Shown: piece after piece, positions 1 to 64,000 of the stretch
Numbering within the stretch: position 1 is the first letter of the stretch
Layout: each line of letters starts with the position of its first letter
NCBI GenBank assembly: GCA_026625625.1
Contig: CP113055.1
Span: forward strand, 188,501-252,500
Direction: 5' to 3'
Length of the DNA stretch: 64,000 nt
Source of the DNA: Blastomonas sp. SL216
GTDB taxonomy: Bacteria > Pseudomonadota > Alphaproteobacteria > Sphingomonadales > Sphingomonadaceae
Notes under the pieces: model-generated
The model's input: only the letters and a program-made list of their open reading frames with translations
Databases searched by the model: none
What the model was told of the DNA's origin: nothing
Made by a program: the position numbers and the translations under genes

Positions 1-2936
1 AAGAGGTCGAAAGCCGCGTCATCACGCCGATCGAGATGGAGATGCTGGGCATCCCCAAACAGACCGTGCTGCGATCGGTCGCCAAATATGCGATTGCCGA
101 TATCACCATCGATTTTGCCGATGGCACCGACATCTACTGGGCGCGCAGCCAGGTGGCCGAGCGGCTGGCCAATGCCACCGCAGACCTTCCCGCAACGGTC
201 GAAGGCGGCATGGCCCCGATCTCCACGCCCTTGTCCGACATGTTCATGTTCACCATCGAGGGGCCGCTTTCGCTGACCGAGAAGCGGCGGCTGCTCGACT
301 GGACCGTGCGTCCTGCGCTGCGCACCGTGCCGGGCGTGGCCGATGTCAACGCGCTGGGCGGCATGGTCGAAACCTATGAAGTGCAGCCCGATCCCGCCGC
401 GCTGGCGGCTGCGGGCCTCACTATCGAGGACCTGAAGGCCGCGATCGAATCCAGCAACCGCAACGATGGGGCAGGGCGGCTCAGCGTCGCCGAAGAGGCG
501 CTGATCGTCCGTTCGGTCGGAGCGATCGCTTCGCTCGACGATCTTGCCTCGGTCGTGGTGCGCAGCGCGGGCGGCGCGGTGGTGCGTATCGGCGATGTCG
601 CCACCGTGCGGATGGGGAGCCTGACCCGCTATGGCGCGGTGACCAAGAACGGCAAGGGCGAGGCGGTGCAGGGGCTGGTCATCGGCCTGCGCGGCGCGGA
701 TGCCAGCAAGATCGTCGCCGGGATCAAGCAGCGGCTCGGCGAATTGCAGCCAACCCTGCCGCCCGGTGTTACCATTTCAGCCTTTTATGACCGGTCCGAC
801 CTGATCGGCCGGGCCGTCGGCACGGTGGAAAAGGCGCTGCTCGAGGCGACGATCCTGGTGGTCATCCTGCTGCTGCTCTTCCTGGGCGATGTGCGCGCAT
901 CGGTGATCGTCGCGCTCGCCCTGCCGATGGCGGCGCTGATGACCTTCATCTGGATGCGCAGCATCGGCCTGACCGCCAATCTGATGAGCCTGGGGGGCCT
1001 GGCCATTGCGGTCGGCATGCTGGTCGATGGCGCGGTGGTGGTGGTCGAGAATGTCGTCGAGCGGTTGTCCGACGCCAGGCACCGTGGCTCTACCAAGCTC
1101 AACGCGGTGTTCGTCGCCACCGCCGAAGTCGCCACCCCGGTCGCCTCGGGCATGGCGATCATCGCGCTCGTCTTCCTGCCGCTGCTGACGCTCGAGGGGC
1201 TGGAGGGCAAGCTGTTCGCACCGGTGGCGATGACCATCGTGCTCGCCCTGCTTTCGGCCCTGATCCTGTCGCTGACGCTTGTGCCGGTGCTCGCCTATTT
1301 TGGCCTCAAGCGCAGCGAGGAGCATCATGACCCTGCGCTGATGCGCTGGATGACCCCGCGTTATGCGCGGCTGCTCGACGCTGGCTTTGCGCATCCGCGC
1401 CGGGTTTTCGCGGCTGCGGGCGCGGCGCTGGTGCTGGCGGGCGGGGCCTATGCCGTCACCGGCAAGACCTTCCTGCCGACCATGGATGAAGGCTCGATCA
1501 TCGTGCAGCTGACCAAATTGCCCAGCATCGGCCTGGGTCACAGCACCGCAGGCGACACGAAGGTGCAGAAGGCGCTGCTCGCCGATGTGCCCGAGATCGA
1601 GGCGGTGATTGCCCGCGTCGGCAGCGACGAGCTCGGGCTCGACCCGATGAGCCCCAACGAGACCGACAGCTTCCTCAAACTGAAGCCGCGCGAGGAGTGG
1701 CGCAGGGCGGACAAGGTGTGGCTAACCGACCAGATCCGCGCGGTGATGCACGATTTTCCGGGCATCGAACCCACCTTCACCCAGCCGATCGAGATGCGCA
1801 TCTCAGAGATGCTGACCGGCGCGCGCGGCGACCTTGTCATCAAGCTTTTCGGCCCAGACCTCAAGGAACTCTCGCGGCTGGCAGGCGAAATCCAGGGCAG
1901 GCTGGAGAAGATCGAGGGCACGACCGAAGCGATGACCGTCGCCAACGATACCGTCGATTATCTTCAGCTCGACATGGACCGCGTCGCCGCCGGACGGGCA
2001 GGGATGCCGGTCGACATGCTGCAGGACATGATGCGCGCCAATGTCGAGGGCGTGCGCGCCGGAACGGTGAGCGAGGGCGGCCGCCGCGTCCCGGTGATGA
2101 TCAAGGGCACCGGCGGCGATGGCATGGACCCGGCGATCTTTGCCGACCAGCTCTATCGCGCGCCCTCGGGCCAGCTCGTCCGCGCCAGCGATGTAGCGCA
2201 TATCCGCCAGGTTGCAGGACCGGTGAAGCTGGAGCACGAAAATGGCTCGCGCTACGCGATGGTCCAGGCCTTTGTCGGCGGGCGCGATCTGGTCGGCTAT
2301 GTCGATGATGCCAGGCGCGATATCGAGGCCAATGTGAAGCTGCCCCAGGGCTATCGCCTGGTCTGGGGCGGGCAGTTCGAGAACCAGCAGCGCGCCTCGG
2401 CGCGGCTGATGGTAGTGCTGCCGATCTCGCTCGTGCTGATCTTCCTGGTGCTCTACGCGACACTCGCGTCGGTGCGCGCTTCGCTGCTGATTCTGGTCAA
2501 CATCCCGTTCGCGATGGTCGGCGGCATGGTCTCGCTGGCGCTGGCAGGCGAATATCTCTCGGTCCCGGCCTCGGTCGGGTTCATCGCCTTGCTCGGCATC
2601 GCGGTGCTCAACGGGCTGGTGATGGTCACCTGCTTCCGCCAGCTGCGCGAGGATGGCTTGAGCCTCGAACAGGCGGTCCGGCAGGGCGCGGTGCGGCGGC
2701 TGCGCCCGGTGATGATGACCGCGACCATCGCTGCGTTCGGGTTGGTGCCGCTGCTGTTTGCAACGGGCCCGGGTTCCGAGATCCAGCGGCCGCTCGCCAT
2801 CGTCGTCATCGGCGGACTGGTCAGCGCCACCATGCTGACATTGATCCTGCTGCCCATTCTCTACCAGCGGTTCGGCGAAAGCCGGGCCGAGCGCGAGGCG
2901 GGTACGCTGGCCGCTGCTGCGGGAGACGCAGCATGA
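1..2936 (+). CDS. Heavy-metal efflux RND permease (CusA/CzcA family), 5' partial
   Basis: This is the inner-membrane proton-driven pump of a metal-exporting tripartite system. The reading frame is open from base 3, so the first ATG at 36 is internal and the true start lies before the window; about 977 residues are visible of a family usually 1030-1070 long. The TM4 segment encoded near 1011-1055 has the family proton-relay pattern (GMLVDGAVVVVEN, with Asp and Glu). Hydrophobic blocks near 850-1330 and 2400-2870 are the two halves of the RND membrane domain. A periplasmic SEML stretch (about 1804-1815) aligns with the region of CusA that holds a substrate methionine, but the other CusA methionines are not evident, so Cu/Ag versus Co/Zn/Cd is undecided. 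The stop overlaps the next start (ATGA at 2933), so the outer-membrane factor is translationally coupled. A membrane-fusion protein is expected just upstream. Confidence 0.9.
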   Translation, partial: EVESRVITPIEMEMLGIPKQTVLRSVAKYAIADITIDFADGTDIYWARSQVAERLANATADLPATVEGGMAPISTPLSDMFMFTIEGPLSLTEKRRLLDWTVRPALRTVPGVADVNALGGMVETYEVQPDPAALAAAGLTIEDLKAAIESSNRNDGAGRLSVAEEALIVRSVGAIASLDDLASVVVRSAGGAVVRIGDVATVRMGSLTRYGAVTKNGKGEAVQGLVIGLRGADASKIVAGIKQRLGELQPTLPPGVTISAFYDRSDLIGRAVGTVEKALLEATILVVILLLLFLGDVRASVIVALALPMAALMTFIWMRSIGLTANLMSLGGLAIAVGMLVDGAVVVVENVVERLSDARHRGSTKLNAVFVATAEVATPVASGMAIIALVFLPLLTLEGLEGKLFAPVAMTIVLALLSALILSLTLVPVLAYFGLKRSEEHHDPALMRWMTPRYARLLDAGFAHPRRVFAAAGAALVLAGGAYAVTGKTFLPTMDEGSIIVQLTKLPSIGLGHSTAGDTKVQKALLADVPEIEAVIARVGSDELGLDPMSPNETDSFLKLKPREEWRRADKVWLTDQIRAVMHDFPGIEPTFTQPIEMRISEMLTGARGDLVIKLFGPDLKELSRLAGEIQGRLEKIEGTTEAMTVANDTVDYLQLDMDRVAAGRAGMPVDMLQDMMRANVEGVRAGTVSEGGRRVPVMIKGTGGDGMDPAIFADQLYRAPSGQLVRASDVAHIRQVAGPVKLEHENGSRYAMVQAFVGGRDLVGYVDDARRDIEANVKLPQGYRLVWGGQFENQQRASARLMVVLPISLVLIFLVLYATLASVRASLLILVNIPFAMVGGMVSLALAGEYLSVPASVGFIALLGIAVLNGLVMVTCFRQLREDGLSLEQAVRQGAVRRLRPVMMTATIAAFGLVPLLFATGPGSEIQRPLAIVVIGGLVSATMLTLILLPILYQRFGESRAEREAGTLAAAAGDAA

Positions 2937-4165
2937 TCGCCCGGTTCACGCTGATGGCCGCGCTGCTGGCCGCCACCACGCCCGCGCTGGCGCAACCCGG
3001 CTTGCCGCCCGAACCCCAGGTGCGCGAGGCGCTCGACCAGCATCCTTCGGTGCTTGCCGCCATGGCGCGGGTCGAGGCTGCGCGCGCCGATGGCGAGGCG
3101 CTGCGCGCCGGACCGCACGAGTTCATGCTGACCACCAGCGCCATCCAGCGCACGGTCGATCGCGACGGGCGCTATGCCGAGTTCGATGCGTCCCTGAGCC
3201 GCCCGATCCGGCTGCCCGGCAAGGCGCGGCTCGACCGGCAGGCTGGCGCATCGGGCGTCGAGGCGGCCGAAAACCGCATGGAGGACGCGCGGCATCAGGC
3301 AGCGTTGCTGCTTGCCGATTATTGGTGGGACTGGCTGGGCGCCGCTGCGGAAGAGCAGATCGATGCCCAGGCCGCCGCCAATCTGGAACGATCGCTTACA
3401 AGCATCCGCCGCCGGGCCGAGCTGCGCGATGCCGCTCCGATGGAGGTCGATCAGGCCGAAGCGGCATTGGGCTCCGCGCGATTGCAGGTACAGCAATCGG
3501 CCGGCCGGGCAGCGCTGGCCAAGGCGCGGCTGCAGGCGCAGTTTCCGGGCTTTGTCCTGCCGGCTGCCCCAGGCGAGCTGCCGCTGCCCGAAATGCCGCA
3601 GGCCAGCCTTGCCGAACTGGGCCGCCTGGTCATTGATCGCAGCCATGAGATTGGCGCGGCGAAGGCGGAGGCCGAGCGGTTGCAGGCGCTGGCCGATCGC
3701 GCGCGCCGTGATCGCATCGCCGACCCCAGCATCGGGGTGCGCGCGTTCAGCGAGCGCAGCGGGCAGGAAACCGGATTGGGGGTCATCGCCACGATACCCC
3801 TGGGTGGCCGGCACCGCAGCGCGCTCGCCGACCGTGCGGGCAGCGAGGCAGCCGCTGCGGCTGCCGAAGCCACCGCCGTCAGCTTTGACGTTCAGGAAAT
3901 GGCCGATACCGATGTCGTGAATGCCGATGCCGCCTGGCAGGCCTGGCTGCGCAGCCGTGACGGCGCGAAGGCGCAGGTCGCTGCCGTGCTGAAGATGCGC
4001 AAGGGCTATGATCTGGGCGCGATCGACCTTGCCGATCTGTTGCTGGCCGAACGGCAGACGCAGGACATGTTCCGTGCAGAGGTGCAGGCGCGCACCGCCG
4101 CGCTGCGCGCGATCACCCGCATCCTGATCGACAGCCACAGCATCTGGATCGGCGACGAGCTCTAG
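2933..4165 (+). CDS. TolC-family outer membrane factor of the metal RND pump
   Basis: A 410-residue protein that should form the trimeric outer-membrane channel for the preceding pump. It opens with a clear Sec signal peptide (hydrophobic core about residues 5-19, ending Ala-Leu-Ala). The rest is Ala/Arg/Glu-rich and helical, with two repeats of the coiled-coil hairpin expected of outer membrane efflux proteins (about 30-200 and 215-395). No lipobox cysteine is seen, unlike the NodT-type protein at 43607. The ATG overlaps the pump stop codon by 4 nt, which fixes the start. The closest relatives by architecture are the CzcC/CusC type; sequence alone does not give the metal. Confidence 0.85.
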   Translation: MIARFTLMAALLAATTPALAQPGLPPEPQVREALDQHPSVLAAMARVEAARADGEALRAGPHEFMLTTSAIQRTVDRDGRYAEFDASLSRPIRLPGKARLDRQAGASGVEAAENRMEDARHQAALLLADYWWDWLGAAAEEQIDAQAAANLERSLTSIRRRAELRDAAPMEVDQAEAALGSARLQVQQSAGRAALAKARLQAQFPGFVLPAAPGELPLPEMPQASLAELGRLVIDRSHEIGAAKAEAERLQALADRARRDRIADPSIGVRAFSERSGQETGLGVIATIPLGGRHRSALADRAGSEAAAAAAEATAVSFDVQEMADTDVVNADAAWQAWLRSRDGAKAQVAAVLKMRKGYDLGAIDLADLLLAERQTQDMFRAEVQARTAALRAITRILIDSHSIWIGDEL

Positions 4166-4321
4166 GCGCGGGGGCGGCGCGGCGCCCACCTGTGCTTCGC
4201 CCTTGATGACGACCTGCAAGAAACGTCACCATCGAGAGTTCAAGAATGCATATTCCAATTTGATCTATGGGGTGTTAGGCCGAAGCCAGGAACGGGGTGC
4301 GGTCAATATCCTGGTCTGTTC

Positions 4322-4570
4322 ATGCTCGCCCATGCCAAATCGCCTGCCACGGCGATGGCTGGGCTGGCGCGGCGGTATCCGCACAGCGGGTCATGGGGGA
4401 TCGGGCTGATCGGCCTTGCCGGTGCACTGGCTATCAGTGTCGTCCTGCCCCTGCTGGGCCGGATCCATGGCGAGGCCAAGATTGCCAGTGCCGGCGGGGG
4501 AGGGGCATTTTCCGCGTCGCCCCCCGCTCAAGAGAGGGAGTCAGGCGATGCATTCACCCATCGAGATTGA
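4322..4570 (+). pseudogene. Probable remnant of a sugar MFS transporter C-terminus
   Basis: An 82-codon frame contains one convincing hydrophobic segment flanked by motifs I recognise from the C-terminal part of sugar-type MFS permeases: an RRYP-x-SGS loop, a glycine-rich helix ending VLPLLG, then a GEAKIASAGG loop. The expected remaining helices on either side are missing. Upstream translation in this frame is not membrane-like, and the frame ends inside the next gene. MFS permeases commonly sit beside gluconate-2-dehydrogenase-3/GMC/ThuA genes, so a decayed transporter fits the place. The alternative is a chance open frame or a small membrane protein. The rest of the 4166-4547 gap holds nothing else I can support; its first part (about 4210-4280) is relatively AT-rich. 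Confidence 0.35.
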
Positions 4571-5162
4571 CCGGCGCGCCGCGCTGCACGGCATCATGCT
4601 GCTGCTGGGCGCGACCGCGGTGGCGGGCTGCGGCTATCAGCCGGGATCGGACAAGCGGGTGACGCTGGGCAAAGCACAGATCGAGCTGCTCGACCTGGTT
4701 TCCGATACGATCATCCCGAAGACCGATACGCCGGGCGCGGTCGAGGCCGGAGTGCCCAAGCGGCTGGCCGCGATGTACAGCGACTGGGCATCGGACAAGA
4801 CCCGCAAGGCGCTGTCGGGCGCGCTCGACCGGATCGACGCTGGCGCAAGGGCCTCGACCGGCAAGGCCTTCGGGCAATTGTCGGCCGACGAGCGGCTGGC
4901 CTATCTGCGGGGGCATGAGGCAGCTGCGCTCAAGCCCGTTCCGCCCAAGCCCGGCGCGCCCAAGGGCAGCTTCATCGCGCCGGTCGTCTCGGTTGCCGAT
5001 GTCGGTTACCACACGCTCAAGCAGCTGGTCGCGACGCTCTATTTCAGCAGCGAGGTGGGGCTGACCCAGGAGCTGATCTACGAGCATGTGCCGGGGCCAT
5101 GGCAGCCATCGATCGCGATCACGCCGGATATGCGTCCCTTTTCCACGCTCGGCCCATTCTGA
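4548..5162 (+). CDS. Gluconate 2-dehydrogenase subunit 3-like protein
   Basis: A 204-residue small-subunit-like protein of the Gluconate_2-dh3 family, which accompanies membrane-bound GMC-type sugar and sugar-acid dehydrogenases. The ATG at 4548 is chosen over the longer in-frame start at 4416 because AGGGAG lies 7 nt upstream and it gives a proper export signal: Arg-Arg (residues 9-10), a hydrophobic core, and a lipobox-like Val-Ala-Gly-Cys near residue 27. This looks like a Tat-type or lipoprotein signal, so the product is probably periplasmic and membrane-attached. The family pattern LDLVSDTIIPKTDTPGA is present at about residues 48-64. The GMC oxidoreductase starts 15 nt downstream, so the two should be co-expressed and act as a complex. 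Confidence 0.85.
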   Translation: MHSPIEIDRRAALHGIMLLLGATAVAGCGYQPGSDKRVTLGKAQIELLDLVSDTIIPKTDTPGAVEAGVPKRLAAMYSDWASDKTRKALSGALDRIDAGARASTGKAFGQLSADERLAYLRGHEAAALKPVPPKPGAPKGSFIAPVVSVADVGYHTLKQLVATLYFSSEVGLTQELIYEHVPGPWQPSIAITPDMRPFSTLGPF

Positions 5163-5177
5163 CCGGAGTTTCTGCGG

Positions 5178-6869
5178 ATGTCTTTTGATGCGATTGTCAT
5201 TGGCTCGGGGATGAGCGGGGGGATGGCCGCCAAGGAATTGTGCGAACGCGGCCTGAAGGTGCTGGTGCTGGAAAGGGGCAAGGAAATCGACCCCGCCAAG
5301 GATTATATGGACCACCAGATGCCCTGGGAGTTCGCCAACAACATGCAGGTGCCCGAGGACGAGGTCGCACGCGATTATCCGGTGCAAAGCCAGTGCTATG
5401 CGTTCAATGGTGCAACCCGGAAATTCTGGGCCAAGGACAGCGAACAGCCCTATTCCACCCCCGAAGACAAGCCGTTCACCTGGATACGCGGCGATCATCT
5501 CGGCGGGCGCTCGGTCATGTGGGGGCGGCAGAGCTATCGCCTGTCCGAAATGGACTTCGAGGCGAATGCCAAAGACGGGCACGGCACCGACTGGCCGATC
5601 CGCTATGCCGATCTTGCGCCATGGTATGATCATGTCGAACGGTTCATCGGGGTGGCGGGATCGAGGGAAGGCCTGCCCCAGCTTCCCGATGGCGAGTTTC
5701 TGCCCGCGTTCGAGCTCAACGATGCCGAAAAGCAGTTCAAGGCGGTGGTGGAATCGCGCTTTGCCGGGCGCAAGGTGATCTCCGGGCGCACGGCGAATCT
5801 TTCAGTCGCGCAGCCGCATCACGAGGAGCTGGGCCGGGCCAGCTGCCAGAACCGGTCGATCTGCGAACGCGGGTGCAGCTTTGGTGCTATGCATTCCAGC
5901 CTCAGTTCCTCGCTGCCGGCAGCCAGGCGGACGGGCAACCTCACCGTCGTCACCGACGCGATCGTGCATTCGATCGAGCACGATCCCAAGACCGGGCGCG
6001 CCACCGGCGTTCGGGTGATCGATGCGAAGACCAGCGAAGGCCGCACCTATCAGGCGCGCATCATCTTTCTCAACGCCTCGACCATCGGCACCGCGCAGGT
6101 GCTGCTCAATTCGGTGAGCGAGGCGCATCCGCGCGGCCTTGCCAATGGATCGGACCAGGTGGGGCGCAACCTGATGGACCATATGTACGCGCTGATCACC
6201 ATCGCGATGTTCCCGGGGCCCGAGGACCGCTATTATCGCGGGCGCCGTCCGACGGGGCTGTACATCCCGCGCTTCCGCAACGTTACCGAGCCGGGCGAGG
6301 GTTTCGTGCGCGGCTATGGCTATCAGGGGGGCGTTTCGCGAGCCGGGTGGCGCGGGGCGGCGCTGCAACCTGGCGTGCTGGGGGCCGAGATCAAGCAGCG
6401 CGCGCACACGATCGGGCCGTGGACCGCGTTTCTCGGCGGCTTTGGCGAGATGCTGCCCAATCCGGAGAATCGCGTGACACTGCATGCCTCACGCAAGGAC
6501 AAATGGGGCATGCCCATTCCGCATATCGATTGCGCGCACGGGCCCAATGAAAAGGCGATGATCAAGCATATCCTGGCCGATGCCAGGGACATGCTGGAAG
6601 CCGCCGGGGGCAAGGTGGTGATGCAGTCGAGCGAACCGGGCAAGCCGGGGCTTGGCATCCACGAAATGGGGACCGCGCGCATGGGGCGCGATCCGGCAAC
6701 ATCGGTGGTCAACGGCTTCAACCAGGCGCATGAGGTGCCCAATCTGTTCATCACCGATGGCGCGGCGATGGCATCATCGGGCTGCCAGAACCCCTCGCTG
6801 ACCTATATGGCGCTGTCTGCGCGCGCGGCGGACCATGCGGTCAAGCTGATGAAGGACAATGTGCTGTGA
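5178..6869 (+). CDS. GMC family FAD-dependent oxidoreductase
   Basis: A 563-residue flavoprotein expected to oxidise a sugar, polyol or sugar acid, passing electrons to the respiratory chain. The N-terminus carries the FAD dinucleotide-binding motif VIGSGMSGG (residues 7-15) and an acidic-ended second strand (LVLERG). Near the C-terminus are the GMC active-site block (IHEMGTARMG) and the closing FITDGA...NPSLTYMALSARAADH region. It has no signal peptide of its own, consistent with piggy-back export with the preceding subunit 3-like protein. The stop overlaps the ThuA gene start by one base (TGATG). The exact substrate cannot be read from the sequence; the ThuA neighbour and the transporter fragment suggest a carbohydrate derivative. 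Confidence 0.9.
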   Translation: MSFDAIVIGSGMSGGMAAKELCERGLKVLVLERGKEIDPAKDYMDHQMPWEFANNMQVPEDEVARDYPVQSQCYAFNGATRKFWAKDSEQPYSTPEDKPFTWIRGDHLGGRSVMWGRQSYRLSEMDFEANAKDGHGTDWPIRYADLAPWYDHVERFIGVAGSREGLPQLPDGEFLPAFELNDAEKQFKAVVESRFAGRKVISGRTANLSVAQPHHEELGRASCQNRSICERGCSFGAMHSSLSSSLPAARRTGNLTVVTDAIVHSIEHDPKTGRATGVRVIDAKTSEGRTYQARIIFLNASTIGTAQVLLNSVSEAHPRGLANGSDQVGRNLMDHMYALITIAMFPGPEDRYYRGRRPTGLYIPRFRNVTEPGEGFVRGYGYQGGVSRAGWRGAALQPGVLGAEIKQRAHTIGPWTAFLGGFGEMLPNPENRVTLHASRKDKWGMPIPHIDCAHGPNEKAMIKHILADARDMLEAAGGKVVMQSSEPGKPGLGIHEMGTARMGRDPATSVVNGFNQAHEVPNLFITDGAAMASSGCQNPSLTYMALSARAADHAVKLMKDNVL

Positions 6870-7981
6870 TGCGGCTGACACTGATCCGCTCGCTCGCGCT
6901 TGCTGGACTCGCGCTGGCATTGCCCGGCCAGGTCCGCGCACAGGCGGTGACCGATTGCCCGATGCGCGACATGCCCTTTTCCGCCGAAAGCCCGCTGATC
7001 GACGTGCTGCTGAACCCCCAGGCGCGGGCGCTGACCCAGGCTGCCACCGGGCAGGATTTCGACAAGACGCCGCCCGCCTTTACCGGCACCACCCCGCCGA
7101 CCTTCGCTGCGATCCTGACGGTGCGCAAGTTTGCAGCCTTTGTCGGCGTGCCCGAGAGCGCCATCGCGCCGCTGGACGCCCGGCTGCGCTTGCTGCCCGT
7201 CACCGCCGAAGACAAGGTGAAGCGCTGCCAGCGCTATGACAATGATCGGCCCGATATCCGCCTGCCGAACGATGGCAAGCCGCGGCTGCTGCTGTTCGAG
7301 AAGATCATCGGCTTCAAGGATACGCCCTCGGTCAACGCAGCTCACGCTGCGTTCATCGCCATGGCCGAGCGCAAGGGCTGGCATGTCGTTGCGACCGACA
7401 AGGCCGGTGCGTTCCATCCGCGCACGCTCGGTCAGTTTGATGCGGTGATCTGGAACAATATTTCGGGCGATGTGCTGACCCTGTCGCAGCGCAAGGCGTT
7501 CAAGCGATTCCTGCAGCGCGGCGGGGGATTTGTCGGCATTCATGGATCGGCGGGTGATCCGGCCTGGTTCTGGGACTGGTATGCCGATGACCTGCTTGGC
7601 GCGCGCTTCACCGGCCACCCGATGAACCCGCAGCTTCAGGAAGCGCGGATCGCCGTCAATCCCGATCACCCGCTGGCCAAGGCGCTGCCGCGCGAATGGC
7701 GGATGACCGATGAATGGTACAGCTTCGGCACCAACCCCCGGCGCATCGGCGCGCAGGTGCTGCTGACGCTGGATGAAAGCACCTACAGCCCGGTCGGCAT
7801 CAAGGGGGAAGATCTGCGCATGGGCGATCATCCGCTGGCCTGGACACACTGTATCGGCAAGGGGCGCATGTTCTATTCGGCTATCGGCCACGCACCGGAC
7901 ACGTACGCCCAGCCGCAGAATGTCGCCATGCTGGAGGCCGCCATCGCCTGGGCGGCGAGCGATCGGAAAGCCTGCAAGTGA
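6869..7981 (+). CDS. Exported ThuA-domain protein
   Basis: A 370-residue protein with a signal peptide (residues 1-25, ending Val-Arg-Ala-Gln-Ala) and a C-terminal ThuA domain (about 130-365), a glutamine-amidotransferase-like fold linked to trehalose and sugar metabolism. Recognisable pieces are the first strand (RLLLFEKIIGFKDTPS), a central DAVIWNN strand and the GGGFVGIHG turn followed by a Trp-rich loop; the family is not known to use the amidotransferase cysteine. Residues 25-125 are a separate N-terminal stretch with no domain I can name. ATG 6869 is preferred over GTG 6866. It follows the GMC gene directly and probably ends the operon. Confidence 0.8.
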   Translation: MRLTLIRSLALAGLALALPGQVRAQAVTDCPMRDMPFSAESPLIDVLLNPQARALTQAATGQDFDKTPPAFTGTTPPTFAAILTVRKFAAFVGVPESAIAPLDARLRLLPVTAEDKVKRCQRYDNDRPDIRLPNDGKPRLLLFEKIIGFKDTPSVNAAHAAFIAMAERKGWHVVATDKAGAFHPRTLGQFDAVIWNNISGDVLTLSQRKAFKRFLQRGGGFVGIHGSAGDPAWFWDWYADDLLGARFTGHPMNPQLQEARIAVNPDHPLAKALPREWRMTDEWYSFGTNPRRIGAQVLLTLDESTYSPVGIKGEDLRMGDHPLAWTHCIGKGRMFYSAIGHAPDTYAQPQNVAMLEAAIAWAASDRKACK

Positions 7982-8098
7982 CGGCCAGCGTCAGAAAGAC
8001 ATTTGGTCCTCAAGTATCGCTTTGAATATCCCCGCTGGCTATCCTGAGCAGGTGCCAATATATCTCGGTCGCGCACACCGTGAATGGGTCGGGGGGTT

Positions 8099-9367
8099 AT
8101 GCTGACGAAACTGGGTTCCTGGGTTAAACGGCATAAGGTCTGGTCTGCGCTGATTGCGCTGGTGCTGCTGTTCATCGTCTATCGGATCGTGCGCCCGACG
8201 CCGCACGAATACGAATATATCAGCGAGACCGTGGCGCGCGGCGAGGTGCAGCGCGTGGTGTCGGCCAGCGGCAAGGTTCGCGCGCTGAACACGATCAAGG
8301 TGGGCACCGAAGTGTCTGGCCAGGTCACCAAGGTCTATGTCGATTTCAATTCCCCGGTCACGGCAGGCCAGGTGCTGGCCGAGATCGATCCGACGCGCGT
8401 CCGCGCCCGGGTGCAGCAGATCGAGGCGCAGGTGGCGCTGGCGCGGGCAGGGCTGCAGCAGACGGTGGCCAATGTCGCCCGCGCGCGCGCCGAGCTGCAG
8501 ATCCAGGAGCGCGATTTCGCCCGGCAGAAGTCGCTGGCCGAGCGCGGCTTCGTCTCCAAGGCCAATCTCGATGCGGCGCAGACCCGGCTGAACAGCGCGC
8601 GCAACGCGCTGGAAGTGGCGACGGCGCAGACGCAGAGCGGCGATGCGCAGATTCGCCAGGCCAATGCAGAGCTTTCCTCGGCGCGGCTTGACCTCACCCG
8701 CACCGTCATCATCGCGCCCGCCAGCGGCGTAATCATCAACAAGCTGGTCGAGCCGGGCACGACCGTCGCGGCCAGCTTCCAGACGCCCAATCTGTTCGAG
8801 ATCGCGGCGGACACCACCAAGATGCAGGTCGAAGCCTCGGTCGACGAAGCCGATATCGGCCAGATCGTCGAGGGGCAGGACGTCAACTTCACCGTCGACA
8901 GCTATCCCGACGATGTGTTCCGCGCCAAGGTTCGGCAGATCCGCAAGGCGCCGGTCGAGACGCAGAATGTCGTCAGCTATCTCGTCATCATCGATGTCGA
9001 CAATCTCGACGGCAAGCTGCTGCCGGGCATGACTGCGAATGTCGAGATCATCACCGGGGCGAAGCGCAACGTGCTGCGCGTGCCGACCAACGCGCTGCGC
9101 TTCCGCCCGAAGCCGGCGGACCGGGGCGAGCCGCAACAGCCTGCCGAGCCCTCGCGCAACGATAGCCCGCGCCAGGTGCTGTACCTCGTCAGCACAGACC
9201 CCTATCGCCCGACCCGCAAGCCGGTGAAGATCGGGCTGCAGGGCGATGATTATACCGAGATCGTGTCGGGCATCAAAAGCGGCGACAAGGTGCTGGTGCG
9301 GACGAAGTCGCTGAAACCGCGGCCCGAGAGCGAAGATACGGAAGACGATGACAGCGCCGCTTCTTGA
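8099..9367 (+). CDS. MacA-like periplasmic adaptor (HlyD/RND MFP family)
   Basis: The adaptor of an ABC-type tripartite exporter. It has an N-terminal membrane anchor (about residues 12-31), a lipoyl/barrel-sandwich half (VVSASGKVRALNTIKVGTEVSG), a long alpha-helical hairpin rich in Gln/Ala/Arg (about 95-205), the second lipoyl half (APASGVIINKLVEPGTTV) and a beta-barrel domain. The start at 8099 is preferred because a G-rich stretch (8091-8096) precedes it; an ATG at 8084 would add five residues without a ribosome binding site. The C-terminal 18 residues are acidic and their codons overlap the start of the ATPase gene by 20 nt. The gap 7982-8098 shows no gene. Confidence 0.87.
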   Translation: MLTKLGSWVKRHKVWSALIALVLLFIVYRIVRPTPHEYEYISETVARGEVQRVVSASGKVRALNTIKVGTEVSGQVTKVYVDFNSPVTAGQVLAEIDPTRVRARVQQIEAQVALARAGLQQTVANVARARAELQIQERDFARQKSLAERGFVSKANLDAAQTRLNSARNALEVATAQTQSGDAQIRQANAELSSARLDLTRTVIIAPASGVIINKLVEPGTTVAASFQTPNLFEIAADTTKMQVEASVDEADIGQIVEGQDVNFTVDSYPDDVFRAKVRQIRKAPVETQNVVSYLVIIDVDNLDGKLLPGMTANVEIITGAKRNVLRVPTNALRFRPKPADRGEPQQPAEPSRNDSPRQVLYLVSTDPYRPTRKPVKIGLQGDDYTEIVSGIKSGDKVLVRTKSLKPRPESEDTEDDDSAAS

Positions 9368-10057
9368 GACGCACGATCTGGTCAAGAACTACATGATCGG
9401 CGGCGAGCTGGTGCATGCCGTCAACGGGGTGTCGCTGCGCATCGACCAGGGCGAGTTCGTCGCGATCATGGGGGCGAGCGGATCGGGCAAGTCGACCTTC
9501 ATGAACATGATCGGCTGCCTCGATGTGCCGACATCGGGCACGCTGATGCTCGACGGCATCGATACGCGCACGCTGAACAGCGATGAGCTGGCGGAAATCC
9601 GCAATCGCAAGATCGGCTTCGTGTTCCAGCAGTTCAACCTGCTCGCGCGGACCAGCGCGCTCGACAATGTCGCGGTGCCGCTGATCTATGCCGGGGTCCG
9701 TCCCGCCGAACGCCGCCAGCGCGCGCAGGCCAGGCTGGAAGCGATGGGCCTTGCGCATCGCATGCAGAACACGCCTGCAAAGCTTTCCGGCGGCCAGCAG
9801 CAGCGCGTGGCGATCGCGCGGGCGCTGGTCACCAATCCGCTGATTCTGCTGGCTGACGAGCCGACCGGCGCGCTCGACACCCAGACCTCGCTCGACATCA
9901 TGGGCATCTTCCAGAAGCTCAATGATGAAGGGATTACGCTGATCGTCGTCACGCACGAGCCCGATATCGCCGAATATGCCGCGCGGCGGATCGTTTTCCG
10001 CGATGGCAAGGTGATCGAGGATGCCGCGGTGACCTCGCGCCGCCGGGCGGTCGCGCC

Positions 10058-10061
<4 letters not shown>
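9348..10061 (+). CDS. MacB-like ABC transporter ATPase
   Basis: A 237-residue ATP-binding subunit of the LolD/MacB class. It has Walker A GASGSGKST (residues 42-50), a Q-loop in VFQQFN, the signature LSGGQQQR (about 146-153) and Walker B LILLADEPTGALD with the D-loop. In E. coli MacB the ATPase and permease are fused; here they are separate, with a 4-nt overlap with the permease gene. The MacA-ATPase-permease order indicates a mechanotransmission-type exporter moving a peptide, toxin, siderophore or macrolide from the periplasm through a TolC-like channel. No outer-membrane factor is encoded beside it; one of the two TolC-family proteins in this window or one elsewhere would be needed. Confidence 0.92.
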
Positions 10062-11308
<1,247 letters not shown>

Positions 11309-11310
11309 CA

Positions 11311-12102
11311 TCAGGTCGCGTCCACGCCATCATAGTCGATGGCCTTGGCCGCCGCGCCCGACATGATGAAGCCGATCGGGCGTTCGGCCTCTTCGTTCAG
11401 ATGGCCGATCAGGCTTGCAGTGCGCGCGAGCAGCGAGATGCCCTTGAGCGCGCCCAGGGGAAAGCCGACATCGAGCATCACTGCGGGGATCGCGCCGTTG
11501 ACATTGATCGGCAGCGGGCGGCCCAATGTCTCGGGCAGGCAATCGCGCAGCGCATAGAGCATGCCGATATGCTCGCCGACAACGCCATGTTCTTCGGCCA
11601 TCGCCAGCAGCAGCAGTGCGCGCGGATCGCCAGCGCTGTGCTGGGGGTGACCGAAGCCGGGGATGGCCTGTTTGGTGGCGCGCAGGGTGCGGACGCCTTC
11701 TGCGGCAATCTCGGCGGCCGATCCGGCGCCATCGCGCTGCCTGGCCACCAGATCGGCATAGAAGCGTCCTGCGACCTCGGCACTGCCCAGCACGACCGAT
11801 CCGCAGCCCAGCAGTCCCGCGGCCACCGCGCCGTGGAACGCTTCGGGCGCGGCGGCATAGGTCATCCGCGCGGCGACGACGCTGGGCACCAGGCCGTGTT
11901 CGGCAATCGCTGCCAGCACCGCATTGGCGAACAGCTTCTGCACCTCGGTCGGCTCGTTTCCGGTGACCAGCAGCCAGAAATAGCTGGTAAAGTCCATCTT
12001 GCCGATAATGTCGCCGCACAGGTCCTTGCCGCGAACGGTGATGCTTTCCGCATCGGATGTGCAGATGGCGGTGAAGGGTGCGTCCTGCTTGCCGATGCGC
12101 AT
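11311..12102 (-). CDS. Citryl-CoA lyase-like protein (citrate synthase superfamily)
   Basis: A 263-residue protein equal to the C-terminal catalytic part of citrate synthase, the size of stand-alone citryl-CoA lyases, which cleave or condense a 3-hydroxy-3-carboxy acyl-CoA. The longer upstream open frame is discarded: ATG 12102 has AGAGGA about 10 nt upstream. Catalytic-type residues visible are His90 (AFHGA) and His152 (GFGH followed by DPRA). The position expected to hold the third catalytic residue, Asp, reads Asn202 (NVNGAI). It is divergent from the CoA-transferase gene, whose product could supply its CoA-ester substrate, and shares the operator pair at 12158-12189. The citrate, citramalate and other 3-hydroxy acid series are all possible. 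Confidence 0.75.
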   Translation of the reverse strand: MRIGKQDAPFTAICTSDAESITVRGKDLCGDIIGKMDFTSYFWLLVTGNEPTEVQKLFANAVLAAIAEHGLVPSVVAARMTYAAAPEAFHGAVAAGLLGCGSVVLGSAEVAGRFYADLVARQRDGAGSAAEIAAEGVRTLRATKQAIPGFGHPQHSAGDPRALLLLAMAEEHGVVGEHIGMLYALRDCLPETLGRPLPINVNGAIPAVMLDVGFPLGALKGISLLARTASLIGHLNEEAERPIGFIMSGAAAKAIDYDGVDAT

Positions 12103-12157
12103 GATGTGGGTCCTCTTCTGGTCGTCGGTTGACGGTCCAGCGCCGCTCACCGTGAAA

Positions 12158-12189
12158 TTCGATTTACGAAGTTGATTTCGTATATCGAA
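12158..12189. promoter_or_regulatory. Paired TTCG-N5-CGAA operator, divergent promoter of the catabolic island
   Basis: Two 13-bp palindromes, TTCGATTTACGAA (12158-12170) and TTCGTATATCGAA (12177-12189), are separated by 6 bp, giving 19 bp centre to centre. The same arrangement recurs at 14380-14411. They lie in the 120-bp gap between the divergent lyase (start 12102) and CoA-transferase (start 12223) genes. IclR-family regulators bind short palindromes of this kind, and the TTCG-N5-CG core resembles the PcaR recognition sequence as I remember it. The inferred ligand-responsive regulator is the IclR protein at 13440. Confidence 0.7.
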
Positions 12190-12222
12190 TTTTCTATGAG
12201 TGTCGATCAGGGAGATGTCAAT

Positions 12223-13374
12223 ATGGCCAAGCCGCTTGCCAATGTCACCGTGCTGGAAATGGGCACGTTCATCACCGGCCCTGCGGCCGGCATGATGCTG
12301 GCCGATATGGGTGCCGATGTGATCAAGGTCGAGCGGCCCGATGGCGGCGATCCGTTCCGCGCCTTTCGTGGAGGCTTCTACAGCCCGCATTTCCAGACCT
12401 ATAACCGCAACAAGCGCTCGATCACGCTCGATACGCGCGGTGGACCCGATCTGGAGGCGTTCGACCGCATGATCGCGTCGGCCGATGTGTTCATCCAGAA
12501 TTTCCGCCCGGGCGTCGCCGACAAGCTCAAGGTCGATCCCGTTCGGCTGCGTGCGATCAATCCGCGGCTGATCTATCTCTCGATCTCCGGCTTTGGCGCA
12601 ACCGGGCCCGATCGTGACCGTCCAGCCTTCGACACCGTGGCGCAGGCGGCGAGCGGTTTCCTGCGGCTGCTGGTCAACCCGGCCAATCCGCGCGTCGTCG
12701 GCCCGGCGCTGGCCGATGCGATTACCGGCTTTTACGGCGCCTATGGCGTGCTTGCCGCGCTGCACGAGCGCGCGAGCACCGGCAAGGGCCGGCTGGTCGA
12801 AGTCTCGATGTTCGAGGCGATGGCGCATTTCAATCTCGACGATTTCACCCATTATTTCTCGGCAGGCGAAGTGATGGGCCCGTACAGCCGCCCCAATGTC
12901 TCGCAATCCTATGTCTTCCAGTGCCAGGGTGGCGACTGGCTGGCACTGCATATGTCGTCTCCGCCCAAATTCTGGGAGAATCTGGCGATTGCCGTCGGGC
13001 ATCCCGACATGCTGGACCGGCCCGAATTTGCCAGCCGTGACGCACGCATCGCCAATTACGAGAAGGTGGCCGCCTTCCTGGCGCCGCTCTTTGCCGCGCG
13101 CAGCCGCGCCGATTGGTGTGCGACGCTGGAGCAGCTCGAAGTGCCGCATTCGCCGGTTTACAGCGCACCGGAGGTAGTCGAGACACCCCAGGCGCAGCAT
13201 CTGGGCCTGACGGTCGAGGATCCCGATGGGCCGCATGGGCGCTTCCGCACCATCCGGTCGCCGGTCAGCTTCGATGGCGAGCGCATGACCAGCGTCACCG
13301 CGCCGCCGGTGCTGGGGCAGCATAATGACGAGCTGCTGGGCCTGGACCCCGCGACGTCAGCCGCTGCCGAGTGA
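12223..13374 (+). CDS. Type III (CaiB/BaiF) CoA-transferase
   Basis: A 383-residue family III CoA-transferase, which moves CoA between carboxylic acids through aspartyl intermediates. The start at 12223 has GGGAG about 8 nt upstream and gives the usual N-terminus (LANVTVLEMGTFITGPAAG); an earlier in-frame start at 12172 would fall inside the operator. The catalytic aspartate is Asp165 in the ALADAITG block, followed by the standard TGKGRLVEVSMFEAM stretch. It lies opposite the citryl-CoA-lyase-like gene, suggesting that it activates a hydroxy-di- or tricarboxylic acid which the lyase then splits. Donor and acceptor acids are unknown. It is probably co-transcribed with the IclR gene. Confidence 0.88.
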   Translation: MAKPLANVTVLEMGTFITGPAAGMMLADMGADVIKVERPDGGDPFRAFRGGFYSPHFQTYNRNKRSITLDTRGGPDLEAFDRMIASADVFIQNFRPGVADKLKVDPVRLRAINPRLIYLSISGFGATGPDRDRPAFDTVAQAASGFLRLLVNPANPRVVGPALADAITGFYGAYGVLAALHERASTGKGRLVEVSMFEAMAHFNLDDFTHYFSAGEVMGPYSRPNVSQSYVFQCQGGDWLALHMSSPPKFWENLAIAVGHPDMLDRPEFASRDARIANYEKVAAFLAPLFAARSRADWCATLEQLEVPHSPVYSAPEVVETPQAQHLGLTVEDPDGPHGRFRTIRSPVSFDGERMTSVTAPPVLGQHNDELLGLDPATSAAAE

Positions 13375-13439
13375 CCGCGCACGCGACAGGTGACATCATC
13401 ACCTTGCCTGCGCGATCTCAAGGGGCTAGCGCTTCAACC

Positions 13440-14252
13440 ATGGAAGACCCCGCCAAGCCCGGCAAGGACAGCGAATATCTCTCGACCCTGGAACGCGGGC
13501 TCAAGGTGCTGCGCGCCTTCGATGCGAGCCATCCCGAGATGCAGCTGAGCGAGGTTGCGCAGGTCACCGGGCTCAGCCCCGCCGTGGCCAGGCGCTGCCT
13601 CAACACGCTGGTGCAGCTCGGCTATGTCGCGCAGTTCGGGCGCAAGTTCCTGTTGCGGCCCGAAGTGTTGAGCTTCGGCACCGCCTATCTGTCATCGATG
13701 AACGTCGAGCAGGTGGTGCTGCCGCCGCTGCAGAAGCTGCGCGACGATACCGGCGACAGTTCGTCCATGGCGGTGCTGTCGGGCACCGACATCCTGTATG
13801 TCGCGCATGTGTCGACCAACCGGCGCATCCGCCTGGGGGCCAATGTCGGCACGCGCTTTCCGGTCCATGCCACGTCGCTGGGCAAGGTGCTTCTCGCCTT
13901 CCAGCCCGAGGCGGTAGTGGCGAAGTACATGAGCGCGGTCAGCTTGCAGCGGTTCACCGAGCGGACGGTCACCACGCCCGAAGCCATGGCGCAACGGCTG
14001 CAGAATGCGCGCGAGACCGGTTACGATTCGGCGCTGGACGAGCTGGACTACGGCATCGTTTCGGTCGCGGTGCCGGTATTCGATGCGCAGCGCCAGGCGA
14101 TTGCATCGATCAACTGCTCGACCTCGACCACGCGCATCTCGCAGGACGAGCTGGTGCGCACGCGCCTGCCGATGCTGCGCGAGGCGGCCGCCGAGATCAG
14201 CAGCGCGCTCCAGCGCTGGCCTACGCTGATGCATTCGCTGCAGCAGAACTGA
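13440..14252 (+). CDS. IclR-family transcriptional regulator (PcaR-like)
   Basis: A 270-residue regulator with an N-terminal winged helix-turn-helix (about residues 15-85: STLERGLKVLRAF, LSEVAQVTGLSPAVARRCLNTL) and a C-terminal IclR effector domain (about 95-265). The protein resembles the PcaR/PcaU/PobR branch that controls aromatic-acid catabolism. Start choice is uncertain: ATG 13440 gives a typical length, whereas GTG 13371 overlaps the CoA-transferase stop and would add 23 residues. It sits inside the cluster, and two promoter regions carry identical paired palindromes, so I infer that it regulates all three local transcription units in response to the substrate or an intermediate. Confidence 0.88.
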   Translation: MEDPAKPGKDSEYLSTLERGLKVLRAFDASHPEMQLSEVAQVTGLSPAVARRCLNTLVQLGYVAQFGRKFLLRPEVLSFGTAYLSSMNVEQVVLPPLQKLRDDTGDSSSMAVLSGTDILYVAHVSTNRRIRLGANVGTRFPVHATSLGKVLLAFQPEAVVAKYMSAVSLQRFTERTVTTPEAMAQRLQNARETGYDSALDELDYGIVSVAVPVFDAQRQAIASINCSTSTTRISQDELVRTRLPMLREAAAEISSALQRWPTLMHSLQQN

Positions 14253-14379
14253 CCGCGGGCATCGCGGCCGCTTTTCGCTGCCCCCCATCTACCGTTTGAG
14301 CCTAACCGGACTGCCTGGCGCGGTGCGCTTTGCCGGCGTGCGGGGCACCTGCGTCTCGCTTCGTCTGTCGGAAACAAAC

Positions 14380-14411
14380 TTCGCATATCGAACTTGACTT
14401 CGTAATACGAA
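14380..14411. promoter_or_regulatory. Paired TTCG-N5-CGAA operator upstream of the TonB-receptor operon
   Basis: Palindromes TTCGCATATCGAA (14380-14392) and TTCGTAATACGAA (14399-14411) have a 6-bp spacer and 19-bp centre spacing, identical in geometry to 12158-12189. The spacer contains TTGAC, which could be a -35 element (TTGACT, 14395-14400) lying between and partly under the two sites; no convincing -10 was fixed. The TonB receptor starts 93 nt downstream. Confidence 0.7.
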
Positions 14412-14503
14412 CAATTTACCTCCCCTGTAACTCGCCCGCAAAGCCGGAAAAGCGCTTCACGAACGACGCGGCGGGAATCACTGGATGAGGGGAGCAGGTG
14501 CAT

Positions 14504-16690
14504 ATGCCCGCGATTTGGAACAAGGTGCTGCTGGCAGGTTCGGTTTCGGCTTTTGCGCTGCTTGGCGCCATGCCAGCCTATGCGCAGGATCAGGCCGCGA
14601 CGGAGAGCGCCAGCGACGGCGAGATCGTCGTGACCGCGCTGCGCCGCGATTCAACGCTGCAGGATACGCCCGCCGCCATAACCGCCTTCAACGCTGAAAC
14701 AATCGAGAATGCGGGGATCGACAGGGCAGCCGATTTCATCGGGCTGACATCGAACGTCCAGCTGATCGAAACGCAGAATGCGGGCAATGCCTTTGTCATC
14801 ATCCGCGGGATCACCCAGAACCGCAATTCCGAGCCCTCGGTCGCCGTGGTGGTGGACGGAGTGCAGCAGGTCAATGCTGCCCAGTTCAGCCAGGAGCTGT
14901 TCGATATCGAGCAGATCGAAATCCTCAAAGGCCCGCAAGGTGGCCTGTACGGTCGTAACGCCATCGGCGGCGCGATCATCATCAACACCAAGCAGCCCAG
15001 CGACCAGTTCGAGGGCAGGGTGTTTGCCGGGATCGACAATGGCTTCGGCTATACGTTGCGCGCCGGAATTTCCGGACCGATCAGTGACACGTTGAAGTTT
15101 CGCCTGTCCGGCTCCTATCGCGACACCGATGGCTATATCCCCAACACCTTCCTGGGCGAGGATGCCGATCCGCTTGAGGATATCTCGCTGCGCGGTAAGC
15201 TGCTGTGGACGCCGACGGACCAGCTGACCGTTGACCTGCGCGCCTCGATGTCGCTGCTGCGCACCCAGGCGCTGTATTACAATATCGTCGCCGATGTGAA
15301 CGACACCAGCCTGCCGGTGCGCGTCAACAATGCTGGGCAGAACGATCGCGACATCTACAATGTCTCGGCCAAGATCGACTACAAGGCCGATTGGGGATCG
15401 ATCACCTCGGTCACCTCCTACGACACCCTGTCCGAAATCCTGACCGGCGATGCGTTCAACTTCCTGCCGATCCAGGAATCGCTGTTCTTCGCGATCTTCG
15501 GCTTTGACCTCAACCAGAGCCAGTTCCTCGACGTCGAGGCGATCAGCCAGGATCTGCGCATCCAGTCGAATGACGACAACGCTTTTACCTGGTCCCTGGG
15601 TGGCTATTTCATCGATACCAACCGCTATATCTCGACCGGCAACATGGTCGATACGGGCGCTGGCGTGTTCCCGGTCTTCCGCACCCCGAGCACCGATCCG
15701 CGCAACCCGCAGGCGACCTTCCTGGCGGATTCGCAGAACAACTTTGCCTGGGCGGTCTATGCCAATGTTGGCTATGAATTCTCCGATGCGTTCCGCGTCG
15801 ATGCGTCGCTGCGTTACGACAAGGATCGCCGCCGCAACCGCACGCTGACCCCGACCGCGTTCATCCCGGTCGTTCCGGGCTTCCCCACTGGCCGTACCGG
15901 CGAAGTGCGCCGCGAGACGTTCGACGAATGGCAGCCCAAGGTCACGCTGACCTACAAGCCGGCCGAAAATGTCACGATCTATGGCGGCTATAGCCGTGGC
16001 TTCCGCTCGGGCGGCTTCAACCAGACCGGCGTCGGCGCGGTGGCAGCCGGTACCGGCGTGGTCGGCGTCGCGGACATCTATGAGGCCGAAGTCGCAGACA
16101 CGTTCGAACTCGGGGTCAAGACGACGCTGTTCGACCGCATGCTGACGCTGAATGCCAGCGCCTATACCACCAAGTCGGAAAACGGCTATTTCTTCGTCTT
16201 CCTTGCCGCGAACTCCACCCAGAATCTCGGCAATGTGCCCGAGGTACAGCTGCAGGGCTTCGAGATCGACGGCACGCTGCGTCCCGCGCGCGGGCTCGAC
16301 ATCAATTTCGGCCTGGGCGTGACCTATAGCGAGATCAAGGAATTCCCCGATCCCACCGTGATCGGCAACGAGGCGCCGTTCATCTCGCGCTATACGATCA
16401 ACCTGGGCACCCAATATGAGAGCAACCTGGGTGACAGCGATCTCAAGGGCCGCATCCGGGTGGATTATAACCGTACCGGCAAGACCTGGTTCGATGTGCC
16501 CAATTCGACGGTGCGCCGTCCGGTCGATCTGGTCAACGCGCGCCTGACGCTCGACGGTGGTGCCTGGTCGCTCACCGGCTTCGCCGACAATCTGTTCAAC
16601 GAAAAATACAATGCCGAGTTCTCGCCCGGCGGCTTCGTGTTCAAGGCACGCCCGCGCGTCTACGGGCTCGAGGCGCTGTACAAGTTCTGA
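14504..16690 (+). CDS. TonB-dependent outer membrane receptor
   Basis: A 728-residue receptor: signal peptide ending Ala-Tyr-Ala-Gln (about residue 28), a TonB-box-like segment (EIVVTAL, about 40-46), a plug domain (about 55-165, with VVVDGVQQ, EILKGPQGGLYGRNAIGGAIIINT) and a 22-strand-type barrel ending in Tyr-Lys-Phe with a terminal aromatic residue. ATG 14504 is preferred to GTG 14498, with a GAGGGGAG stretch upstream. It is the first gene of an apparent five-gene operon (gaps 24, 41, 3 and 19 nt) of catabolic enzymes, so it probably imports their substrate, a use of TonB receptors common in sphingomonads. No siderophore genes are nearby. Confidence 0.93.
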   Translation: MPAIWNKVLLAGSVSAFALLGAMPAYAQDQAATESASDGEIVVTALRRDSTLQDTPAAITAFNAETIENAGIDRAADFIGLTSNVQLIETQNAGNAFVIIRGITQNRNSEPSVAVVVDGVQQVNAAQFSQELFDIEQIEILKGPQGGLYGRNAIGGAIIINTKQPSDQFEGRVFAGIDNGFGYTLRAGISGPISDTLKFRLSGSYRDTDGYIPNTFLGEDADPLEDISLRGKLLWTPTDQLTVDLRASMSLLRTQALYYNIVADVNDTSLPVRVNNAGQNDRDIYNVSAKIDYKADWGSITSVTSYDTLSEILTGDAFNFLPIQESLFFAIFGFDLNQSQFLDVEAISQDLRIQSNDDNAFTWSLGGYFIDTNRYISTGNMVDTGAGVFPVFRTPSTDPRNPQATFLADSQNNFAWAVYANVGYEFSDAFRVDASLRYDKDRRRNRTLTPTAFIPVVPGFPTGRTGEVRRETFDEWQPKVTLTYKPAENVTIYGGYSRGFRSGGFNQTGVGAVAAGTGVVGVADIYEAEVADTFELGVKTTLFDRMLTLNASAYTTKSENGYFFVFLAANSTQNLGNVPEVQLQGFEIDGTLRPARGLDINFGLGVTYSEIKEFPDPTVIGNEAPFISRYTINLGTQYESNLGDSDLKGRIRVDYNRTGKTWFDVPNSTVRRPVDLVNARLTLDGGAWSLTGFADNLFNEKYNAEFSPGGFVFKARPRVYGLEALYKF

Positions 16691-16714
16691 CCCCCCAACG
16701 ACAGGAAAGCATCC

Positions 16715-17317
16715 GTGGCACGCATCCTCATCCTCTATTATTCGGGCTATGGGCATACCGAGGTCATGGCGAATGCCGTGGCCGATGGGGTCAATGCGGT
16801 CGACGGCTGCGAAGCGGTGGTCAAGCGCGTGCCCGAGCTGGTGCCGGATGAGGTCGCTGCCGGGGCCGGCATGAAGGTCGATCAGGCCGCGCCCTATGCC
16901 AGTGCGGACGAACTGGCCGATTATGACGGCATCATCTTCGGTACGCCTACCCGCTTCGGCAACATGGCGGCGCAGATGCGCAACTTCCTCGACCAGACAG
17001 GCGGGCTGTGGGCCAAGGGCGCGCTGATCGGCAAGCCGGGCAGCGTGTTCGTCTCCACCGCCAGCCAGCATGGCGGGCAGGAGACGACGATCACCTCGTT
17101 CCACACCACCTTGCTGCATCACGGCATGATCGTCATCGGTCTGCCCTACAGCTTTGCCGGCAACACCATCATGTCCGAGATCAGCGGCGGCACGCCTTAT
17201 GGCGCGAGCACGATTGCAGGCGGCGACGGATCGCGCATGCCTTCCGAAAACGAGCTTGCAGGGGCCCGTTTTCAGGGCGAGCATGTCGCCCGGATCACGC
17301 TGAAGCTGTCGGCCTGA
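16715..17317 (+). CDS. WrbA-like NAD(P)H:quinone oxidoreductase
   Basis: A 200-residue flavodoxin-fold protein of the WrbA family, FMN-dependent two-electron quinone reductases that avoid semiquinone radicals. The FMN phosphate loop is [12 protein letters not shown] (residues 7-18) and the second flavin loop is [20 protein letters not shown] (about 72-91). It starts with GTG at 16715, with AGGAAAG 5 nt upstream. In this operon a quinone reductase suggests that a hydroquinone, catechol or quinone intermediate occurs in the pathway, or that the cells need protection from one. Confidence 0.88.
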
Positions 17318-17358
17318 GGGCACGAAGCCCTGCGTGGGAAACTGATGAGGAGGAAGCC

Positions 17359-17901
17359 ATGAGCCAGCTAGTCAACCGCCTGCACCATACTGCCTATACC
17401 ACGCATGACCTTGAGGCGACCCGCGCCTTTTACGAGGACGTGCTGGGCTTTCCGCTGGTCGCGACCTATTGCGAGAAGGACGAGCTGTTCGGCAAGGAGC
17501 GCACCTATTGCCACTGCTTCTTCGCGATGAAGGATGGCAGTGCGCTCGCCTTTTTCCAGTTCGCGAACGCCGATGACCAGGCCGAATTCAGCCCGCCGAT
17601 CCCGGAATCGCCGTTCCACCACATTGCGCTGCATGTCGATCAGGATGCGCAGGTGGAGCTGGAACGCCGTATCGCTGCCGCCGGGATTGTCGAGCCGCAG
17701 ACCTATATTCTGGAACATGGCTATTGCCGGTCGGTCTATGTGAAGGACCCCAATGGCATGATCATCGAATTCACCTGCGATGCGCCCGAGGCGCTGGCGA
17801 TCGAGGATCAGGTGCGGGCCAAGGCGCGTGCCGAACTGGCGCGCTGGCTGGCAGGCGATCACAGCAACAACAACACCTTCCGCAGCGCAGAAGCAGCCTG
17901 A
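17359..17901 (+). CDS. VOC-superfamily metalloenzyme, possible ring-cleavage or lyase enzyme
   Basis: A 180-residue protein with the paired beta-alpha-beta-beta-beta modules of the vicinal oxygen chelate fold. The candidate metal triad is His9 or His10 (LHHTAY), His88 (FHHIALHV) and Glu137 (NGMIIEFTC), the His-His-Glu set of extradiol dioxygenases and glyoxalases. The C-terminal 40 residues are a charged extension beyond the fold. A good GAGGAGGAA ribosome binding site lies just before ATG 17359. Extradiol cleavage, isomerisation and glyoxalase chemistry are all possible. The operon context (quinone reductase before, alpha/beta hydrolase 3 nt after) makes ring cleavage followed by hydrolysis an attractive guess. 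Confidence 0.82.
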   Translation: MSQLVNRLHHTAYTTHDLEATRAFYEDVLGFPLVATYCEKDELFGKERTYCHCFFAMKDGSALAFFQFANADDQAEFSPPIPESPFHHIALHVDQDAQVELERRIAAAGIVEPQTYILEHGYCRSVYVKDPNGMIIEFTCDAPEALAIEDQVRAKARAELARWLAGDHSNNNTFRSAEAA

Positions 17902-17904
17902 CTC

Positions 17905-18783
17905 ATGGGCGGCCCGGTCGGCAAGCTGGGCTGTGCCTATTCCATGACCCCGCCTGATGCGCGGCTGGGCGGCGAGGCCTTCTGGCTCGACGTCGCCGAT
18001 GGCTGTCTCGCGGTCGAGCGGGTGGGGCAGGGGCCTGCGGTCCTGCTGCTGCACGGCTGGACGCTGGACCGGCGGATGTGGACGATGCAGGCGCGGGCGC
18101 TGGCGACCCGGTTCACGCTGATCGCGATCGACCGGCGCGGCTTTGGCCAATCGACCGCAGCCCCCGACCGTGCGCGCGAGGTGGATGACCTTGCTCGGCT
18201 GGCGGACCAGCTTAATCTGGCGAGTGTCCACCTTGTCGGCATGTCGCAGGCTGGCGCTACGGCGATGCAGTTTGCGCAGCACCATCGTGACCGGGTCGCG
18301 ACGCTGGTGCTGCAGGGCATTTCGCTGGCCGGCATTCCCGATCACGCCAATGCATCGGACCGCATTCCGCTGGCGGATTATGCCGACATGGTCCGCAATG
18401 ATCAGCTCGATGCCATGAAGCGGCATTGGGCCGACCATGCGCTGATGGCGGGGCTCGAAGCGGAATCGGCCAGGATCGGCGCGGCCATGCTCGCCGACTA
18501 TGATGGCCGCGATCTGCTCGCGGGGCCTGCGGGTCCATCGGCGCGGCTGGACGAGGTGGCGGCACTGCCGATGCCCGTGCTGGCGATGACCGGTTGTGCG
18601 GACACGCCCTGGCGGCGCGACGTCACCCGCGCCATCGCGCGCACTGCGCCGCTGGGCCAGGCGCGCTTCATTCGCGATGCGGGCCATCTGTGCAACCTGT
18701 CGCACCCGGTCGAGTTCAACGCAGCGCTTTCCGCCTTTCTGGCCCGGCCGCTGCAGCCGGTGCCCGATGCCATCAACGATTGA
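17905..18783 (+). CDS. Alpha/beta hydrolase
   Basis: A 292-residue alpha/beta-hydrolase-fold enzyme with the oxyanion His50-Gly51 (LLLHGW), nucleophile Ser114 in GMSQAG, acid Asp233 (TGCADTPWRR) and base His261 (DAGHLCNLSHP). The architecture resembles 3-oxoadipate enol-lactonase and meta-cleavage hydrolases, so a lactone, ester or C-C bond substrate fits. The first ATG, 3 nt after the VOC stop, is used; a second at 17944 would remove 13 residues and cannot be excluded. It is co-transcribed with the VOC protein and the MetE-like gene. Confidence 0.88.
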   Translation: MGGPVGKLGCAYSMTPPDARLGGEAFWLDVADGCLAVERVGQGPAVLLLHGWTLDRRMWTMQARALATRFTLIAIDRRGFGQSTAAPDRAREVDDLARLADQLNLASVHLVGMSQAGATAMQFAQHHRDRVATLVLQGISLAGIPDHANASDRIPLADYADMVRNDQLDAMKRHWADHALMAGLEAESARIGAAMLADYDGRDLLAGPAGPSARLDEVAALPMPVLAMTGCADTPWRRDVTRAIARTAPLGQARFIRDAGHLCNLSHPVEFNAALSAFLARPLQPVPDAIND

Positions 18784-18802
18784 TCCCCTGGAGTATCGAC
18801 CC

Positions 18803-19933
18803 ATGTCCGCGCCTGATCGCTTCCTTACCACCCATGTCGGCAGCCTGCCGCGCCCCGACGCCCTGCTCGACCTGGTCTTTGCGCGCGAAGGCGGCGAGCA
18901 GGTTTCCGAAGAGGCGTTCGATGCAGCGGTCGAGGACGCCACCGCCTATGTCATCCGGCGTCAGATCGAGGCGGGGGTCAGCATCGTCAACGATGGCGAG
19001 CAGTCCAAGCCCAGCTACGCCACCTATATCAAGCACCGGCTTTCCGGCTTCGGTGGCGAGGCGGGGCAATATGAATTTGCCGATCTGGAGGCATTTCCCG
19101 GCGCAAAGGCGCAGGTGTTCGGCAACAAGGGCCGGGCCAGGCGGACAGCGCCTGCCTGTACAGCGCCCATCACCGTGGTCGACATGGAAGCCCCGCGGAT
19201 CGACGCCCAGCGCCTGAAGCGGCTAGCCAATGGCCATGCGACCTTCATGTCGGCAGCGTCTCCGGGGGTCACCGCGCTGTTCTTTCCCAACCAATATTAT
19301 GCCAGCGACGAGGAATATGTCTTCGCGCTCGCCGAGGGGCTGCGGCACGAGTACGAGACCATCGCTGCAGCGGGGATCATCCTGCAGGTCGATTGTCCGG
19401 ACCTCGCGATGGGCCGCCATGTGCAATTCACCGAACTCAGCCTCGAGGACTTTCGCAAGCGCATCGGCATGAACATCGCGGCGCTCAATCACGCATTGCA
19501 GAACATTCCTGCCGAACAGCTGCGCATGCACCTGTGCTGGGGCAACTATCCGGGGCCGCACCATTGCGATGTCGCGTTGGATGAGATTGCCGATATCGTC
19601 TGGACCGCCAAGCCGCAGACCGTGCTGCTTGAAGGTGCGAACCCGCGCCACGCGCACGAATTCGCGTTCTTCGAAAAGCATCCCCTGCCCGAAGGCAAGA
19701 TCCTGTGCCCGGGCATGATCGAGCCGCAGAGCCCCTATATCGAGCATCCCGAACTCATCGCGCAACGCATCGGACGGTATGCCGATCTGCTGGGGCGCGA
19801 ACGGGTGATGGCGGGCGTGGACTGCGGCTTCTCGGTCCATGCAGGCAGCAACAGCCTCGATCCCGAAATCGTCTGGGCCAAGCTGCGCGCGCTTTCCGAT
19901 GGCGCCAAGCTGGCCAGCGAGCGCTTCTGGTAA
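18803..19933 (+). CDS. MetE-like zinc protein (catalytic barrel only), catabolic context
   Basis: A 376-residue protein corresponding to the C-terminal zinc barrel of cobalamin-independent methionine synthase; full MetE is about 750 residues. ATG 18803 has GGAG 9 nt upstream; the longer open frame overlapping the hydrolase gene is not used. The THVGSLPRP opening matches the barrel entry of MetE. All four zinc ligands are visible: His243 and Cys245 (MHLCWGN), Glu277 (LLEGANPR) and Cys341 (GVDCGF). Stand-alone MetE barrels include folate-independent methionine synthases and epoxyalkane:coenzyme M transferase of similar length. Its place at the end of an IclR-controlled catabolic operon suggests thiol alkyl- or methyl-transfer to or from a pathway intermediate rather than methionine synthesis. 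Confidence 0.85.
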   Translation: MSAPDRFLTTHVGSLPRPDALLDLVFAREGGEQVSEEAFDAAVEDATAYVIRRQIEAGVSIVNDGEQSKPSYATYIKHRLSGFGGEAGQYEFADLEAFPGAKAQVFGNKGRARRTAPACTAPITVVDMEAPRIDAQRLKRLANGHATFMSAASPGVTALFFPNQYYASDEEYVFALAEGLRHEYETIAAAGIILQVDCPDLAMGRHVQFTELSLEDFRKRIGMNIAALNHALQNIPAEQLRMHLCWGNYPGPHHCDVALDEIADIVWTAKPQTVLLEGANPRHAHEFAFFEKHPLPEGKILCPGMIEPQSPYIEHPELIAQRIGRYADLLGRERVMAGVDCGFSVHAGSNSLDPEIVWAKLRALSDGAKLASERFW

Positions 19934-19949
19934 GGGCAGGGGCGGGCGA

Positions 19950-21089
19950 TCAGCCGGTCAGCGGGAGCCAGACTTCAAAGCTGCTGCCTTCACCCGGAGC
20001 GCTGCGCTTGAGCAGGATGCGCCCGCCATGGAGCTCGACGAGCTGCTTGACCAGCGCCAGGCCGATGCCGAGCCCGTCCTGGTTCATCCGCCCGTCCGGA
20101 GCGACCTGGGCGAAGATGTCGAAAATCCGGCCCTGCTGCTCGGCGGCGATGCCGATGCCATTGTCCGCGACCTCGATCTTCGCCCAGCGGTCCTCGGTGC
20201 GCAGGCCAACGTCGATGGTGCCGCCATTGGGCGTGTAGCGCGCGGCATTGCTGATGAGATTGCCGACAATCTGGGTGACGCGGGCATGGTCGCCGCGCAG
20301 CGTGATCGGCTGATCCGGGAGCTGGAGATGGAGCGCATGGCCCGCCGCGTCGATGGTCGGCTGGACCGTCTCGATCGCAAAGGTGACCACGTCCTGCAGC
20401 ACCAGGTCTTCATGCCTCAGCGAAATCTTGCCTTGTTCGATGCGTGAAATGTCGAGCAGGTCCTCGACCAGCCGGGTCATGTGGCTGAGGCTGCGGTTCA
20501 TCGCGCTGCGGATCTCGGCGACGTCTCCGGTCCCTTCGCGCCGTTCCAGCAGGCGCAGCCCTGCAACCAGGGCCATGATGGGGTTGCGCAGCTCGTGCGC
20601 GAGCACGGCGAGAAAGCGGTTCTTCTGTGCATCGGTGGCCTGAAGCTCGATGCCGAGCGCGGCGAGGCTGTCGCGCTGGGTCGCAATCTGGCGCCGCTGG
20701 TTATACAGCTCAAAGAACACATTGGCCTTCGACCGCAGGATATCGGCCTCGATCGGCTTCTGGATGAAGTCGACGGCGCCTGCCTCGTACCCGCGAAAGC
20801 GCCGCGTGGTATTGCCGGTGCCAGCGGTCACGAAGATGATCGGGACATGGCGCGAGCGCTCGCTGCCGCGCATCAGTTCGGCCAGTTCGAACCCGTCCAT
20901 GCCCGGCATCTGCACATCGAGCAGCGCCAGCGCATAGTCGTTGACCAGCAGCAGTTCCAAGGCCTCTTCGCCGCTGCGGGCACAATGGCAGTGCAGGCCT
21001 TCGCGCTTGAGCAGGGCCTCCAGCGCCACGAGATTTTCGGGCAGGTCATCGACCAGCAGGAAGCGGACGGGTTGCTCGGCGGCGGTCAT
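19950..21089 (-). CDS. Response regulator-histidine kinase (REC-HisKA-HATPase)
   Basis: A 379-residue cytoplasmic protein with an N-terminal receiver domain (about 9-125, phospho-acceptor Asp58 in LLDVQMPGMDG, conserved Lys in IQKPIE), a short coiled linker, a HisKA domain with His165 (LAHELRNP) and a C-terminal HATPase_c domain (N-box NLISNAARYTP, DNGIGI, DGLGIGLALV). It has no transmembrane segment, so it probably relays a signal from the large hybrid kinase at 22473. The start at 21089 makes an ATGA overlap with the cheB-like stop; a slightly earlier in-frame ATG at 21101 exists. It is the last gene of a four-gene minus-strand operon. Confidence 0.9.
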   Translation of the reverse strand: MTAAEQPVRFLLVDDLPENLVALEALLKREGLHCHCARSGEEALELLLVNDYALALLDVQMPGMDGFELAELMRGSERSRHVPIIFVTAGTGNTTRRFRGYEAGAVDFIQKPIEADILRSKANVFFELYNQRRQIATQRDSLAALGIELQATDAQKNRFLAVLAHELRNPIMALVAGLRLLERREGTGDVAEIRSAMNRSLSHMTRLVEDLLDISRIEQGKISLRHEDLVLQDVVTFAIETVQPTIDAAGHALHLQLPDQPITLRGDHARVTQIVGNLISNAARYTPNGGTIDVGLRTEDRWAKIEVADNGIGIAAEQQGRIFDIFAQVAPDGRMNQDGLGIGLALVKQLVELHGGRILLKRSAPGEGSSFEVWLPLTG

Positions 21090-21652
21090 GCCGCTGCCCA
21101 TTCGCGCAGATGGGTGACAATCTGGCTGAAGCTCATCGCCCGCGCGGTCGGGCACGCGGCGAGCGCGGCGGCGGGCATGGTAGAGACTTCGGCTGTAACA
21201 GGTTCCTCGGCAATCGCGATGCCGCCTGCTGCGCCGACGGCCTTGAGGCCAGCTGCGCCGTCATGGTTCGCGCCGGTCAGCACGATGCCGGTCAGCGTCG
21301 GGCCATAGGCATCGGCAGCGGTCTCGAACAACAGGTCAATCGCGGGGCGGGAATGGTTCACCGGCTCTTCGGCGGACAGGGCGATGGTGCCGCCCGCTTC
21401 CACCAGCAGGTGATAGTCTGCCGGTGCGAAATAGATTGTCCCCCCCGATGCCATTTCCTTGTCCTCGGCTTCCTTGACCTGAAGTGCGCATTTTGCGGCC
21501 AGCAGATTGACCAAGGCGTTGTCCCGGCGCGGGGGCACATGAACAACAACGAAAATGGGGACGGGAAAGTTGCCCGGCAAGGCGGGAAGAATCTGCGACA
21601 GCGCCTGCACGCCGCCGGCCGATGCGCCGATGACCACGGCCTTGCCGGTCAT
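21086..21652 (-). CDS. CheB-type methylesterase (catalytic domain only)
   Basis: A 188-residue CheB methylesterase domain without the usual N-terminal receiver. The catalytic triad is visible: Ser11 (VIGASAGG), His38 (VVHVPP) and Asp131 (LTGANHDGA). CheB removes methyl groups from glutamates of chemoreceptors; stand-alone catalytic CheB proteins next to CheR and hybrid kinases are found in signalling modules not devoted to motility. It overlaps the genes on both sides by 4 nt (ATGA at each end), so the whole cassette is translationally coupled. Activity would have to be controlled by a partner, since its own receiver is absent. Confidence 0.9.
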   Translation of the reverse strand: MTGKAVVIGASAGGVQALSQILPALPGNFPVPIFVVVHVPPRRDNALVNLLAAKCALQVKEAEDKEMASGGTIYFAPADYHLLVEAGGTIALSAEEPVNHSRPAIDLLFETAADAYGPTLTGIVLTGANHDGAAGLKAVGAAGGIAIAEEPVTAEVSTMPAAALAACPTARAMSFSQIVTHLREWAAA

Positions 21653-22472
21653 GTCAGGCCCCGCTGATAGATCTTGTCCTCGGCCACGAACTCGCTGAAT
21701 GCGCCTGCATGCTCGGTAAATCGCAGGCTCTCCTTCGAGCCCAGGCCGAGAAATCCGCGGCGCGCCAGCGAATCCCGGAACAGCCCGATCGCGCGGTTCT
21801 GCAGGTCGCGGTTGAAATAGATCAGCACGTTGCGGCACGAAATCAGGTGCATCTCGCCGAACACGGAATCGGTCACCAGGCTGTGATCGGAAAACACCAC
21901 CTTGTTGCGCAGCGACTTGTCGAACACCGCGCGGCCATAATCGGCAGTGTAATAGTCCGACAGCGAACTCAACCCGCCCGCCTTCTGGTGGTTTTCGGTG
22001 AACAGCCGGATCCGGTCGAGCGGATAGACGCCTGCCTCTGCGGCCTTCAGCGCATTGGGGTTGATATCGGTCGCATAGAACATCGTCTTGTGCGCCAGCC
22101 CTTCCTCGCGGAACAGGATGGAGAGCGAGTACAGCTCCTCGCCGTTGCTGCACCCTGCGACCCAGACCTTGAGCGAGGCATAGGTGCGCAGATGCGGGAT
22201 CACCGTCTCCCGCAGGGCGCGGAAATAGGCTGGATCGCGAAACATCTCGCTGACCTGGACGGTGAGATAATTGAGCAGGCGGGGCAGCATCGTGCGGTCG
22301 TGCAGCACATCCGATTGCATCGCCGAGATGCTCTCATAGCCGAGCTGCTTGCGCGCATGCTGCAGCCGCCGCTTCAGCGAGGCGCGCGCATAGTTGCGGA
22401 AATCGTAGTGATAGTGCTGATACACCGCCTCGAGCAGCAGCTCGATCTCGATATCCTCGATAGTCTCGGTCA

Positions 22473-22488
<16 letters not shown>
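21649..22488 (-). CDS. CheR-type protein-glutamate methyltransferase
   Basis: A 279-residue CheR: an N-terminal helical domain (about 10-85, YDFRNYARASLKRRLQHAR) and a C-terminal SAM-dependent methyltransferase domain (about 90-275) with the SAM motif KVWVAGCSNGEELYSLSI and the ISCRNVLIYF strand typical of CheR. It would methylate glutamates on a sensor protein. No chemoreceptor is adjacent (the nearest is at 47786), and the likely target is the coiled-coil region of the hybrid kinase whose gene overlaps it by 16 nt. Confidence 0.92.
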
Positions 22489-25913
<3,425 letters not shown>

Positions 25914-26014
25914 CACTTTGACGGGTCTCGCTGGGGATCGGGGTATTTGGTCTATACCATTGAAATCGCTTTGCTCAAACGCCTGGATTGGCCCGATTCA
26001 GGCTGAGCCACCGA

Positions 26015-28204
26015 TCAATCCGGCATGGCTGCAAGCACCCGGTCCGGTGTCATCGGATAGTCGAAAACGCGCGCGCCACAGGCATTGTAGATGGCGTTGG
26101 CGATCGCCGCAGCACCGCCGCACATGCCCAGCTCGCCAATGCCCTTGGCCTGGATGATGCTCGCCGCTTCGTCGCGTTCCTCGATCAGCAACACCTCCAG
26201 ATCGGGCACGTCGCGATGGACGGGGACATGATATTCGGCCAGGTCCCGGTTGACGAGATGGCCGTCACGCGGATCGAATTCCAGCGCCTCGGTCAGCGCC
26301 ATCCCGATGCTCCAGGTGATGCCGCCCAGGCATTGCGAGCGCGCGGTCTTGGCGTTGAGCACGCGGCCAAAACCGAATGCGCCCAGCATGCGATCGACCC
26401 GTGTCTCTCCAGTATAATGGTTGACCCGCACCTGCGCGAAAAACGCGCCAAAGCCCGAGGCCAGAAAGTCATCGGTGATGTCGCCGGGCTCGTAATGGCC
26501 TTCGCGCGCGAGATCCTTGCCGCCGAGCAGATCGGTCAGCTTTGTACCGTCGCCCGCCCTGGCATTGGCCAGGACCAGTGCCGTCTCGTCGATCCCCAAC
26601 CGTTCGGCGAGCGCCTCGCGAATGGCCATGCACGCGACATAGACTGCCGAGCCGATCGAGGGTGCGCCCCAGCTGCCGCCTGATCCGGGGCCGCGTGGGT
26701 GGTTGGTATCGCCAAGATCGACCAGCACCTGATCGGGCCGCAGCCCGAGCATCTCGCCGGCCACCTGCGCGACGATGGTATAGGTACCGGTGCCGATATC
26801 GGTCATGTCGGTTTCGACCAGAGCGGTGCCATCGGCCTTGAGCGTGACGCGTGCCCGGGCTTCGGCGACATTGTGGACGCGCGCTGCGCTGGCCATGCCG
26901 GTGCCGATCCACCACTCGCCCTCGCGGCGCAGGCGCGGGCGGCGCGGGCCTGCGTCCCAGCCGAAGGCCTCGGCGCCCTGACGCAGGCATTCGGCCAGCT
27001 TGTGCGAAGAGAAAGGCAGGCCCTGTTCGGGGTCCTTTTCCGGAATGTTCTTCAGCCGCAGCTCGACCGGGTCCATGCCAGCCCGTTCGGCCAGCATGTC
27101 CATCGCCGCCTCGAGCGCGGGCATGCCCACGGCTTCGCCCGGTGCACGCACCGATCCTGCCGTCATCCGGTGCACGCGCGCCAGCTTGAGCACCAGCTCG
27201 CGGTGTTCACCCGGATACAGGAAATGCGATGATTGCAGCACCGGTTCGGCAAAGCTTTCGCCCGGAAGGTTGGAGACCAGCGCCTCATGCCCAAAGCCCG
27301 TCAGCCTGCCATCGGCATCTGCCGCCAGGCGCAGCCTCTGCGTGGTTTCCGACCGGCGGATGATGCTCTCGAACACCTGCTGGCGCGACATCACGACACG
27401 CACGGGGCGCTCCAGCGCAATCGCTGCCAGCGATGCCGCGACAAGCTCTTCGCTAATCCCCAGCTTAGAGCCGAAACCGCCGCCCACAAAACGCGAAATC
27501 AGGCGGATCTTGTCTTCGGGCAGGCCCAGCGCATCGGCCAGTTCGGTGATGTTATAGTTCAGCATCTGCAGCGATGCATGGACAGTCAGCTTCTCGCCGT
27601 CCCATTGGGCGATCGCCGCATGCGGTTCCATCGCGGCAGAAGCATGCCCCTTGGTGGTGAAGGCAACATCGACCGCAAAAGCGGCATCGGACATGGCCTT
27701 GTCCAGATTGCCTTCGCGGACCGTCTCGTCCTCCTGTTCTTCCGCCTCGGCCGTATCGGGATCGACCGGCGCGCCTTCTGCCGAATGATATTCGACAACC
27801 AGCTGCCTGGCGGCATCGCGCGCCTGCTCGAACGTCTCCGCGACGACGAGCGCAATGGGCTGTCCCCAATAGCAGACGGTGCGCGGTTCCTGTTTCGGCG
27901 CCTTGTTGGCGGTGCCCTGCGCTGGCCGCGTCGTCAGCCGCTCATCGTCGATGACCGCGATCACGCCGGGCATGCCGAGCACGCTGGCGCTATCGATGCG
28001 CAGCACGGTTCCGCGCGTGATCGTGGCGGTGACCAGAACGCCCTCGGCGCAGCCTTCCACCTGATATTCGGCGGCATAGGGCGCGGTTCCGGTGACCTTG
28101 GCCAGACCCTCGATCCGCGAGACCGGCTGGCCGATAATGCCCTGCTGCATCGTGTCCAGGCGGTTATCGGTGGCAGGCTTGTCCTGCTTGACATGCACGG
28201 TCAT
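26015..28204 (-). CDS. Molybdopterin-binding subunit of a xanthine/aldehyde oxidase-family enzyme (PaoC-like)
   Basis: A 729-residue large subunit that hydroxylates an aldehyde or N-heterocycle at a molybdenum centre. It has the fused ald_xan_dh_C and MoCoBD domains; visible family blocks include FVGGGFGSK, GSVRAPGEAVGMPALEAAMD, GSGGSWGAPSIGS and, near the C-terminus, KGIGELGMCGG whose Glu is the expected catalytic base. Size and gene order (2Fe-2S, FAD, Mo) match the PaoABC aldehyde oxidoreductase type. It starts with ATG 28204, overlapping the FAD-subunit stop by 4 nt. No XdhC/PaoD-like insertion chaperone follows it. The physiological substrate is not evident. Confidence 0.9.
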   Translation of the reverse strand: MTVHVKQDKPATDNRLDTMQQGIIGQPVSRIEGLAKVTGTAPYAAEYQVEGCAEGVLVTATITRGTVLRIDSASVLGMPGVIAVIDDERLTTRPAQGTANKAPKQEPRTVCYWGQPIALVVAETFEQARDAARQLVVEYHSAEGAPVDPDTAEAEEQEDETVREGNLDKAMSDAAFAVDVAFTTKGHASAAMEPHAAIAQWDGEKLTVHASLQMLNYNITELADALGLPEDKIRLISRFVGGGFGSKLGISEELVAASLAAIALERPVRVVMSRQQVFESIIRRSETTQRLRLAADADGRLTGFGHEALVSNLPGESFAEPVLQSSHFLYPGEHRELVLKLARVHRMTAGSVRAPGEAVGMPALEAAMDMLAERAGMDPVELRLKNIPEKDPEQGLPFSSHKLAECLRQGAEAFGWDAGPRRPRLRREGEWWIGTGMASAARVHNVAEARARVTLKADGTALVETDMTDIGTGTYTIVAQVAGEMLGLRPDQVLVDLGDTNHPRGPGSGGSWGAPSIGSAVYVACMAIREALAERLGIDETALVLANARAGDGTKLTDLLGGKDLAREGHYEPGDITDDFLASGFGAFFAQVRVNHYTGETRVDRMLGAFGFGRVLNAKTARSQCLGGITWSIGMALTEALEFDPRDGHLVNRDLAEYHVPVHRDVPDLEVLLIEERDEAASIIQAKGIGELGMCGGAAAIANAIYNACGARVFDYPMTPDRVLAAMPD

Positions 28205-29187
28205 GCTGCTTGCTCCACGGCCTGTGCCAGCACCGCATGCAGCGTTCGCCGGGCGAGCGGTATCTTGAAGTCATTGTCGCCCTGGCCTTGCGCGCCTTCG
28301 AGTAGCAGGTCGGCCGCTTGATCGAACAGTTCGGGTGAGGGCGCGTTGCCGACCAGCAATGCGGCGATGCGCGGATCGTACCACGGCTTGTGGGCCAGAC
28401 CGCCAAAGGCCAGGTCTGCCCGCGTGAACTGGCCGCCCGCCATCTCCACCACGGCAGCGATCGACACCAGCGCGAAGGCGTAGGAGGATCGTTCGCGAAC
28501 CTTGCGGTAAATCTGCGTCGCGCGCACCGGCGGCGGCAGGACGACCGAGAGGATAATCTCGCCCGGTTCCAGCACATTGTCGATCCACGGCGTGTCGCCA
28601 GGCAAGCGATGGAAATGGCGCACCGGCACCGTGCGCTCGTCTCCGCCCGCACCGGCAATCACGACCTGCGCGTCGAGCGCGCTCAAGGCCACGGCCATGT
28701 CGCCGGGATAGGTGGCGATGCACTCGTCGCTCGCCCCCAGCACCGCGTGCAGCTTGTTGATGCCGCCAATCGCGCCGCAGCCGCTGCCCGGATTGCGCTT
28801 GTTGCATGGCTGGTCGACATTCATGAAATAATAGCAGCGCGTGCGCTGGCACAGATTGCCGCCGGTAGTCGCCTTGTTGCGCAGCTGCTGCGTCGCGCCG
28901 GCCAGGATGGCGCGGGCGAGCACGGGATAATCGGCCCTGACGCGCGGGTGCACGGCGGCAGCGGTATTGGTGACCAGCGCACCGATGCGCAGCCCGCCAT
29001 CGGGCAGGTCCTGGATGCTGTCGAACCCGATCCGGCCGATATCGGCGAGATGATCGGGCGTTGCTACCTGCAACTTCATCAGGTCCAGCAGATTGGTGCC
29101 GCCTGCGATCAGCATCGCATTGGGTGCTGCAAGACATTGGGCCGCATCGCCGGGCGAATGCGCGCGCTGATACTGGAAAGGCCTCAT
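28201..29187 (-). CDS. FAD-binding subunit with PaoB-type Fe-S motif
   Basis: A 328-residue flavin subunit. The FAD-binding PCMH-type domain shows AMLIAGGTNLLDLMK (about 31-45) and IGALVTNTAA; the C-terminal CO_deh_flav_C domain covers about 220-325. The four-cysteine segment at about 126-150 (CQRTRCYYF, then QPCNK and GSGCGAIGG) matches the insertion that carries an additional [4Fe-4S] cluster in PaoB and 4-hydroxybenzoyl-CoA reductase beta subunits. The real start is ATG 29187, forming ATGA with the upstream stop; a longer frame from 29274 would run into the neighbouring gene. Confidence 0.9.
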   Translation of the reverse strand: MRPFQYQRAHSPGDAAQCLAAPNAMLIAGGTNLLDLMKLQVATPDHLADIGRIGFDSIQDLPDGGLRIGALVTNTAAAVHPRVRADYPVLARAILAGATQQLRNKATTGGNLCQRTRCYYFMNVDQPCNKRNPGSGCGAIGGINKLHAVLGASDECIATYPGDMAVALSALDAQVVIAGAGGDERTVPVRHFHRLPGDTPWIDNVLEPGEIILSVVLPPPVRATQIYRKVRERSSYAFALVSIAAVVEMAGGQFTRADLAFGGLAHKPWYDPRIAALLVGNAPSPELFDQAADLLLEGAQGQGDNDFKIPLARRTLHAVLAQAVEQAA

Positions 29188-29714
29188 GCAACCGTCTCCG
29201 CCGGCGCCGCAGCCGTTTGTGCCGCCACTTCGCTGATCGCGGCGATGATGTTGGCATAAGCGCCGCAGCGGCACAGATTGCCGCTCATCCGCTCGCGAAT
29301 TTCCTCACCGCTCGGCTCGTAAGGCCCCTCGAGCGTTTCGCTCGCATCGCTGGGCCAGTGATTGGCAATCTCGTCCAGCATGGCGGTGGCGGAGCAGATC
29401 TGGCCCGGGGTGCAATAACCGCATTGGAAACCGTCATGGTCCAGAAAGGCCTGTTGCAGGGGCGATGGCGCGTCGGGAATGCCCAGCCCCTCGATCGTCG
29501 TGACCTGATGGCCTTCGTGCATTACTGCCAGCGACAGGCAGCTGTTGATGCGCATGCCGTTGACGATCACCGTACACGCGCCGCACTGGCCATGATCGCA
29601 ACCCTTTTTGGTGCCGGTCAGCCCCAGATCGTGGCGCAGAAAATCGAGCAGCGTCACGCGCGGATCCTCCGGCAGCGCGTGCGGCACTCCATTCACCATT
29701 AATTCATCGGGCAT
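29184..29714 (-). CDS. 2Fe-2S subunit of the molybdenum oxidoreductase (PaoA-like), no Tat signal
   Basis: A 176-residue small subunit with two [2Fe-2S] clusters: the plant-type motif GCDHGQCGACTV with a following NSC, and the C-terminal pair CGYCTPGQ and CRCGAY. ATG 29714 has AAGGAG 8-13 nt upstream, so the longer version from 29738 is unlikely. E. coli PaoA carries an N-terminal Tat signal that exports the whole enzyme; here the protein begins directly with the ferredoxin fold, so the complex is predicted to be cytoplasmic. It is the first gene of the three-gene operon. Confidence 0.92.
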   Translation of the reverse strand: MPDELMVNGVPHALPEDPRVTLLDFLRHDLGLTGTKKGCDHGQCGACTVIVNGMRINSCLSLAVMHEGHQVTTIEGLGIPDAPSPLQQAFLDHDGFQCGYCTPGQICSATAMLDEIANHWPSDASETLEGPYEPSGEEIRERMSGNLCRCGAYANIIAAISEVAAQTAAAPAETVA

Positions 29715-29988
29715 CGCGGTCTCCTTGAAAATTCCCAAGCCGCGAAGCTTTGGAAGGTTCCCCGTGAAGCGCGATTTTGCGCACTAAAGTGCCGCAGAGC
29801 AGGAAGCGCTGCGCCGCAAACAGGTCGAGCCGGTGGCGCTGAGGCGTAGGTTGAATTCTCGGGAACCGACTGAATGCCAGGGTTGTGCTTGTAGTGCGAT
29901 GCCTTGGCGCGATGGCATTTCTAGTCGCGAGATTGTTCATGTCCATAATGACAGGCGAAATAGTATACGTTTTGTGCCGCAATATAAA

Positions 29989-30032
29989 ATTGGTTTATTG
30001 GATTAATTTCACTAGTATATTTATAAACCAAT
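29989..30032. repeat. 10-bp perfect inverted repeat in AT-rich DNA
   Basis: ATTGGTTTAT (29989-29998) and ATAAACCAAT (30023-30032) are exact reverse complements separated by 24 nt. The site lies in the promoter region upstream of the FkbM gene. It may be an operator for a dimeric regulator spanning about three helical turns, or a leftover of a mobile segment; nothing else supports either reading. Confidence 0.45.
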
Positions 30033-30200
30033 ATATGTAGTTTTGGATCATGAAATCCGTCATTTTGAGGGATTATCATGCTATTTTTGATACAAGATCA
30101 GGGTAATGTGCTTAATGTACGAAGTCTCTGATTCGAAAATATCGAACGAAAGCTAAACCAATCCATGAGGGGGCAATGACTGTCATCATTCGATGGCAGG

Positions 30201-30207
30201 AAGGAGG
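30201..30207 (+). promoter_or_regulatory. Strong Shine-Dalgarno that fixes a TTG start
   Basis: AAGGAGG, near-perfect to the 16S anti-SD, sits 5 nt before the TTG at 30213. The next in-frame ATG (30231) is 23 nt away, too far to use it, so the methyltransferase most likely begins at TTG. Confidence 0.75.
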
Positions 30208-30212
30208 TCCTG

Positions 30213-31091
30213 TTGAATCCGATTGGCTTGATGAAGTTCATAACGTCTCACCCACTCAATCGCGCGGCGCCATTGCAAGCGGTAGGGCGCTTCGCTCGAT
30301 GGCAGATCGCCAGCCGATTGGTTGGCGGGCCGATTTATCTTCCCTTTGTCGCCGGCACGGGGTTGATGGTCAGCAGGGGCATGACCGGTGCCACGGGCAA
30401 TTGGTATTGCGGCCTGCACGAGCTCGACGAGATGGCCTTTGTGTTGCACGCGTTGCGGCCGGGCGACCTGTTCGCGGACATTGGCGCCAATGTAGGCAGC
30501 TACACGGTCCTTGCCGGCGGAGCGGTCGGGGCCGACGTGCTGAGCGTTGAGCCGCTACCGGCGACCTTTGAGCGGCTGTCTGCAAACATCCGGATTAATG
30601 GTCTGGAACAGCGGGTTGAGGCGCATTGTTGCGGTCTGTCCGACCGTGCCGGGAAGATCACCTTCACGGTCGGTTTGGACACGATGAACCGGGTCGCCCT
30701 GCCTGGCGAAAACCTGGCTACCTGCGAGGTGCCGGTCATGACGCTTGACGATCTGTGCGGTGACCGCCGACCGGTGGTGCTCAAGATCGATGTCGAGGGC
30801 CATGAGGTGCCGGTGCTGAATGGTGCCAGCAAAGTGCTTGATTCGACTGCGGTCAAGGCGGTGCTGATCGAAACCAACGGATCTGGCGAACGCTATGGCG
30901 TCGTTGACGATGCCATCATGAGCACACTGAGCAATCGGGGTTTCACGCCTTGCCGCTATGACTGGGAGGCGCGCAAGATTCATCCGGTCACAGGCGGTGA
31001 ACGCAACACGATTTTCATGCGTGATCCGCAGGCGATGGAAGCGACATGTCGCCAAGCCCCGCGCTACTCCCTGGTGAATGGTTCGGTCTGA
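30213..31091 (+). CDS. FkbM-family SAM-dependent methyltransferase
   Basis: A 292-residue enzyme with the FkbM methyltransferase domain at about 80-260: SAM-binding motif I DIGANVGSYTVLAGG, an acidic strand end (LSVEPLPATFERL), and the family block VVLKIDVEGHEVPVLNGA. FkbM proteins O-methylate polyketides, glycans or surface polysaccharides. TTG is inferred as start from the strong ribosome binding site. The gene stands alone on its strand, between an AT-rich gap and tRNA-Ser, with no glycosyltransferase neighbours, so its acceptor is unknown; local composition suggests acquisition. Confidence 0.85.
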   Translation: MNPIGLMKFITSHPLNRAAPLQAVGRFARWQIASRLVGGPIYLPFVAGTGLMVSRGMTGATGNWYCGLHELDEMAFVLHALRPGDLFADIGANVGSYTVLAGGAVGADVLSVEPLPATFERLSANIRINGLEQRVEAHCCGLSDRAGKITFTVGLDTMNRVALPGENLATCEVPVMTLDDLCGDRRPVVLKIDVEGHEVPVLNGASKVLDSTAVKAVLIETNGSGERYGVVDDAIMSTLSNRGFTPCRYDWEARKIHPVTGGERNTIFMRDPQAMEATCRQAPRYSLVNGSV

Positions 31092-31195
31092 TCAGGTTTG
31101 CTCAAGCCCGATCCGCGCGCGGATTTGCACGCCGTGCGTGCAATCGGGCAGACGATGCCTGAATTTGAAGCACGATCCACAAAATCAGAAGTTAG

Positions 31196-31286
31196 TGGCG
31201 GAGCGGGAGGGATTCGAACCCTCGATACGCTTTTGACGTATACTCACTTTCCAGGCGAGCGCCTTCGACCACTCGGCCACCGCTCC
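31196..31286 (-). tRNA. tRNA-Ser(GGA)
   Basis: The reverse strand reads GGAGCGG at the 5' end, pairing with CCGCTCC at the 3' end, followed by G and an encoded CCA (31196-31198). The D-arm (GGCCGAGTGG), the anticodon loop CTGGAAA with GGA anticodon, a long variable arm (TATACG...CGTATC hairpin) typical of serine tRNAs, and the T-arm GGGTTCGAATCCC are all present. With CCA it is 91 nt. Confidence 0.97.
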
Positions 31287-31406
31287 GCATGTCCTGGAAG
31301 GCGACCCCCTATAGGCAAGCGTGCGATCGTGCAAGCGTGCTTTGCGTGCGCATGTGATGCGATCCGAGCGGACCGGGCGGGACAGGGCTGGGGGGCGGTA
31401 AGGCCT

Positions 31407-32042
31407 TCAGACGACCTGATGATAGGACAGCACCAGGCCGGAAATGCTCACCTGTTCGGGACGGGTCTCGACGGTCTTGAGCGTCAGCGTGGCGCGTGCG
31501 CCTTCGGTGAGCAGGATCTCGCTGCGCTGTGCGACGTCCTCGCCCAGCTTGCAGGTGAGGTTCATCTCGTCGCCGAACACATCCTCGTCGTCGATGTTGA
31601 GCACGTCACCATAGCCGATGCCGATCGAGGCATAGAGCTTGCGGTCTTCCGGCAGCACCATGTTGGCCGCACCCAGTTGTCGCATGATCGCGCGCGCGGC
31701 ACGGACCGCATCATCGGTATTGTCGAACAGGCAATAGAGATTGTCGGCCTCGGCCTTGATCAGCAGGCCGCTATGGTCCTCGATCTCGGGCAGGGCCAGG
31801 CGCTTCATCTGATGGACCATCAGCAGGAAGGCCGCCACGCCGTGGCGCTGGGTGGTGCGTGAAAAGCCGCTCATGTCCAGCACCATGACGGCACGCGTTT
31901 CCCCGAACACCTCGTGAATGCTGGCGGCGATCGCGGGCAGGCGTTCGGGCTGTTCGATCATGTCGTCGAGCAGCCGGTCGAGCGTCGACCGGCTGTTGCG
32001 CATCGCCAATGGGGTGTCGTCATCCTCGTCGGGCAGGGCCAT
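31407..32042 (-). CDS. Atypical class III nucleotide cyclase domain protein
   Basis: A 211-residue soluble protein with an adenylate/guanylate cyclase fold (about residues 48-205) and no sensor domain or membrane segment. Metal-binding aspartates appear intact (Asp56 in VLDMSGFS; Asp100 in KAEADNLYCLF), as do Lys96 and Asn161. However, the transition-state arginine of the usual N-x-A-A-R motif is Lys165 (NLTCKL). Activity may be weak, altered in substrate or absent. ATG 32042 has GGGAGA upstream; the longer frame from 32462 overlaps the divergent gene and is rejected. It stands alone between tRNA-Ser and the cyclophilin-like gene. Confidence 0.8.
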   Translation of the reverse strand: MALPDEDDDTPLAMRNSRSTLDRLLDDMIEQPERLPAIAASIHEVFGETRAVMVLDMSGFSRTTQRHGVAAFLLMVHQMKRLALPEIEDHSGLLIKAEADNLYCLFDNTDDAVRAARAIMRQLGAANMVLPEDRKLYASIGIGYGDVLNIDDEDVFGDEMNLTCKLGEDVAQRSEILLTEGARATLTLKTVETRPEQVSISGLVLSYHQVV

Positions 32043-32126
32043 GCGTGTCTCCCTCAAAACACCCGGGCACTGTGGCACGGCGGACGGCGGTTTCGCAAGC
32101 CTGTGCGCCGTGTTAGCGTCCGCGCA

Positions 32127-33158
32127 ATGACCCATAGCCGATTCCGCTCCGCCGCGTTGCGCTCTGCCGCCGCCCTGTTGCCGCTCTGCCTGCTCGCCGC
32201 GAGCGATCCGCCGCCCGCCAATCCGGGGCCGGGCGATATCATCGCCGCCGCGCCCGCCGGGGACTGGGTGCAGATCGCGCCCGAGGACCTGCTGGTGATG
32301 GAGCTTGCGCCAGATGCGAAGGGCAAACCGCGCCGGGTGGTCATCCAGTTGATCGCTGCGCCGATCAGCCAGCCCTGGGTGGCGAATATCCGCAAGCTTG
32401 CGACGGCACACTGGTGGGACGGCACCGCGATCGTGCGGGTGCAGGACAATTATGTCGTGCAATGGGGCGATCCCGATGCCGAGGATGAGGCGAAGGCGCG
32501 TCCCTTGCCCAAGGAGGTAAAACCCCTTGTCGAAGCCGGCGAGAGGGGGGGCAATGGCTATGCCGCCCGGCTACCGAACCATAGCGGTGAAGGCGGCCCT
32601 GCGGATTTTCGCAGCCCGCCGCCCGTATTGGGGCCCGACAGCTATGTCCGCAATCCGCATTTCTACAAGTCCTGGCCAATGGCCAACGGACCCAGGGTTC
32701 GCACTGGCGCGATAGCGGGGGTGCCGCCCACCTATGAGGCCTGGCCGGTGCACTGCTATGGCATGGTGGGCGTAGGCCGCAATCTTTCACCCGATATGGG
32801 AAGCGGGGCGGAGCTTTACACTGTCATCGGCCATGCGCCGCGGCACCTGGATCGCAACATCGCGCTGGTCGGGCGCGTGATCGAGGGTATCGAACATATG
32901 TCCAGCCTGGCGCGAGGGACCGGTCCGCTGGGTTTTTACGAGACTGCGGAGGAGCGCACGGCTATTCGCTCGGTAAGGCTGGTCAGCGACTTGCCGGAAG
33001 CTCAGCGCCCGAAGTTCGAATATCTGGACAGCCTGAGCGAGTCGTTTGCGGCCTATGCCGATGCCCGCAAGAACCGGAAGGACGCGTTCTTCAATATCCC
33101 TGCCGGGGGCGCGGATATTTGCAACATTCCGGTCCCGATTCGGAAAATTACGCAATAA
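32127..33158 (+). CDS. Exported cyclophilin-type peptidyl-prolyl isomerase-like protein
   Basis: A 343-residue protein with an N-terminal signal peptide (residues 1-25). Segments VVIQLIAAPISQPWVANIRKL, WWDGTAIVRVQDNYVVQWGDP, GMVGVGRNLSPDMGSGAELYTVIG and RNIALVGRVIEGIEHMSSL correspond in order to cyclophilin core strands (substrate-side F/R loop, GGD-type turn, GMANAG-type region and the NV(V)FGRV strand), but the canonical residues are diverged and two insertions (about 125-200) enlarge the domain. It is likely a periplasmic folding factor or a non-catalytic relative. The start is ATG 32127; upstream in-frame codons overlap the divergent cyclase gene. Confidence 0.75.
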   Translation: MTHSRFRSAALRSAAALLPLCLLAASDPPPANPGPGDIIAAAPAGDWVQIAPEDLLVMELAPDAKGKPRRVVIQLIAAPISQPWVANIRKLATAHWWDGTAIVRVQDNYVVQWGDPDAEDEAKARPLPKEVKPLVEAGERGGNGYAARLPNHSGEGGPADFRSPPPVLGPDSYVRNPHFYKSWPMANGPRVRTGAIAGVPPTYEAWPVHCYGMVGVGRNLSPDMGSGAELYTVIGHAPRHLDRNIALVGRVIEGIEHMSSLARGTGPLGFYETAEERTAIRSVRLVSDLPEAQRPKFEYLDSLSESFAAYADARKNRKDAFFNIPAGGADICNIPVPIRKITQ

Positions 33159-33241
33159 TGTAATAAAATAACAAAATCTCTCGCGCAGGGCAGGAGGGCA
33201 CAGTAAACCTGGGGGCATAAAACCAGCAGGAGAAGACTGTC

Positions 33242-34357
33242 ATGCGCGTAGGCACCGTCAAGGAAATCAAGAACCACGAATATCGCGTCGGCATGACGCC
33301 CGAAAGCGCCCGCGAGTTGGTGCAGCACGGGCATGAAGTATGGGTGCAGACCGGCGCGGGCCTGGGCATCGGCGCGAAGGACAGCGATTATCAGCGCGCG
33401 GGCGCGAAGCTGATCGACACCGCAGCCGAGATCTTCGCCGAGTGCGAGATGGTGGTGAAGGTCAAGGAGCCGCAGTCGATCGAACGCGCGATGCTGCGCG
33501 AAGGGCAGATCCTGTTCACCTATCTGCACCTGGCACCCGATCCGGAGCAGACCAAGGATCTGGTCGATTCCAAGGCGGTGTGCATTGCCTATGAAACGGT
33601 GACCGATGCGAGCGGCGGCCTGCCGCTGCTGAAGCCGATGAGCCAGGTCGCGGGGCGCATGTCGATCCAGGCGGGCGCAACCGCGCTCGAAAAGGCGCAT
33701 GGCGGCCGCGGCATCCTGCTGGGCGGTGTTCCGGGCGTGCTGCCGGGCAATGTCTGCATCATCGGCGGCGGTGTCGTCGGTTTCAATGCCGCGCAGATGG
33801 CCGCAGGACTGGGTGCCGACGTGACGATCCTGGATCGCAATCCTGAAGTGCTTGAACGCCTGGGCTATTATTTCGAGGCGCGGGCCAAGACGCGCTTTGC
33901 CAATGTTTCCAATGTTGCCGACAGCGTGGCCAATGCGGATCTGGTGATCGGCGCGGTGCTGATCCCCGGGGCCGCTGCGCCCAAGCTGGTGACGCGCGAG
34001 ATGCTGGGCACGATGAAGCCCGGCGCGGTGCTGGTCGATGTCGCGATCGACCAGGGCGGGTGCTTCGAGACCAGCCACGCCACCACCCATGCCGACCCCA
34101 CCTATATCGTCGATGGCATCGTGCATTATTGCGTCGCCAACATGCCCGGCGCGGTCGCGCGCACCAGCACCTATGCGCTGAACAACGTGACGCTGCCGCA
34201 CATGCTGCGCATGGCCGACAAGGGCTGGAAGGATGCGCTGCGCAGCGATCCGCACCTGGCGGCGGGGCTCAACGTCTGGAACGGGCAGGTGACCTACAAG
34301 GCAGTGGCGGACGACCTGGGTTATGCCTATTGTCCGCTCGAAGAGGCGCTCGCCTGA
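33242..34357 (+). CDS. ald: Alanine dehydrogenase
   Basis: A 371-residue NAD-dependent alanine dehydrogenase, which interconverts L-alanine and pyruvate plus ammonia. The substrate-binding residues known in this family are in place: Arg15, Lys75 (KVKEP) and His96 (TYLHLAPD), with the Rossmann motif [18 protein letters not shown] at about 176-193 and the catalytic-side VDVAIDQGG segment near 267-275. Length matches the family closely. An 83-nt AT-rich gap upstream (33159-33241) presumably carries its promoter, and AGGAG sits 10 nt before the ATG. Confidence 0.96.
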
Positions 34358-34385
34358 AGCGCCCCGAGCGCAAGGAGAGCCGCCG

Positions 34386-35357
34386 ATGATTGCCGACCAC
34401 CAGAAGCCTGTCGATTCCCCGTTTGGCCGCCACAGCGAACCGCATGAGGTGCTGGCCGGGATCGATCTGAAGGGCAAGGTGGTCATCGTCACCGGCGGCT
34501 ATTCGGGCATCGGGCTGGAAACGGTGCGCGCGCTGGCGGCAGCGGGCGCGTCGGTCACCGTGCCCGCGCGCGATACCGAAAAGGCCAATGCGGCGCTCGC
34601 CGGGATGCCGGGCGATATCCGCATCGCGCCGATGGACTTGAGCGACATCGCCTCGGTCCGCCGTTTCGCGCTGGACTTTGCCGCCGACAACACCGCGCTC
34701 GACCTGCTGATCAACAATGCAGGCGTGATGGCGTGCCCGGAAATGCGCGTGGGGCCGGGCTGGGAATTGCAGTTCGGCACCAACCATATGGGCCATTTCG
34801 CGCTCGCCACCATGCTGCTGCCGCTGCTCCAGCGGACCGAGAGCCCGCGCGTGGTCGCGCTGTCTTCCACCGGCCACAAGCTGTCCGACATCCGCTGGGA
34901 CGATCCCAACTGGACCGATGGCAGCTATGACAAATGGAAGGCCTATGGCCAGTCCAAGACCGCCAACAGCCTGTTCGCGCTGGGCCTCAATGCGCGGCTG
35001 GCCGAAAGTGGCGGCATGGCCTTTGCCGTGCACCCAGGCGGCATCTTTACCCCTCTGCAGCGCCACCTGCCGACCGAAGAGATGATCGTGCTGGGCTGGC
35101 TCAACGAACAGGGCGAGATTTCGGACGGCGCGCGCGCGATGTTCAAATCGCCCAGCCAGGGCTGCACGACGACGCTCTGGGCGGCAACCAGCCCGCTGCT
35201 GGAAGGCAAGGGCGGGGTCTATTGCGAGGATTGCAACGTCGCTGCGCTGTCCGGTCCCCAGCCGGTGCGCTACCGCGATGTCGAGCCGCACGCGGTGAAC
35301 CAGGACAGCGCGGAACGGCTCTGGACGCTGAGCGAAAAACTGCTCGCAGAGGCCTGA
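34386..35357 (+). CDS. Short-chain dehydrogenase/reductase
   Basis: A 323-residue SDR similar to the retinol dehydrogenase/WW-oxidoreductase-like subgroup. Features are the cofactor motif TGGYSGIG (36-43), NNAG (about 110-113), catalytic Ser near 160 (ALSSTGH), and Tyr187-x3-Lys191 (YGQSK). ATG 34386 with AAGGAG 9 nt upstream is preferred; it begins 28 nt after ald, so the two may be co-transcribed. Substrate is unknown. Confidence 0.9.
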   Translation: MIADHQKPVDSPFGRHSEPHEVLAGIDLKGKVVIVTGGYSGIGLETVRALAAAGASVTVPARDTEKANAALAGMPGDIRIAPMDLSDIASVRRFALDFAADNTALDLLINNAGVMACPEMRVGPGWELQFGTNHMGHFALATMLLPLLQRTESPRVVALSSTGHKLSDIRWDDPNWTDGSYDKWKAYGQSKTANSLFALGLNARLAESGGMAFAVHPGGIFTPLQRHLPTEEMIVLGWLNEQGEISDGARAMFKSPSQGCTTTLWAATSPLLEGKGGVYCEDCNVAALSGPQPVRYRDVEPHAVNQDSAERLWTLSEKLLAEA

Positions 35358-35375
35358 GGCTGTCGCTGTGCGGGT

Positions 35376-35774
35376 TCAGCGGAAATCGGCATAGGCGATG
35401 ATCCGGCGGAAGCCTGCGCGGCACTGCTGCTGACCGTCGACGATCTGCGCCTCGTGCCAGATATCGCCTGAATGATAGCCCCAGCGCGCGAGCCTGCCTT
35501 GCGGGTGGTCGATCATGCGATGGCCCAGCCAGCGGGCGAGCACCGGCTTGAGCGCCGCACGCGCGCGGCGGGGAGAGCGGCAGTCGCGCCGACCCTGCCA
35601 GCTTTCGACATTGCGGGCGAGATCGGCCTGGACCCGCTGCATCCGGCCAGCTGCGTTGGCCTCCATCGGCGAGGCGAAGGCGAGCATCTGCGCGCGGGCA
35701 GTGTCGCGCGGCCAGGCAAGGACGAGCGCCAGCACCGCCATAAGCAGCAGCAGGACAGGCCAGGTTCGCGCCAT
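35376..35774 (-). CDS. Small exported protein of unknown function
   Basis: A 132-residue protein with an N-terminal hydrophobic signal or anchor (about 5-21, VLLLLMAVLALVLAW), a basic helical middle and two cysteines (near 64 and 118) that could form a disulfide in the periplasm. GGGGAGC lies just before ATG 35774. I recognise no family. Its codon use fits a real gene and no better frame covers the interval. Confidence 0.6.
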   Translation of the reverse strand: MARTWPVLLLLMAVLALVLAWPRDTARAQMLAFASPMEANAAGRMQRVQADLARNVESWQGRRDCRSPRRARAALKPVLARWLGHRMIDHPQGRLARWGYHSGDIWHEAQIVDGQQQCRAGFRRIIAYADFR

Positions 35775-35804
35775 CGATTGCTCCCCAGGGGATCATCGCA
35801 GTTG

Positions 35805-35888
35805 GCCTGATCGACGGTGCCCGGGCACGAAGTTTGGCCAGCAGCCATTTTGGGTCGACGAATTACCCCGGACGCCGTCGATCAGACC
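35805..35888. repeat. Long imperfect inverted repeat
   Basis: GGCCTGATCGACGG (35805-35818) and CCGTCGATCAGACC (35875-35888) are complementary at 13 of 14 positions, with partial complementarity continuing inward for about 9 nt. It lies in the 210-nt gap between two minus-strand genes (35775-35984) that otherwise contains nothing recognisable. It could be a structured transcript end or remnant of a small repeat element. Confidence 0.4.
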
Positions 35889-35984
35889 ATGGCAAGTCTA
35901 AGCCGAACGGCGCGCAAGCGGTCTGTTGCAAATTGTCGTAAATGCCAGAAAATGGCGGGGTAACGCAGGCGTTGTGCCGTTACA

Positions 35985-37409
35985 TCAGGAAAGATCGACC
36001 TTGGGCGTGGCGATCACCACCTTGCGCAGCAGCTGCTGCACTTCTGCATCGCCGCGCCATTTTTCCGCGATGCGCTTGTTGAGCGTTGCCGAATACCAGC
36101 GTTCGCCGAGCGTCGAGGCCTGTCTGAGCAGCGTCACCAGCGTCGCCCGGTCGCCCATGCACGATGCGTGGAACGCGGGCGTCATGCGCGTCTTGCGCTC
36201 GCCCTCGGCAAATTCGCGCCGCGCCTCGGCCACCAGCACCATATGCGCGGTCGCGACATCGCGCACGATCGCCTGATCGAGCTCGGTCGAAAGCCGCTTC
36301 ATCTCCGGCACATCGCGCAAATTGGCGAGCACGCGATATTCGCGCGCATAGGCCTTGATATCGCCGCGCGAGATATGCGCCCAGGCCAGGCAATTGCGGA
36401 TGGTCGCATCCTCGGGATATTGCGACTTCAGCTGCTCCAGTTCCATCACCGCGCGCCGGTCGCGCCCGGCCTGCCAGTGCGCACAGGCGCGCTCGACCGC
36501 GATGGCGGGGGTGCCGGGCAGCATCAGTTGCGCGGTATCATAAGCGCGCTGGGCGGCGGCATCCTGGCCCAGATCGGACAGCACATTGGCGTACCAGAAA
36601 TGCGTCAGCCCATCGCGCGGGTCGAGCGCCAGCGCGCGCTGGAACGAATCGACCGAGCGTTGCGCGTCATAGCTCCACCAATATTGGATGAAGCCATTGG
36701 CGCGGTGCGCGGCGGCCAGCTGGCTGTCGAGCGCCAGCGCCTGTTCGACTGCGGACTTGGCGGCGCTATAGGCCCGGCTTTCGGTCGCTGCGCCATATTC
36801 GCGGTAGATCAGCCACGCTTCGGCAAGACCGGCATAAGCGGGGGCGAAATCCTTGTCCGCCGCGATCACCTTTTCATACAGGCCGATCGCGCGGCGCAGG
36901 TCGGCGGGCGTGCGCCGCGCCCACAGATCGCGCGCGGCGACATAATCGGAAACAACCTTGGCATTGTGCGGCAAGGCTGCGGCGCGGTCGACAGGGGACT
37001 GGGCAGGCGCGAGATAATCGGTGAGTGTCACGGTCGCGCCGACCAGCGCAGCAATGGCGATGACGACCCCTGCGCCGACGAAAAGGCGTTTGCCACGGGG
37101 CGGAGGTGCAGCCGCCACATCGGGCCGGGTGTCGGCCGGCGGGGGATCGGTCGGACCGGCAAGGTCCAGGGGAGCGGTGGGCCCTGCAGCGGCCATTTCG
37201 TTCAGATCAAGCTGCTCGGCCCGTCCCGCCCAGGCAGCCAGTTCATGCTCATAGGCGAAGACGGAACCCTGCTTGCCCCCCGGCAGGCGGTGGACCGGAA
37301 GGTCGCGCTCGCGCGCCCAGCGCATCACGGTCGTCCGGTCGCGGCGGAAATAGCCCGCGATCGCTTTCCAGCCATCCAGCCTGCGATCCGATTGTTCCGG
37401 CTGGCTCAA
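35985..37409 (-). CDS. HTH - transmembrane - TPR protein (CadC-like layout)
   Basis: A 474-residue protein with an N-terminal excisionase/MerR-like helix-turn-helix (about 10-62: GWKAIAGYFRRDRTTVMRWARERDLPVHRLPGG), a Pro/Ala-rich linker, one transmembrane helix (about 109-129) and a C-terminal TPR-rich region (about 160-430; repeats such as DFAPAYAGLAEAWLIYREYG and DGLTHFWYANVLSDLGQDAAAQRAYD). The orientation implies a DNA-binding domain in the cytoplasm and TPRs in the periplasm, the arrangement of membrane-bound one-component regulators. Targets and signals are not evident. ATG 37409 is the first codon before the HTH. Confidence 0.8.
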   Translation of the reverse strand: MSQPEQSDRRLDGWKAIAGYFRRDRTTVMRWARERDLPVHRLPGGKQGSVFAYEHELAAWAGRAEQLDLNEMAAAGPTAPLDLAGPTDPPPADTRPDVAAAPPPRGKRLFVGAGVVIAIAALVGATVTLTDYLAPAQSPVDRAAALPHNAKVVSDYVAARDLWARRTPADLRRAIGLYEKVIAADKDFAPAYAGLAEAWLIYREYGAATESRAYSAAKSAVEQALALDSQLAAAHRANGFIQYWWSYDAQRSVDSFQRALALDPRDGLTHFWYANVLSDLGQDAAAQRAYDTAQLMLPGTPAIAVERACAHWQAGRDRRAVMELEQLKSQYPEDATIRNCLAWAHISRGDIKAYAREYRVLANLRDVPEMKRLSTELDQAIVRDVATAHMVLVAEARREFAEGERKTRMTPAFHASCMGDRATLVTLLRQASTLGERWYSATLNKRIAEKWRGDAEVQQLLRKVVIATPKVDLS

Positions 37410-37600
37410 GGAATTTGCCCGTCCATGACAACCACACCCTTAAGGACGCGTGCTGGCCCCATAGCAATGCCCACGCCCAGCCCCATGCCTATCGGCATGC
37501 CGCGCGACCTGTCCAGACAATATGTTATAATTCAGGCAGATCGCGCCGCAATTTTCTGATTCATGCGCAAGCAAATCTATCGCGTACGTTGCGCGAGGGA

Positions 37601-37677
37601 TGGTAGCGGAGGAGGGACTTGAACCCCCGACCTACGGATTATGATTCCGCCGCTCTAACCAGCTGAGCTACTCCGCC
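37601..37677 (-). tRNA. tRNA-Met(CAT), elongator type
   Basis: The reverse strand begins GGCGGAG and ends CTCCGCT-A-CCA, giving a seven-pair acceptor stem with a G-U first pair. The D-arm (AGCTCAGCTGGTTAGAGC), an anticodon stem-loop GGAATCATAATCC with CAT, and the T-loop GGGTTCAAGTCCC are present. The first pair and lack of initiator features (no CxA mismatch, no GGG-CCC stem) favour the elongator; CAT tRNA-Ile is less likely. It is 77 nt including the encoded CCA. Confidence 0.95.
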
Positions 37678-37872
37678 ATCCAGGCAGGCACTGGCCATTG
37701 GCCGGTGCAGGCCGCGCCCTATAATTGCACGATGCGCTGTGGTCAAACCAAATTGCATGCAAACTGCGCGAACAACGCATCGCGGCGCTTGTGGGCTTGT
37801 GTTCTGCAGGCTCTAACGGCAGATGGCAGCCGATGCCGTAAGGGCAGGGGGTGAAGCGAAGGAGAGGACGCC

Positions 37873-39108
37873 GTGCAGGACAGCTATGACATCGCCATCG
37901 TGGGCGCGGGCCATGCCGGGGCACAGGCCGCGATCTGCCTGCGCCAGATGGGCTTTGATGGCTCGATCGGGCTGATCGGCGACGAATCCTTCCCCCCCTA
38001 TGAACGCCCGCCGCTGTCCAAGGAATATCTCGCAGGCGACAAGCCGTTCGAGCGCATCCTGTTGCGGCCCGAAGCCTTCTGGGCCGAGCGCAATATCGAT
38101 CTGCAGCAGGGCAAGCGCGTGACCGGCGTCGATCCGGTCGCGCATGTGCTGACGCTGAGCGGCGGCGCGACTTTGGGCTATGGCAAGCTGATCTGGGCCA
38201 CAGGCGGATCGCCGCGCATGCTCGATTGCCAGGGCAGCAATGCGCGCAACGTGTTTGCGGTGCGCACCCGCGCGGATGTCGACAAGATCATGGCGCGGCT
38301 GGAGACGACCACCAGCGTCGCGATCATCGGTGGCGGCTATATCGGGCTGGAAGCGGCGGCCGTGATGCGCAAGCTGGGCAAGCAGGTGACGTTGATCGAG
38401 GCGCTCGACCGCGTGCTGTCGCGCGTCGCGGGGCCATCGCTCTCGGCCTTTTTCGAGGAGGAGCACCGCGCGCACGGTGTCGATCTGCGCACGGGCTATA
38501 CCGTTGACCATATCGAGACCGACGAGGCGGGGCACGCCGTGGCCGTGCAGTGCGGCAATGGGGAGCGGATTGCGGCGGACATGGTGATTGTCGGCATCGG
38601 CATCATTGCACAGACCGGCCCGCTGATGACTGCGGGGGCCGCAGGCGGCAACGGCGTCGATGTCGATGAATATTGCCGCACCAGCCTGCCCGATATCTAT
38701 GCGATCGGCGATTGCGCCGCGCACGCCAACCCGTTCGCCAACGACCGCGTCATCCGCCTCGAATCGGTTCAGAACGCCAACGATCAGGCCAAGGTCGCCG
38801 CCGCCCACATCATGGGCGAACCCCAGGCCTATCACGCGATCCCCTGGTTCTGGTCCAACCAGTATGACCTGCGCCTGCAGACGGTGGGACTGTCAATCGA
38901 TTACGAACAGGAACTGGTGCGCGGCGACCCGGCGAGCCGCAGCTTCTCGGTCATCTATCTCCGCGGTGGCAAGGTGATCGCGCTTGATTGCGTCAACGCG
39001 ACCAAGGACTATGTTCAGGGACGAAAGGCGATCGTGGACAACATCCCGCTCGACCTGGCCCAGCTCGCAGACCCTCTGGTGCCCATCAAGGAAGTTGGCC
39101 ACGCCTGA
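37873..39108 (+). CDS. FAD-dependent NAD(P)H reductase (ferredoxin/rubredoxin reductase-like)
   Basis: A 411-residue flavoprotein of the ferredoxin-reductase type used with Rieske and P450 systems. It has an FAD motif IVGAGHAGAQAA (9-20), an ERPPLSKEYL block (about 46-55), an NAD motif IIGGGYIGLEAAAVM (about 151-165) and the second FAD block DIYAIGDCAAH (about 275-285), plus the C-terminal reductase domain (FWSNQYDLRLQTVG). It starts with GTG 37873 behind a GGAGAGG ribosome binding site. No ferredoxin or oxygenase gene is adjacent, so its electron acceptor is encoded elsewhere. The upstream gap to tRNA-Met (37678-37872) shows no gene. Confidence 0.9.
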   Translation: MQDSYDIAIVGAGHAGAQAAICLRQMGFDGSIGLIGDESFPPYERPPLSKEYLAGDKPFERILLRPEAFWAERNIDLQQGKRVTGVDPVAHVLTLSGGATLGYGKLIWATGGSPRMLDCQGSNARNVFAVRTRADVDKIMARLETTTSVAIIGGGYIGLEAAAVMRKLGKQVTLIEALDRVLSRVAGPSLSAFFEEEHRAHGVDLRTGYTVDHIETDEAGHAVAVQCGNGERIAADMVIVGIGIIAQTGPLMTAGAAGGNGVDVDEYCRTSLPDIYAIGDCAAHANPFANDRVIRLESVQNANDQAKVAAAHIMGEPQAYHAIPWFWSNQYDLRLQTVGLSIDYEQELVRGDPASRSFSVIYLRGGKVIALDCVNATKDYVQGRKAIVDNIPLDLAQLADPLVPIKEVGHA

Positions 39109-39254
39109 TGGCATGAATAAAAAATTAATAGCGCCTGAAACAATCTTGCCCTGTCATGGGTTAAGGACCTAGATACGGTCTTCCATCGTATACGGTGTCC
39201 CCGAGTTTCTGCGAGTCCGCTATTTTTCGTCCCGTTCGCCAGACACGAACGCTC

Positions 39255-40409
39255 ATGCCACGCTTTGCCCTGGTCGGGATGGCGGCGCTGGCGCTTGCCG
39301 GGTGTTCGGGCGGTGATGAGGGCAAGGGCCGGCAGCGCCCGGTGCCCGAAGTCGGCTATGTCGTGGTCAAGGCCAGTGCGGTGCCGGTGGCGGTCGAGCT
39401 CGCCGGGCGGATTGCCGCATTCGAGATGTCCGAGGTCCGCCCGCAGGTTACCGGGCTGATCCGCCGCCGGTTCTTTACCGAAGGGGCCATCGTCCGCGCC
39501 GGGCAGACCTTGTACGAAATCGACCAGCGCCTGTATCGCGCCGCCACCGCAGAGGCGAGCGCCAACCTGAACAGCGCGATCGCCAATGCCGAAGCCACGC
39601 GCATCCGGGCCGAACGGCTGAAGCCGCTGGCCGAGGCGCAGGCGGTGGCGATGCAGGACTATACCGACGCGCTCGCCGCATCACGCCAGGCGGCAGCCGC
39701 CGTGCAACAGGGCCGTGCGCAGGTGCAGACCGCCAATGTCAATCTGCAGTTCACTCGGGTACCAGCGCCAATCACCGGGCGTATCGGGCGGTCATTGTTC
39801 ACGGTCGGCGCGTTGGTCACCGGCAACCAGGCCGAACCGCTGGCGGTGATCCAGGGCGTCGATCCGGTCTTTGTCGATATCCAGCAATCGAGCGCCGACC
39901 TGCTCACGCTGCGCCGCTCGCTGGCGCAGGGCGGCTCGGTTCCGGCCAGTGCCGAGGTGTCGCTGGTGCTGGAAGATGGCAGCGAATACGGGCCGCGCGG
40001 CGTCGTCCAGTTTTCCGAGGTCATGGTCAATGCCGCGACCGGTACGGTGACCCTGCGCGCGCGCTTCTCCAACCCGCAAGGCCTGTTGCTGCCCGGCATG
40101 TTCGTGCGGGCGCGCTTCGATCAGGCGATCAACACCAATGCCATTCTGGTGCCGCAGGCGGCGGTCACGCACAATGCGCGCGGCGATGCGAGCGTGTTCG
40201 TGGTTGATGCGGGCAACAAGGCCGCAGAGCGCAAGGTGACTGCCGATCGTGCGGTCGGCAATGACTGGGTCGTGACCAGCGGGTTGAAGCCCGGCGACAA
40301 GGTGATCGTCCAGGGCCTGGCCAAGATCAAGCCCGGCGCGCCGATCCGGCCCGTTCCGGCCAGCAAGCCTCAGGTGATCGCGCCGCCCAAGCCCGACACC
40401 AAAGGCTGA
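39255..40409 (+). CDS. RND efflux periplasmic adaptor (AcrA/MexA family)
   Basis: A 384-residue lipoprotein adaptor of a drug-type RND pump. ATG 39255 places a lipobox (LALAGC, cysteine near residue 16) at a normal distance; an in-frame GTG at 39195 would put it 20 residues deeper. It has two barrel-sandwich halves (RRRFFTEGAIVRAGQTLYEI and PAPITGRIGRSLFTVGALVTG), a short helical hairpin and a beta-barrel domain (ILVPQAAVTHNARGDASVFVV). The permease starts 9 nt downstream. No TetR/MarR repressor is adjacent, so control is not visible; the 146-nt gap upstream contains no gene. Confidence 0.92.
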   Translation: MPRFALVGMAALALAGCSGGDEGKGRQRPVPEVGYVVVKASAVPVAVELAGRIAAFEMSEVRPQVTGLIRRRFFTEGAIVRAGQTLYEIDQRLYRAATAEASANLNSAIANAEATRIRAERLKPLAEAQAVAMQDYTDALAASRQAAAAVQQGRAQVQTANVNLQFTRVPAPITGRIGRSLFTVGALVTGNQAEPLAVIQGVDPVFVDIQQSSADLLTLRRSLAQGGSVPASAEVSLVLEDGSEYGPRGVVQFSEVMVNAATGTVTLRARFSNPQGLLLPGMFVRARFDQAINTNAILVPQAAVTHNARGDASVFVVDAGNKAAERKVTADRAVGNDWVVTSGLKPGDKVIVQGLAKIKPGAPIRPVPASKPQVIAPPKPDTKG

Positions 40410-40418
40410 GGCGCGGCG

Positions 40419-43400
40419 ATGTCGCGCATCTTCATCGAGCGACCGATTTTTGCCTGGGTGCTGGCAATCATCACGATGCTGGCAGGCGTCGGCGCGATCT
40501 ATCTGCTGCCGGTCGAGCAATATCCCGATGTCGCCCCGCCCCAGGTCAACATCCGCGCGACCTTTCCCGGAGCCTCGGCGGACACGTTGGAAAACAGCGT
40601 CACCCAGATTATCGAGCAGCAGCTGACCGGCATCGACGGGCTGTTGTATTTCAACTCCAGCTCCACCTCGCGCGGGCAGGTGACGATCAGCGCGACGTTC
40701 GAAAAGGGCACCGACCCGGATATTGCGCAGGTGCAGGTGCAGAACCAGGTGCAGCAGGCGCTCGCCCGTCTGCCGCAGCAGGTGCAGCAACAGGGGCTGC
40801 GCGTAACCAAATCGAACCCCGATTTCCTGTTCATCGTCGGCGTCTATGACGAGACCGACCGCAGCACCAATATCGATGTGTCGGACTTTCTGGTGTCGAA
40901 CCTGCAGGATACCCTGTCGCGCATCGATGGTGTCGGGGAAACCAACGTGTTCGGATCGCAATATGCGATGCGCATCTGGCTCGATCCCGATCGTCTCGCC
41001 TCTGTCGGGCTGATGCCGGGCGACATCGTCACCGCCATCCGCAACCAGAATACCGAGGTCGCCGCAGGTGAGGTCGGCGGGCTGCCGCAGCCGGAGAGCA
41101 ACCGGCTCAACGCCACGGTCACGTCGCAATCGCGCCTGCGCACGGTGGACGAATTCAAGGCGATCATCCTCAAGTCCGAACAGAGCGGCGCGATCGTCAA
41201 GCTGGGCGATGTCGCCCGGGTGGAGCTGGGCGCGGAAAACTATTCCGCCTCCAGCCGCATCAACGGCCATCCGGGCGCGGGCCTGGCGATTTCGCTGGCC
41301 CCCGGCGCGGACGCGCTGGCCACTGCCGATCTGGTCAAGCAGGCCGTGGCCGACGCACGGTCGAGCTTTCCTCCGGGTTACAACGTGGCCTATGCCAATG
41401 ATTCGACCGCCTTCATCCGGCTGTCGATCGAGGAGGTGGTGCAGACGCTGATCGAGGCGATCATTCTGGTCGTCATCGTGATGTTCGTCTTCCTGCAAAG
41501 CTGGCGCGCGACGCTGATCCCGACCATCGCGGTGCCGGTGGTGCTGCTGGGGACGTTCGCGATCTTCTATCTTGCGGATTTCTCGATCAATACGCTGACC
41601 CTGTTCGGGCTTGTGCTGGCTATCGGCCTGCTGGTTGATGATGCGATCGTGGTGGTCGAGAATGTCGAGCGCCTGCTCGACGAAAATCCCGACATGACGC
41701 CCAAGGAAGCGACCATCAAGTCGATGGGCGAGATCCAGGTGGCACTGGTGGCGATTGCCGTGGTGCTGTCTGCCGTGTTCCTGCCGATGGCATTTTTCGG
41801 CGGGTCGACCGGCGTCATCTATCGCCAGTTCTCGATCACCATCGTCTCGGCCATGGTGCTGTCGGCGCTGGTCGCGCTGATCCTCAGTCCGGCGCTGACC
41901 GCGACGCTGCTCAAGCAGAAAAAGCATGACGGGACCGAGCGGGAGAGTCGGTTGAAGCGCAGCTGGCCCTGGGGCGCGCAGCGGATGGAGCGCGCGCAGC
42001 GCTGGTTCAACCACGGCTTTGCCCGCGGGACCGACCGCTATGTCGCGGCGGTCGAAAAGGTGGTCGATCGCAAATGGCTGTTCATGGCGATCTATGCGAT
42101 CGTGCTGGTACTGCTGGTCGCGCTGTTCGTGCGGCTGCCCACAGGGTTCCTGCCGACCGAGGATCAGGGCGCGGCGCGGCTGCAGTTCCGCCTGCCGGCC
42201 GGCGCGACCCAGGGGCGCACACGCGAAGTGCAGCTGGCGATCGAGAAGTACATGCTCAATGACGAGCGCAAGAATATCGCGGTGATGTTCAGCGTGGCCG
42301 GTGGCGGGCAGGGCGCGGCAGGCCAGAATACCGGCCAGGGCTTCGTCAACTTTGTCGACTGGTCCGATCGCACCGGTGCAGCAGATTCTGCCGATGCGAT
42401 CAGCGAGCGGGCGACCAAGGCCTTCTCCGCCTTTCGCGATGCGCAGGTCAATGTGCTGGTGCCGGCCGCGATACGCGGGCTGGGCCAGACCAACGGCTTC
42501 AGCCTGCAGTTGCAGAACACCAGCGGCATGAGCCGAGAGGAGTTCGCAGAAGCGCGCGACAAGCTTTTGGAACTGGCGGAAAATGACCCGGTGCTCGCGG
42601 GCGTGCGGCTGGGCGAACTGCCCGATGTGCAGACGCTGCAGGTCGATATCGACCAGCCCAAGCTGGCCTCGCTGGGGCTCAACCAGAATGACGTCAACAC
42701 CACGCTGTCGGCGGCCTGGGGTGGGCAATATGTCAATGATTTCATCGACCGTGGCCGGGTGAAGCGCGTGTTCGTGCAGGCTGATGCGCCCTATCGCGCG
42801 ACGCCCGATGATATCGGCCGCTGGTTCGTGCGCGGCAATGACGGGCAGATGGCGCCATTCTCGGCATTCTCCCGCACCCGCTGGTCGACCACGCCGACGA
42901 CGCTGTCGCGCTTCCAGGGCTATCCGAGTTTCCAGTATGAAGGCCAGGCGGCACCGGGGCAGAGCTCCGGCGCGGCGATGGACCGGATCGAGGAGCTGGC
43001 CAAGGAGATCCCGGGGGTCAGCGTGGCCTGGTCAGGGCTTTCATTCCAGGAACGACTGTCCTCGGGCCAGGCACCATTGCTCTATTCGCTGTCGCTGCTC
43101 GTCGTCTTCCTCTGCCTGGCTGCGCTTTACGAAAGCTGGACGATCCCCGTTGCGGTGATGCTGGTGATCCCATTGGGCCTGGTCGGGGCGGTGTTCGCGG
43201 TGACGCTGCGCGGGCTGGAGAATGACGTCTATCTGCAGATCGGCCTGCTCACCACCATGGGGCTGGCGGCGAAGAACGCCATTCTGGTGATCGAATTTGC
43301 CGAGCAGGCGGAAAAGCGCGGCGCGCGCGTCATCGATGCTGCGCTTGAGGCCGCGCGCCTGCGTCTGCGGCCCATTCTGATGACCAGCCTGGCATTCATC

Positions 43401-43610
43401 TTCGGCGTGCTGCCTCTCGCCCTGTCGAGCGGCGCAGGGGCGAACAGCCGCATCGCGATCGGCACATCGGTGATCGGCGGCATGCTGACCGCGACGGTGC
43501 TGGCGATCTTCTTCATCCCGCTGTTCTTCGTGCTGGTCCGCCGTACGACGCGCGACACGCTCAAGAAGCTGCACATCGGCGAGCCCAAGCCCAATGAAGG
43601 TGCAGCATGA
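40419..43610 (+). CDS. RND multidrug efflux permease (HAE1, AcrB/MexB family)
   Basis: A 1063-residue inner-membrane pump. The N-terminus MSRIFIERPIFAWVLAI is characteristic of HAE1 proteins, and the proton-relay aspartates fall exactly at Asp407-Asp408 (GLLVDDAIVVVEN), the same numbers as in AcrB. The second membrane half has GLAAKNAILVIEFA and the closing IGTSVIGGMLTATVLAIFFIPLFFV. It expels hydrophobic drugs, solvents or bile-like compounds. It overlaps the outer-membrane factor gene by 4 nt (ATGA at 43607). Confidence 0.96.
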   Translation: MSRIFIERPIFAWVLAIITMLAGVGAIYLLPVEQYPDVAPPQVNIRATFPGASADTLENSVTQIIEQQLTGIDGLLYFNSSSTSRGQVTISATFEKGTDPDIAQVQVQNQVQQALARLPQQVQQQGLRVTKSNPDFLFIVGVYDETDRSTNIDVSDFLVSNLQDTLSRIDGVGETNVFGSQYAMRIWLDPDRLASVGLMPGDIVTAIRNQNTEVAAGEVGGLPQPESNRLNATVTSQSRLRTVDEFKAIILKSEQSGAIVKLGDVARVELGAENYSASSRINGHPGAGLAISLAPGADALATADLVKQAVADARSSFPPGYNVAYANDSTAFIRLSIEEVVQTLIEAIILVVIVMFVFLQSWRATLIPTIAVPVVLLGTFAIFYLADFSINTLTLFGLVLAIGLLVDDAIVVVENVERLLDENPDMTPKEATIKSMGEIQVALVAIAVVLSAVFLPMAFFGGSTGVIYRQFSITIVSAMVLSALVALILSPALTATLLKQKKHDGTERESRLKRSWPWGAQRMERAQRWFNHGFARGTDRYVAAVEKVVDRKWLFMAIYAIVLVLLVALFVRLPTGFLPTEDQGAARLQFRLPAGATQGRTREVQLAIEKYMLNDERKNIAVMFSVAGGGQGAAGQNTGQGFVNFVDWSDRTGAADSADAISERATKAFSAFRDAQVNVLVPAAIRGLGQTNGFSLQLQNTSGMSREEFAEARDKLLELAENDPVLAGVRLGELPDVQTLQVDIDQPKLASLGLNQNDVNTTLSAAWGGQYVNDFIDRGRVKRVFVQADAPYRATPDDIGRWFVRGNDGQMAPFSAFSRTRWSTTPTTLSRFQGYPSFQYEGQAAPGQSSGAAMDRIEELAKEIPGVSVAWSGLSFQERLSSGQAPLLYSLSLLVVFLCLAALYESWTIPVAVMLVIPLGLVGAVFAVTLRGLENDVYLQIGLLTTMGLAAKNAILVIEFAEQAEKRGARVIDAALEAARLRLRPILMTSLAFIFGVLPLALSSGAGANSRIAIGTSVIGGMLTATVLAIFFIPLFFVLVRRTTRDTLKKLHIGEPKPNEGAA

Positions 43611-45061
43611 GGCGCGCGGCACCTTTGATCGCGCTGGCGCTGCTCTCGGGCTGCTCTATGGCGCCCAAATATGTCCAGCCCGACCTGCCGGTTCCGGCCT
43701 CCTGGCCGGTGGGCGATGCCTATCTTGCGCAGAGCGAGGCGGCGCTGCCGGTGATGAGCTATCGCGAGGTATTTGCCGACCCGCGTCTGGCGCAGGTGAT
43801 CGAGCAGGCGCTTGCCAATAACCGCAACCTGCGCGTGGCGGCCGCGAATATCGAGGCGGCGCGCGCGCAGTTCCGCATCCAGCGCGCCAGCCAGCTGCCG
43901 CAGATCGGCGTGGCGGCAGGCAGGACGCAATTCGACAACGGCACCGCCAACCAGAACCGCAACCAGGATGTCGATATCGGCAACAGCCCGACGGCCAGCC
44001 GGTCGACCGCCGGGGTCCGCTATACCGCCGATGTCAGCAACACTGCCTTCGAGATCGACCTGTTCGGGCGCTTGCAGTCGCTGTCCGACGCGGCGCTCAA
44101 CCGCTATTTTGGCACCGAGGCAGCGGCGCGCGCGACGCGGCTGACGCTGATCGGCGATGTTGCCGATGCCTGGCTGACCTATGCCGCCGACCGGTCGCTG
44201 CTCAAGCTGGCCGAGGATACCGCCGCCAATGCGCGCGAGCGGGTGAAGCTGACCCGGCTGCGGCTGGAGGGCGGCATCGCTCCGCGCACCGATCTGCGTC
44301 AGGCCGAGCAGATACTGGCGACCGCCGAGGCCGATATCGCGCAGCAGACCACGGCGCTGGCGCAGGACGTGAATGCGCTGCAACTGCTCGTCGGCGCACC
44401 TGTCGATACGGCGCTGCTGCCGCAGTCGATCGCCGATGCAGGCGAGGCGGTGCGCACACTTCCGGCAGGGCTTGATTCGACGATCCTGCTGCGCCGCCCC
44501 GACGTGATGCAGGCCGAATATGAACTGCGCGCCGCCAATGCGGAGATCGGTGCCGCGCGCGCAGCGCTGTTCCCGCGCATCACGCTGACAGGGCTTGCCG
44601 GGCTTGCCAGCAATGCGCTGTCCACGCTGTTTACCGGCGCGGCGTTCAACTATTCGGCGGGTGTCAATGTGCGCTATTCGCTGTTTGCTGGCGGTGCTGC
44701 GCAGGCGGGCGTGGCGCAGACCCAGGCGCAGCGCGATGCGGCCATCGCAGGCTATGAGGGCGCGATCCAGGCGGCCTTCCGCGATGTGGCCGATGCGCTG
44801 GCACGGCGCGGCACGATAACCGAGCAGCTCCGCGCCAACCGTTCGTTCGTGGATGCGGCAGAGGACAGCTTCCGCCTCACCGATATGCGCTATCGCGGCG
44901 GGCTCGATTCCTTCCTCACCAGCCTCGATGCCCAGCGCTCGCTCTATCAGGCGCAGCGCACGTTGCTGACGACGCAGCTTGTCGAGGCGAGCAATCGCGT
45001 AACGCTCTACCGCGCGCTCGGCGGAGAAGCGGTCGAGACGTCACCCGGCGCGAGGCCGTGA
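43607..45061 (+). CDS. RND efflux outer membrane lipoprotein (NodT family)
   Basis: A 484-residue outer-membrane channel completing the adaptor-pump-channel operon. The signal peptide ends in a lipobox with Cys16 (ALALLSGC), and the mature protein begins with the MAPKYVQPDLPVPASW segment typical of NodT/OprM proteins. Two outer membrane efflux repeats cover about 60-250 and 270-470. The gene ends 52 nt before the convergent DEAD-box gene, with a hairpin between them. Confidence 0.94.
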   Translation: MRRAAPLIALALLSGCSMAPKYVQPDLPVPASWPVGDAYLAQSEAALPVMSYREVFADPRLAQVIEQALANNRNLRVAAANIEAARAQFRIQRASQLPQIGVAAGRTQFDNGTANQNRNQDVDIGNSPTASRSTAGVRYTADVSNTAFEIDLFGRLQSLSDAALNRYFGTEAAARATRLTLIGDVADAWLTYAADRSLLKLAEDTAANARERVKLTRLRLEGGIAPRTDLRQAEQILATAEADIAQQTTALAQDVNALQLLVGAPVDTALLPQSIADAGEAVRTLPAGLDSTILLRRPDVMQAEYELRAANAEIGAARAALFPRITLTGLAGLASNALSTLFTGAAFNYSAGVNVRYSLFAGGAAQAGVAQTQAQRDAAIAGYEGAIQAAFRDVADALARRGTITEQLRANRSFVDAAEDSFRLTDMRYRGGLDSFLTSLDAQRSLYQAQRTLLTTQLVEASNRVTLYRALGGEAVETSPGARP

Positions 45062-45072
45062 GCCTTTAGGCA

Positions 45073-45097
45073 GTCCCCTCCCTGAAAGAGAGGGGAC
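45073..45097. terminator. Hairpin between convergent genes, possible bidirectional terminator
   Basis: GTCCCCTC (45073-45080) pairs with GAGGGGAC (45090-45097) across a 9-nt loop. It is 11 nt past the NodT stop and 16 nt before the DEAD-box stop on the other strand. There is no U-run, so an intrinsic terminator is not certain. Confidence 0.4.
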
Positions 45098-45112
45098 GAT
45101 CGGGCAATTCCC

Positions 45113-47152
45113 TTAGCCCTTGGGACGCTTGTTGAAGGGTTTGCCGCCCGGCTTTCCTGCGGGACGAGGCTTGCCGTCGAAGCGCGGCTTGCCGCCAGGG
45201 CCACCAGTCCGGGGACCTTCGCTGCGGGGCGCATCGCTGCGCGGGCCACGTGCGGGACGATCGGCAAAGGAAGCGCGGTCGGCCTGGGTCTTCTTGTCGC
45301 CAAACACCTTCTTCTCGCCGAAGGGCTTGCGGTCACCGAACGGCTTCTTGTCGCCAAACGCCTTGCGCTCTCCTGCGGGCTTGCGATCGCCATAAGGCTT
45401 GCGCTCGCCATCTTCACGGGGCGGACGGCGCTCGCCATCCGGGCGGGCTTCATAGCGCGGCTTGAGCGGCGCATTGCCGCGACCCTTTTTGCCCGAGCCG
45501 GCACCATCGCGGCGCTGCGGCGGGCCGGAGCGGCGCTGGAACTCGGGCGGACCATCGGCCTTGGTGATGATGACGCTGCCTTCATCGCCATCCTCGCCGC
45601 CAGAGGTACGCTCCACCGCCTGGGCAAAGCGATCCGCCACGGTACGCGGGATCTCGAAATGGGTGGCGTCGTCGCTCAACCGGATGGCGCCGATTTCGCC
45701 GCGCGTGACATGGCCACGGCGGCACAGCAGTGGCAGCAGCCAGCGCGGATCGGCATTCTGACGGCGGCCGATGTTCATCGAGAACCACACGGTGTCCTCA
45801 AAACCGGGACGCGGGCCGAAGTCGCGCGGCGGCGGCGGCGAGGATGCGTCGAGCAGCTCTTCGGGCTCGGGCATCTGCGCACGGTGCGCCTGCACCAGCA
45901 TGATGGCCAGATCTTCGGCACTGCGTTCGGCCAGCAGGGCCTGTGCCAGCTCGCGATCGGCCTCTTCGACCTCGACCGGCGCGCGCAGCCGCTCCAGCAG
46001 GCGTTCGCGGTCGGCCTGGCGGATGTCTTCGGCCGAAGGCGGCGTGATCCACTGCGCCGGGATATTCGCCCCGCGCAGCATCTGTTCCAGACGGCGGCGG
46101 CGCGGATAGGGCACGATCATCAGCGCGGTGCCCTTCTTGCCTGCGCGTCCGGTGCGGCCCGACCGGTGCTTCAGCGTATCGGCATCGCGCGGCAGCTCGA
46201 CATGGATGACCAGCGAAAGGCCGGGAAGGTCGATGCCGCGTGCAGCGACATCGGTCGCCACGCACACGCGCGCACGGCGGTCACGCAGCGCCTGAAGCGC
46301 CTGGTTGCGCTCGTTCTGGCTGTGCTCGCCCGACAGGGCCACGGCGGAAAAGCCGCGCTCGATCAGGCTGGAATGCAGATGGCGGACATTATCGCGCGTC
46401 GCGCAGAACAGGATGGCGGTCTCCGCTTCATGCAGGCGCAGCAGGTTGACCACCGCATTTTCGATGTCCGAAGGCGCGACAGTGCAGGCGACATAATCGA
46501 TGTCGCCATGGCCGCGATCTTCGCTGACCGTCGAGATACGATGCGCATCGCGTTGATAACGCTTGGCCAGCGCGACGATCGGCTTGGGCATGGTCGCCGA
46601 GAACAGCAGGGTGCGGCGGCCCTCGGGCGTGGCGTCGAGGATTTCTTCAAGGTCTTCGCGAAAGCCCATGTCGAGCATTTCGTCGGCTTCGTCGAGCACC
46701 GCGACTTTCAGCGCCGACAGGTCGAGCGCGCCGCGTTCCAGATGGTCGCGCAGGCGTCCGGGTGTGCCGACCACGATCTGTGCGCCATAGCCCAGATTGC
46801 GCCGCTCGCGCGAGGCATCCATGCCACCGACACAGGTGGCGATGCGCGCGCCTGCGGGGCCGTAGAGCCACATGAATTCGCGGCTGACCTGCAGCGCCAG
46901 TTCGCGCGTCGGGGCGATGATCAGCGCCTGGGGGGCGGTGCCACCGCTCACCCGGCCATCCTCGCCGATCAGTTCGGTCGCCATCGAAAGCCCGAAGGCG
47001 ACGGTCTTGCCCGATCCGGTCTGAGCGGAAACAATCAGGTCGCGGCCTTGCGCTTCGGCTTCCAGAACGGCCTGCTGCACGGGGGTGAGGGTGTCATAGC
47101 CGTGCGCATCAAGCGCGTCCGACAGAACGGCGGGAACGGTATCAAAAGGCAT
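45113..47152 (-). CDS. DEAD-box RNA helicase with DbpA-type RNA-binding domain
   Basis: A 679-residue RNA helicase of the CsdA/DeaD group, acting in ribosome assembly and RNA turnover. Motif I AQTGSGKT ends at residue 50, PTRELA at 81-86, DEAD at 154-157, SAT at 185-187, and motif VI HRSGRTGRAG is present. A DbpA-like RNA-binding domain lies at about 480-555 (WLLPLLCRRGHVTRGEIGAIRL). Residues from about 565 to the end are a low-complexity basic tail containing six tandem hexapeptides (see repeat 45293-45400) and Arg/Gly/Pro-rich stretches, likely an RNA-binding disordered region. The start ATG 47152 gives the standard Q-motif spacing. Confidence 0.93.
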   Translation of the reverse strand: MPFDTVPAVLSDALDAHGYDTLTPVQQAVLEAEAQGRDLIVSAQTGSGKTVAFGLSMATELIGEDGRVSGGTAPQALIIAPTRELALQVSREFMWLYGPAGARIATCVGGMDASRERRNLGYGAQIVVGTPGRLRDHLERGALDLSALKVAVLDEADEMLDMGFREDLEEILDATPEGRRTLLFSATMPKPIVALAKRYQRDAHRISTVSEDRGHGDIDYVACTVAPSDIENAVVNLLRLHEAETAILFCATRDNVRHLHSSLIERGFSAVALSGEHSQNERNQALQALRDRRARVCVATDVAARGIDLPGLSLVIHVELPRDADTLKHRSGRTGRAGKKGTALMIVPYPRRRRLEQMLRGANIPAQWITPPSAEDIRQADRERLLERLRAPVEVEEADRELAQALLAERSAEDLAIMLVQAHRAQMPEPEELLDASSPPPPRDFGPRPGFEDTVWFSMNIGRRQNADPRWLLPLLCRRGHVTRGEIGAIRLSDDATHFEIPRTVADRFAQAVERTSGGEDGDEGSVIITKADGPPEFQRRSGPPQRRDGAGSGKKGRGNAPLKPRYEARPDGERRPPREDGERKPYGDRKPAGERKAFGDKKPFGDRKPFGEKKVFGDKKTQADRASFADRPARGPRSDAPRSEGPRTGGPGGKPRFDGKPRPAGKPGGKPFNKRPKG
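45293..45400 (-). repeat. Six tandem 18-nt units coding hexapeptides in the helicase tail
   Basis: Read on the minus strand, the units encode KPYGDR, KPAGER, KAFGDK, KPFGDR, KPFGEK and KVFGDK in perfect register over 108 nt. The consensus is Lys-x-aromatic-Gly-acidic-basic. Being in frame, copy-number change by slippage would alter tail length without a frameshift. Confidence 0.85.
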
Positions 47153-47355
47153 GGGATTTCAATTCGTGTCGATGATGCGAAGGTTCCGCATCCATCGGCG
47201 AAACCGCGCGCGAGGCCCAAAATCCGGCTTCGCTGCAAGCCCGGGCGCTTAGCGGATTTGCGGCCTTGGCACAATCATATTCGCTTGAGGCCCAATTCCG
47301 CTCCGATTGAGTCGGCCCCGCTTTGGGTGTAATCTGCGCGCACAGGAGAGATGGC

Positions 47356-47742
47356 ATGGTGAACAGGCGGACTGGGATCTCGATATTGGCATGTGCAGCT
47401 ATGCTGGCCTTGCCAGCCGGAGTCATGGCGCAGGAGGTCGGCAACTGGGTGCTGTCTCCCTGGCGGGGCAGCACTGTGCTCTATCCCGGCGTGATTGAAT
47501 CGCGCACTGGCAGTCTGGTCACCATCCGGTTCGACGACGGTGATGTCGAGACGCGCCAGGCCAGCACGGTCCGGCCCTTCGATTGGCGCGCAGGCAGCCG
47601 CATCGCCTGTCTATGGAGCGACAACAGATGGTATAACGCGACCGTCCGCACGATCGCGGCAGACGGCTTTACCATGCAGATCCGCTATGACGACGATGGC
47701 GTGATCGAGAACACCAATACGGGCCGCTGCCGCACGCGCTGA
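47356..47742 (+). CDS. Exported protein with two Tudor-like repeats
   Basis: A 128-residue protein: signal peptide (about 1-26, ending Val-Met-Ala-Gln) and two short beta-barrel-like repeats. The first has WRGSTVLYPGVIESRTGSLV followed by TIRFDDGDVET; the second has SDNRWYNATVRTIAADGFTM followed by QIRYDDDGVIE. These resemble Tudor/agenet modules (Trp-aromatic start, DDG turn). It has a single C-terminal cysteine near the end (RCRTR) and another in the second repeat. ATG 47356 has AGGAGAG 5 nt upstream; a longer in-frame start at 47323 lacks one. Function is unknown; it stands alone on its strand. Confidence 0.7.
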   Translation: MVNRRTGISILACAAMLALPAGVMAQEVGNWVLSPWRGSTVLYPGVIESRTGSLVTIRFDDGDVETRQASTVRPFDWRAGSRIACLWSDNRWYNATVRTIAADGFTMQIRYDDDGVIENTNTGRCRTR

Positions 47743-47785
47743 AGCCTGTGCGGCAAGCCTGGCAGTTTCGGCCCGCCCGGTGTGA

Positions 47786-49318
47786 TCAGGCTGCGCGCGC
47801 CAGCTTGGGGTGCGCCATGGCCATGCCAGCTTGAGACAGGCGGAAGCGGCTGATTTCCTGGGCCAGAGTGCGCGACTGGTCTGCCAGCGAGCGGGCGGCT
47901 GCGCTGGTTTCCTCGACCATCGCCGCATTCTGCTGGGTAATGCCGTCGAGCGCGCCGACGGTGCCGTTGACCTCGCGCAGCTTGGCTGCCTGGCTTTCGA
48001 CCGACCCTGCGATGGTGGAGACGAACTCGCTGATCTGCAGGATGCGGGTGGTGATCCGCTCCAGCGTCTCGCTGGTTTCGCTGACCACATTAACGCCCAG
48101 GGCGATCTGCTCGTTCGACGCGCTGATCTTGGTCTTGATGTCCTGCGCGGCTTCGGCCGAGCGCTGCGCGAGCGCACGGACTTCGGACGCGACGACAGCA
48201 AAGCCCTTGCCAGCCTCGCCGACGCGGGCGGCTTCCACCCCGGCATTGAGGGCCAAGAGGTTGGTCTGGAAGGACAGCGCGTCGATCACCGCGATGATCT
48301 GGTCGATTTCGCGCGCAGAGCTCTCGATATTGGTCATCGCCTCGCGGGCTCGTTCCACAATGCCCGCCGATTTCTCGGCCTCGCCTTGTGCGGCATCGAG
48401 CACATGCCGGGCTTCGACCGCGCGATTGGCGGTGTCCGAAATCGAATCGGATACCGAGCGGATGGTCGAGACGGTGTCGTGCAGCGTCGAGCTCTGGCGC
48501 TCGGTGCGATCTGCCATGTCGTTCGAGGCATGGCTGACATCGCCCGCGCTTTCGTCGATACGGGTGGCGACACCCGAAATCTTCTCCAGCGACTGGCGCA
48601 TGCCCTCCAGCGCACCGTGATAGTCGGCGCGGAGCTGCTCGTATTCGGGCGGGAAGGGCACGTCGATGCGCGCGGTCAGGTCGTTGCGTGCCATGGCCTT
48701 GAGGCCTTCGCCAAGTTCGCCGATGACCTTGGTCTGCTTGGCGGCAATGGCATCGCGGGTGGCTGCGGCATCCTGCTCCAGCCGTTCGGCCTCGCGCCTG
48801 GCTTCGGCCTGACGCTCGATCATCCGTTCAAGCTGCAGCGATACCTGGATCAGTACGGCAGCCTCGACCAGCACGATCGCCGCATGCAGCAGCACGCGCG
48901 GCAAATCCGCGCCGTCCGGGAAGACCCAGGCCGGCATCAGCACGTTGGTGCCCAGATGGTGCACTGCAATCACCGCTGTCCCGGCCACGATCGCGCGCCA
49001 GTCGCACATCACCACCAGCGTGGCGAGCAGCGCGAAGAACGCCATATGGACGTCCATCTGCAGATTGGTGCCGGCTGCCTGGTAGAGCAGGATGGCCGGA
49101 TAGACCGGCAATGTGCCGCCCAGAAGGATGCGGGTGGTGCCATCGGCCTTGCCGCTGCGCACGAGAAAGGTGGGGATCAGCGTGACCGCGACCGCCATGG
49201 CGATCGGCGCCCAGCCGCTGCCGGCATACAGGCTGATCCCGGCGATGACGCCGACGCAAAGCCATGCGATGACGATCAGCGCGAAGGCGCCGTTCTTGCG
49301 AATTCCTGTCAGTTCCAT
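47786..49318 (-). CDS. Methyl-accepting chemotaxis protein with multi-helix membrane domain
   Basis: A 510-residue chemoreceptor. The N-terminal 165 residues form five or six hydrophobic helices with short loops instead of a periplasmic ligand domain, so it probably senses within the membrane. A HAMP-like segment (about 205-255) and the MCP signalling domain follow, with the hairpin tip IDALSFQTNLLALNAGVEAARVGEAGKGFAVVASEVRALAQ split around residues 345-385. It would control CheA through CheW, but no che kinase genes are nearby. It could be a target of CheR/CheB enzymes, though those in this window are linked to another sensor. Confidence 0.92.
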   Translation of the reverse strand: MELTGIRKNGAFALIVIAWLCVGVIAGISLYAGSGWAPIAMAVAVTLIPTFLVRSGKADGTTRILLGGTLPVYPAILLYQAAGTNLQMDVHMAFFALLATLVVMCDWRAIVAGTAVIAVHHLGTNVLMPAWVFPDGADLPRVLLHAAIVLVEAAVLIQVSLQLERMIERQAEARREAERLEQDAAATRDAIAAKQTKVIGELGEGLKAMARNDLTARIDVPFPPEYEQLRADYHGALEGMRQSLEKISGVATRIDESAGDVSHASNDMADRTERQSSTLHDTVSTIRSVSDSISDTANRAVEARHVLDAAQGEAEKSAGIVERAREAMTNIESSAREIDQIIAVIDALSFQTNLLALNAGVEAARVGEAGKGFAVVASEVRALAQRSAEAAQDIKTKISASNEQIALGVNVVSETSETLERITTRILQISEFVSTIAGSVESQAAKLREVNGTVGALDGITQQNAAMVEETSAAARSLADQSRTLAQEISRFRLSQAGMAMAHPKLARAA

Positions 49319-49325
49319 GCGACGC

Positions 49326-49685
49326 TCATATGTTCCTTGAGGTGGAGGCGAGGTTGCCGCAGAAGATTGCGGGTGCCTTGATCACCAGGCTGTTGTGATG
49401 CCACGCGCCAGCTGTGAGCTGTTCGCGCTTGCCATAGACCAGGATCGATCCGGGCAGCGGGCCAGTACCCAGAAAGGCGGCCCCGTCGCGTATCGTCCAG
49501 TCCATCGCCCGGCCCATGCCGCCGCCGTCCAGTGGAATGACCATCATCGGCCCTTCGTTTGGCGGAGCGAGCATCGCGGCCAGCAGCGCGAGCGCCACGA
49601 CCAGCCCCTGCACCAGCACGGCAAGGCTGACCCCGCAATCAGCTGGCCGTGCAGGCATGTCCGGAGGGTGCGTTGGTGCGTGCAT
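49326..49685 (-). CDS. Small membrane-anchored protein of unknown function
   Basis: A 119-residue protein with one hydrophobic segment (about 20-41, SLAVLVQGLVVALALLAAML) after a Pro/His-rich start, then a Gly-rich soluble part (MDWTIRDGAAFLGTGPLPGS). It lies 7 nt upstream of the chemoreceptor gene on the same strand, so the two are very likely co-expressed. ATG 49685 is used; a GTG lies two codons earlier. No family is recognised. The upstream 49692-49816 gap is AT-rich and non-coding. Confidence 0.6.
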   Translation of the reverse strand: MHAPTHPPDMPARPADCGVSLAVLVQGLVVALALLAAMLAPPNEGPMMVIPLDGGGMGRAMDWTIRDGAAFLGTGPLPGSILVYGKREQLTAGAWHHNSLVIKAPAIFCGNLASTSRNI

Positions 49686-49816
49686 CGTCACCGATATCGC
49701 CCACCCTGGTAAATTTTCGATTATTCATCCGACTGGATGCAAGAAAAGCCCAAATCAACGCAGTTGCAAACGATTGATGATGGTATTGATTTCCAAATAA
49801 AACCACCAATTTGGTT

Positions 49817-51004
49817 TTAAATCGCCTGGCCAGCCGCATGTCCGCTCGCCCAGGCCCATTGGAAATTATAACCGCCGAGCCAGCCGGTCACGTCCACCGC
49901 CTCGCCAATGGCGTAAAGGCCGGGAACCTTGCGCGCTTCCATGGTCTGCGACGACAGGCCATCGGTGCTGATGCCGCCGGCGGTGACCTCGGCCTTGGCA
50001 TAGCCTTCGGTGCCATTGGGGTGGAATGCCCAGGCCCGCAGCCGCTGCTCTGCAGCCTGGAGCAGCTTGTCCGGCGTATCGGCCAGCCGCGCGTCGCCGC
50101 CGATTCGCTCGCCCAGCGTCGCGGCGAGGCGATCGGGCAGCATGGTGCCGAGCAGGCTGCGCAGGCTGGCGCGTGGCTGGTTGCGCTTGGCGGCGGTCAG
50201 CCAGCCGGCGGGCGCATCGGGCAGAAAGTCGATGCCGACCGGATCGCCATGCCGCCAATAGCTGGAAACCTGGAGGATCGCGGGACCGGACAGCCCCTTG
50301 TGCGTGAACAGCGCCGCCTCGCGAAACATCGTCTTGCCGGCACGCGCGATAACTTCGGTTGCGACCCCGGAAAGCGAGCGGAACAGTGTCTCGTCACCGC
50401 CCAGCGTCAACGGAACCAGCGCCGGCCGGGGCTCGACCACCTTGAGGCCAAACTGTCGTGCCAGATCATAGGCAAATCCGGTCGCGCCCATCTTGGGGAT
50501 GGAAGGCCCGCCGGTGGCGATGACCAGCGCGGGCGCGGCTGCCGACCGGTCGCCATAGGTGACATGATATTGGCCATCGGCATGGCTGACCGCGCGCACC
50601 GGATGGCCCAGCGCGATCTCGACCGCGCCCTTGTCGCATTCGTCGAGCAGCATCGCGACGATCTGCCGCGCCGACCCGTCGCAGAACAACTGGCCCAGCG
50701 TCTTTTCGTGCCATGCAATGCCATGCGCATCGACCAGATCGATGAAATCCTGCGCGCTGTAGCGGCCCAGCGCCGACTTGGCGAAATGCGGATTGGCGCT
50801 GAGATAGCGGTCCGGCTGGGTATGGATATTGGTGAAGTTGCAGCGTCCGCCGCCCGAGATCAGGATCTTCTTGCCCGGTGCATCGGCATGATCGAGCAGC
50901 AACACCCGCCGTCCGCGCTGTCCGGCGGTCGCCGCGCAGAACAGGCCGGCCGCGCCAGCGCCCAGGATGATCGCGTCATAGGTTGAGGGGGCAAAGGCGG
51001 GCAT
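49817..51004 (-). CDS. HI0933/YhiN-type FAD-dependent oxidoreductase (BaiN-like)
   Basis: A 395-residue flavoprotein of the HI0933 family. The FAD motif ILGAGAAGLFCAATAGQRG (about 12-30) is followed by the family hallmark LISGGGRCNFTN (about 48-59); the C-terminal block YAIGEAVDVTGWLGGYNFQWAWASG closes the FAD site. The reaction is not established for most members; some reduce double bonds in bile-acid metabolism. It ends at 49817 in an AT-rich stretch and is followed upstream by radC on the same strand (gap 73 nt). Confidence 0.92.
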   Translation of the reverse strand: MPAFAPSTYDAIILGAGAAGLFCAATAGQRGRRVLLLDHADAPGKKILISGGGRCNFTNIHTQPDRYLSANPHFAKSALGRYSAQDFIDLVDAHGIAWHEKTLGQLFCDGSARQIVAMLLDECDKGAVEIALGHPVRAVSHADGQYHVTYGDRSAAAPALVIATGGPSIPKMGATGFAYDLARQFGLKVVEPRPALVPLTLGGDETLFRSLSGVATEVIARAGKTMFREAALFTHKGLSGPAILQVSSYWRHGDPVGIDFLPDAPAGWLTAAKRNQPRASLRSLLGTMLPDRLAATLGERIGGDARLADTPDKLLQAAEQRLRAWAFHPNGTEGYAKAEVTAGGISTDGLSSQTMEARKVPGLYAIGEAVDVTGWLGGYNFQWAWASGHAAGQAI

Positions 51005-51077
51005 GGACCGGGCCTATGGCGGATGCGGGAGGGAAGGGGAACACCCAAAATCCTCGCTGGGCGAGCAAGGCGAAGTG

Positions 51078-51806
51078 CTAGATCAACCCCATCGAGCGCA
51101 TGCTCGAATGGCCGTCTAGCCCGATGATGATATGATCGTGCACCCCGATGCCCAGCCTTTTGCCGGCCTCGATGATCTCGCGGGTGATGTGGATGTCCTG
51201 CTTGCTGGGCTGCGGATTGCCGCTGGGGTGGTTGTGAACGAGGATCAGCGATACCGCCCCCAGGTCGAGCGCGCGCTTGATTACCTGGCGGGTGTAGATC
51301 GCGGCCTGGTCGACCGACCCTTCGGACATCACATCGTCGCTGATCAGCATGTTCTTGGCGTTGAGGAACAGCACGCGCACCCGTTCGCGGGTGAGATGCG
51401 CCATGTCGAGCCGCAGATAGTCGAGCAGCGCCTGCCAGCTCGACAGGATCGGCTGGCGGCGCACCGGTTCGCTCACCAGCCGCCGCGCTGCCACCTGCAC
51501 GATCTTCAGCGCCGCTGCACTCGTCTCGCCCATGCCCGGCAGCGCGCGCAGCGAATCGCCATCGGCGGTGAGCACGCCTGCCAGCGAGCCGAAATGGTCG
51601 ATCAGCTGCTTGGCCAGCGGCTTGGTGTCGCGGCGCGGAATCGCCAGGGTCAGCAGATATTCAACGATTTCATGATCATGCAGCCCGGTTCCGTCAGTGT
51701 TCAGCAACCGCTCCCTAAGCCGGGCGCGATGGCCCGCACCATGATGCCCGCCTGCCGGAAGATCGGGCAGTTCGGCATCGGCCAGCAGAGGCAGCGAAGA
51801 GGGCAT
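51078..51806 (-). CDS. radC: RadC-family JAB-domain protein
   Basis: A 242-residue RadC protein. A helix-hairpin-helix segment (about 75-105, LRALPGMGETSAAALKIVQ) precedes the JAB metal-binding domain with LILVHNHPSGNPQPSKQD, the His-x-His-Pro-Ser-Gly ... Asp metal site. RadC was named for DNA repair, but its biochemical role is unsettled. The length is typical. Confidence 0.93.
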   Translation of the reverse strand: MPSSLPLLADAELPDLPAGGHHGAGHRARLRERLLNTDGTGLHDHEIVEYLLTLAIPRRDTKPLAKQLIDHFGSLAGVLTADGDSLRALPGMGETSAAALKIVQVAARRLVSEPVRRQPILSSWQALLDYLRLDMAHLTRERVRVLFLNAKNMLISDDVMSEGSVDQAAIYTRQVIKRALDLGAVSLILVHNHPSGNPQPSKQDIHITREIIEAGKRLGIGVHDHIIIGLDGHSSMRSMGLI

Positions 51807-51910
51807 GATTTGAGGTTAATGGGTCGTCTTGATGCGGGCAAACGCTTTGTCGGAACGGCTTTGCCCGTACGCCGTTGCAAGGCGATCCTTTGCAAGCCAT
51901 TCAGGTGACA

Positions 51911-54900
51911 ATGAGCGATCCCGATACAGAAGCCGAAACGATCCCGCCCGAAAGGCAGGTGCGGGCGTGGCGGCGTATCGCCTGGCCGCTGCGCGTCGTG
52001 CTTTGCGGGGTCGCGCTGCTGGGGCTGGCCGGTCTGATCGCCTGGACCCAGCGCGAGGATATTGCGCGCAACCTGATCGGCAATGAACTGGAGGCGCGCG
52101 GAATAGAGGCGCGCTACGACATCGAATCGATTGGCGTAGGACGTCAGATGGTGCGCAATCTGGTGCTGGGCGATCCCCGACGGCCCGATGCGACGATTGC
52201 GCGGCTCAGCATCGATATCAGCGGCGGCCTGTTCGGCCTCAGCATCGACCGCGTGATCGTGGAAGGGCTGCGCGGCTATGGGCGGCTCGACAAGGGGCGG
52301 ATCAGCTTCGGCAGCCTGGACAAGCTCATCTACACCGGCAGCGAGGACCCGTTCAGTCTGCCAAGGCTGGACCTGACGCTGCGCGATGCGCGGGCGCGGA
52401 TCGAAAGCCCCTATGGCACGATCGGTATCAAGGCCGACGGCAGCGGAAACCTGCGCGATGGCTTCAAGGGCCAGGTCGCAGCGATTGGCGCCAAGCTGAG
52501 CTATGCCGGTTGCGCGCTTGACCGGCCCAGCCTGTTCGGCGCAGTCCGCATCGTCAACCAGCGTCCGTCCTTCCGGGGACCGGTGCGCTTTTCCGGCCTC
52601 TCCTGTGCTACCGGCGGATTGTCGGTCGGGCCGTCGTCGATTGCGCTGCGCGCGGGAGCCAACGCCGCGCTCGACCGGGTCGAGGGGGCGATCGTCCCCG
52701 CAACCGGCGCGATCCGGGGCAATGGCTTTGCCGCAGACGGGCTTGGCGGCAGGCTGGGCTTTTCCGCCAGCGCGCAGCAGCTCGATGGCGATATCGATCT
52801 GGCGCTGAACCAGATCGGCGTCACGGATAATGGCTTCGGCCGGCTGGCCGCCCAGGGCAAGGGCGTCTTGCGTCTGGGCGGCGCGCAACCCGATTTCGGT
52901 TTCGAGGGCGATCTGCAGGGCGAGCGCCTGACGATGCCGAACGCGCGGCTCTCCGGGCTGGACAGCGCGGTCAGGGCCAGTGCCAGCCTGCCGATCGGGC
53001 CGCTGGTCGAACGGATGGCTGCGGCCGCGCGCAGGGCGCTGCCGGGTGCGGACCTGACGATGACCGTGCAGGCGCGGGCCAAGGGCGAACAGCTTTCGCT
53101 CGCCGTACCGCGGCTTGCGCTGACCGGGGCGAGCGGGGAGCGCCTTATCGGCGGCAACAGCCTCAGCGTGAAGCGCGTCGGCAGCGAATGGCAACTCGCG
53201 GGCAATGTAGCGACCGGCGGGGCGGGGCTGCCGGTCGCGCAGCTGCGCATCGTTCCGCGCGGGCAGGGGGCCTATGCGCTCAAGGCGACGATGCAGGATT
53301 ACAGCGCAAGGGGGGCGTCGTTGGCACTGCCGCAGTTCGAGGCGCTGTGGAACGGACGCGGTGCGCTCAGCTTTACCGGGCTGGCGCGGCTTTCCGGCCC
53401 CATTCCGGGCGGAGCCGTGAGCGGTCTGGTGCTGCCGCTACAGGGCCGCTGGAGCGATGCGCGCGGGCTTGCCCTGTATGACCGCTGCCAGCTGCTGCGC
53501 TTTGACCGGCTGCAGCTTTCGAATTTCACGTCCGGCGCGCAGGCGATCACTTTGTGTCCGCAGCGCGGCCAACCGATGGTCCGCACCGGCGCTCAGGGGC
53601 TCGCCGTGTCGGCGCGTCTGGCTGGCGCTACGCTGCTGCGCGGCAGGCTCGGATCGAGCGATCTGACGCTGGCCGCCGGTTCAGCGCAGGTCGATTTTCC
53701 CGGCGCCGCCCGGCTGACCGATGTCGATCTGCTGATAGGCAATGAAAGCTCTGGCACGCATATCACCGCCGGCGATCTCAGCGTCGATCTGGGAGGCGTG
53801 CTGGGTGGGCGCTATGCCGATGCCGAGGCGACCATCGGCGCGGTACCGATGATCCTGACGCGGGGTTCGGGCAGCTGGCGCTTTGCCGAATCGGTGCTGG
53901 AGGTCAGGGGCGACGAATGGCTGCTGCGCGATCGCCAGATTCCGGCGCGGTTCCAGCCGCTGATCACCGACGACATGCAGCTGACTCTGGCGGACGGACG
54001 TATCGCGGTGACCGGGGTGCTCGACGAGCCGCAGACACAGCGCCCCGTTGTGCGCGTCGCCATTTCGCATGATCTGGCGAGCGTGACCGGCCATGCCGAT
54101 CTGTTCGTCGATGCGCTGACATTTGACGACCGCTTGCAGCCCGAAATGATCAGCAACATCGCGCTGGGCGTCATCGCCAACACGCGCGGGCTGGTCGCGG
54201 GGCAGGGGCGGATCGACTGGTCGGCAAACGGGGTCACGGCGAGCACCGGGCGATTCCGCACCGATTCGCTCGATTTTGCCGCCGCCTTCGGTCCGGTCAC
54301 CGGGCTGTCCGGGGAAATCGTGTTCACCGACCTGTTGGGCCTGTCGACGGGCCCCGGCCAGGTCGTCCGGTTGGCGCAGGTCAATCCCGGCTTCGCGGTC
54401 TATAACGGCACGATTCGCTACCAGCTGCTGCCTGGCTTCAAGATGCAGGTCGAGGGCGGCGAATGGCCGTTTGCCGGTGGGCGGCTGCTGCTCGACCCCG
54501 GCATGGTCGATCTGGTGAGCGAGGAGCCGCGCCGTCTGGTCTTCCGCGTCGACCGCGTCGATGCCGCGCAATTCCTCTCCGGTTTCGACTTCGAGAATAT
54601 CAACGCCACCGGCCAGTTCACCGGGGTCATTCCCATCATTTTCGACAAGGATGGCGGCCATGTGCGCGGCGGGCGGCTGGAGGTGATCGGCGATGGCGGG
54701 ACGCTCGCCTATGTTGGGGAACTGACTTATGAAGACCTTGGCACGATGGCAAACTTCGCCTTCAACGCCTTGCGATCATTGCGATATCGTGACCTGGTTG
54801 TCGAGATGGATGGCGAGCTGGCCGGCGAAGTTGTCACGCGGATCCGCTTCGATGGCCTCAGCCAGGGCGAGGGGGCATCGCGCAATTTCCTCACCCGCCA

Positions 54901-55111
54901 GGTCGAAAAGCTGCCGCTGCAGTTCAACGTGACGATCAGCGCGCCCTTCCTGCAGCTGATCACCTCGGCGCGCTCGCTCTACGACACGCAGTATATTACC
55001 GACCCCGGCGTGCTCGGGCTGCTGCCGGGCCAGATCAACAACCCGAAGCCAAGTTCGACAACGCCAGCAAAACCGGGCATTCAGCCCCCAGAAAGCGAGG
55101 ATCGTCCATGA
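51911..55111 (+). CDS. ydbH: YdbH-like AsmA-family intermembrane lipid transport protein
   Basis: A 1066-residue protein with one N-terminal transmembrane helix (about 26-46), then a long beta-rich repeated region typical of AsmA-like proteins (TamB, YhdP, YdbH) that bridge the periplasm and carry phospholipid. The C-terminal part (about 790-1030, with LVFRVDRVDAAQFLSGFDFENINATGQFTG split across the YdbH domain) is the most family-like. ATG 51911 is preferred over 51875. The next two genes are ynbE- and ydbL-like, the same trio as in E. coli, which strongly supports the call. Length exceeds E. coli YdbH (about 880) by extra beta repeats. Confidence 0.85.
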   Translation: MSDPDTEAETIPPERQVRAWRRIAWPLRVVLCGVALLGLAGLIAWTQREDIARNLIGNELEARGIEARYDIESIGVGRQMVRNLVLGDPRRPDATIARLSIDISGGLFGLSIDRVIVEGLRGYGRLDKGRISFGSLDKLIYTGSEDPFSLPRLDLTLRDARARIESPYGTIGIKADGSGNLRDGFKGQVAAIGAKLSYAGCALDRPSLFGAVRIVNQRPSFRGPVRFSGLSCATGGLSVGPSSIALRAGANAALDRVEGAIVPATGAIRGNGFAADGLGGRLGFSASAQQLDGDIDLALNQIGVTDNGFGRLAAQGKGVLRLGGAQPDFGFEGDLQGERLTMPNARLSGLDSAVRASASLPIGPLVERMAAAARRALPGADLTMTVQARAKGEQLSLAVPRLALTGASGERLIGGNSLSVKRVGSEWQLAGNVATGGAGLPVAQLRIVPRGQGAYALKATMQDYSARGASLALPQFEALWNGRGALSFTGLARLSGPIPGGAVSGLVLPLQGRWSDARGLALYDRCQLLRFDRLQLSNFTSGAQAITLCPQRGQPMVRTGAQGLAVSARLAGATLLRGRLGSSDLTLAAGSAQVDFPGAARLTDVDLLIGNESSGTHITAGDLSVDLGGVLGGRYADAEATIGAVPMILTRGSGSWRFAESVLEVRGDEWLLRDRQIPARFQPLITDDMQLTLADGRIAVTGVLDEPQTQRPVVRVAISHDLASVTGHADLFVDALTFDDRLQPEMISNIALGVIANTRGLVAGQGRIDWSANGVTASTGRFRTDSLDFAAAFGPVTGLSGEIVFTDLLGLSTGPGQVVRLAQVNPGFAVYNGTIRYQLLPGFKMQVEGGEWPFAGGRLLLDPGMVDLVSEEPRRLVFRVDRVDAAQFLSGFDFENINATGQFTGVIPIIFDKDGGHVRGGRLEVIGDGGTLAYVGELTYEDLGTMANFAFNALRSLRYRDLVVEMDGELAGEVVTRIRFDGLSQGEGASRNFLTRQVEKLPLQFNVTISAPFLQLITSARSLYDTQYITDPGVLGLLPGQINNPKPSSTTPAKPGIQPPESEDRP

Positions 55112-55323
55112 AGGGCAGCAAGAGGATGGCGATGGTGAGGAACCCGTGGGGGCAGATGGCGGTACTGGCATTGGCCACCGCATTGCTGGGCGGGTGTGTG
55201 ACGGTGACGGCGCCTGACAAGCCGATCGTCATCAACCTCAACATCAATATCAAACAGGAAGTCGTCTATCGGCTCGATGGCAAGGCCAAAGAGGTGATCG
55301 ACGAAAATGCGGAGATTTTCTGA
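55108..55323 (+). CDS. ynbE: YnbE-like outer-membrane lipoprotein
   Basis: A 71-residue lipoprotein with a hydrophobic signal and lipobox Cys30 (ALLGGC), then the family core PDKPIVINLNINIKQEVVYRLD. In E. coli, YnbE multimerises and completes the YdbH intermembrane bridge at the outer membrane. ATGA overlap with ydbH fixes the start; a second ATG at 55126 would shorten the signal. It ends with a one-base overlap (TGATG) with ydbL. Confidence 0.88.
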   Translation: MKGSKRMAMVRNPWGQMAVLALATALLGGCVTVTAPDKPIVINLNINIKQEVVYRLDGKAKEVIDENAEIF

Positions 55324-55703
55324 TGAACAGGGCGATTATCAAGGCGGGGCTCGCAGGCGTTCTGGCGCTGGGGCTGGCGCTGCCCGCCATGGCGCAGCGC
55401 GATCCGGCCTATGAGGCTGCGCGCGAAAACGGCAGCATCGGCGAAAAGCCGGACGGCTATCTGGGCATTGTCAGCGGCGGCGATGCGCAGTTGCAGAAGC
55501 TGGTCAGCGACATCAACCTCAAGCGCAAGCAGGTCTATACCGACCGTGCTTCGGCCGAAGGTTCGACCGTCGAACAGTTCGCTTTCACGGCGGGATGCAA
55601 CACCATTTCGCGCACCAGGCCGGGTGAAAAATACCAGGCGCCCGATGGCAGCTGGAAGACTCGGGACGGCAGTCCACCGGTGCGCGATGCACGCTGCCCC
55701 TGA
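55323..55703 (+). CDS. ydbL: YdbL-like periplasmic protein (DUF1318)
   Basis: A 126-residue protein with a signal peptide (1-24, ending Ala-Met-Ala-Gln) and a DUF1318-type core (about 28-105: GSIGEKPDGYLGIV, LVSDINLKRKQVYTDRA). YdbL is thought to assist assembly of the YdbH-YnbE bridge. It is the last gene of the operon, followed by a strong terminator 27 nt after its stop. Two cysteines near the C-terminus could be disulfide-linked. Confidence 0.88.
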   Translation: MNRAIIKAGLAGVLALGLALPAMAQRDPAYEAARENGSIGEKPDGYLGIVSGGDAQLQKLVSDINLKRKQVYTDRASAEGSTVEQFAFTAGCNTISRTRPGEKYQAPDGSWKTRDGSPPVRDARCP

Positions 55704-55729
55704 GGCACACAGCCGTATTAACCTGGATC

Positions 55730-55763
55730 AAGCCCGGATTTCATCGGAAATCCGGGCTTTTTT
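55730..55763 (+). terminator. Rho-independent terminator of the ydbH-ynbE-ydbL operon
   Basis: A perfect 13-bp stem, AAGCCCGGATTTC (55730-55742) and GAAATCCGGGCTT (55747-55759), closes on an ATCG loop and runs into a six-T tract (55758-55763). Confidence 0.93.
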
Positions 55764-55907
55764 GTGCGTATTCTCGCAGCGCAGCATGACCATTGACTTG
55801 GGCACCAGCCCTTTCTAAACGGGCCGCGCCTTGGCGGGTCCGCTCGCTGTCGGGTGCGTGCTTTTTGAACATCGTAGCCTCAGGCCCGATAACAGGGAGT
55901 AAAGCAC

Positions 55908-56267
55908 ATGGCAGAGAATGAACCCGGGCAAGACCCTGTCGGCGGCGACGCGCGGATCGATCACATCGGTGACCGTATTCGCGATATCACGCAGCGGGAG
56001 CAGGCCGAAGCGAGCGGCAAAGGGGGCGGGGTCGATGCAAATTATCGACTTGGCAACCGGGTGCTCGCCGATCTGCTGGGGGGAATTGCAGGTGGTTTGC
56101 TGTTCGGCTGGCTGTTCGATCGCTGGCTGGGCACATCGCCCTGGCTCCTGATCACGTTCCTCGCACTGGGGATCATCGTGGCCTTCAGGAACATCATCCG
56201 GGTTTCCAACGCATATTCGGCGGGGCTGAAAAATCAGCAGTCTCCGCAGGATAAGTCTGAAGATTAA
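55908..56267 (+). CDS. atpI: ATP synthase protein AtpI
   Basis: A 119-residue protein with two transmembrane helices (about 59-80 and 83-105) joined by a short loop with Asp-Arg-Trp, the AtpI/AtpZ pattern, preceded by a hydrophilic N-terminal 50 residues. It assists c-ring assembly or ion supply and is the first gene of the alphaproteobacterial F0 operon. GGGAG precedes ATG 55908. The upstream 55764-55907 interval holds the operon promoter region but no gene. Confidence 0.9.
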   Translation: MAENEPGQDPVGGDARIDHIGDRIRDITQREQAEASGKGGGVDANYRLGNRVLADLLGGIAGGLLFGWLFDRWLGTSPWLLITFLALGIIVAFRNIIRVSNAYSAGLKNQQSPQDKSED

Positions 56268-56282
56268 ACGAAGAGGTAGGTT

Positions 56283-57069
56283 GTGGCAGCCGAGTCAGGC
56301 AAAATCGACCCGATGCACCAGTTCGAGATCGCTCCCCTGTTCCAGGGCGGGTTCGATCTTGCTGGCCAGACCATCACCTTCACCAACAGCGCCCTGTGGA
56401 TGCTGTTGACGCTGGTTGCCGTCTGGGTGTTCATGCAGGGCGGCATGAAGCGCGAGCTGGTGCCCGGACCGCTGGCAGTTGATGGTCGAAGGCTTTACCG
56501 GCTTTATCGACGACATGATGACCGCCAATATCGGCGCCGAAGGCCGCAAGTACGCGCCTTATGTGTTCTCGCTGTTCATGTTCATCCTGTTCGCCAATAT
56601 CCTGGGCCTGCTGCCCATTGGTGTTGTCGGCGGACACCCGTTCACCGTCACCAGCCATCTGACGATCACCGGCGTGCTCGCCATCGTAAGCTTCTCGATC
56701 GTGCTGATCGTCGGCTTTGCGCGGCATGGCTTCCACTTCTTCTCGCTGTTCGTGCCGCACGGTACGCCGCTGCCGATGATCCCTTTCATCTTCGTGGTCG
56801 AGCTGCTGTCGTTCCTGGTGCGTCCGTTCAGCCTGGGTCTGCGACTGTTCGTCGCGATGACCGCGGGGCACATCCTGCTCAAGGTGCTGGCCGGTTTCGT
56901 GATCAACTCGACCAACGCCGGTATCGGCTATGGCCTGATGGTCGGCCTGCCCAGCCTGACGCTGATGGTCGGCATCAGCGCGCTGGAAATCCTGGTCGCG
57001 GTTGTCCAGGCCTATGTCTTTGCGCTGCTCACCTCGCTGTACATCAACGATGCGGTGAACCTGCACTAA
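56283..57069 (+). CDS. atpB: ATP synthase subunit a (AtpB), interrupted by a one-base frameshift
   Basis: Subunit a forms the proton half-channels next to the c-ring. The start (GTG 56283) and the first about 62 residues read in one frame through MKRELVPG; from about 56470 the protein continues in the +1 frame (RWQLMVEGFTGFIDDMM...) to the stop at 57067-57069, including the essential arginine block LGLRLFVAMTAGH. The natural reading after VPG is Arg-Trp-Gln; the sequence has one extra C at 56469-56470. Uncorrected, the first frame would continue as unrelated Arg-rich peptide to 57206. As the gene is essential and both halves are otherwise perfect, a sequencing or assembly error is the likelier cause. 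The corrected protein is about 261 residues. Confidence 0.9.
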
Positions 57070-57126
57070 GCCTTTCTTTTCGTTATCAATCTTTCCATCC
57101 AATCGAGTTTCTTAAGGAGTATTACA

Positions 57127-57354
57127 ATGGACGCAGAAGCTGCAAAACTGGTCGGTGCTGGCCTGGCTGCAATCGGTGCCGGCATGGCCGCCATCGGCGT
57201 GGGTAACGTGTTCGGTTCGTTCCTGGAAAGCGCACTGCGCAACCCGGCTGCTGCCGATGGCCAGCAGGGCCGTCTGTTCATCGGCTTCGCCGCTGCCGAA
57301 CTTCTCGGCCTGCTGGCGTTCGTCGTGGCGATGATCCTGATCTTCGTTGCCTGA
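57127..57354 (+). CDS. atpE: ATP synthase subunit c (AtpE)
   Basis: A 75-residue hairpin protein of the c-ring: two transmembrane helices (about 8-35 and 50-74) joined by the polar loop ALRNPAAADGQQG. The proton-carrying carboxylate is Glu58 (FAAAELLG). A strong AAGGAG precedes the ATG, as expected for the most abundant F0 subunit. The 57-nt gap from atpB is the longest before it in the operon. Confidence 0.97.
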   Translation: MDAEAAKLVGAGLAAIGAGMAAIGVGNVFGSFLESALRNPAAADGQQGRLFIGFAAAELLGLLAFVVAMILIFVA

Positions 57355-57432
57355 TTTCCGCGGGATCGGGGTCCGGTGTTCGCACCGGCCCCGTCCGCAC
57401 CTACAAGATTCTGATCCACGGATAGCTTCGAT

Positions 57433-57927
57433 ATGCCCCAGATAGACCAGATCATGACCACTTACGGGTCCCAGCTTTTCTGGCTGGTGATCACGTTCGG
57501 GCTGATTTACTTCGTGATCGGGCGCTCGATGTTTCCCAAGATCCAGGGCACGGTCGATCAGCGCAAGGCCAAGATTGCCGGCGACATCGCCGCTGCCAAG
57601 GCCGCGCACGCCCGCGCTGATGAAATCGAGGAAGAATATCGCCTGGCCCATGCCAAGGCCCGCGATGCGGCGCTCGCCGTGACAGCGGAAGCCAAGGCCA
57701 AGGGTGCGCGCGAAGCCGAAGCCAAGGTGCGTGAGGCCGATGTCGGCATCGCATCGCATCTGGCCGAAGCGGAAGCTGCGATTGCTGCCCAGCAGACCGC
57801 GGCCCTGACCGAGATCGAGGCGGTGGCTGTCGAAGCGGCACAGGATATCGTCGCCCGGCTGACCCCGGCAAAGATCACCAAGCCGCAGGTCAACCGTGCG
57901 GTCAAGGGAGCGCTGGCCGATGCTTGA
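57433..57927 (+). CDS. atpG: ATP synthase subunit b' (AtpF')
   Basis: A 164-residue peripheral-stalk subunit with one transmembrane helix (about 14-32) and a long charged coiled coil rich in Ala/Glu/Lys (about 40-160). The presence of distinct b and b' genes is typical of photosynthetic and other alphaproteobacteria. It overlaps the b gene by 8 nt. The symbol for b' varies (atpF2 or atpG). Confidence 0.92.
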   Translation: MPQIDQIMTTYGSQLFWLVITFGLIYFVIGRSMFPKIQGTVDQRKAKIAGDIAAAKAAHARADEIEEEYRLAHAKARDAALAVTAEAKAKGAREAEAKVREADVGIASHLAEAEAAIAAQQTAALTEIEAVAVEAAQDIVARLTPAKITKPQVNRAVKGALADA

Positions 57928-58471
57928 CCTCATCATCCTCGCCTCGGAAGCAGGCGAACATGCTGACCCCTCCGTGGGCGGCGTCCACCTGCTGAACGCG
58001 ACCTTCTTCGTTTCTGCCGCGATGCTGATCCTGATCGGCATCATCCTGTGGAAGAAGGTGCCTGCTGCGGTCGCCGCATCGCTCGATGCGAAGATCGCCG
58101 GTATCAAGGCCGAACTCGACGAAGCCCAGACGCTGCGTGCCGAAGCCGAAAAGCTGCGCGCCGAATATGAGGCCAAGCTGGCCTCTGCTTCGAAGGAAGC
58201 TGCGGACATGAATGCCCGCGCCGAAGCCGAAGCCGAAGCCGTGCTCGCCAAGGCGCGCACCGATGCGGAAAACCTGATCGCACGTCGCCAGAAAATGGCG
58301 ACCGACAAGATCGCTGCCGCCGAGCGTGCTGCCGTCGCCGAAATCCGCGAAAAGGTGGCCAAGGCAGCGACGGGCGCAGCCGCCAAGCTGATCGCCGAAA
58401 ACCACGGTGCGGAAGCCGACCAGGCACTGGTCGATCACACCGTCGCCGAACTCGGCACCCGGCTGAACTGA
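57920..58471 (+). CDS. atpF: ATP synthase subunit b (AtpF)
   Basis: A 183-residue peripheral-stalk subunit: one transmembrane helix (about 25-45) preceded by a short periplasmic segment, then an Ala/Glu/Lys/Arg coiled coil. ATG 57920 lies inside the end of b' and is preferred over 57896. It ends the F0 operon; the F1 genes are not in this window, consistent with the split F0/F1 organisation in alphaproteobacteria. Confidence 0.95.
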   Translation: MLDLIILASEAGEHADPSVGGVHLLNATFFVSAAMLILIGIILWKKVPAAVAASLDAKIAGIKAELDEAQTLRAEAEKLRAEYEAKLASASKEAADMNARAEAEAEAVLAKARTDAENLIARRQKMATDKIAAAERAAVAEIREKVAKAATGAAAKLIAENHGAEADQALVDHTVAELGTRLN

Positions 58472-58503
58472 TCACGCTCCTCCCCTTTCGGGAGAGGGAA
58501 ATG

Positions 58504-58531
58504 TCGCCTGGCCAGCTTGCTGGCCAGGCGA
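58504..58531. repeat. 13-bp perfect palindrome after the F0 operon
   Basis: TCGCCTGGCCAGC (58504-58516) and GCTGGCCAGGCGA (58519-58531) are exact reverse complements with a 2-nt centre. It lies 33 nt past atpF. No T-run follows, so it may be a Rho-dependent or RNA-stabilising hairpin, or a dispersed palindromic element. Confidence 0.6.
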
Positions 58532-58659
58532 ACGTGTTTCTGCGGGGCGCTCTTGATGCTTCTCGCTTGAGGGCAGGGGGCCAGCGTGCAGGGGCCAGAC
58601 GCCAAAGCATCGCCAGCCCATTGACCTGATGACTCCGCCGCGCCACATGCAGCGACATC

Positions 58660-60603
58660 ATGGCAGGCCGTCCCGCTCATCCCAATGACAGCAACCCGCG
58701 CGCACCCGACCGCTTTCTTGAAGAAGCGGCGACGTACAGCGTGCGCGGAGCCGATGCGCCGGACCTCGACACCGGGATAGCCGCGATCCGCAATACGTTG
58801 AAAACGCTGCCCACGCGACCTGGCGTCTATCGCATGATCGATGCGCGCGGCGATGTGCTCTATGTCGGTAAGGCGCGTGCACTTAAGAACCGCGTGACCA
58901 ACTACACCCAGGTAGACAAGCTGCCGCGCCGGTTGCAGCGCATGGTCTCGCTGACCCGGTCGATGATGATCGTCACGACCAACAGCGAGGCCGAGGCGCT
59001 GCTGCTGGAGGCGCAGCTGATCAAACGCTATCGTCCGGCGTACAATGTGCTGCTGCGCGACGACAAGAGCTTCCCCTATATCCTGCTGCGCGAGGATCAC
59101 GATTTTCCGCGCATGTCGAAATATCGCGGCGCTCAGAAGTACAAGGGCCAGTATTTCGGCCCCTTCGCCAGCGCCGGATCGGTGACCAGCACGCTCAATT
59201 CGCTGCAGAAGCTGTTCCTGCTGCGCTCCTGCTCGGACAGCTTCTTCGCCAACCGCTCGCGGCCGTGCCTGCTGTACCAGATCAAGCGCTGCTCGGCCCC
59301 GTGCGTCGACCGGATCAGCAAGGAGGACTACGCTGCCCTGGTGGGCGATGCGCGCGCCTTTCTGACCGGCAAGTCGACCGATGTGCAGGCCAAGCTGGGC
59401 AAGAAGATGGAGACCGCAGCCGAGGCGCTCGATTTCGAAAGCGCGGCGGCCTATCGCGACCGGCTGAAGGCGCTGACCTTCATCCAGGGCAGCCAGGCGG
59501 TCAATGCGCAGGGGATTGCCGATGCCGATGTGTTCGCCATGGCCAGCCAGGGCGGCACCGTGTGCATCCAGGCGTTCTTCATCCGCGCCGGGCAGAACTG
59601 GGGCCATCGCAGCTTCTTCCCCGCGCATGTCCAGGATCTGGACGAGGCGGAGATCCTGACCAGCTTCCTGATGCAATTCTATCAGGACATGCCGCCGCCC
59701 AAGCTGATCCTGACCGACCGCCAGCCGTTCGAATGCGATCTGATGCTGGAGGCCCTGTCGGCCAACCGCACGAGCAAGCTGGAGCTGCTGGTGCCGCAGC
59801 GCGGCGAGCGCAAGCGGCTGATCGACCAGGCGCAGCGCAATGCAACCGAGGCCTTGCAGCGCCGTGTCGCGGAGAGCGCGAGCACCGCCAAGCACCTGAC
59901 CGAGATGGCCGAGCTGTTCGGGCTCGATGGCCCCCCCGACCGGATCGAGGTCTATGACAACAGCCATATCCAGGGCACCAATGCGCTCGGCGCAATGGTC
60001 GTTGCGGGGCCGGAGGGCTTTCGCAAGGCGGCCTATCGCAAGTTCAATATCAAGCGCGCCGAGACAGTGCCGGGCGATGACTATGCGATGATGCGCGAAG
60101 TGTTCGAACGCCGCTTCGCCCGTGCGCAGAGCGAGGATCCGGATCGCAGCGGCGGCGACTGGCCCGATCTGGTGCTGGTCGATGGCGGCAAGGGCCAGCT
60201 CAAGGCCGCAATGGAGGCGTTGGCGGGGCTGGGCATCGATGACGTTGCGCTGGTCGGCGTCGCCAAGGGGCCCGACCGCAATGCCGGGCGCGAGACCTTC
60301 TTCCTGCCCGATGGCAAGGAATTCACCCTGCCGGTGAACAGCCCGGTACTGTTCTACCTGCAGCGGCTACGCGACGAGGCGCATCGCTTCGCCATCGGCG
60401 CGCATCGCGGCAAGCGCAAGAAGGCGATGACCACCAGCCCGCTCGACGAGGTGCCCGGCATCGGCCCGGCGCGCAAACGCGCGCTGCTGATGCATTTCGG
60501 CACCGCCAAGGCGGTGCGCAGCGCCAGCCTGGAGGATCTGCAAAAGGCCCCCGGCGTGTCCAAGGCGATGGCGCAGATGGTCTATGACTATTTCCGGGGA
60601 TGA
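58660..60603 (+). CDS. uvrC: UvrABC excision nuclease subunit C
   Basis: A 647-residue UvrC, which makes both incisions in nucleotide excision repair. It has a GIY-YIG domain (about 48-130, RPGVYRMIDARGDVLYVGKAR), a UVR motif (about 245-280, LDFESAAAYRDRL), an RNase H-like endonuclease domain (about 370-560, DNSHIQGTNALGAMVV and LVLVDGGKGQL) and a C-terminal helix-hairpin-helix pair (about 585-645). About 45 N-terminal residues precede the GIY-YIG domain, somewhat longer than usual, so a later start remains possible. Confidence 0.97.
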   Translation: MAGRPAHPNDSNPRAPDRFLEEAATYSVRGADAPDLDTGIAAIRNTLKTLPTRPGVYRMIDARGDVLYVGKARALKNRVTNYTQVDKLPRRLQRMVSLTRSMMIVTTNSEAEALLLEAQLIKRYRPAYNVLLRDDKSFPYILLREDHDFPRMSKYRGAQKYKGQYFGPFASAGSVTSTLNSLQKLFLLRSCSDSFFANRSRPCLLYQIKRCSAPCVDRISKEDYAALVGDARAFLTGKSTDVQAKLGKKMETAAEALDFESAAAYRDRLKALTFIQGSQAVNAQGIADADVFAMASQGGTVCIQAFFIRAGQNWGHRSFFPAHVQDLDEAEILTSFLMQFYQDMPPPKLILTDRQPFECDLMLEALSANRTSKLELLVPQRGERKRLIDQAQRNATEALQRRVAESASTAKHLTEMAELFGLDGPPDRIEVYDNSHIQGTNALGAMVVAGPEGFRKAAYRKFNIKRAETVPGDDYAMMREVFERRFARAQSEDPDRSGGDWPDLVLVDGGKGQLKAAMEALAGLGIDDVALVGVAKGPDRNAGRETFFLPDGKEFTLPVNSPVLFYLQRLRDEAHRFAIGAHRGKRKKAMTTSPLDEVPGIGPARKRALLMHFGTAKAVRSASLEDLQKAPGVSKAMAQMVYDYFRG

Positions 60604-60612
60604 TTGCATTTT

Positions 60613-60629
60613 TATACCATTTTGGTATA
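60613..60629. promoter_or_regulatory. Palindromic operator of the brnTA module
   Basis: TATACCA (60613-60619) and TGGTATA (60623-60629) form a perfect 7-bp inverted repeat with a 3-nt centre, 9 nt after the uvrC stop and 10 nt before the toxin start. BrnT-BrnA complexes repress their own operon by binding such palindromes. The AT-rich site probably overlaps the promoter. Confidence 0.7.
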
Positions 60630-60639
60630 TCGGCGATCC

Positions 60640-60909
60640 ATGCAGTTCGAGTTCGATCCCGCAAAGAGCGCGTTGAACAAGCAGAAGCACGGCATCGATT
60701 TTGTCGAGGCGCAGGCGCTTTGGGATGGACGTGCCAGCTACATCATTGAAGCAAGGCATGACGGAGAACTCCGCTATGCCTTGATTGGCAAGATTGACGG
60801 GAAGGTCTGGACGGCGATCCATACCATTCGAGATGGGATGTTTCGGATTATTTCCGTGAGGCGGGGGCGTGAAGCAGAGGTGCGATATTATGAAGCCCAA
60901 GACCATTAG
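60640..60909 (+). CDS. brnT: BrnT-family type II toxin
   Basis: An 89-residue toxin of the BrnT family, RelE/barnase-like ribonucleases that cleave RNA. The family signature is clear: FEFDPAKSALNKQKHGIDF at the N-terminus and a C-terminal RIISVRRGREAEVRYYE, which carries the catalytic Arg/Glu/Tyr residues. ATG 60640 is preferred; the longer frame from 60604 starts in the uvrC stop and lies over the operator. It overlaps the antitoxin gene by 20 nt. Confidence 0.92.
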   Translation: MQFEFDPAKSALNKQKHGIDFVEAQALWDGRASYIIEARHDGELRYALIGKIDGKVWTAIHTIRDGMFRIISVRRGREAEVRYYEAQDH

Positions 60910-61213
60910 TGCAGAAGAATTTGACCGGATGTTCGACGATGGCGAGGACATAAGCGAATATCTCGATTGGTCGACAGCACGCCGGTTGCATGAGCCTGCC
61001 AAGCGCGTAAATGTCGATTTCCCCGCTGACGTCGTCTCAAAACTTGATCGCGCGGCAAAGCGACGCGGTGTTTCGCGTCAGGCATTGATCAAGATGTGGA
61101 TTGTGGCCCAACTCGATAACGAAGCCCTGGTCAACAGGTCGAGCAGCCGGAGCGAGGCGGTCGGAGCTGCCCAGCAATCCGAAAATGAACCGAAACTCGA
61201 CAACGCGGCCTGA
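60890..61213 (+). CDS. brnA: BrnA-family antitoxin
   Basis: A 107-residue ribbon-helix-helix antitoxin. The RHH core is VNVDFPADVVSKLDRAAKRRGVSR followed by QALIKMWIVAQL (about residues 44-80); the N-terminal part (SAEEFDRMFDDGEDISEYLD) binds the toxin. The C-terminal 25 residues are a Ser/Glu/Asn-rich extension. ATG 60890 has AGAGG upstream. It neutralises BrnT and, as a dimer, should bind the palindrome at 60613. Confidence 0.92.
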   Translation: MKPKTISAEEFDRMFDDGEDISEYLDWSTARRLHEPAKRVNVDFPADVVSKLDRAAKRRGVSRQALIKMWIVAQLDNEALVNRSSSRSEAVGAAQQSENEPKLDNAA

Positions 61214-61228
61214 AATTTTTACAGTTGC

Positions 61229-61963
61229 ATGCCCGTCATCCGCACCTCCGCGATCGTCTGCACGGTGCGCAAGCATGGCGAGCATGGCGCGGTGGTGCGG
61301 CTGTTCACGCCCAATCATGGGCTGCAATCGGGCTATGTGCGGGGAGGGCGGTCGACGGCGTTGCGCCCGGTGCTGATGCCCGCGAACCTGGTGACGGCGG
61401 AGCTGCGCAGCCGGGTGAATGACCAGCTTGCCGGGCTGACGGTCGAACTCGCGGAGAGCCGCGCGCCTTTCTACAGCGAGCCGCTCGCTGCTGCGGCGTT
61501 CGAATGGGTGACGTTGCTCACCGCGACGGTCGCGCCAGAGGACCAGCCATTTCCGCGTCTTTACGCCGCGCTGACGGCGCTGCTCGACCTGGTCTGTGCG
61601 GCCCCCTCGGCGCGATGGTGGCTGCGCGCGATGGTGCGCTATGAGGCGCTGCTGCTGGCCGAGCTGGGCTTCGGGCTTGATGTGGAGCGCTGTGCGGTGA
61701 CCGGCGAGCGCGAGGATCTGGCCTATGTCAGCCCGCGCACCGGGCGCGCGGTGTCGCTGCACGCCGCCGGGGTCTATGCCGAAAAGCTGCTGGTGCTGCC
61801 TGCGTTCATGACCGGCGATGAAGAGCCCGACTGGGAACAGCTGATGCAGGGCTTTGCGCTGACCGGGCATTTCATCGAGCGCCAGTTCTTCACCGACCGC
61901 CGTGCCGATGCGCTCGCCGCGCGGGCGATGCTGATCGATCGGGTGCGGCGCATGGTGGGCTGA
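61229..61963 (+). CDS. recO: DNA repair protein RecO
   Basis: A 244-residue RecO of normal length: N-terminal OB fold (about 1-80, [24 protein letters not shown], with the GYVRGGRS loop) and a helical C-terminal domain. The zinc-finger cysteines of some RecO proteins are reduced to one Cys in the CAVTGERED segment, as is common in alphaproteobacteria. It loads RecA on gapped DNA with RecR. It starts 15 nt after brnA, so it may share transcripts with the toxin-antitoxin module and uvrC. Confidence 0.92.
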
Positions 61964-62042
61964 TCGGATCACCCGCAAAACAATGTTGCGGAAATGCGCT
62001 GCCGGACGCTATGCGCGCCTCCACAACAGACAGGATGACCCC

Positions 62043-63101
62043 ATGAAAATTGCCATTCTCCCCGGTGACGGCATCGGCCCCGAAATCATGGCCGAGGCGG
62101 TGCGCGTGCTGCGCGCGCTCGATCTGCCGGGGATGGAATTGCATGACGGGCTGGTCGGCGCTGCCGCCTGGCGCGTCCACGGCCATCCGCTGCCGCCAGA
62201 GACGCTCAAGCTGATGCACGAATGCGACGCGCTGCTGTTTGGTGCGGTGGGTGATCCCGCCTGTGATGGTCTCGAGCGGCATCTGCGCCCCGAACAGGCG
62301 GTACTGGGGATGCGCAAGGAGCTGGGCCTGTTCGCCAACCTGCGTCCGGCCAAGGTGTTTCCGGGGCTGGAAGCGCACAGCTCGCTGCGTCCCGAGGTCG
62401 CAGGCGCGATCGACCTGATGATCGTGCGCGAACTCAACGGTGACGTGTATTTCGGCGAGAAGGGCATGCGCACCACCGCCGATGGCCAGCGCGAAGGCTA
62501 TGACATCATGTCGTACAGCGAGAGCGAGGTCCGCCGCATCGCGCATGTCGCCTTCCGTACCGCGCAAGGCCGGTCGGGCCGGCTGTGCTCGGTGGACAAG
62601 GCCAATGTGCTCGAAACCTCGCAGCTGTGGCGCGACGTGATGATCGAGGTGTCGGCGGAATATCCCGATGTGACGCTTGAGCATATGTATGTCGACAATG
62701 CCGCGATGCAGCTGGTCCGCGCGCCGGGCAAGTTCGACACCATCGTTACCGGAAATCTTTTCGGCGATATCCTGTCCGATCAGGCGAGCATGTGCGTCGG
62801 CTCGATCGGCCTGCTCGCCTCGGCGTCGCTGGGTGCGGAGCAGACCGCGTTCGGCACCAAGGGGGCGTACGAACCAATCCACGGCAGCGCGCCCGATATC
62901 GCGGGCAAGGGCCTGGCCAATCCGGTCGCGATGATCCTCTCCGCCGCGATGATGCTGCGCCACAGTTTCAGCCTGGAAGCCGAAGCCGCGCGGATCGAGG
63001 CAGCGGTGGCGAGCGCGCTCAATGCAGGCGCGCTGGGTGCAGACCTGGGCGGGACCATGGGGACAGTCGCGATTGGCGATGCGGTGCTGGCGGCGCTCTA
63101 A
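62043..63101 (+). CDS. leuB: 3-isopropylmalate dehydrogenase
   Basis: A 352-residue NAD-dependent enzyme of leucine biosynthesis that oxidatively decarboxylates 3-isopropylmalate. It has [11 protein letters not shown] at the N-terminus, [34 protein letters not shown], the catalytic Lys/Asp regions ([22 protein letters not shown]) and [14 protein letters not shown]. The start is ATG 62043. The last 4 nt overlap the convergent purD stop, so there is no room for a terminator between them. Confidence 0.97.
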
Positions 63102-64000
63102 CCCCGCTCGCGCGCCACTTCGCGCCAGCCGATGTCGCGGCGGCAGAAGCCGGTGGGGAAATTGATCGCATCGACGGCGGCATAGGCCGCACGCTGCGCC
63201 TCGGTGACGCTGCTGCCGGTCGCGGTGACGTTGAGCACGCGGCCGCCGTTGGCGACAAGTGCGCCATCCTTCAGCGCGGTGCCTGCGTGGAAGACCTTTG
63301 CGCCGCCGGTATCGCCCAGTGCAATCGCGCCACCCTTTTCGGGCGTGCCCGGATAGCCCTTGGCGGCCATCACCACGGTGAGCGCATAGCCATCGGAAAA
63401 GCGGGGAGGGGGGCAATTCGCTAGCTCGCCCATGGCGGTCGCCAGCAGCAACTCGGCCAGATCGCTCTGCAGCCGGGTCATCAGCACCTGACATTCCGGG
63501 TCGCCAAAGCGGCAGTTATATTCGATCAGCTTCGGGCCTTCGCTGGTCAGCATCAGTCCGGCGAACAGCACGCCTGAATAGGGCAGCCCTTCGGCGGCCA
63601 GCGTGGCGACGGTCGGCGCGATGATGCGCTCCATCACTTGCGCTTCCAGTTCGGCCGTCAGCACCGGGGCAGGGCTGTACGCGCCCATGCCGCCGGTGTT
63701 GGGGCCGGTGTCGCCTTCGCCCACCCGCTTGTGGTCCTGCGCCGATCCGAACGCGACAATCGCGCTGCCATCGGTGATCGCAAAGAAGCTCGCCTCTTCT
63801 CCGCACATGAACTCCTCGATCACCACTTCGGCCCCGGCCTCGCCAAAGGCACCGGCGAACATATGGCCGATGGCATCGTCGGCCTCCTCGCCAGTTTCGG
63901 TGATGATCACGCCCTTGCCGGCTGCCAGCCCGTCAGCCTTGATCACCACCGGCAGGTCGAAATCGGCCAGCGCCGCGCGTGCCTCTGCGGCATGGCTTGC
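63098..64000 (-). CDS. purD: Phosphoribosylamine--glycine ligase (PurD), 5' partial
   Basis: The last 300 or so residues of GAR synthetase, the ATP-grasp enzyme of the second step of purine biosynthesis. The frame runs open off the window end, so the start and roughly 120-130 N-terminal residues are outside. Visible are the ATP-binding strand [43 protein letters not shown] and the metal-site [12 protein letters not shown]. The stop TAG overlaps the leuB stop on the other strand. Confidence 0.95.

Follow-up and report, generated by a model that had tools for sequence, protein, structure and literature searches.

A stand-alone MetE-type zinc barrel tied to a catabolic operon in Blastomonas sp. 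SL216: a tentative candidate for homocysteine-dependent demethylation

The zinc ligands of MetE are given as H641, C643, E665 and C726 and its homocysteine-binding side chains as S433, E484 and D599, and the E484 position is described as differing between core methionine synthase families (PMC7857596). We analysed a stretch of 64,000 nucleotides from the genome of Blastomonas sp. SL216 (hereafter the window), which encodes a MetE-like protein of 376 amino acid residues. With MetE (TIGR01371) this protein shares the barrel fold, the four zinc ligands and the three homocysteine residues, but it lacks the N-terminal folate half, belongs to a separate clade and is encoded in a catabolic operon. 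With MesD (3RPD; PMC7857596) it shares the stand-alone barrel and the same seven residues, and 3RPD is its top structural match, but again the clade is a separate one and the host genome has no match to MesX (PF08908). With DesA/LigM it would share the proposed overall job, the non-oxidative removal of aryl methyl groups, and DesA/LigM-type genes are neighbours of a related MetE-like clade, but DesA/LigM belong to the GcvT family and use tetrahydrofolate as acceptor (PMC12585457; NCBIfam scores); a DesA-like query, in a search that had no positive control, detected no DesA/LigM homologue in the Blastomonas genome. We tentatively propose that the MetE-like protein is a zinc-dependent homocysteine S-methyltransferase, which would demethylate a methylated aromatic compound in the probably aromatic pathway of its operon.

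The reading frame was confirmed by an ORF check on the window (376 residues plus stop), starts with ATG and is preceded by a TGGAG-like site. Relatives of the protein were confirmed in named genomes in 415 cases, the best 80 of which have 64–95% identity, the closest orthologues among them being those of Sphingomonas sp. 35-24ZXX (95%), Sphingomonas ursincola and Blastomonas natatoria (both 92%). An orthologue, defined by at least 64% identity over most of the protein, is present in 50 of 397 genomes of the family; G098, with two partial matches (62% and 54%) lying far apart, was left out of the 50. The changes between orthologues are mainly synonymous (pN 0.03 and pS 0.39 against L037; pN 0.05 and pS 0.46 against L038), and, because of these relatives, orthologues and substitutions, we consider the ORF to be genuine and not a chance one. 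A selenocysteine at a zinc ligand, read through an in-frame TGA (four homologues, one other family), was considered and rejected, the codons being, by eye, ordinary C-terminal stops.

Meth_synt_2 (PF01717; 44.6 bits, cut-off 21) is the sole Pfam domain of the protein and the Pfam search gave no N-terminal Meth_synt_1 folate domain (PF08267), which bears out an earlier interpretation made from the DNA letters alone (the sequence-only reading), namely that the N-terminal half of methionine synthase is missing. Seven NCBIfam models match the protein, all of them below cut-off, including the models for stand-alone methionine synthases, and the full-length MetE models failed (TIGR01371, 15.6 bits against 929.95; PRK05222, 17.5 bits against 541). 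In a MAFFT alignment, H243, C245, E277 and C341, which the sequence-only reading had correctly named as the zinc ligands, correspond to H641, C643, E665 and C726 of E. coli MetE, and S14, E66 and D197 correspond to S433, E484 and D599. The serine is present in 44 of the 45 aligned rows of the group to which the protein belongs (see below) and the glutamate in all 45. The length of 376 residues, also given correctly, had been noted as that of epoxyalkane:coenzyme M transferase (EaCoMT) and of core-MetE families; size alone says little, since YxjG-type rows (375 and 380 residues), an EaCoMT homologue (363 residues) and the operon clade have similar lengths.

AlphaFold predicts a barrel with confidence (pLDDT 81.9, pTM 0.86), the loops around the site being less sure. 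In the PDB the model is matched best by 3RPD, a B12-independent methionine synthase (23% identity; Z 34.6, 320 residues, 2.5 A), and by C-terminal halves of MetE with Z of 27.1 to 33.4 (1XDJ, Z 33.2, 334 residues, 2.5 A); uroporphyrinogen decarboxylases come next, with Z of 21.5 and below. We built an IQ-TREE tree of 53 rows, with E. coli MetE, 3RPD, a MesD-like tandem protein, the EaCoMT homologue, YxjG-type rows and a Streptomyces row as references. The nine operon-type rows group together firmly (support 100/99) and belong, with 36 others, to a group of 45 (support 90/96) from which all of these references are excluded; 3RPD pairs with the MesD-like tandem protein, apart from this group. 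The EaCoMT, MetE and Streptomyces rows are long branches and the deep joins are unsure. A placement inside a proven methionine synthase clade, combined with operon-independent expression, had been named as refuting the sequence-only reading; on the side of phylogeny, the protein falls outside all the reference synthase rows tested, and the phylogeny that had been called for separates it from the MetE, MesD and EaCoMT rows, in a tree without MesA, MesB and MesC.

The EaCoMT homologue of Nocardioides JS614 (L145), which is presumably the protein labelled EtnE and whose database record reads methionine synthase II family protein, is likewise a single barrel with the four zinc ligands and a CWGNY motif. 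However, N and K replace S14 and E66 of the window protein, the D at the third position being kept, and its neighbours are alkene/methane-monooxygenase-type and phosphosulfolactate synthase genes, which are not seen in the operon of the window; no coenzyme M genes were recognised among the operon genes. Because the homocysteine residues of MetE (S/E/D) are kept here against N/K/D in this one EaCoMT reference, we disfavour an epoxyalkane:coenzyme M function. The sequence-only reading had argued for an alkyl or methyl transfer from a catabolic intermediate to a thiol. Of these we still favour a methyl transfer, with homocysteine as the thiol, but the epoxyalkane:coenzyme M type loses ground on these residues. 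More broadly, homocysteine, cysteine or another thiol might attack a reactive ring-cleavage or quinone intermediate and form a thioether, by analogy with the action of EaCoMT on epoxides, and the common superfamily, similar size and CWGNY motif, as well as the WrbA of the operon, which suggests quinones, agree with such an alkylation. We consider it improbable, given the N/K against S/E difference from the single EaCoMT reference, the position of EaCoMT apart in the tree, albeit on a long branch, and a neighbourhood in which no recurring thioether-processing gene was recognised.

The metE-like gene starts 19 bp after the stop of the hydrolase gene and, because the next gene (19950-21155, minus strand) is convergent, it is the last of its run, as had been read from the letters (Table 1). 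The TonB/WrbA/VOC/hydrolase operon described there is present but longer than stated, as an IclR-type gene precedes the receptor gene, and a CaiB-type CoA-transferase gene and a divergent citryl-CoA-lyase-like gene are located just upstream of the operon. The L037 orthologue of the citryl-CoA-lyase-like gene product reaches 309.9 bits with the citryl-CoA lyase model (cut-off 193), and H9, H10, H88 and E137 of the VOC protein are invariant in an alignment of 37 sequences. For each of the receptor, WrbA, IclR and hydrolase genes, roughly half of the 80 loci compared have no copy. Promoter-like sites (4, against a mean of 1.8 in shuffles) and terminator-like sites (6, against 4.6) are little above shuffles, and the operon structure rests, for this reason, on spacing and conservation.

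Table 1. Features of the metE-like locus in the window. Locus counts refer to the best 80 of 415 relatives, with flanks of at most 10 kb, some of them cut by contig ends, and were recounted by tblastn.
Feature	Coordinates	Strand	Basis and occurrence
Citryl-CoA-lyase-like gene	11311..12102	-	match to PDB 6HXP, citryl-CoA lyase, E 1.4e-25; in 65/80 loci
CoA-transferase family III (CaiB type)	12223..13374	+	domain search; in 67/80 loci
IclR-type regulator	13371..14252	+	nearest PcaR/PcaU/PobR, 256.6 bits, below cut-off 284.75; in 44/80 loci
TonB-dependent receptor	14498..16690	+	Pfam; in 47/80 loci
WrbA, NAD(P)H:quinone oxidoreductase	16715..17317	+	NCBIfam 336.8 bits, cut-off 141; in 43/80 loci
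VOC-fold protein	17359..17901	+	possible metal enzyme or ring-cleavage dioxygenase; in 75/80 loci
Alpha/beta hydrolase	17944..18783 (alternative start 17905)	+	best NCBIfam PcaD, 86.4 bits, below cut-off 255.85; in 45/80 loci
metE-like gene	18803..19933	+	single MetE-type zinc barrel of 376 residues (PF01717)
Zinc-ligand codons of the metE-like gene	H243 19529-19531; C245 19535-19537; E277 19631-19633; C341 19823-19825	+	
Homocysteine-residue codons of the metE-like gene	S14 18842-18844; E66 18998-19000; D197 19391-19393	+	

Of the 80 loci, 31 also encode another stand-alone barrel, of MesD-like type, directly before the metE-like gene in 27 and close by on the other strand in four, so that 27 loci, mostly of Erythrobacteraceae, carry a tandem of two different MetE-type barrels. 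The MesD-like barrel of L046 (8976-9998) matches 3RPD at E 1.6e-57, and the zinc and homocysteine residues are intact in both of the copies aligned. The tandem gene is absent from the window.

The VOC gene of the operon, searched for at about the same identity level, is present in 52 of the 397 family genomes, among them all 50 with the metE-like orthologue, which is thus found in 50 of the 52 VOC genomes (Fisher value 1.2e-61, in which independence is overstated, the genomes being related). The two genes lie on one contig in 47 of the 50 genomes and are never more than 12 kb apart. The two genomes with the VOC gene and no orthologue (G007 and G246) retain the citryl-CoA-lyase-like, CaiB, IclR, VOC and hydrolase genes with no metE-like gene there, and a Niveispirillum plasmid stretch (L161) has the same operon, again with no metE-like gene. 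That the operon exists without the metE-like gene in these three loci, among whose listed ORFs we noticed by eye no replacement demethylase, is what would be expected if the MetE-like step were an add-on.

In the metE-like tree, a grouping of Blastomonas with the caiB relative L114 is rejected (p-AU 0.0004), and the caiB tree likewise rejects a grouping of Blastomonas with those Erythrobacter/Porphyrobacter rows in which the nearest metE-like gene is found (p-AU 0.0002), the constraint groups for each test having been drawn from the tree of the other gene. Because the two trees conflict, one of the genes, metE-like or caiB, has moved and yet the same neighbourhood was regained. Such regained proximity is better evidence of joint function than gene order alone, although an in-place replacement by a transferred copy would look alike. 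The metE-like proteins of Blastomonas and of Erythrobacter/Porphyrobacter (L040, L047, L055 and L061) are 89–93% identical, against 39–77% for the other operon genes. This contrast in identity, together with the conflict between the trees, points to a separate transfer of the metE-like gene into the same operon position. The co-occurrence in 50 of 50 genomes, the recurring neighbourhood and the conflicting gene trees support a functional tie of the metE-like gene to the catabolic operon, and the sequence-only reading, which had made this tie from gene order, is upheld on this point.

The Niveispirillum operon adjoins genes whose products pass the NCBIfam thresholds for LigA, LigK (the CHA aldolase), oxalomesaconate tautomerase and a class III extradiol beta subunit. 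In Rhodococcus rhodochrous (L162), citryl-CoA lyase, a CoA-transferase and a VOC protein of 59% identity are encoded together, and the cluster also has IclR regulators, a hydrolase, a PF19301 (LigXa C-terminal-like) Rieske oxygenase, a VanB-type reductase and an FAD monooxygenase; the annotation of the 20.5 kb compared includes no metE-like gene. An O-demethylation by the LigXa-like Rieske oxygenase is only a suggestion for this cluster, because PF19301 is a broad family. In Burkholderia glumae (L166), a citryl-CoA lyase of 51% identity is encoded beside an intradiol dioxygenase, a ring hydroxylase and a CaiB protein. The three neighbourhoods fit an aromatic pathway ending in CoA activation and citryl-CoA-type cleavage, and the operon probably degrades plant aromatics. 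Within flanks of at most 10 kb, some of them truncated at contig ends, none of the 80 operon-type loci has a match to the other 15 reference genes (DesA/LigM-type, MetF, PurU, LigA, LigB, LigJ, RraA, hydratase/lyase and others), and for this reason the evidence for methoxylated substrates, and some of that for an aromatic pathway, is borrowed from a clade of about 46% identity, from Niveispirillum and from the single Rhodococcus cluster.

This related clade is represented in the Blastomonas genome by a paralogue with 46% identity to the MetE-like protein, encoded elsewhere and adjoining a p-hydroxycinnamoyl-CoA hydratase/lyase gene (453.7 bits, cut-off 276). We compared 41 regions, namely that of the Blastomonas paralogue and 40 of the other 66 among the 67 matches listed (44–51% identity), a non-random set in which some regions are truncated at contig ends; L158 also belongs to the 66 but served as a source of reference genes and is outside the 41. 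A DesA/LigM-type gene is present in 23 of the 41 regions, the same 23 being found with looser cut-offs (the query reaches 849.9 bits for DesA, cut-off 800, and 634.7 bits for LigM, cut-off 580), MetF in 13 and HisD-type genes in six, and the hydratase/lyase gene occurs in one, being absent from other Blastomonas regions, and on one plasmid, that of Sphingobium RAC03. All seven zinc and homocysteine positions of MetE are kept in this DesA/LigM-linked clade, as recounted in the alignment. The clade has a support of 100/100 inside the group of 45, in which the main branch order is unsettled, so that it is related to the operon clade, a sister status being unsupported by the tree. The two clades have different partners, because none of the 80 operon-type loci has a DesA/LigM-type gene.

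Other relatives have other neighbours. A subclade of 47–51% identity (L171, L173-L175, L177, L187 and L158) travels with a HisD-type dehydrogenase gene and partly with cupin genes. On Rhodococcus and Dietzia plasmids (L141 and L148), a relative is encoded beside an HD protein, a 2OG-Fe oxygenase and a phytanoyl-CoA-dioxygenase-family protein; this layout may be reminiscent of PhnY/PhnZ phosphonate oxidation. Further plasmid-borne relatives lie near HisD and RraA genes (Ruegeria), and relatives also occur in haloarchaea. Given the HisD/cupin or other oxygenase neighbours, the wider family may use several donors. In the operon, too, the methyl donor could be another pathway-linked compound, such as a methyl ester, an N-methyl or an S-methyl compound, with homocysteine still as acceptor, as wider-clade members are found near phytanoyl-CoA-dioxygenase/HD or HisD/cupin genes and in haloarchaea, and the loci of the operon clade gave no match to a methoxyaromatic gene; we give this only a small chance, since aromatic-type genes adjoin both the operon, in Niveispirillum and in Rhodococcus, and the genes of the related clade.

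The retention of all zinc and homocysteine residues would also be compatible with a core methionine synthase, methylated from a general donor (methyl-THF, a methyl-corrinoid or another carrier), whose place in the operon would be a regulatory convenience, for example as a sink for 5-methyl-THF; in the related clade, the nearby DesA/LigM-type and MetF genes suit such a sink no less than they suit a direct demethylase. The Blastomonas genome that contains the window encodes MetH, and because of this the MetE-like protein is probably not the housekeeping methionine synthase of this host. MetH is matched in 35 of the 50 orthologue genomes, Blastomonas included, and the 15 without a match (G170, G142, G236, G395, G308, G204, G153, G021, G086, G244, G144, G238, G198, G273 and G076) have a completeness of 78–100%. 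Fourteen of these 15 also have no match to MesX, and the exception, G170, which was the only one matched among the 30 genomes searched, has a C-terminal fragment only. For Phaeobacter, it has been suggested that a Mes-like protein might serve as a second methionine synthase, and its deletion still left the shortening of the lag phase by DMSP (PMC12366255). Against a core synthase, PF01717 is matched again elsewhere in every one of the 15 genomes that lack a MetH match (in open frames of 374–515 residues, with model positions from 6), and these off-locus proteins could be their methionine synthases. Moreover, the co-occurrence with the VOC gene is complete whether MetH is present or absent, the protein has no folate domain and no SAM-, SAH- or B12-type RNA element was found in the window, where Rfam gathering scores give two tRNAs only. 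The MetE-like protein is not needed as a methionine synthase in the 35 genomes with MetH, while it might be in the other 15, and a core synthase role seems to us rather unlikely.

In the proposed demethylation, homocysteine would be bound through S14, E66 and D197, and the zinc ion, held by H243, C245, E277 and C341, would turn its thiol into a thiolate. The thiolate would then be methylated, directly or via a carrier, at the expense of an aromatic compound that bears a methyl group, most likely as a methoxy substituent, yielding methionine and the demethylated product. The latter would be handed to the VOC enzyme, the alpha/beta hydrolase, CoA transfer by the CaiB protein and citryl-CoA-lyase-type cleavage, in a step order that we infer. 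That homocysteine is the real acceptor thiol is suggested by the residues, and that an aromatic methyl ether is the donor by the gene neighbourhoods. Several points speak against a demethylase: one homocysteine would be consumed per methyl group, which is costly for a main catabolic flux; the operon exists without the metE-like gene in three loci in which no replacement demethylase was seen; and folate O-demethylase genes are absent next to the operon clade.

A wider claim, which we regard as rather unlikely, is that the MetE-like clade of aerobic bacteria and haloarchaea consists of catabolic non-oxidative demethylases, whose members described here would move the methyl group of methoxyaromatics straight to homocysteine, with no need for folate, B12 or oxygen. 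If true, this would constitute a third non-oxidative route, beside LigM/DesA (folate) and the corrinoid O-demethylases, by which lignin-type methyl groups would reach methionine on a B12- and folate-free path, and B12-free methionine could be made from plant methyl groups. Among the literature matches listed, the titles and the beginnings of the abstracts describe no MetE-like O-demethylase. Relatives of the protein carry a methionine synthase annotation in public records, so that, if the clade demethylates in catabolism, many genomes would be mis-annotated and predictions of auxotrophy would be unsafe wherever they treat these proteins as methionine synthases. The MetE-like protein is small and metal-simple, which makes the idea directly testable with the purified enzyme.

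Elsewhere in the window, at 60604-61213, we noticed by eye two small adjacent ORFs that resemble a BrnT/BrnA-type toxin-antitoxin pair.
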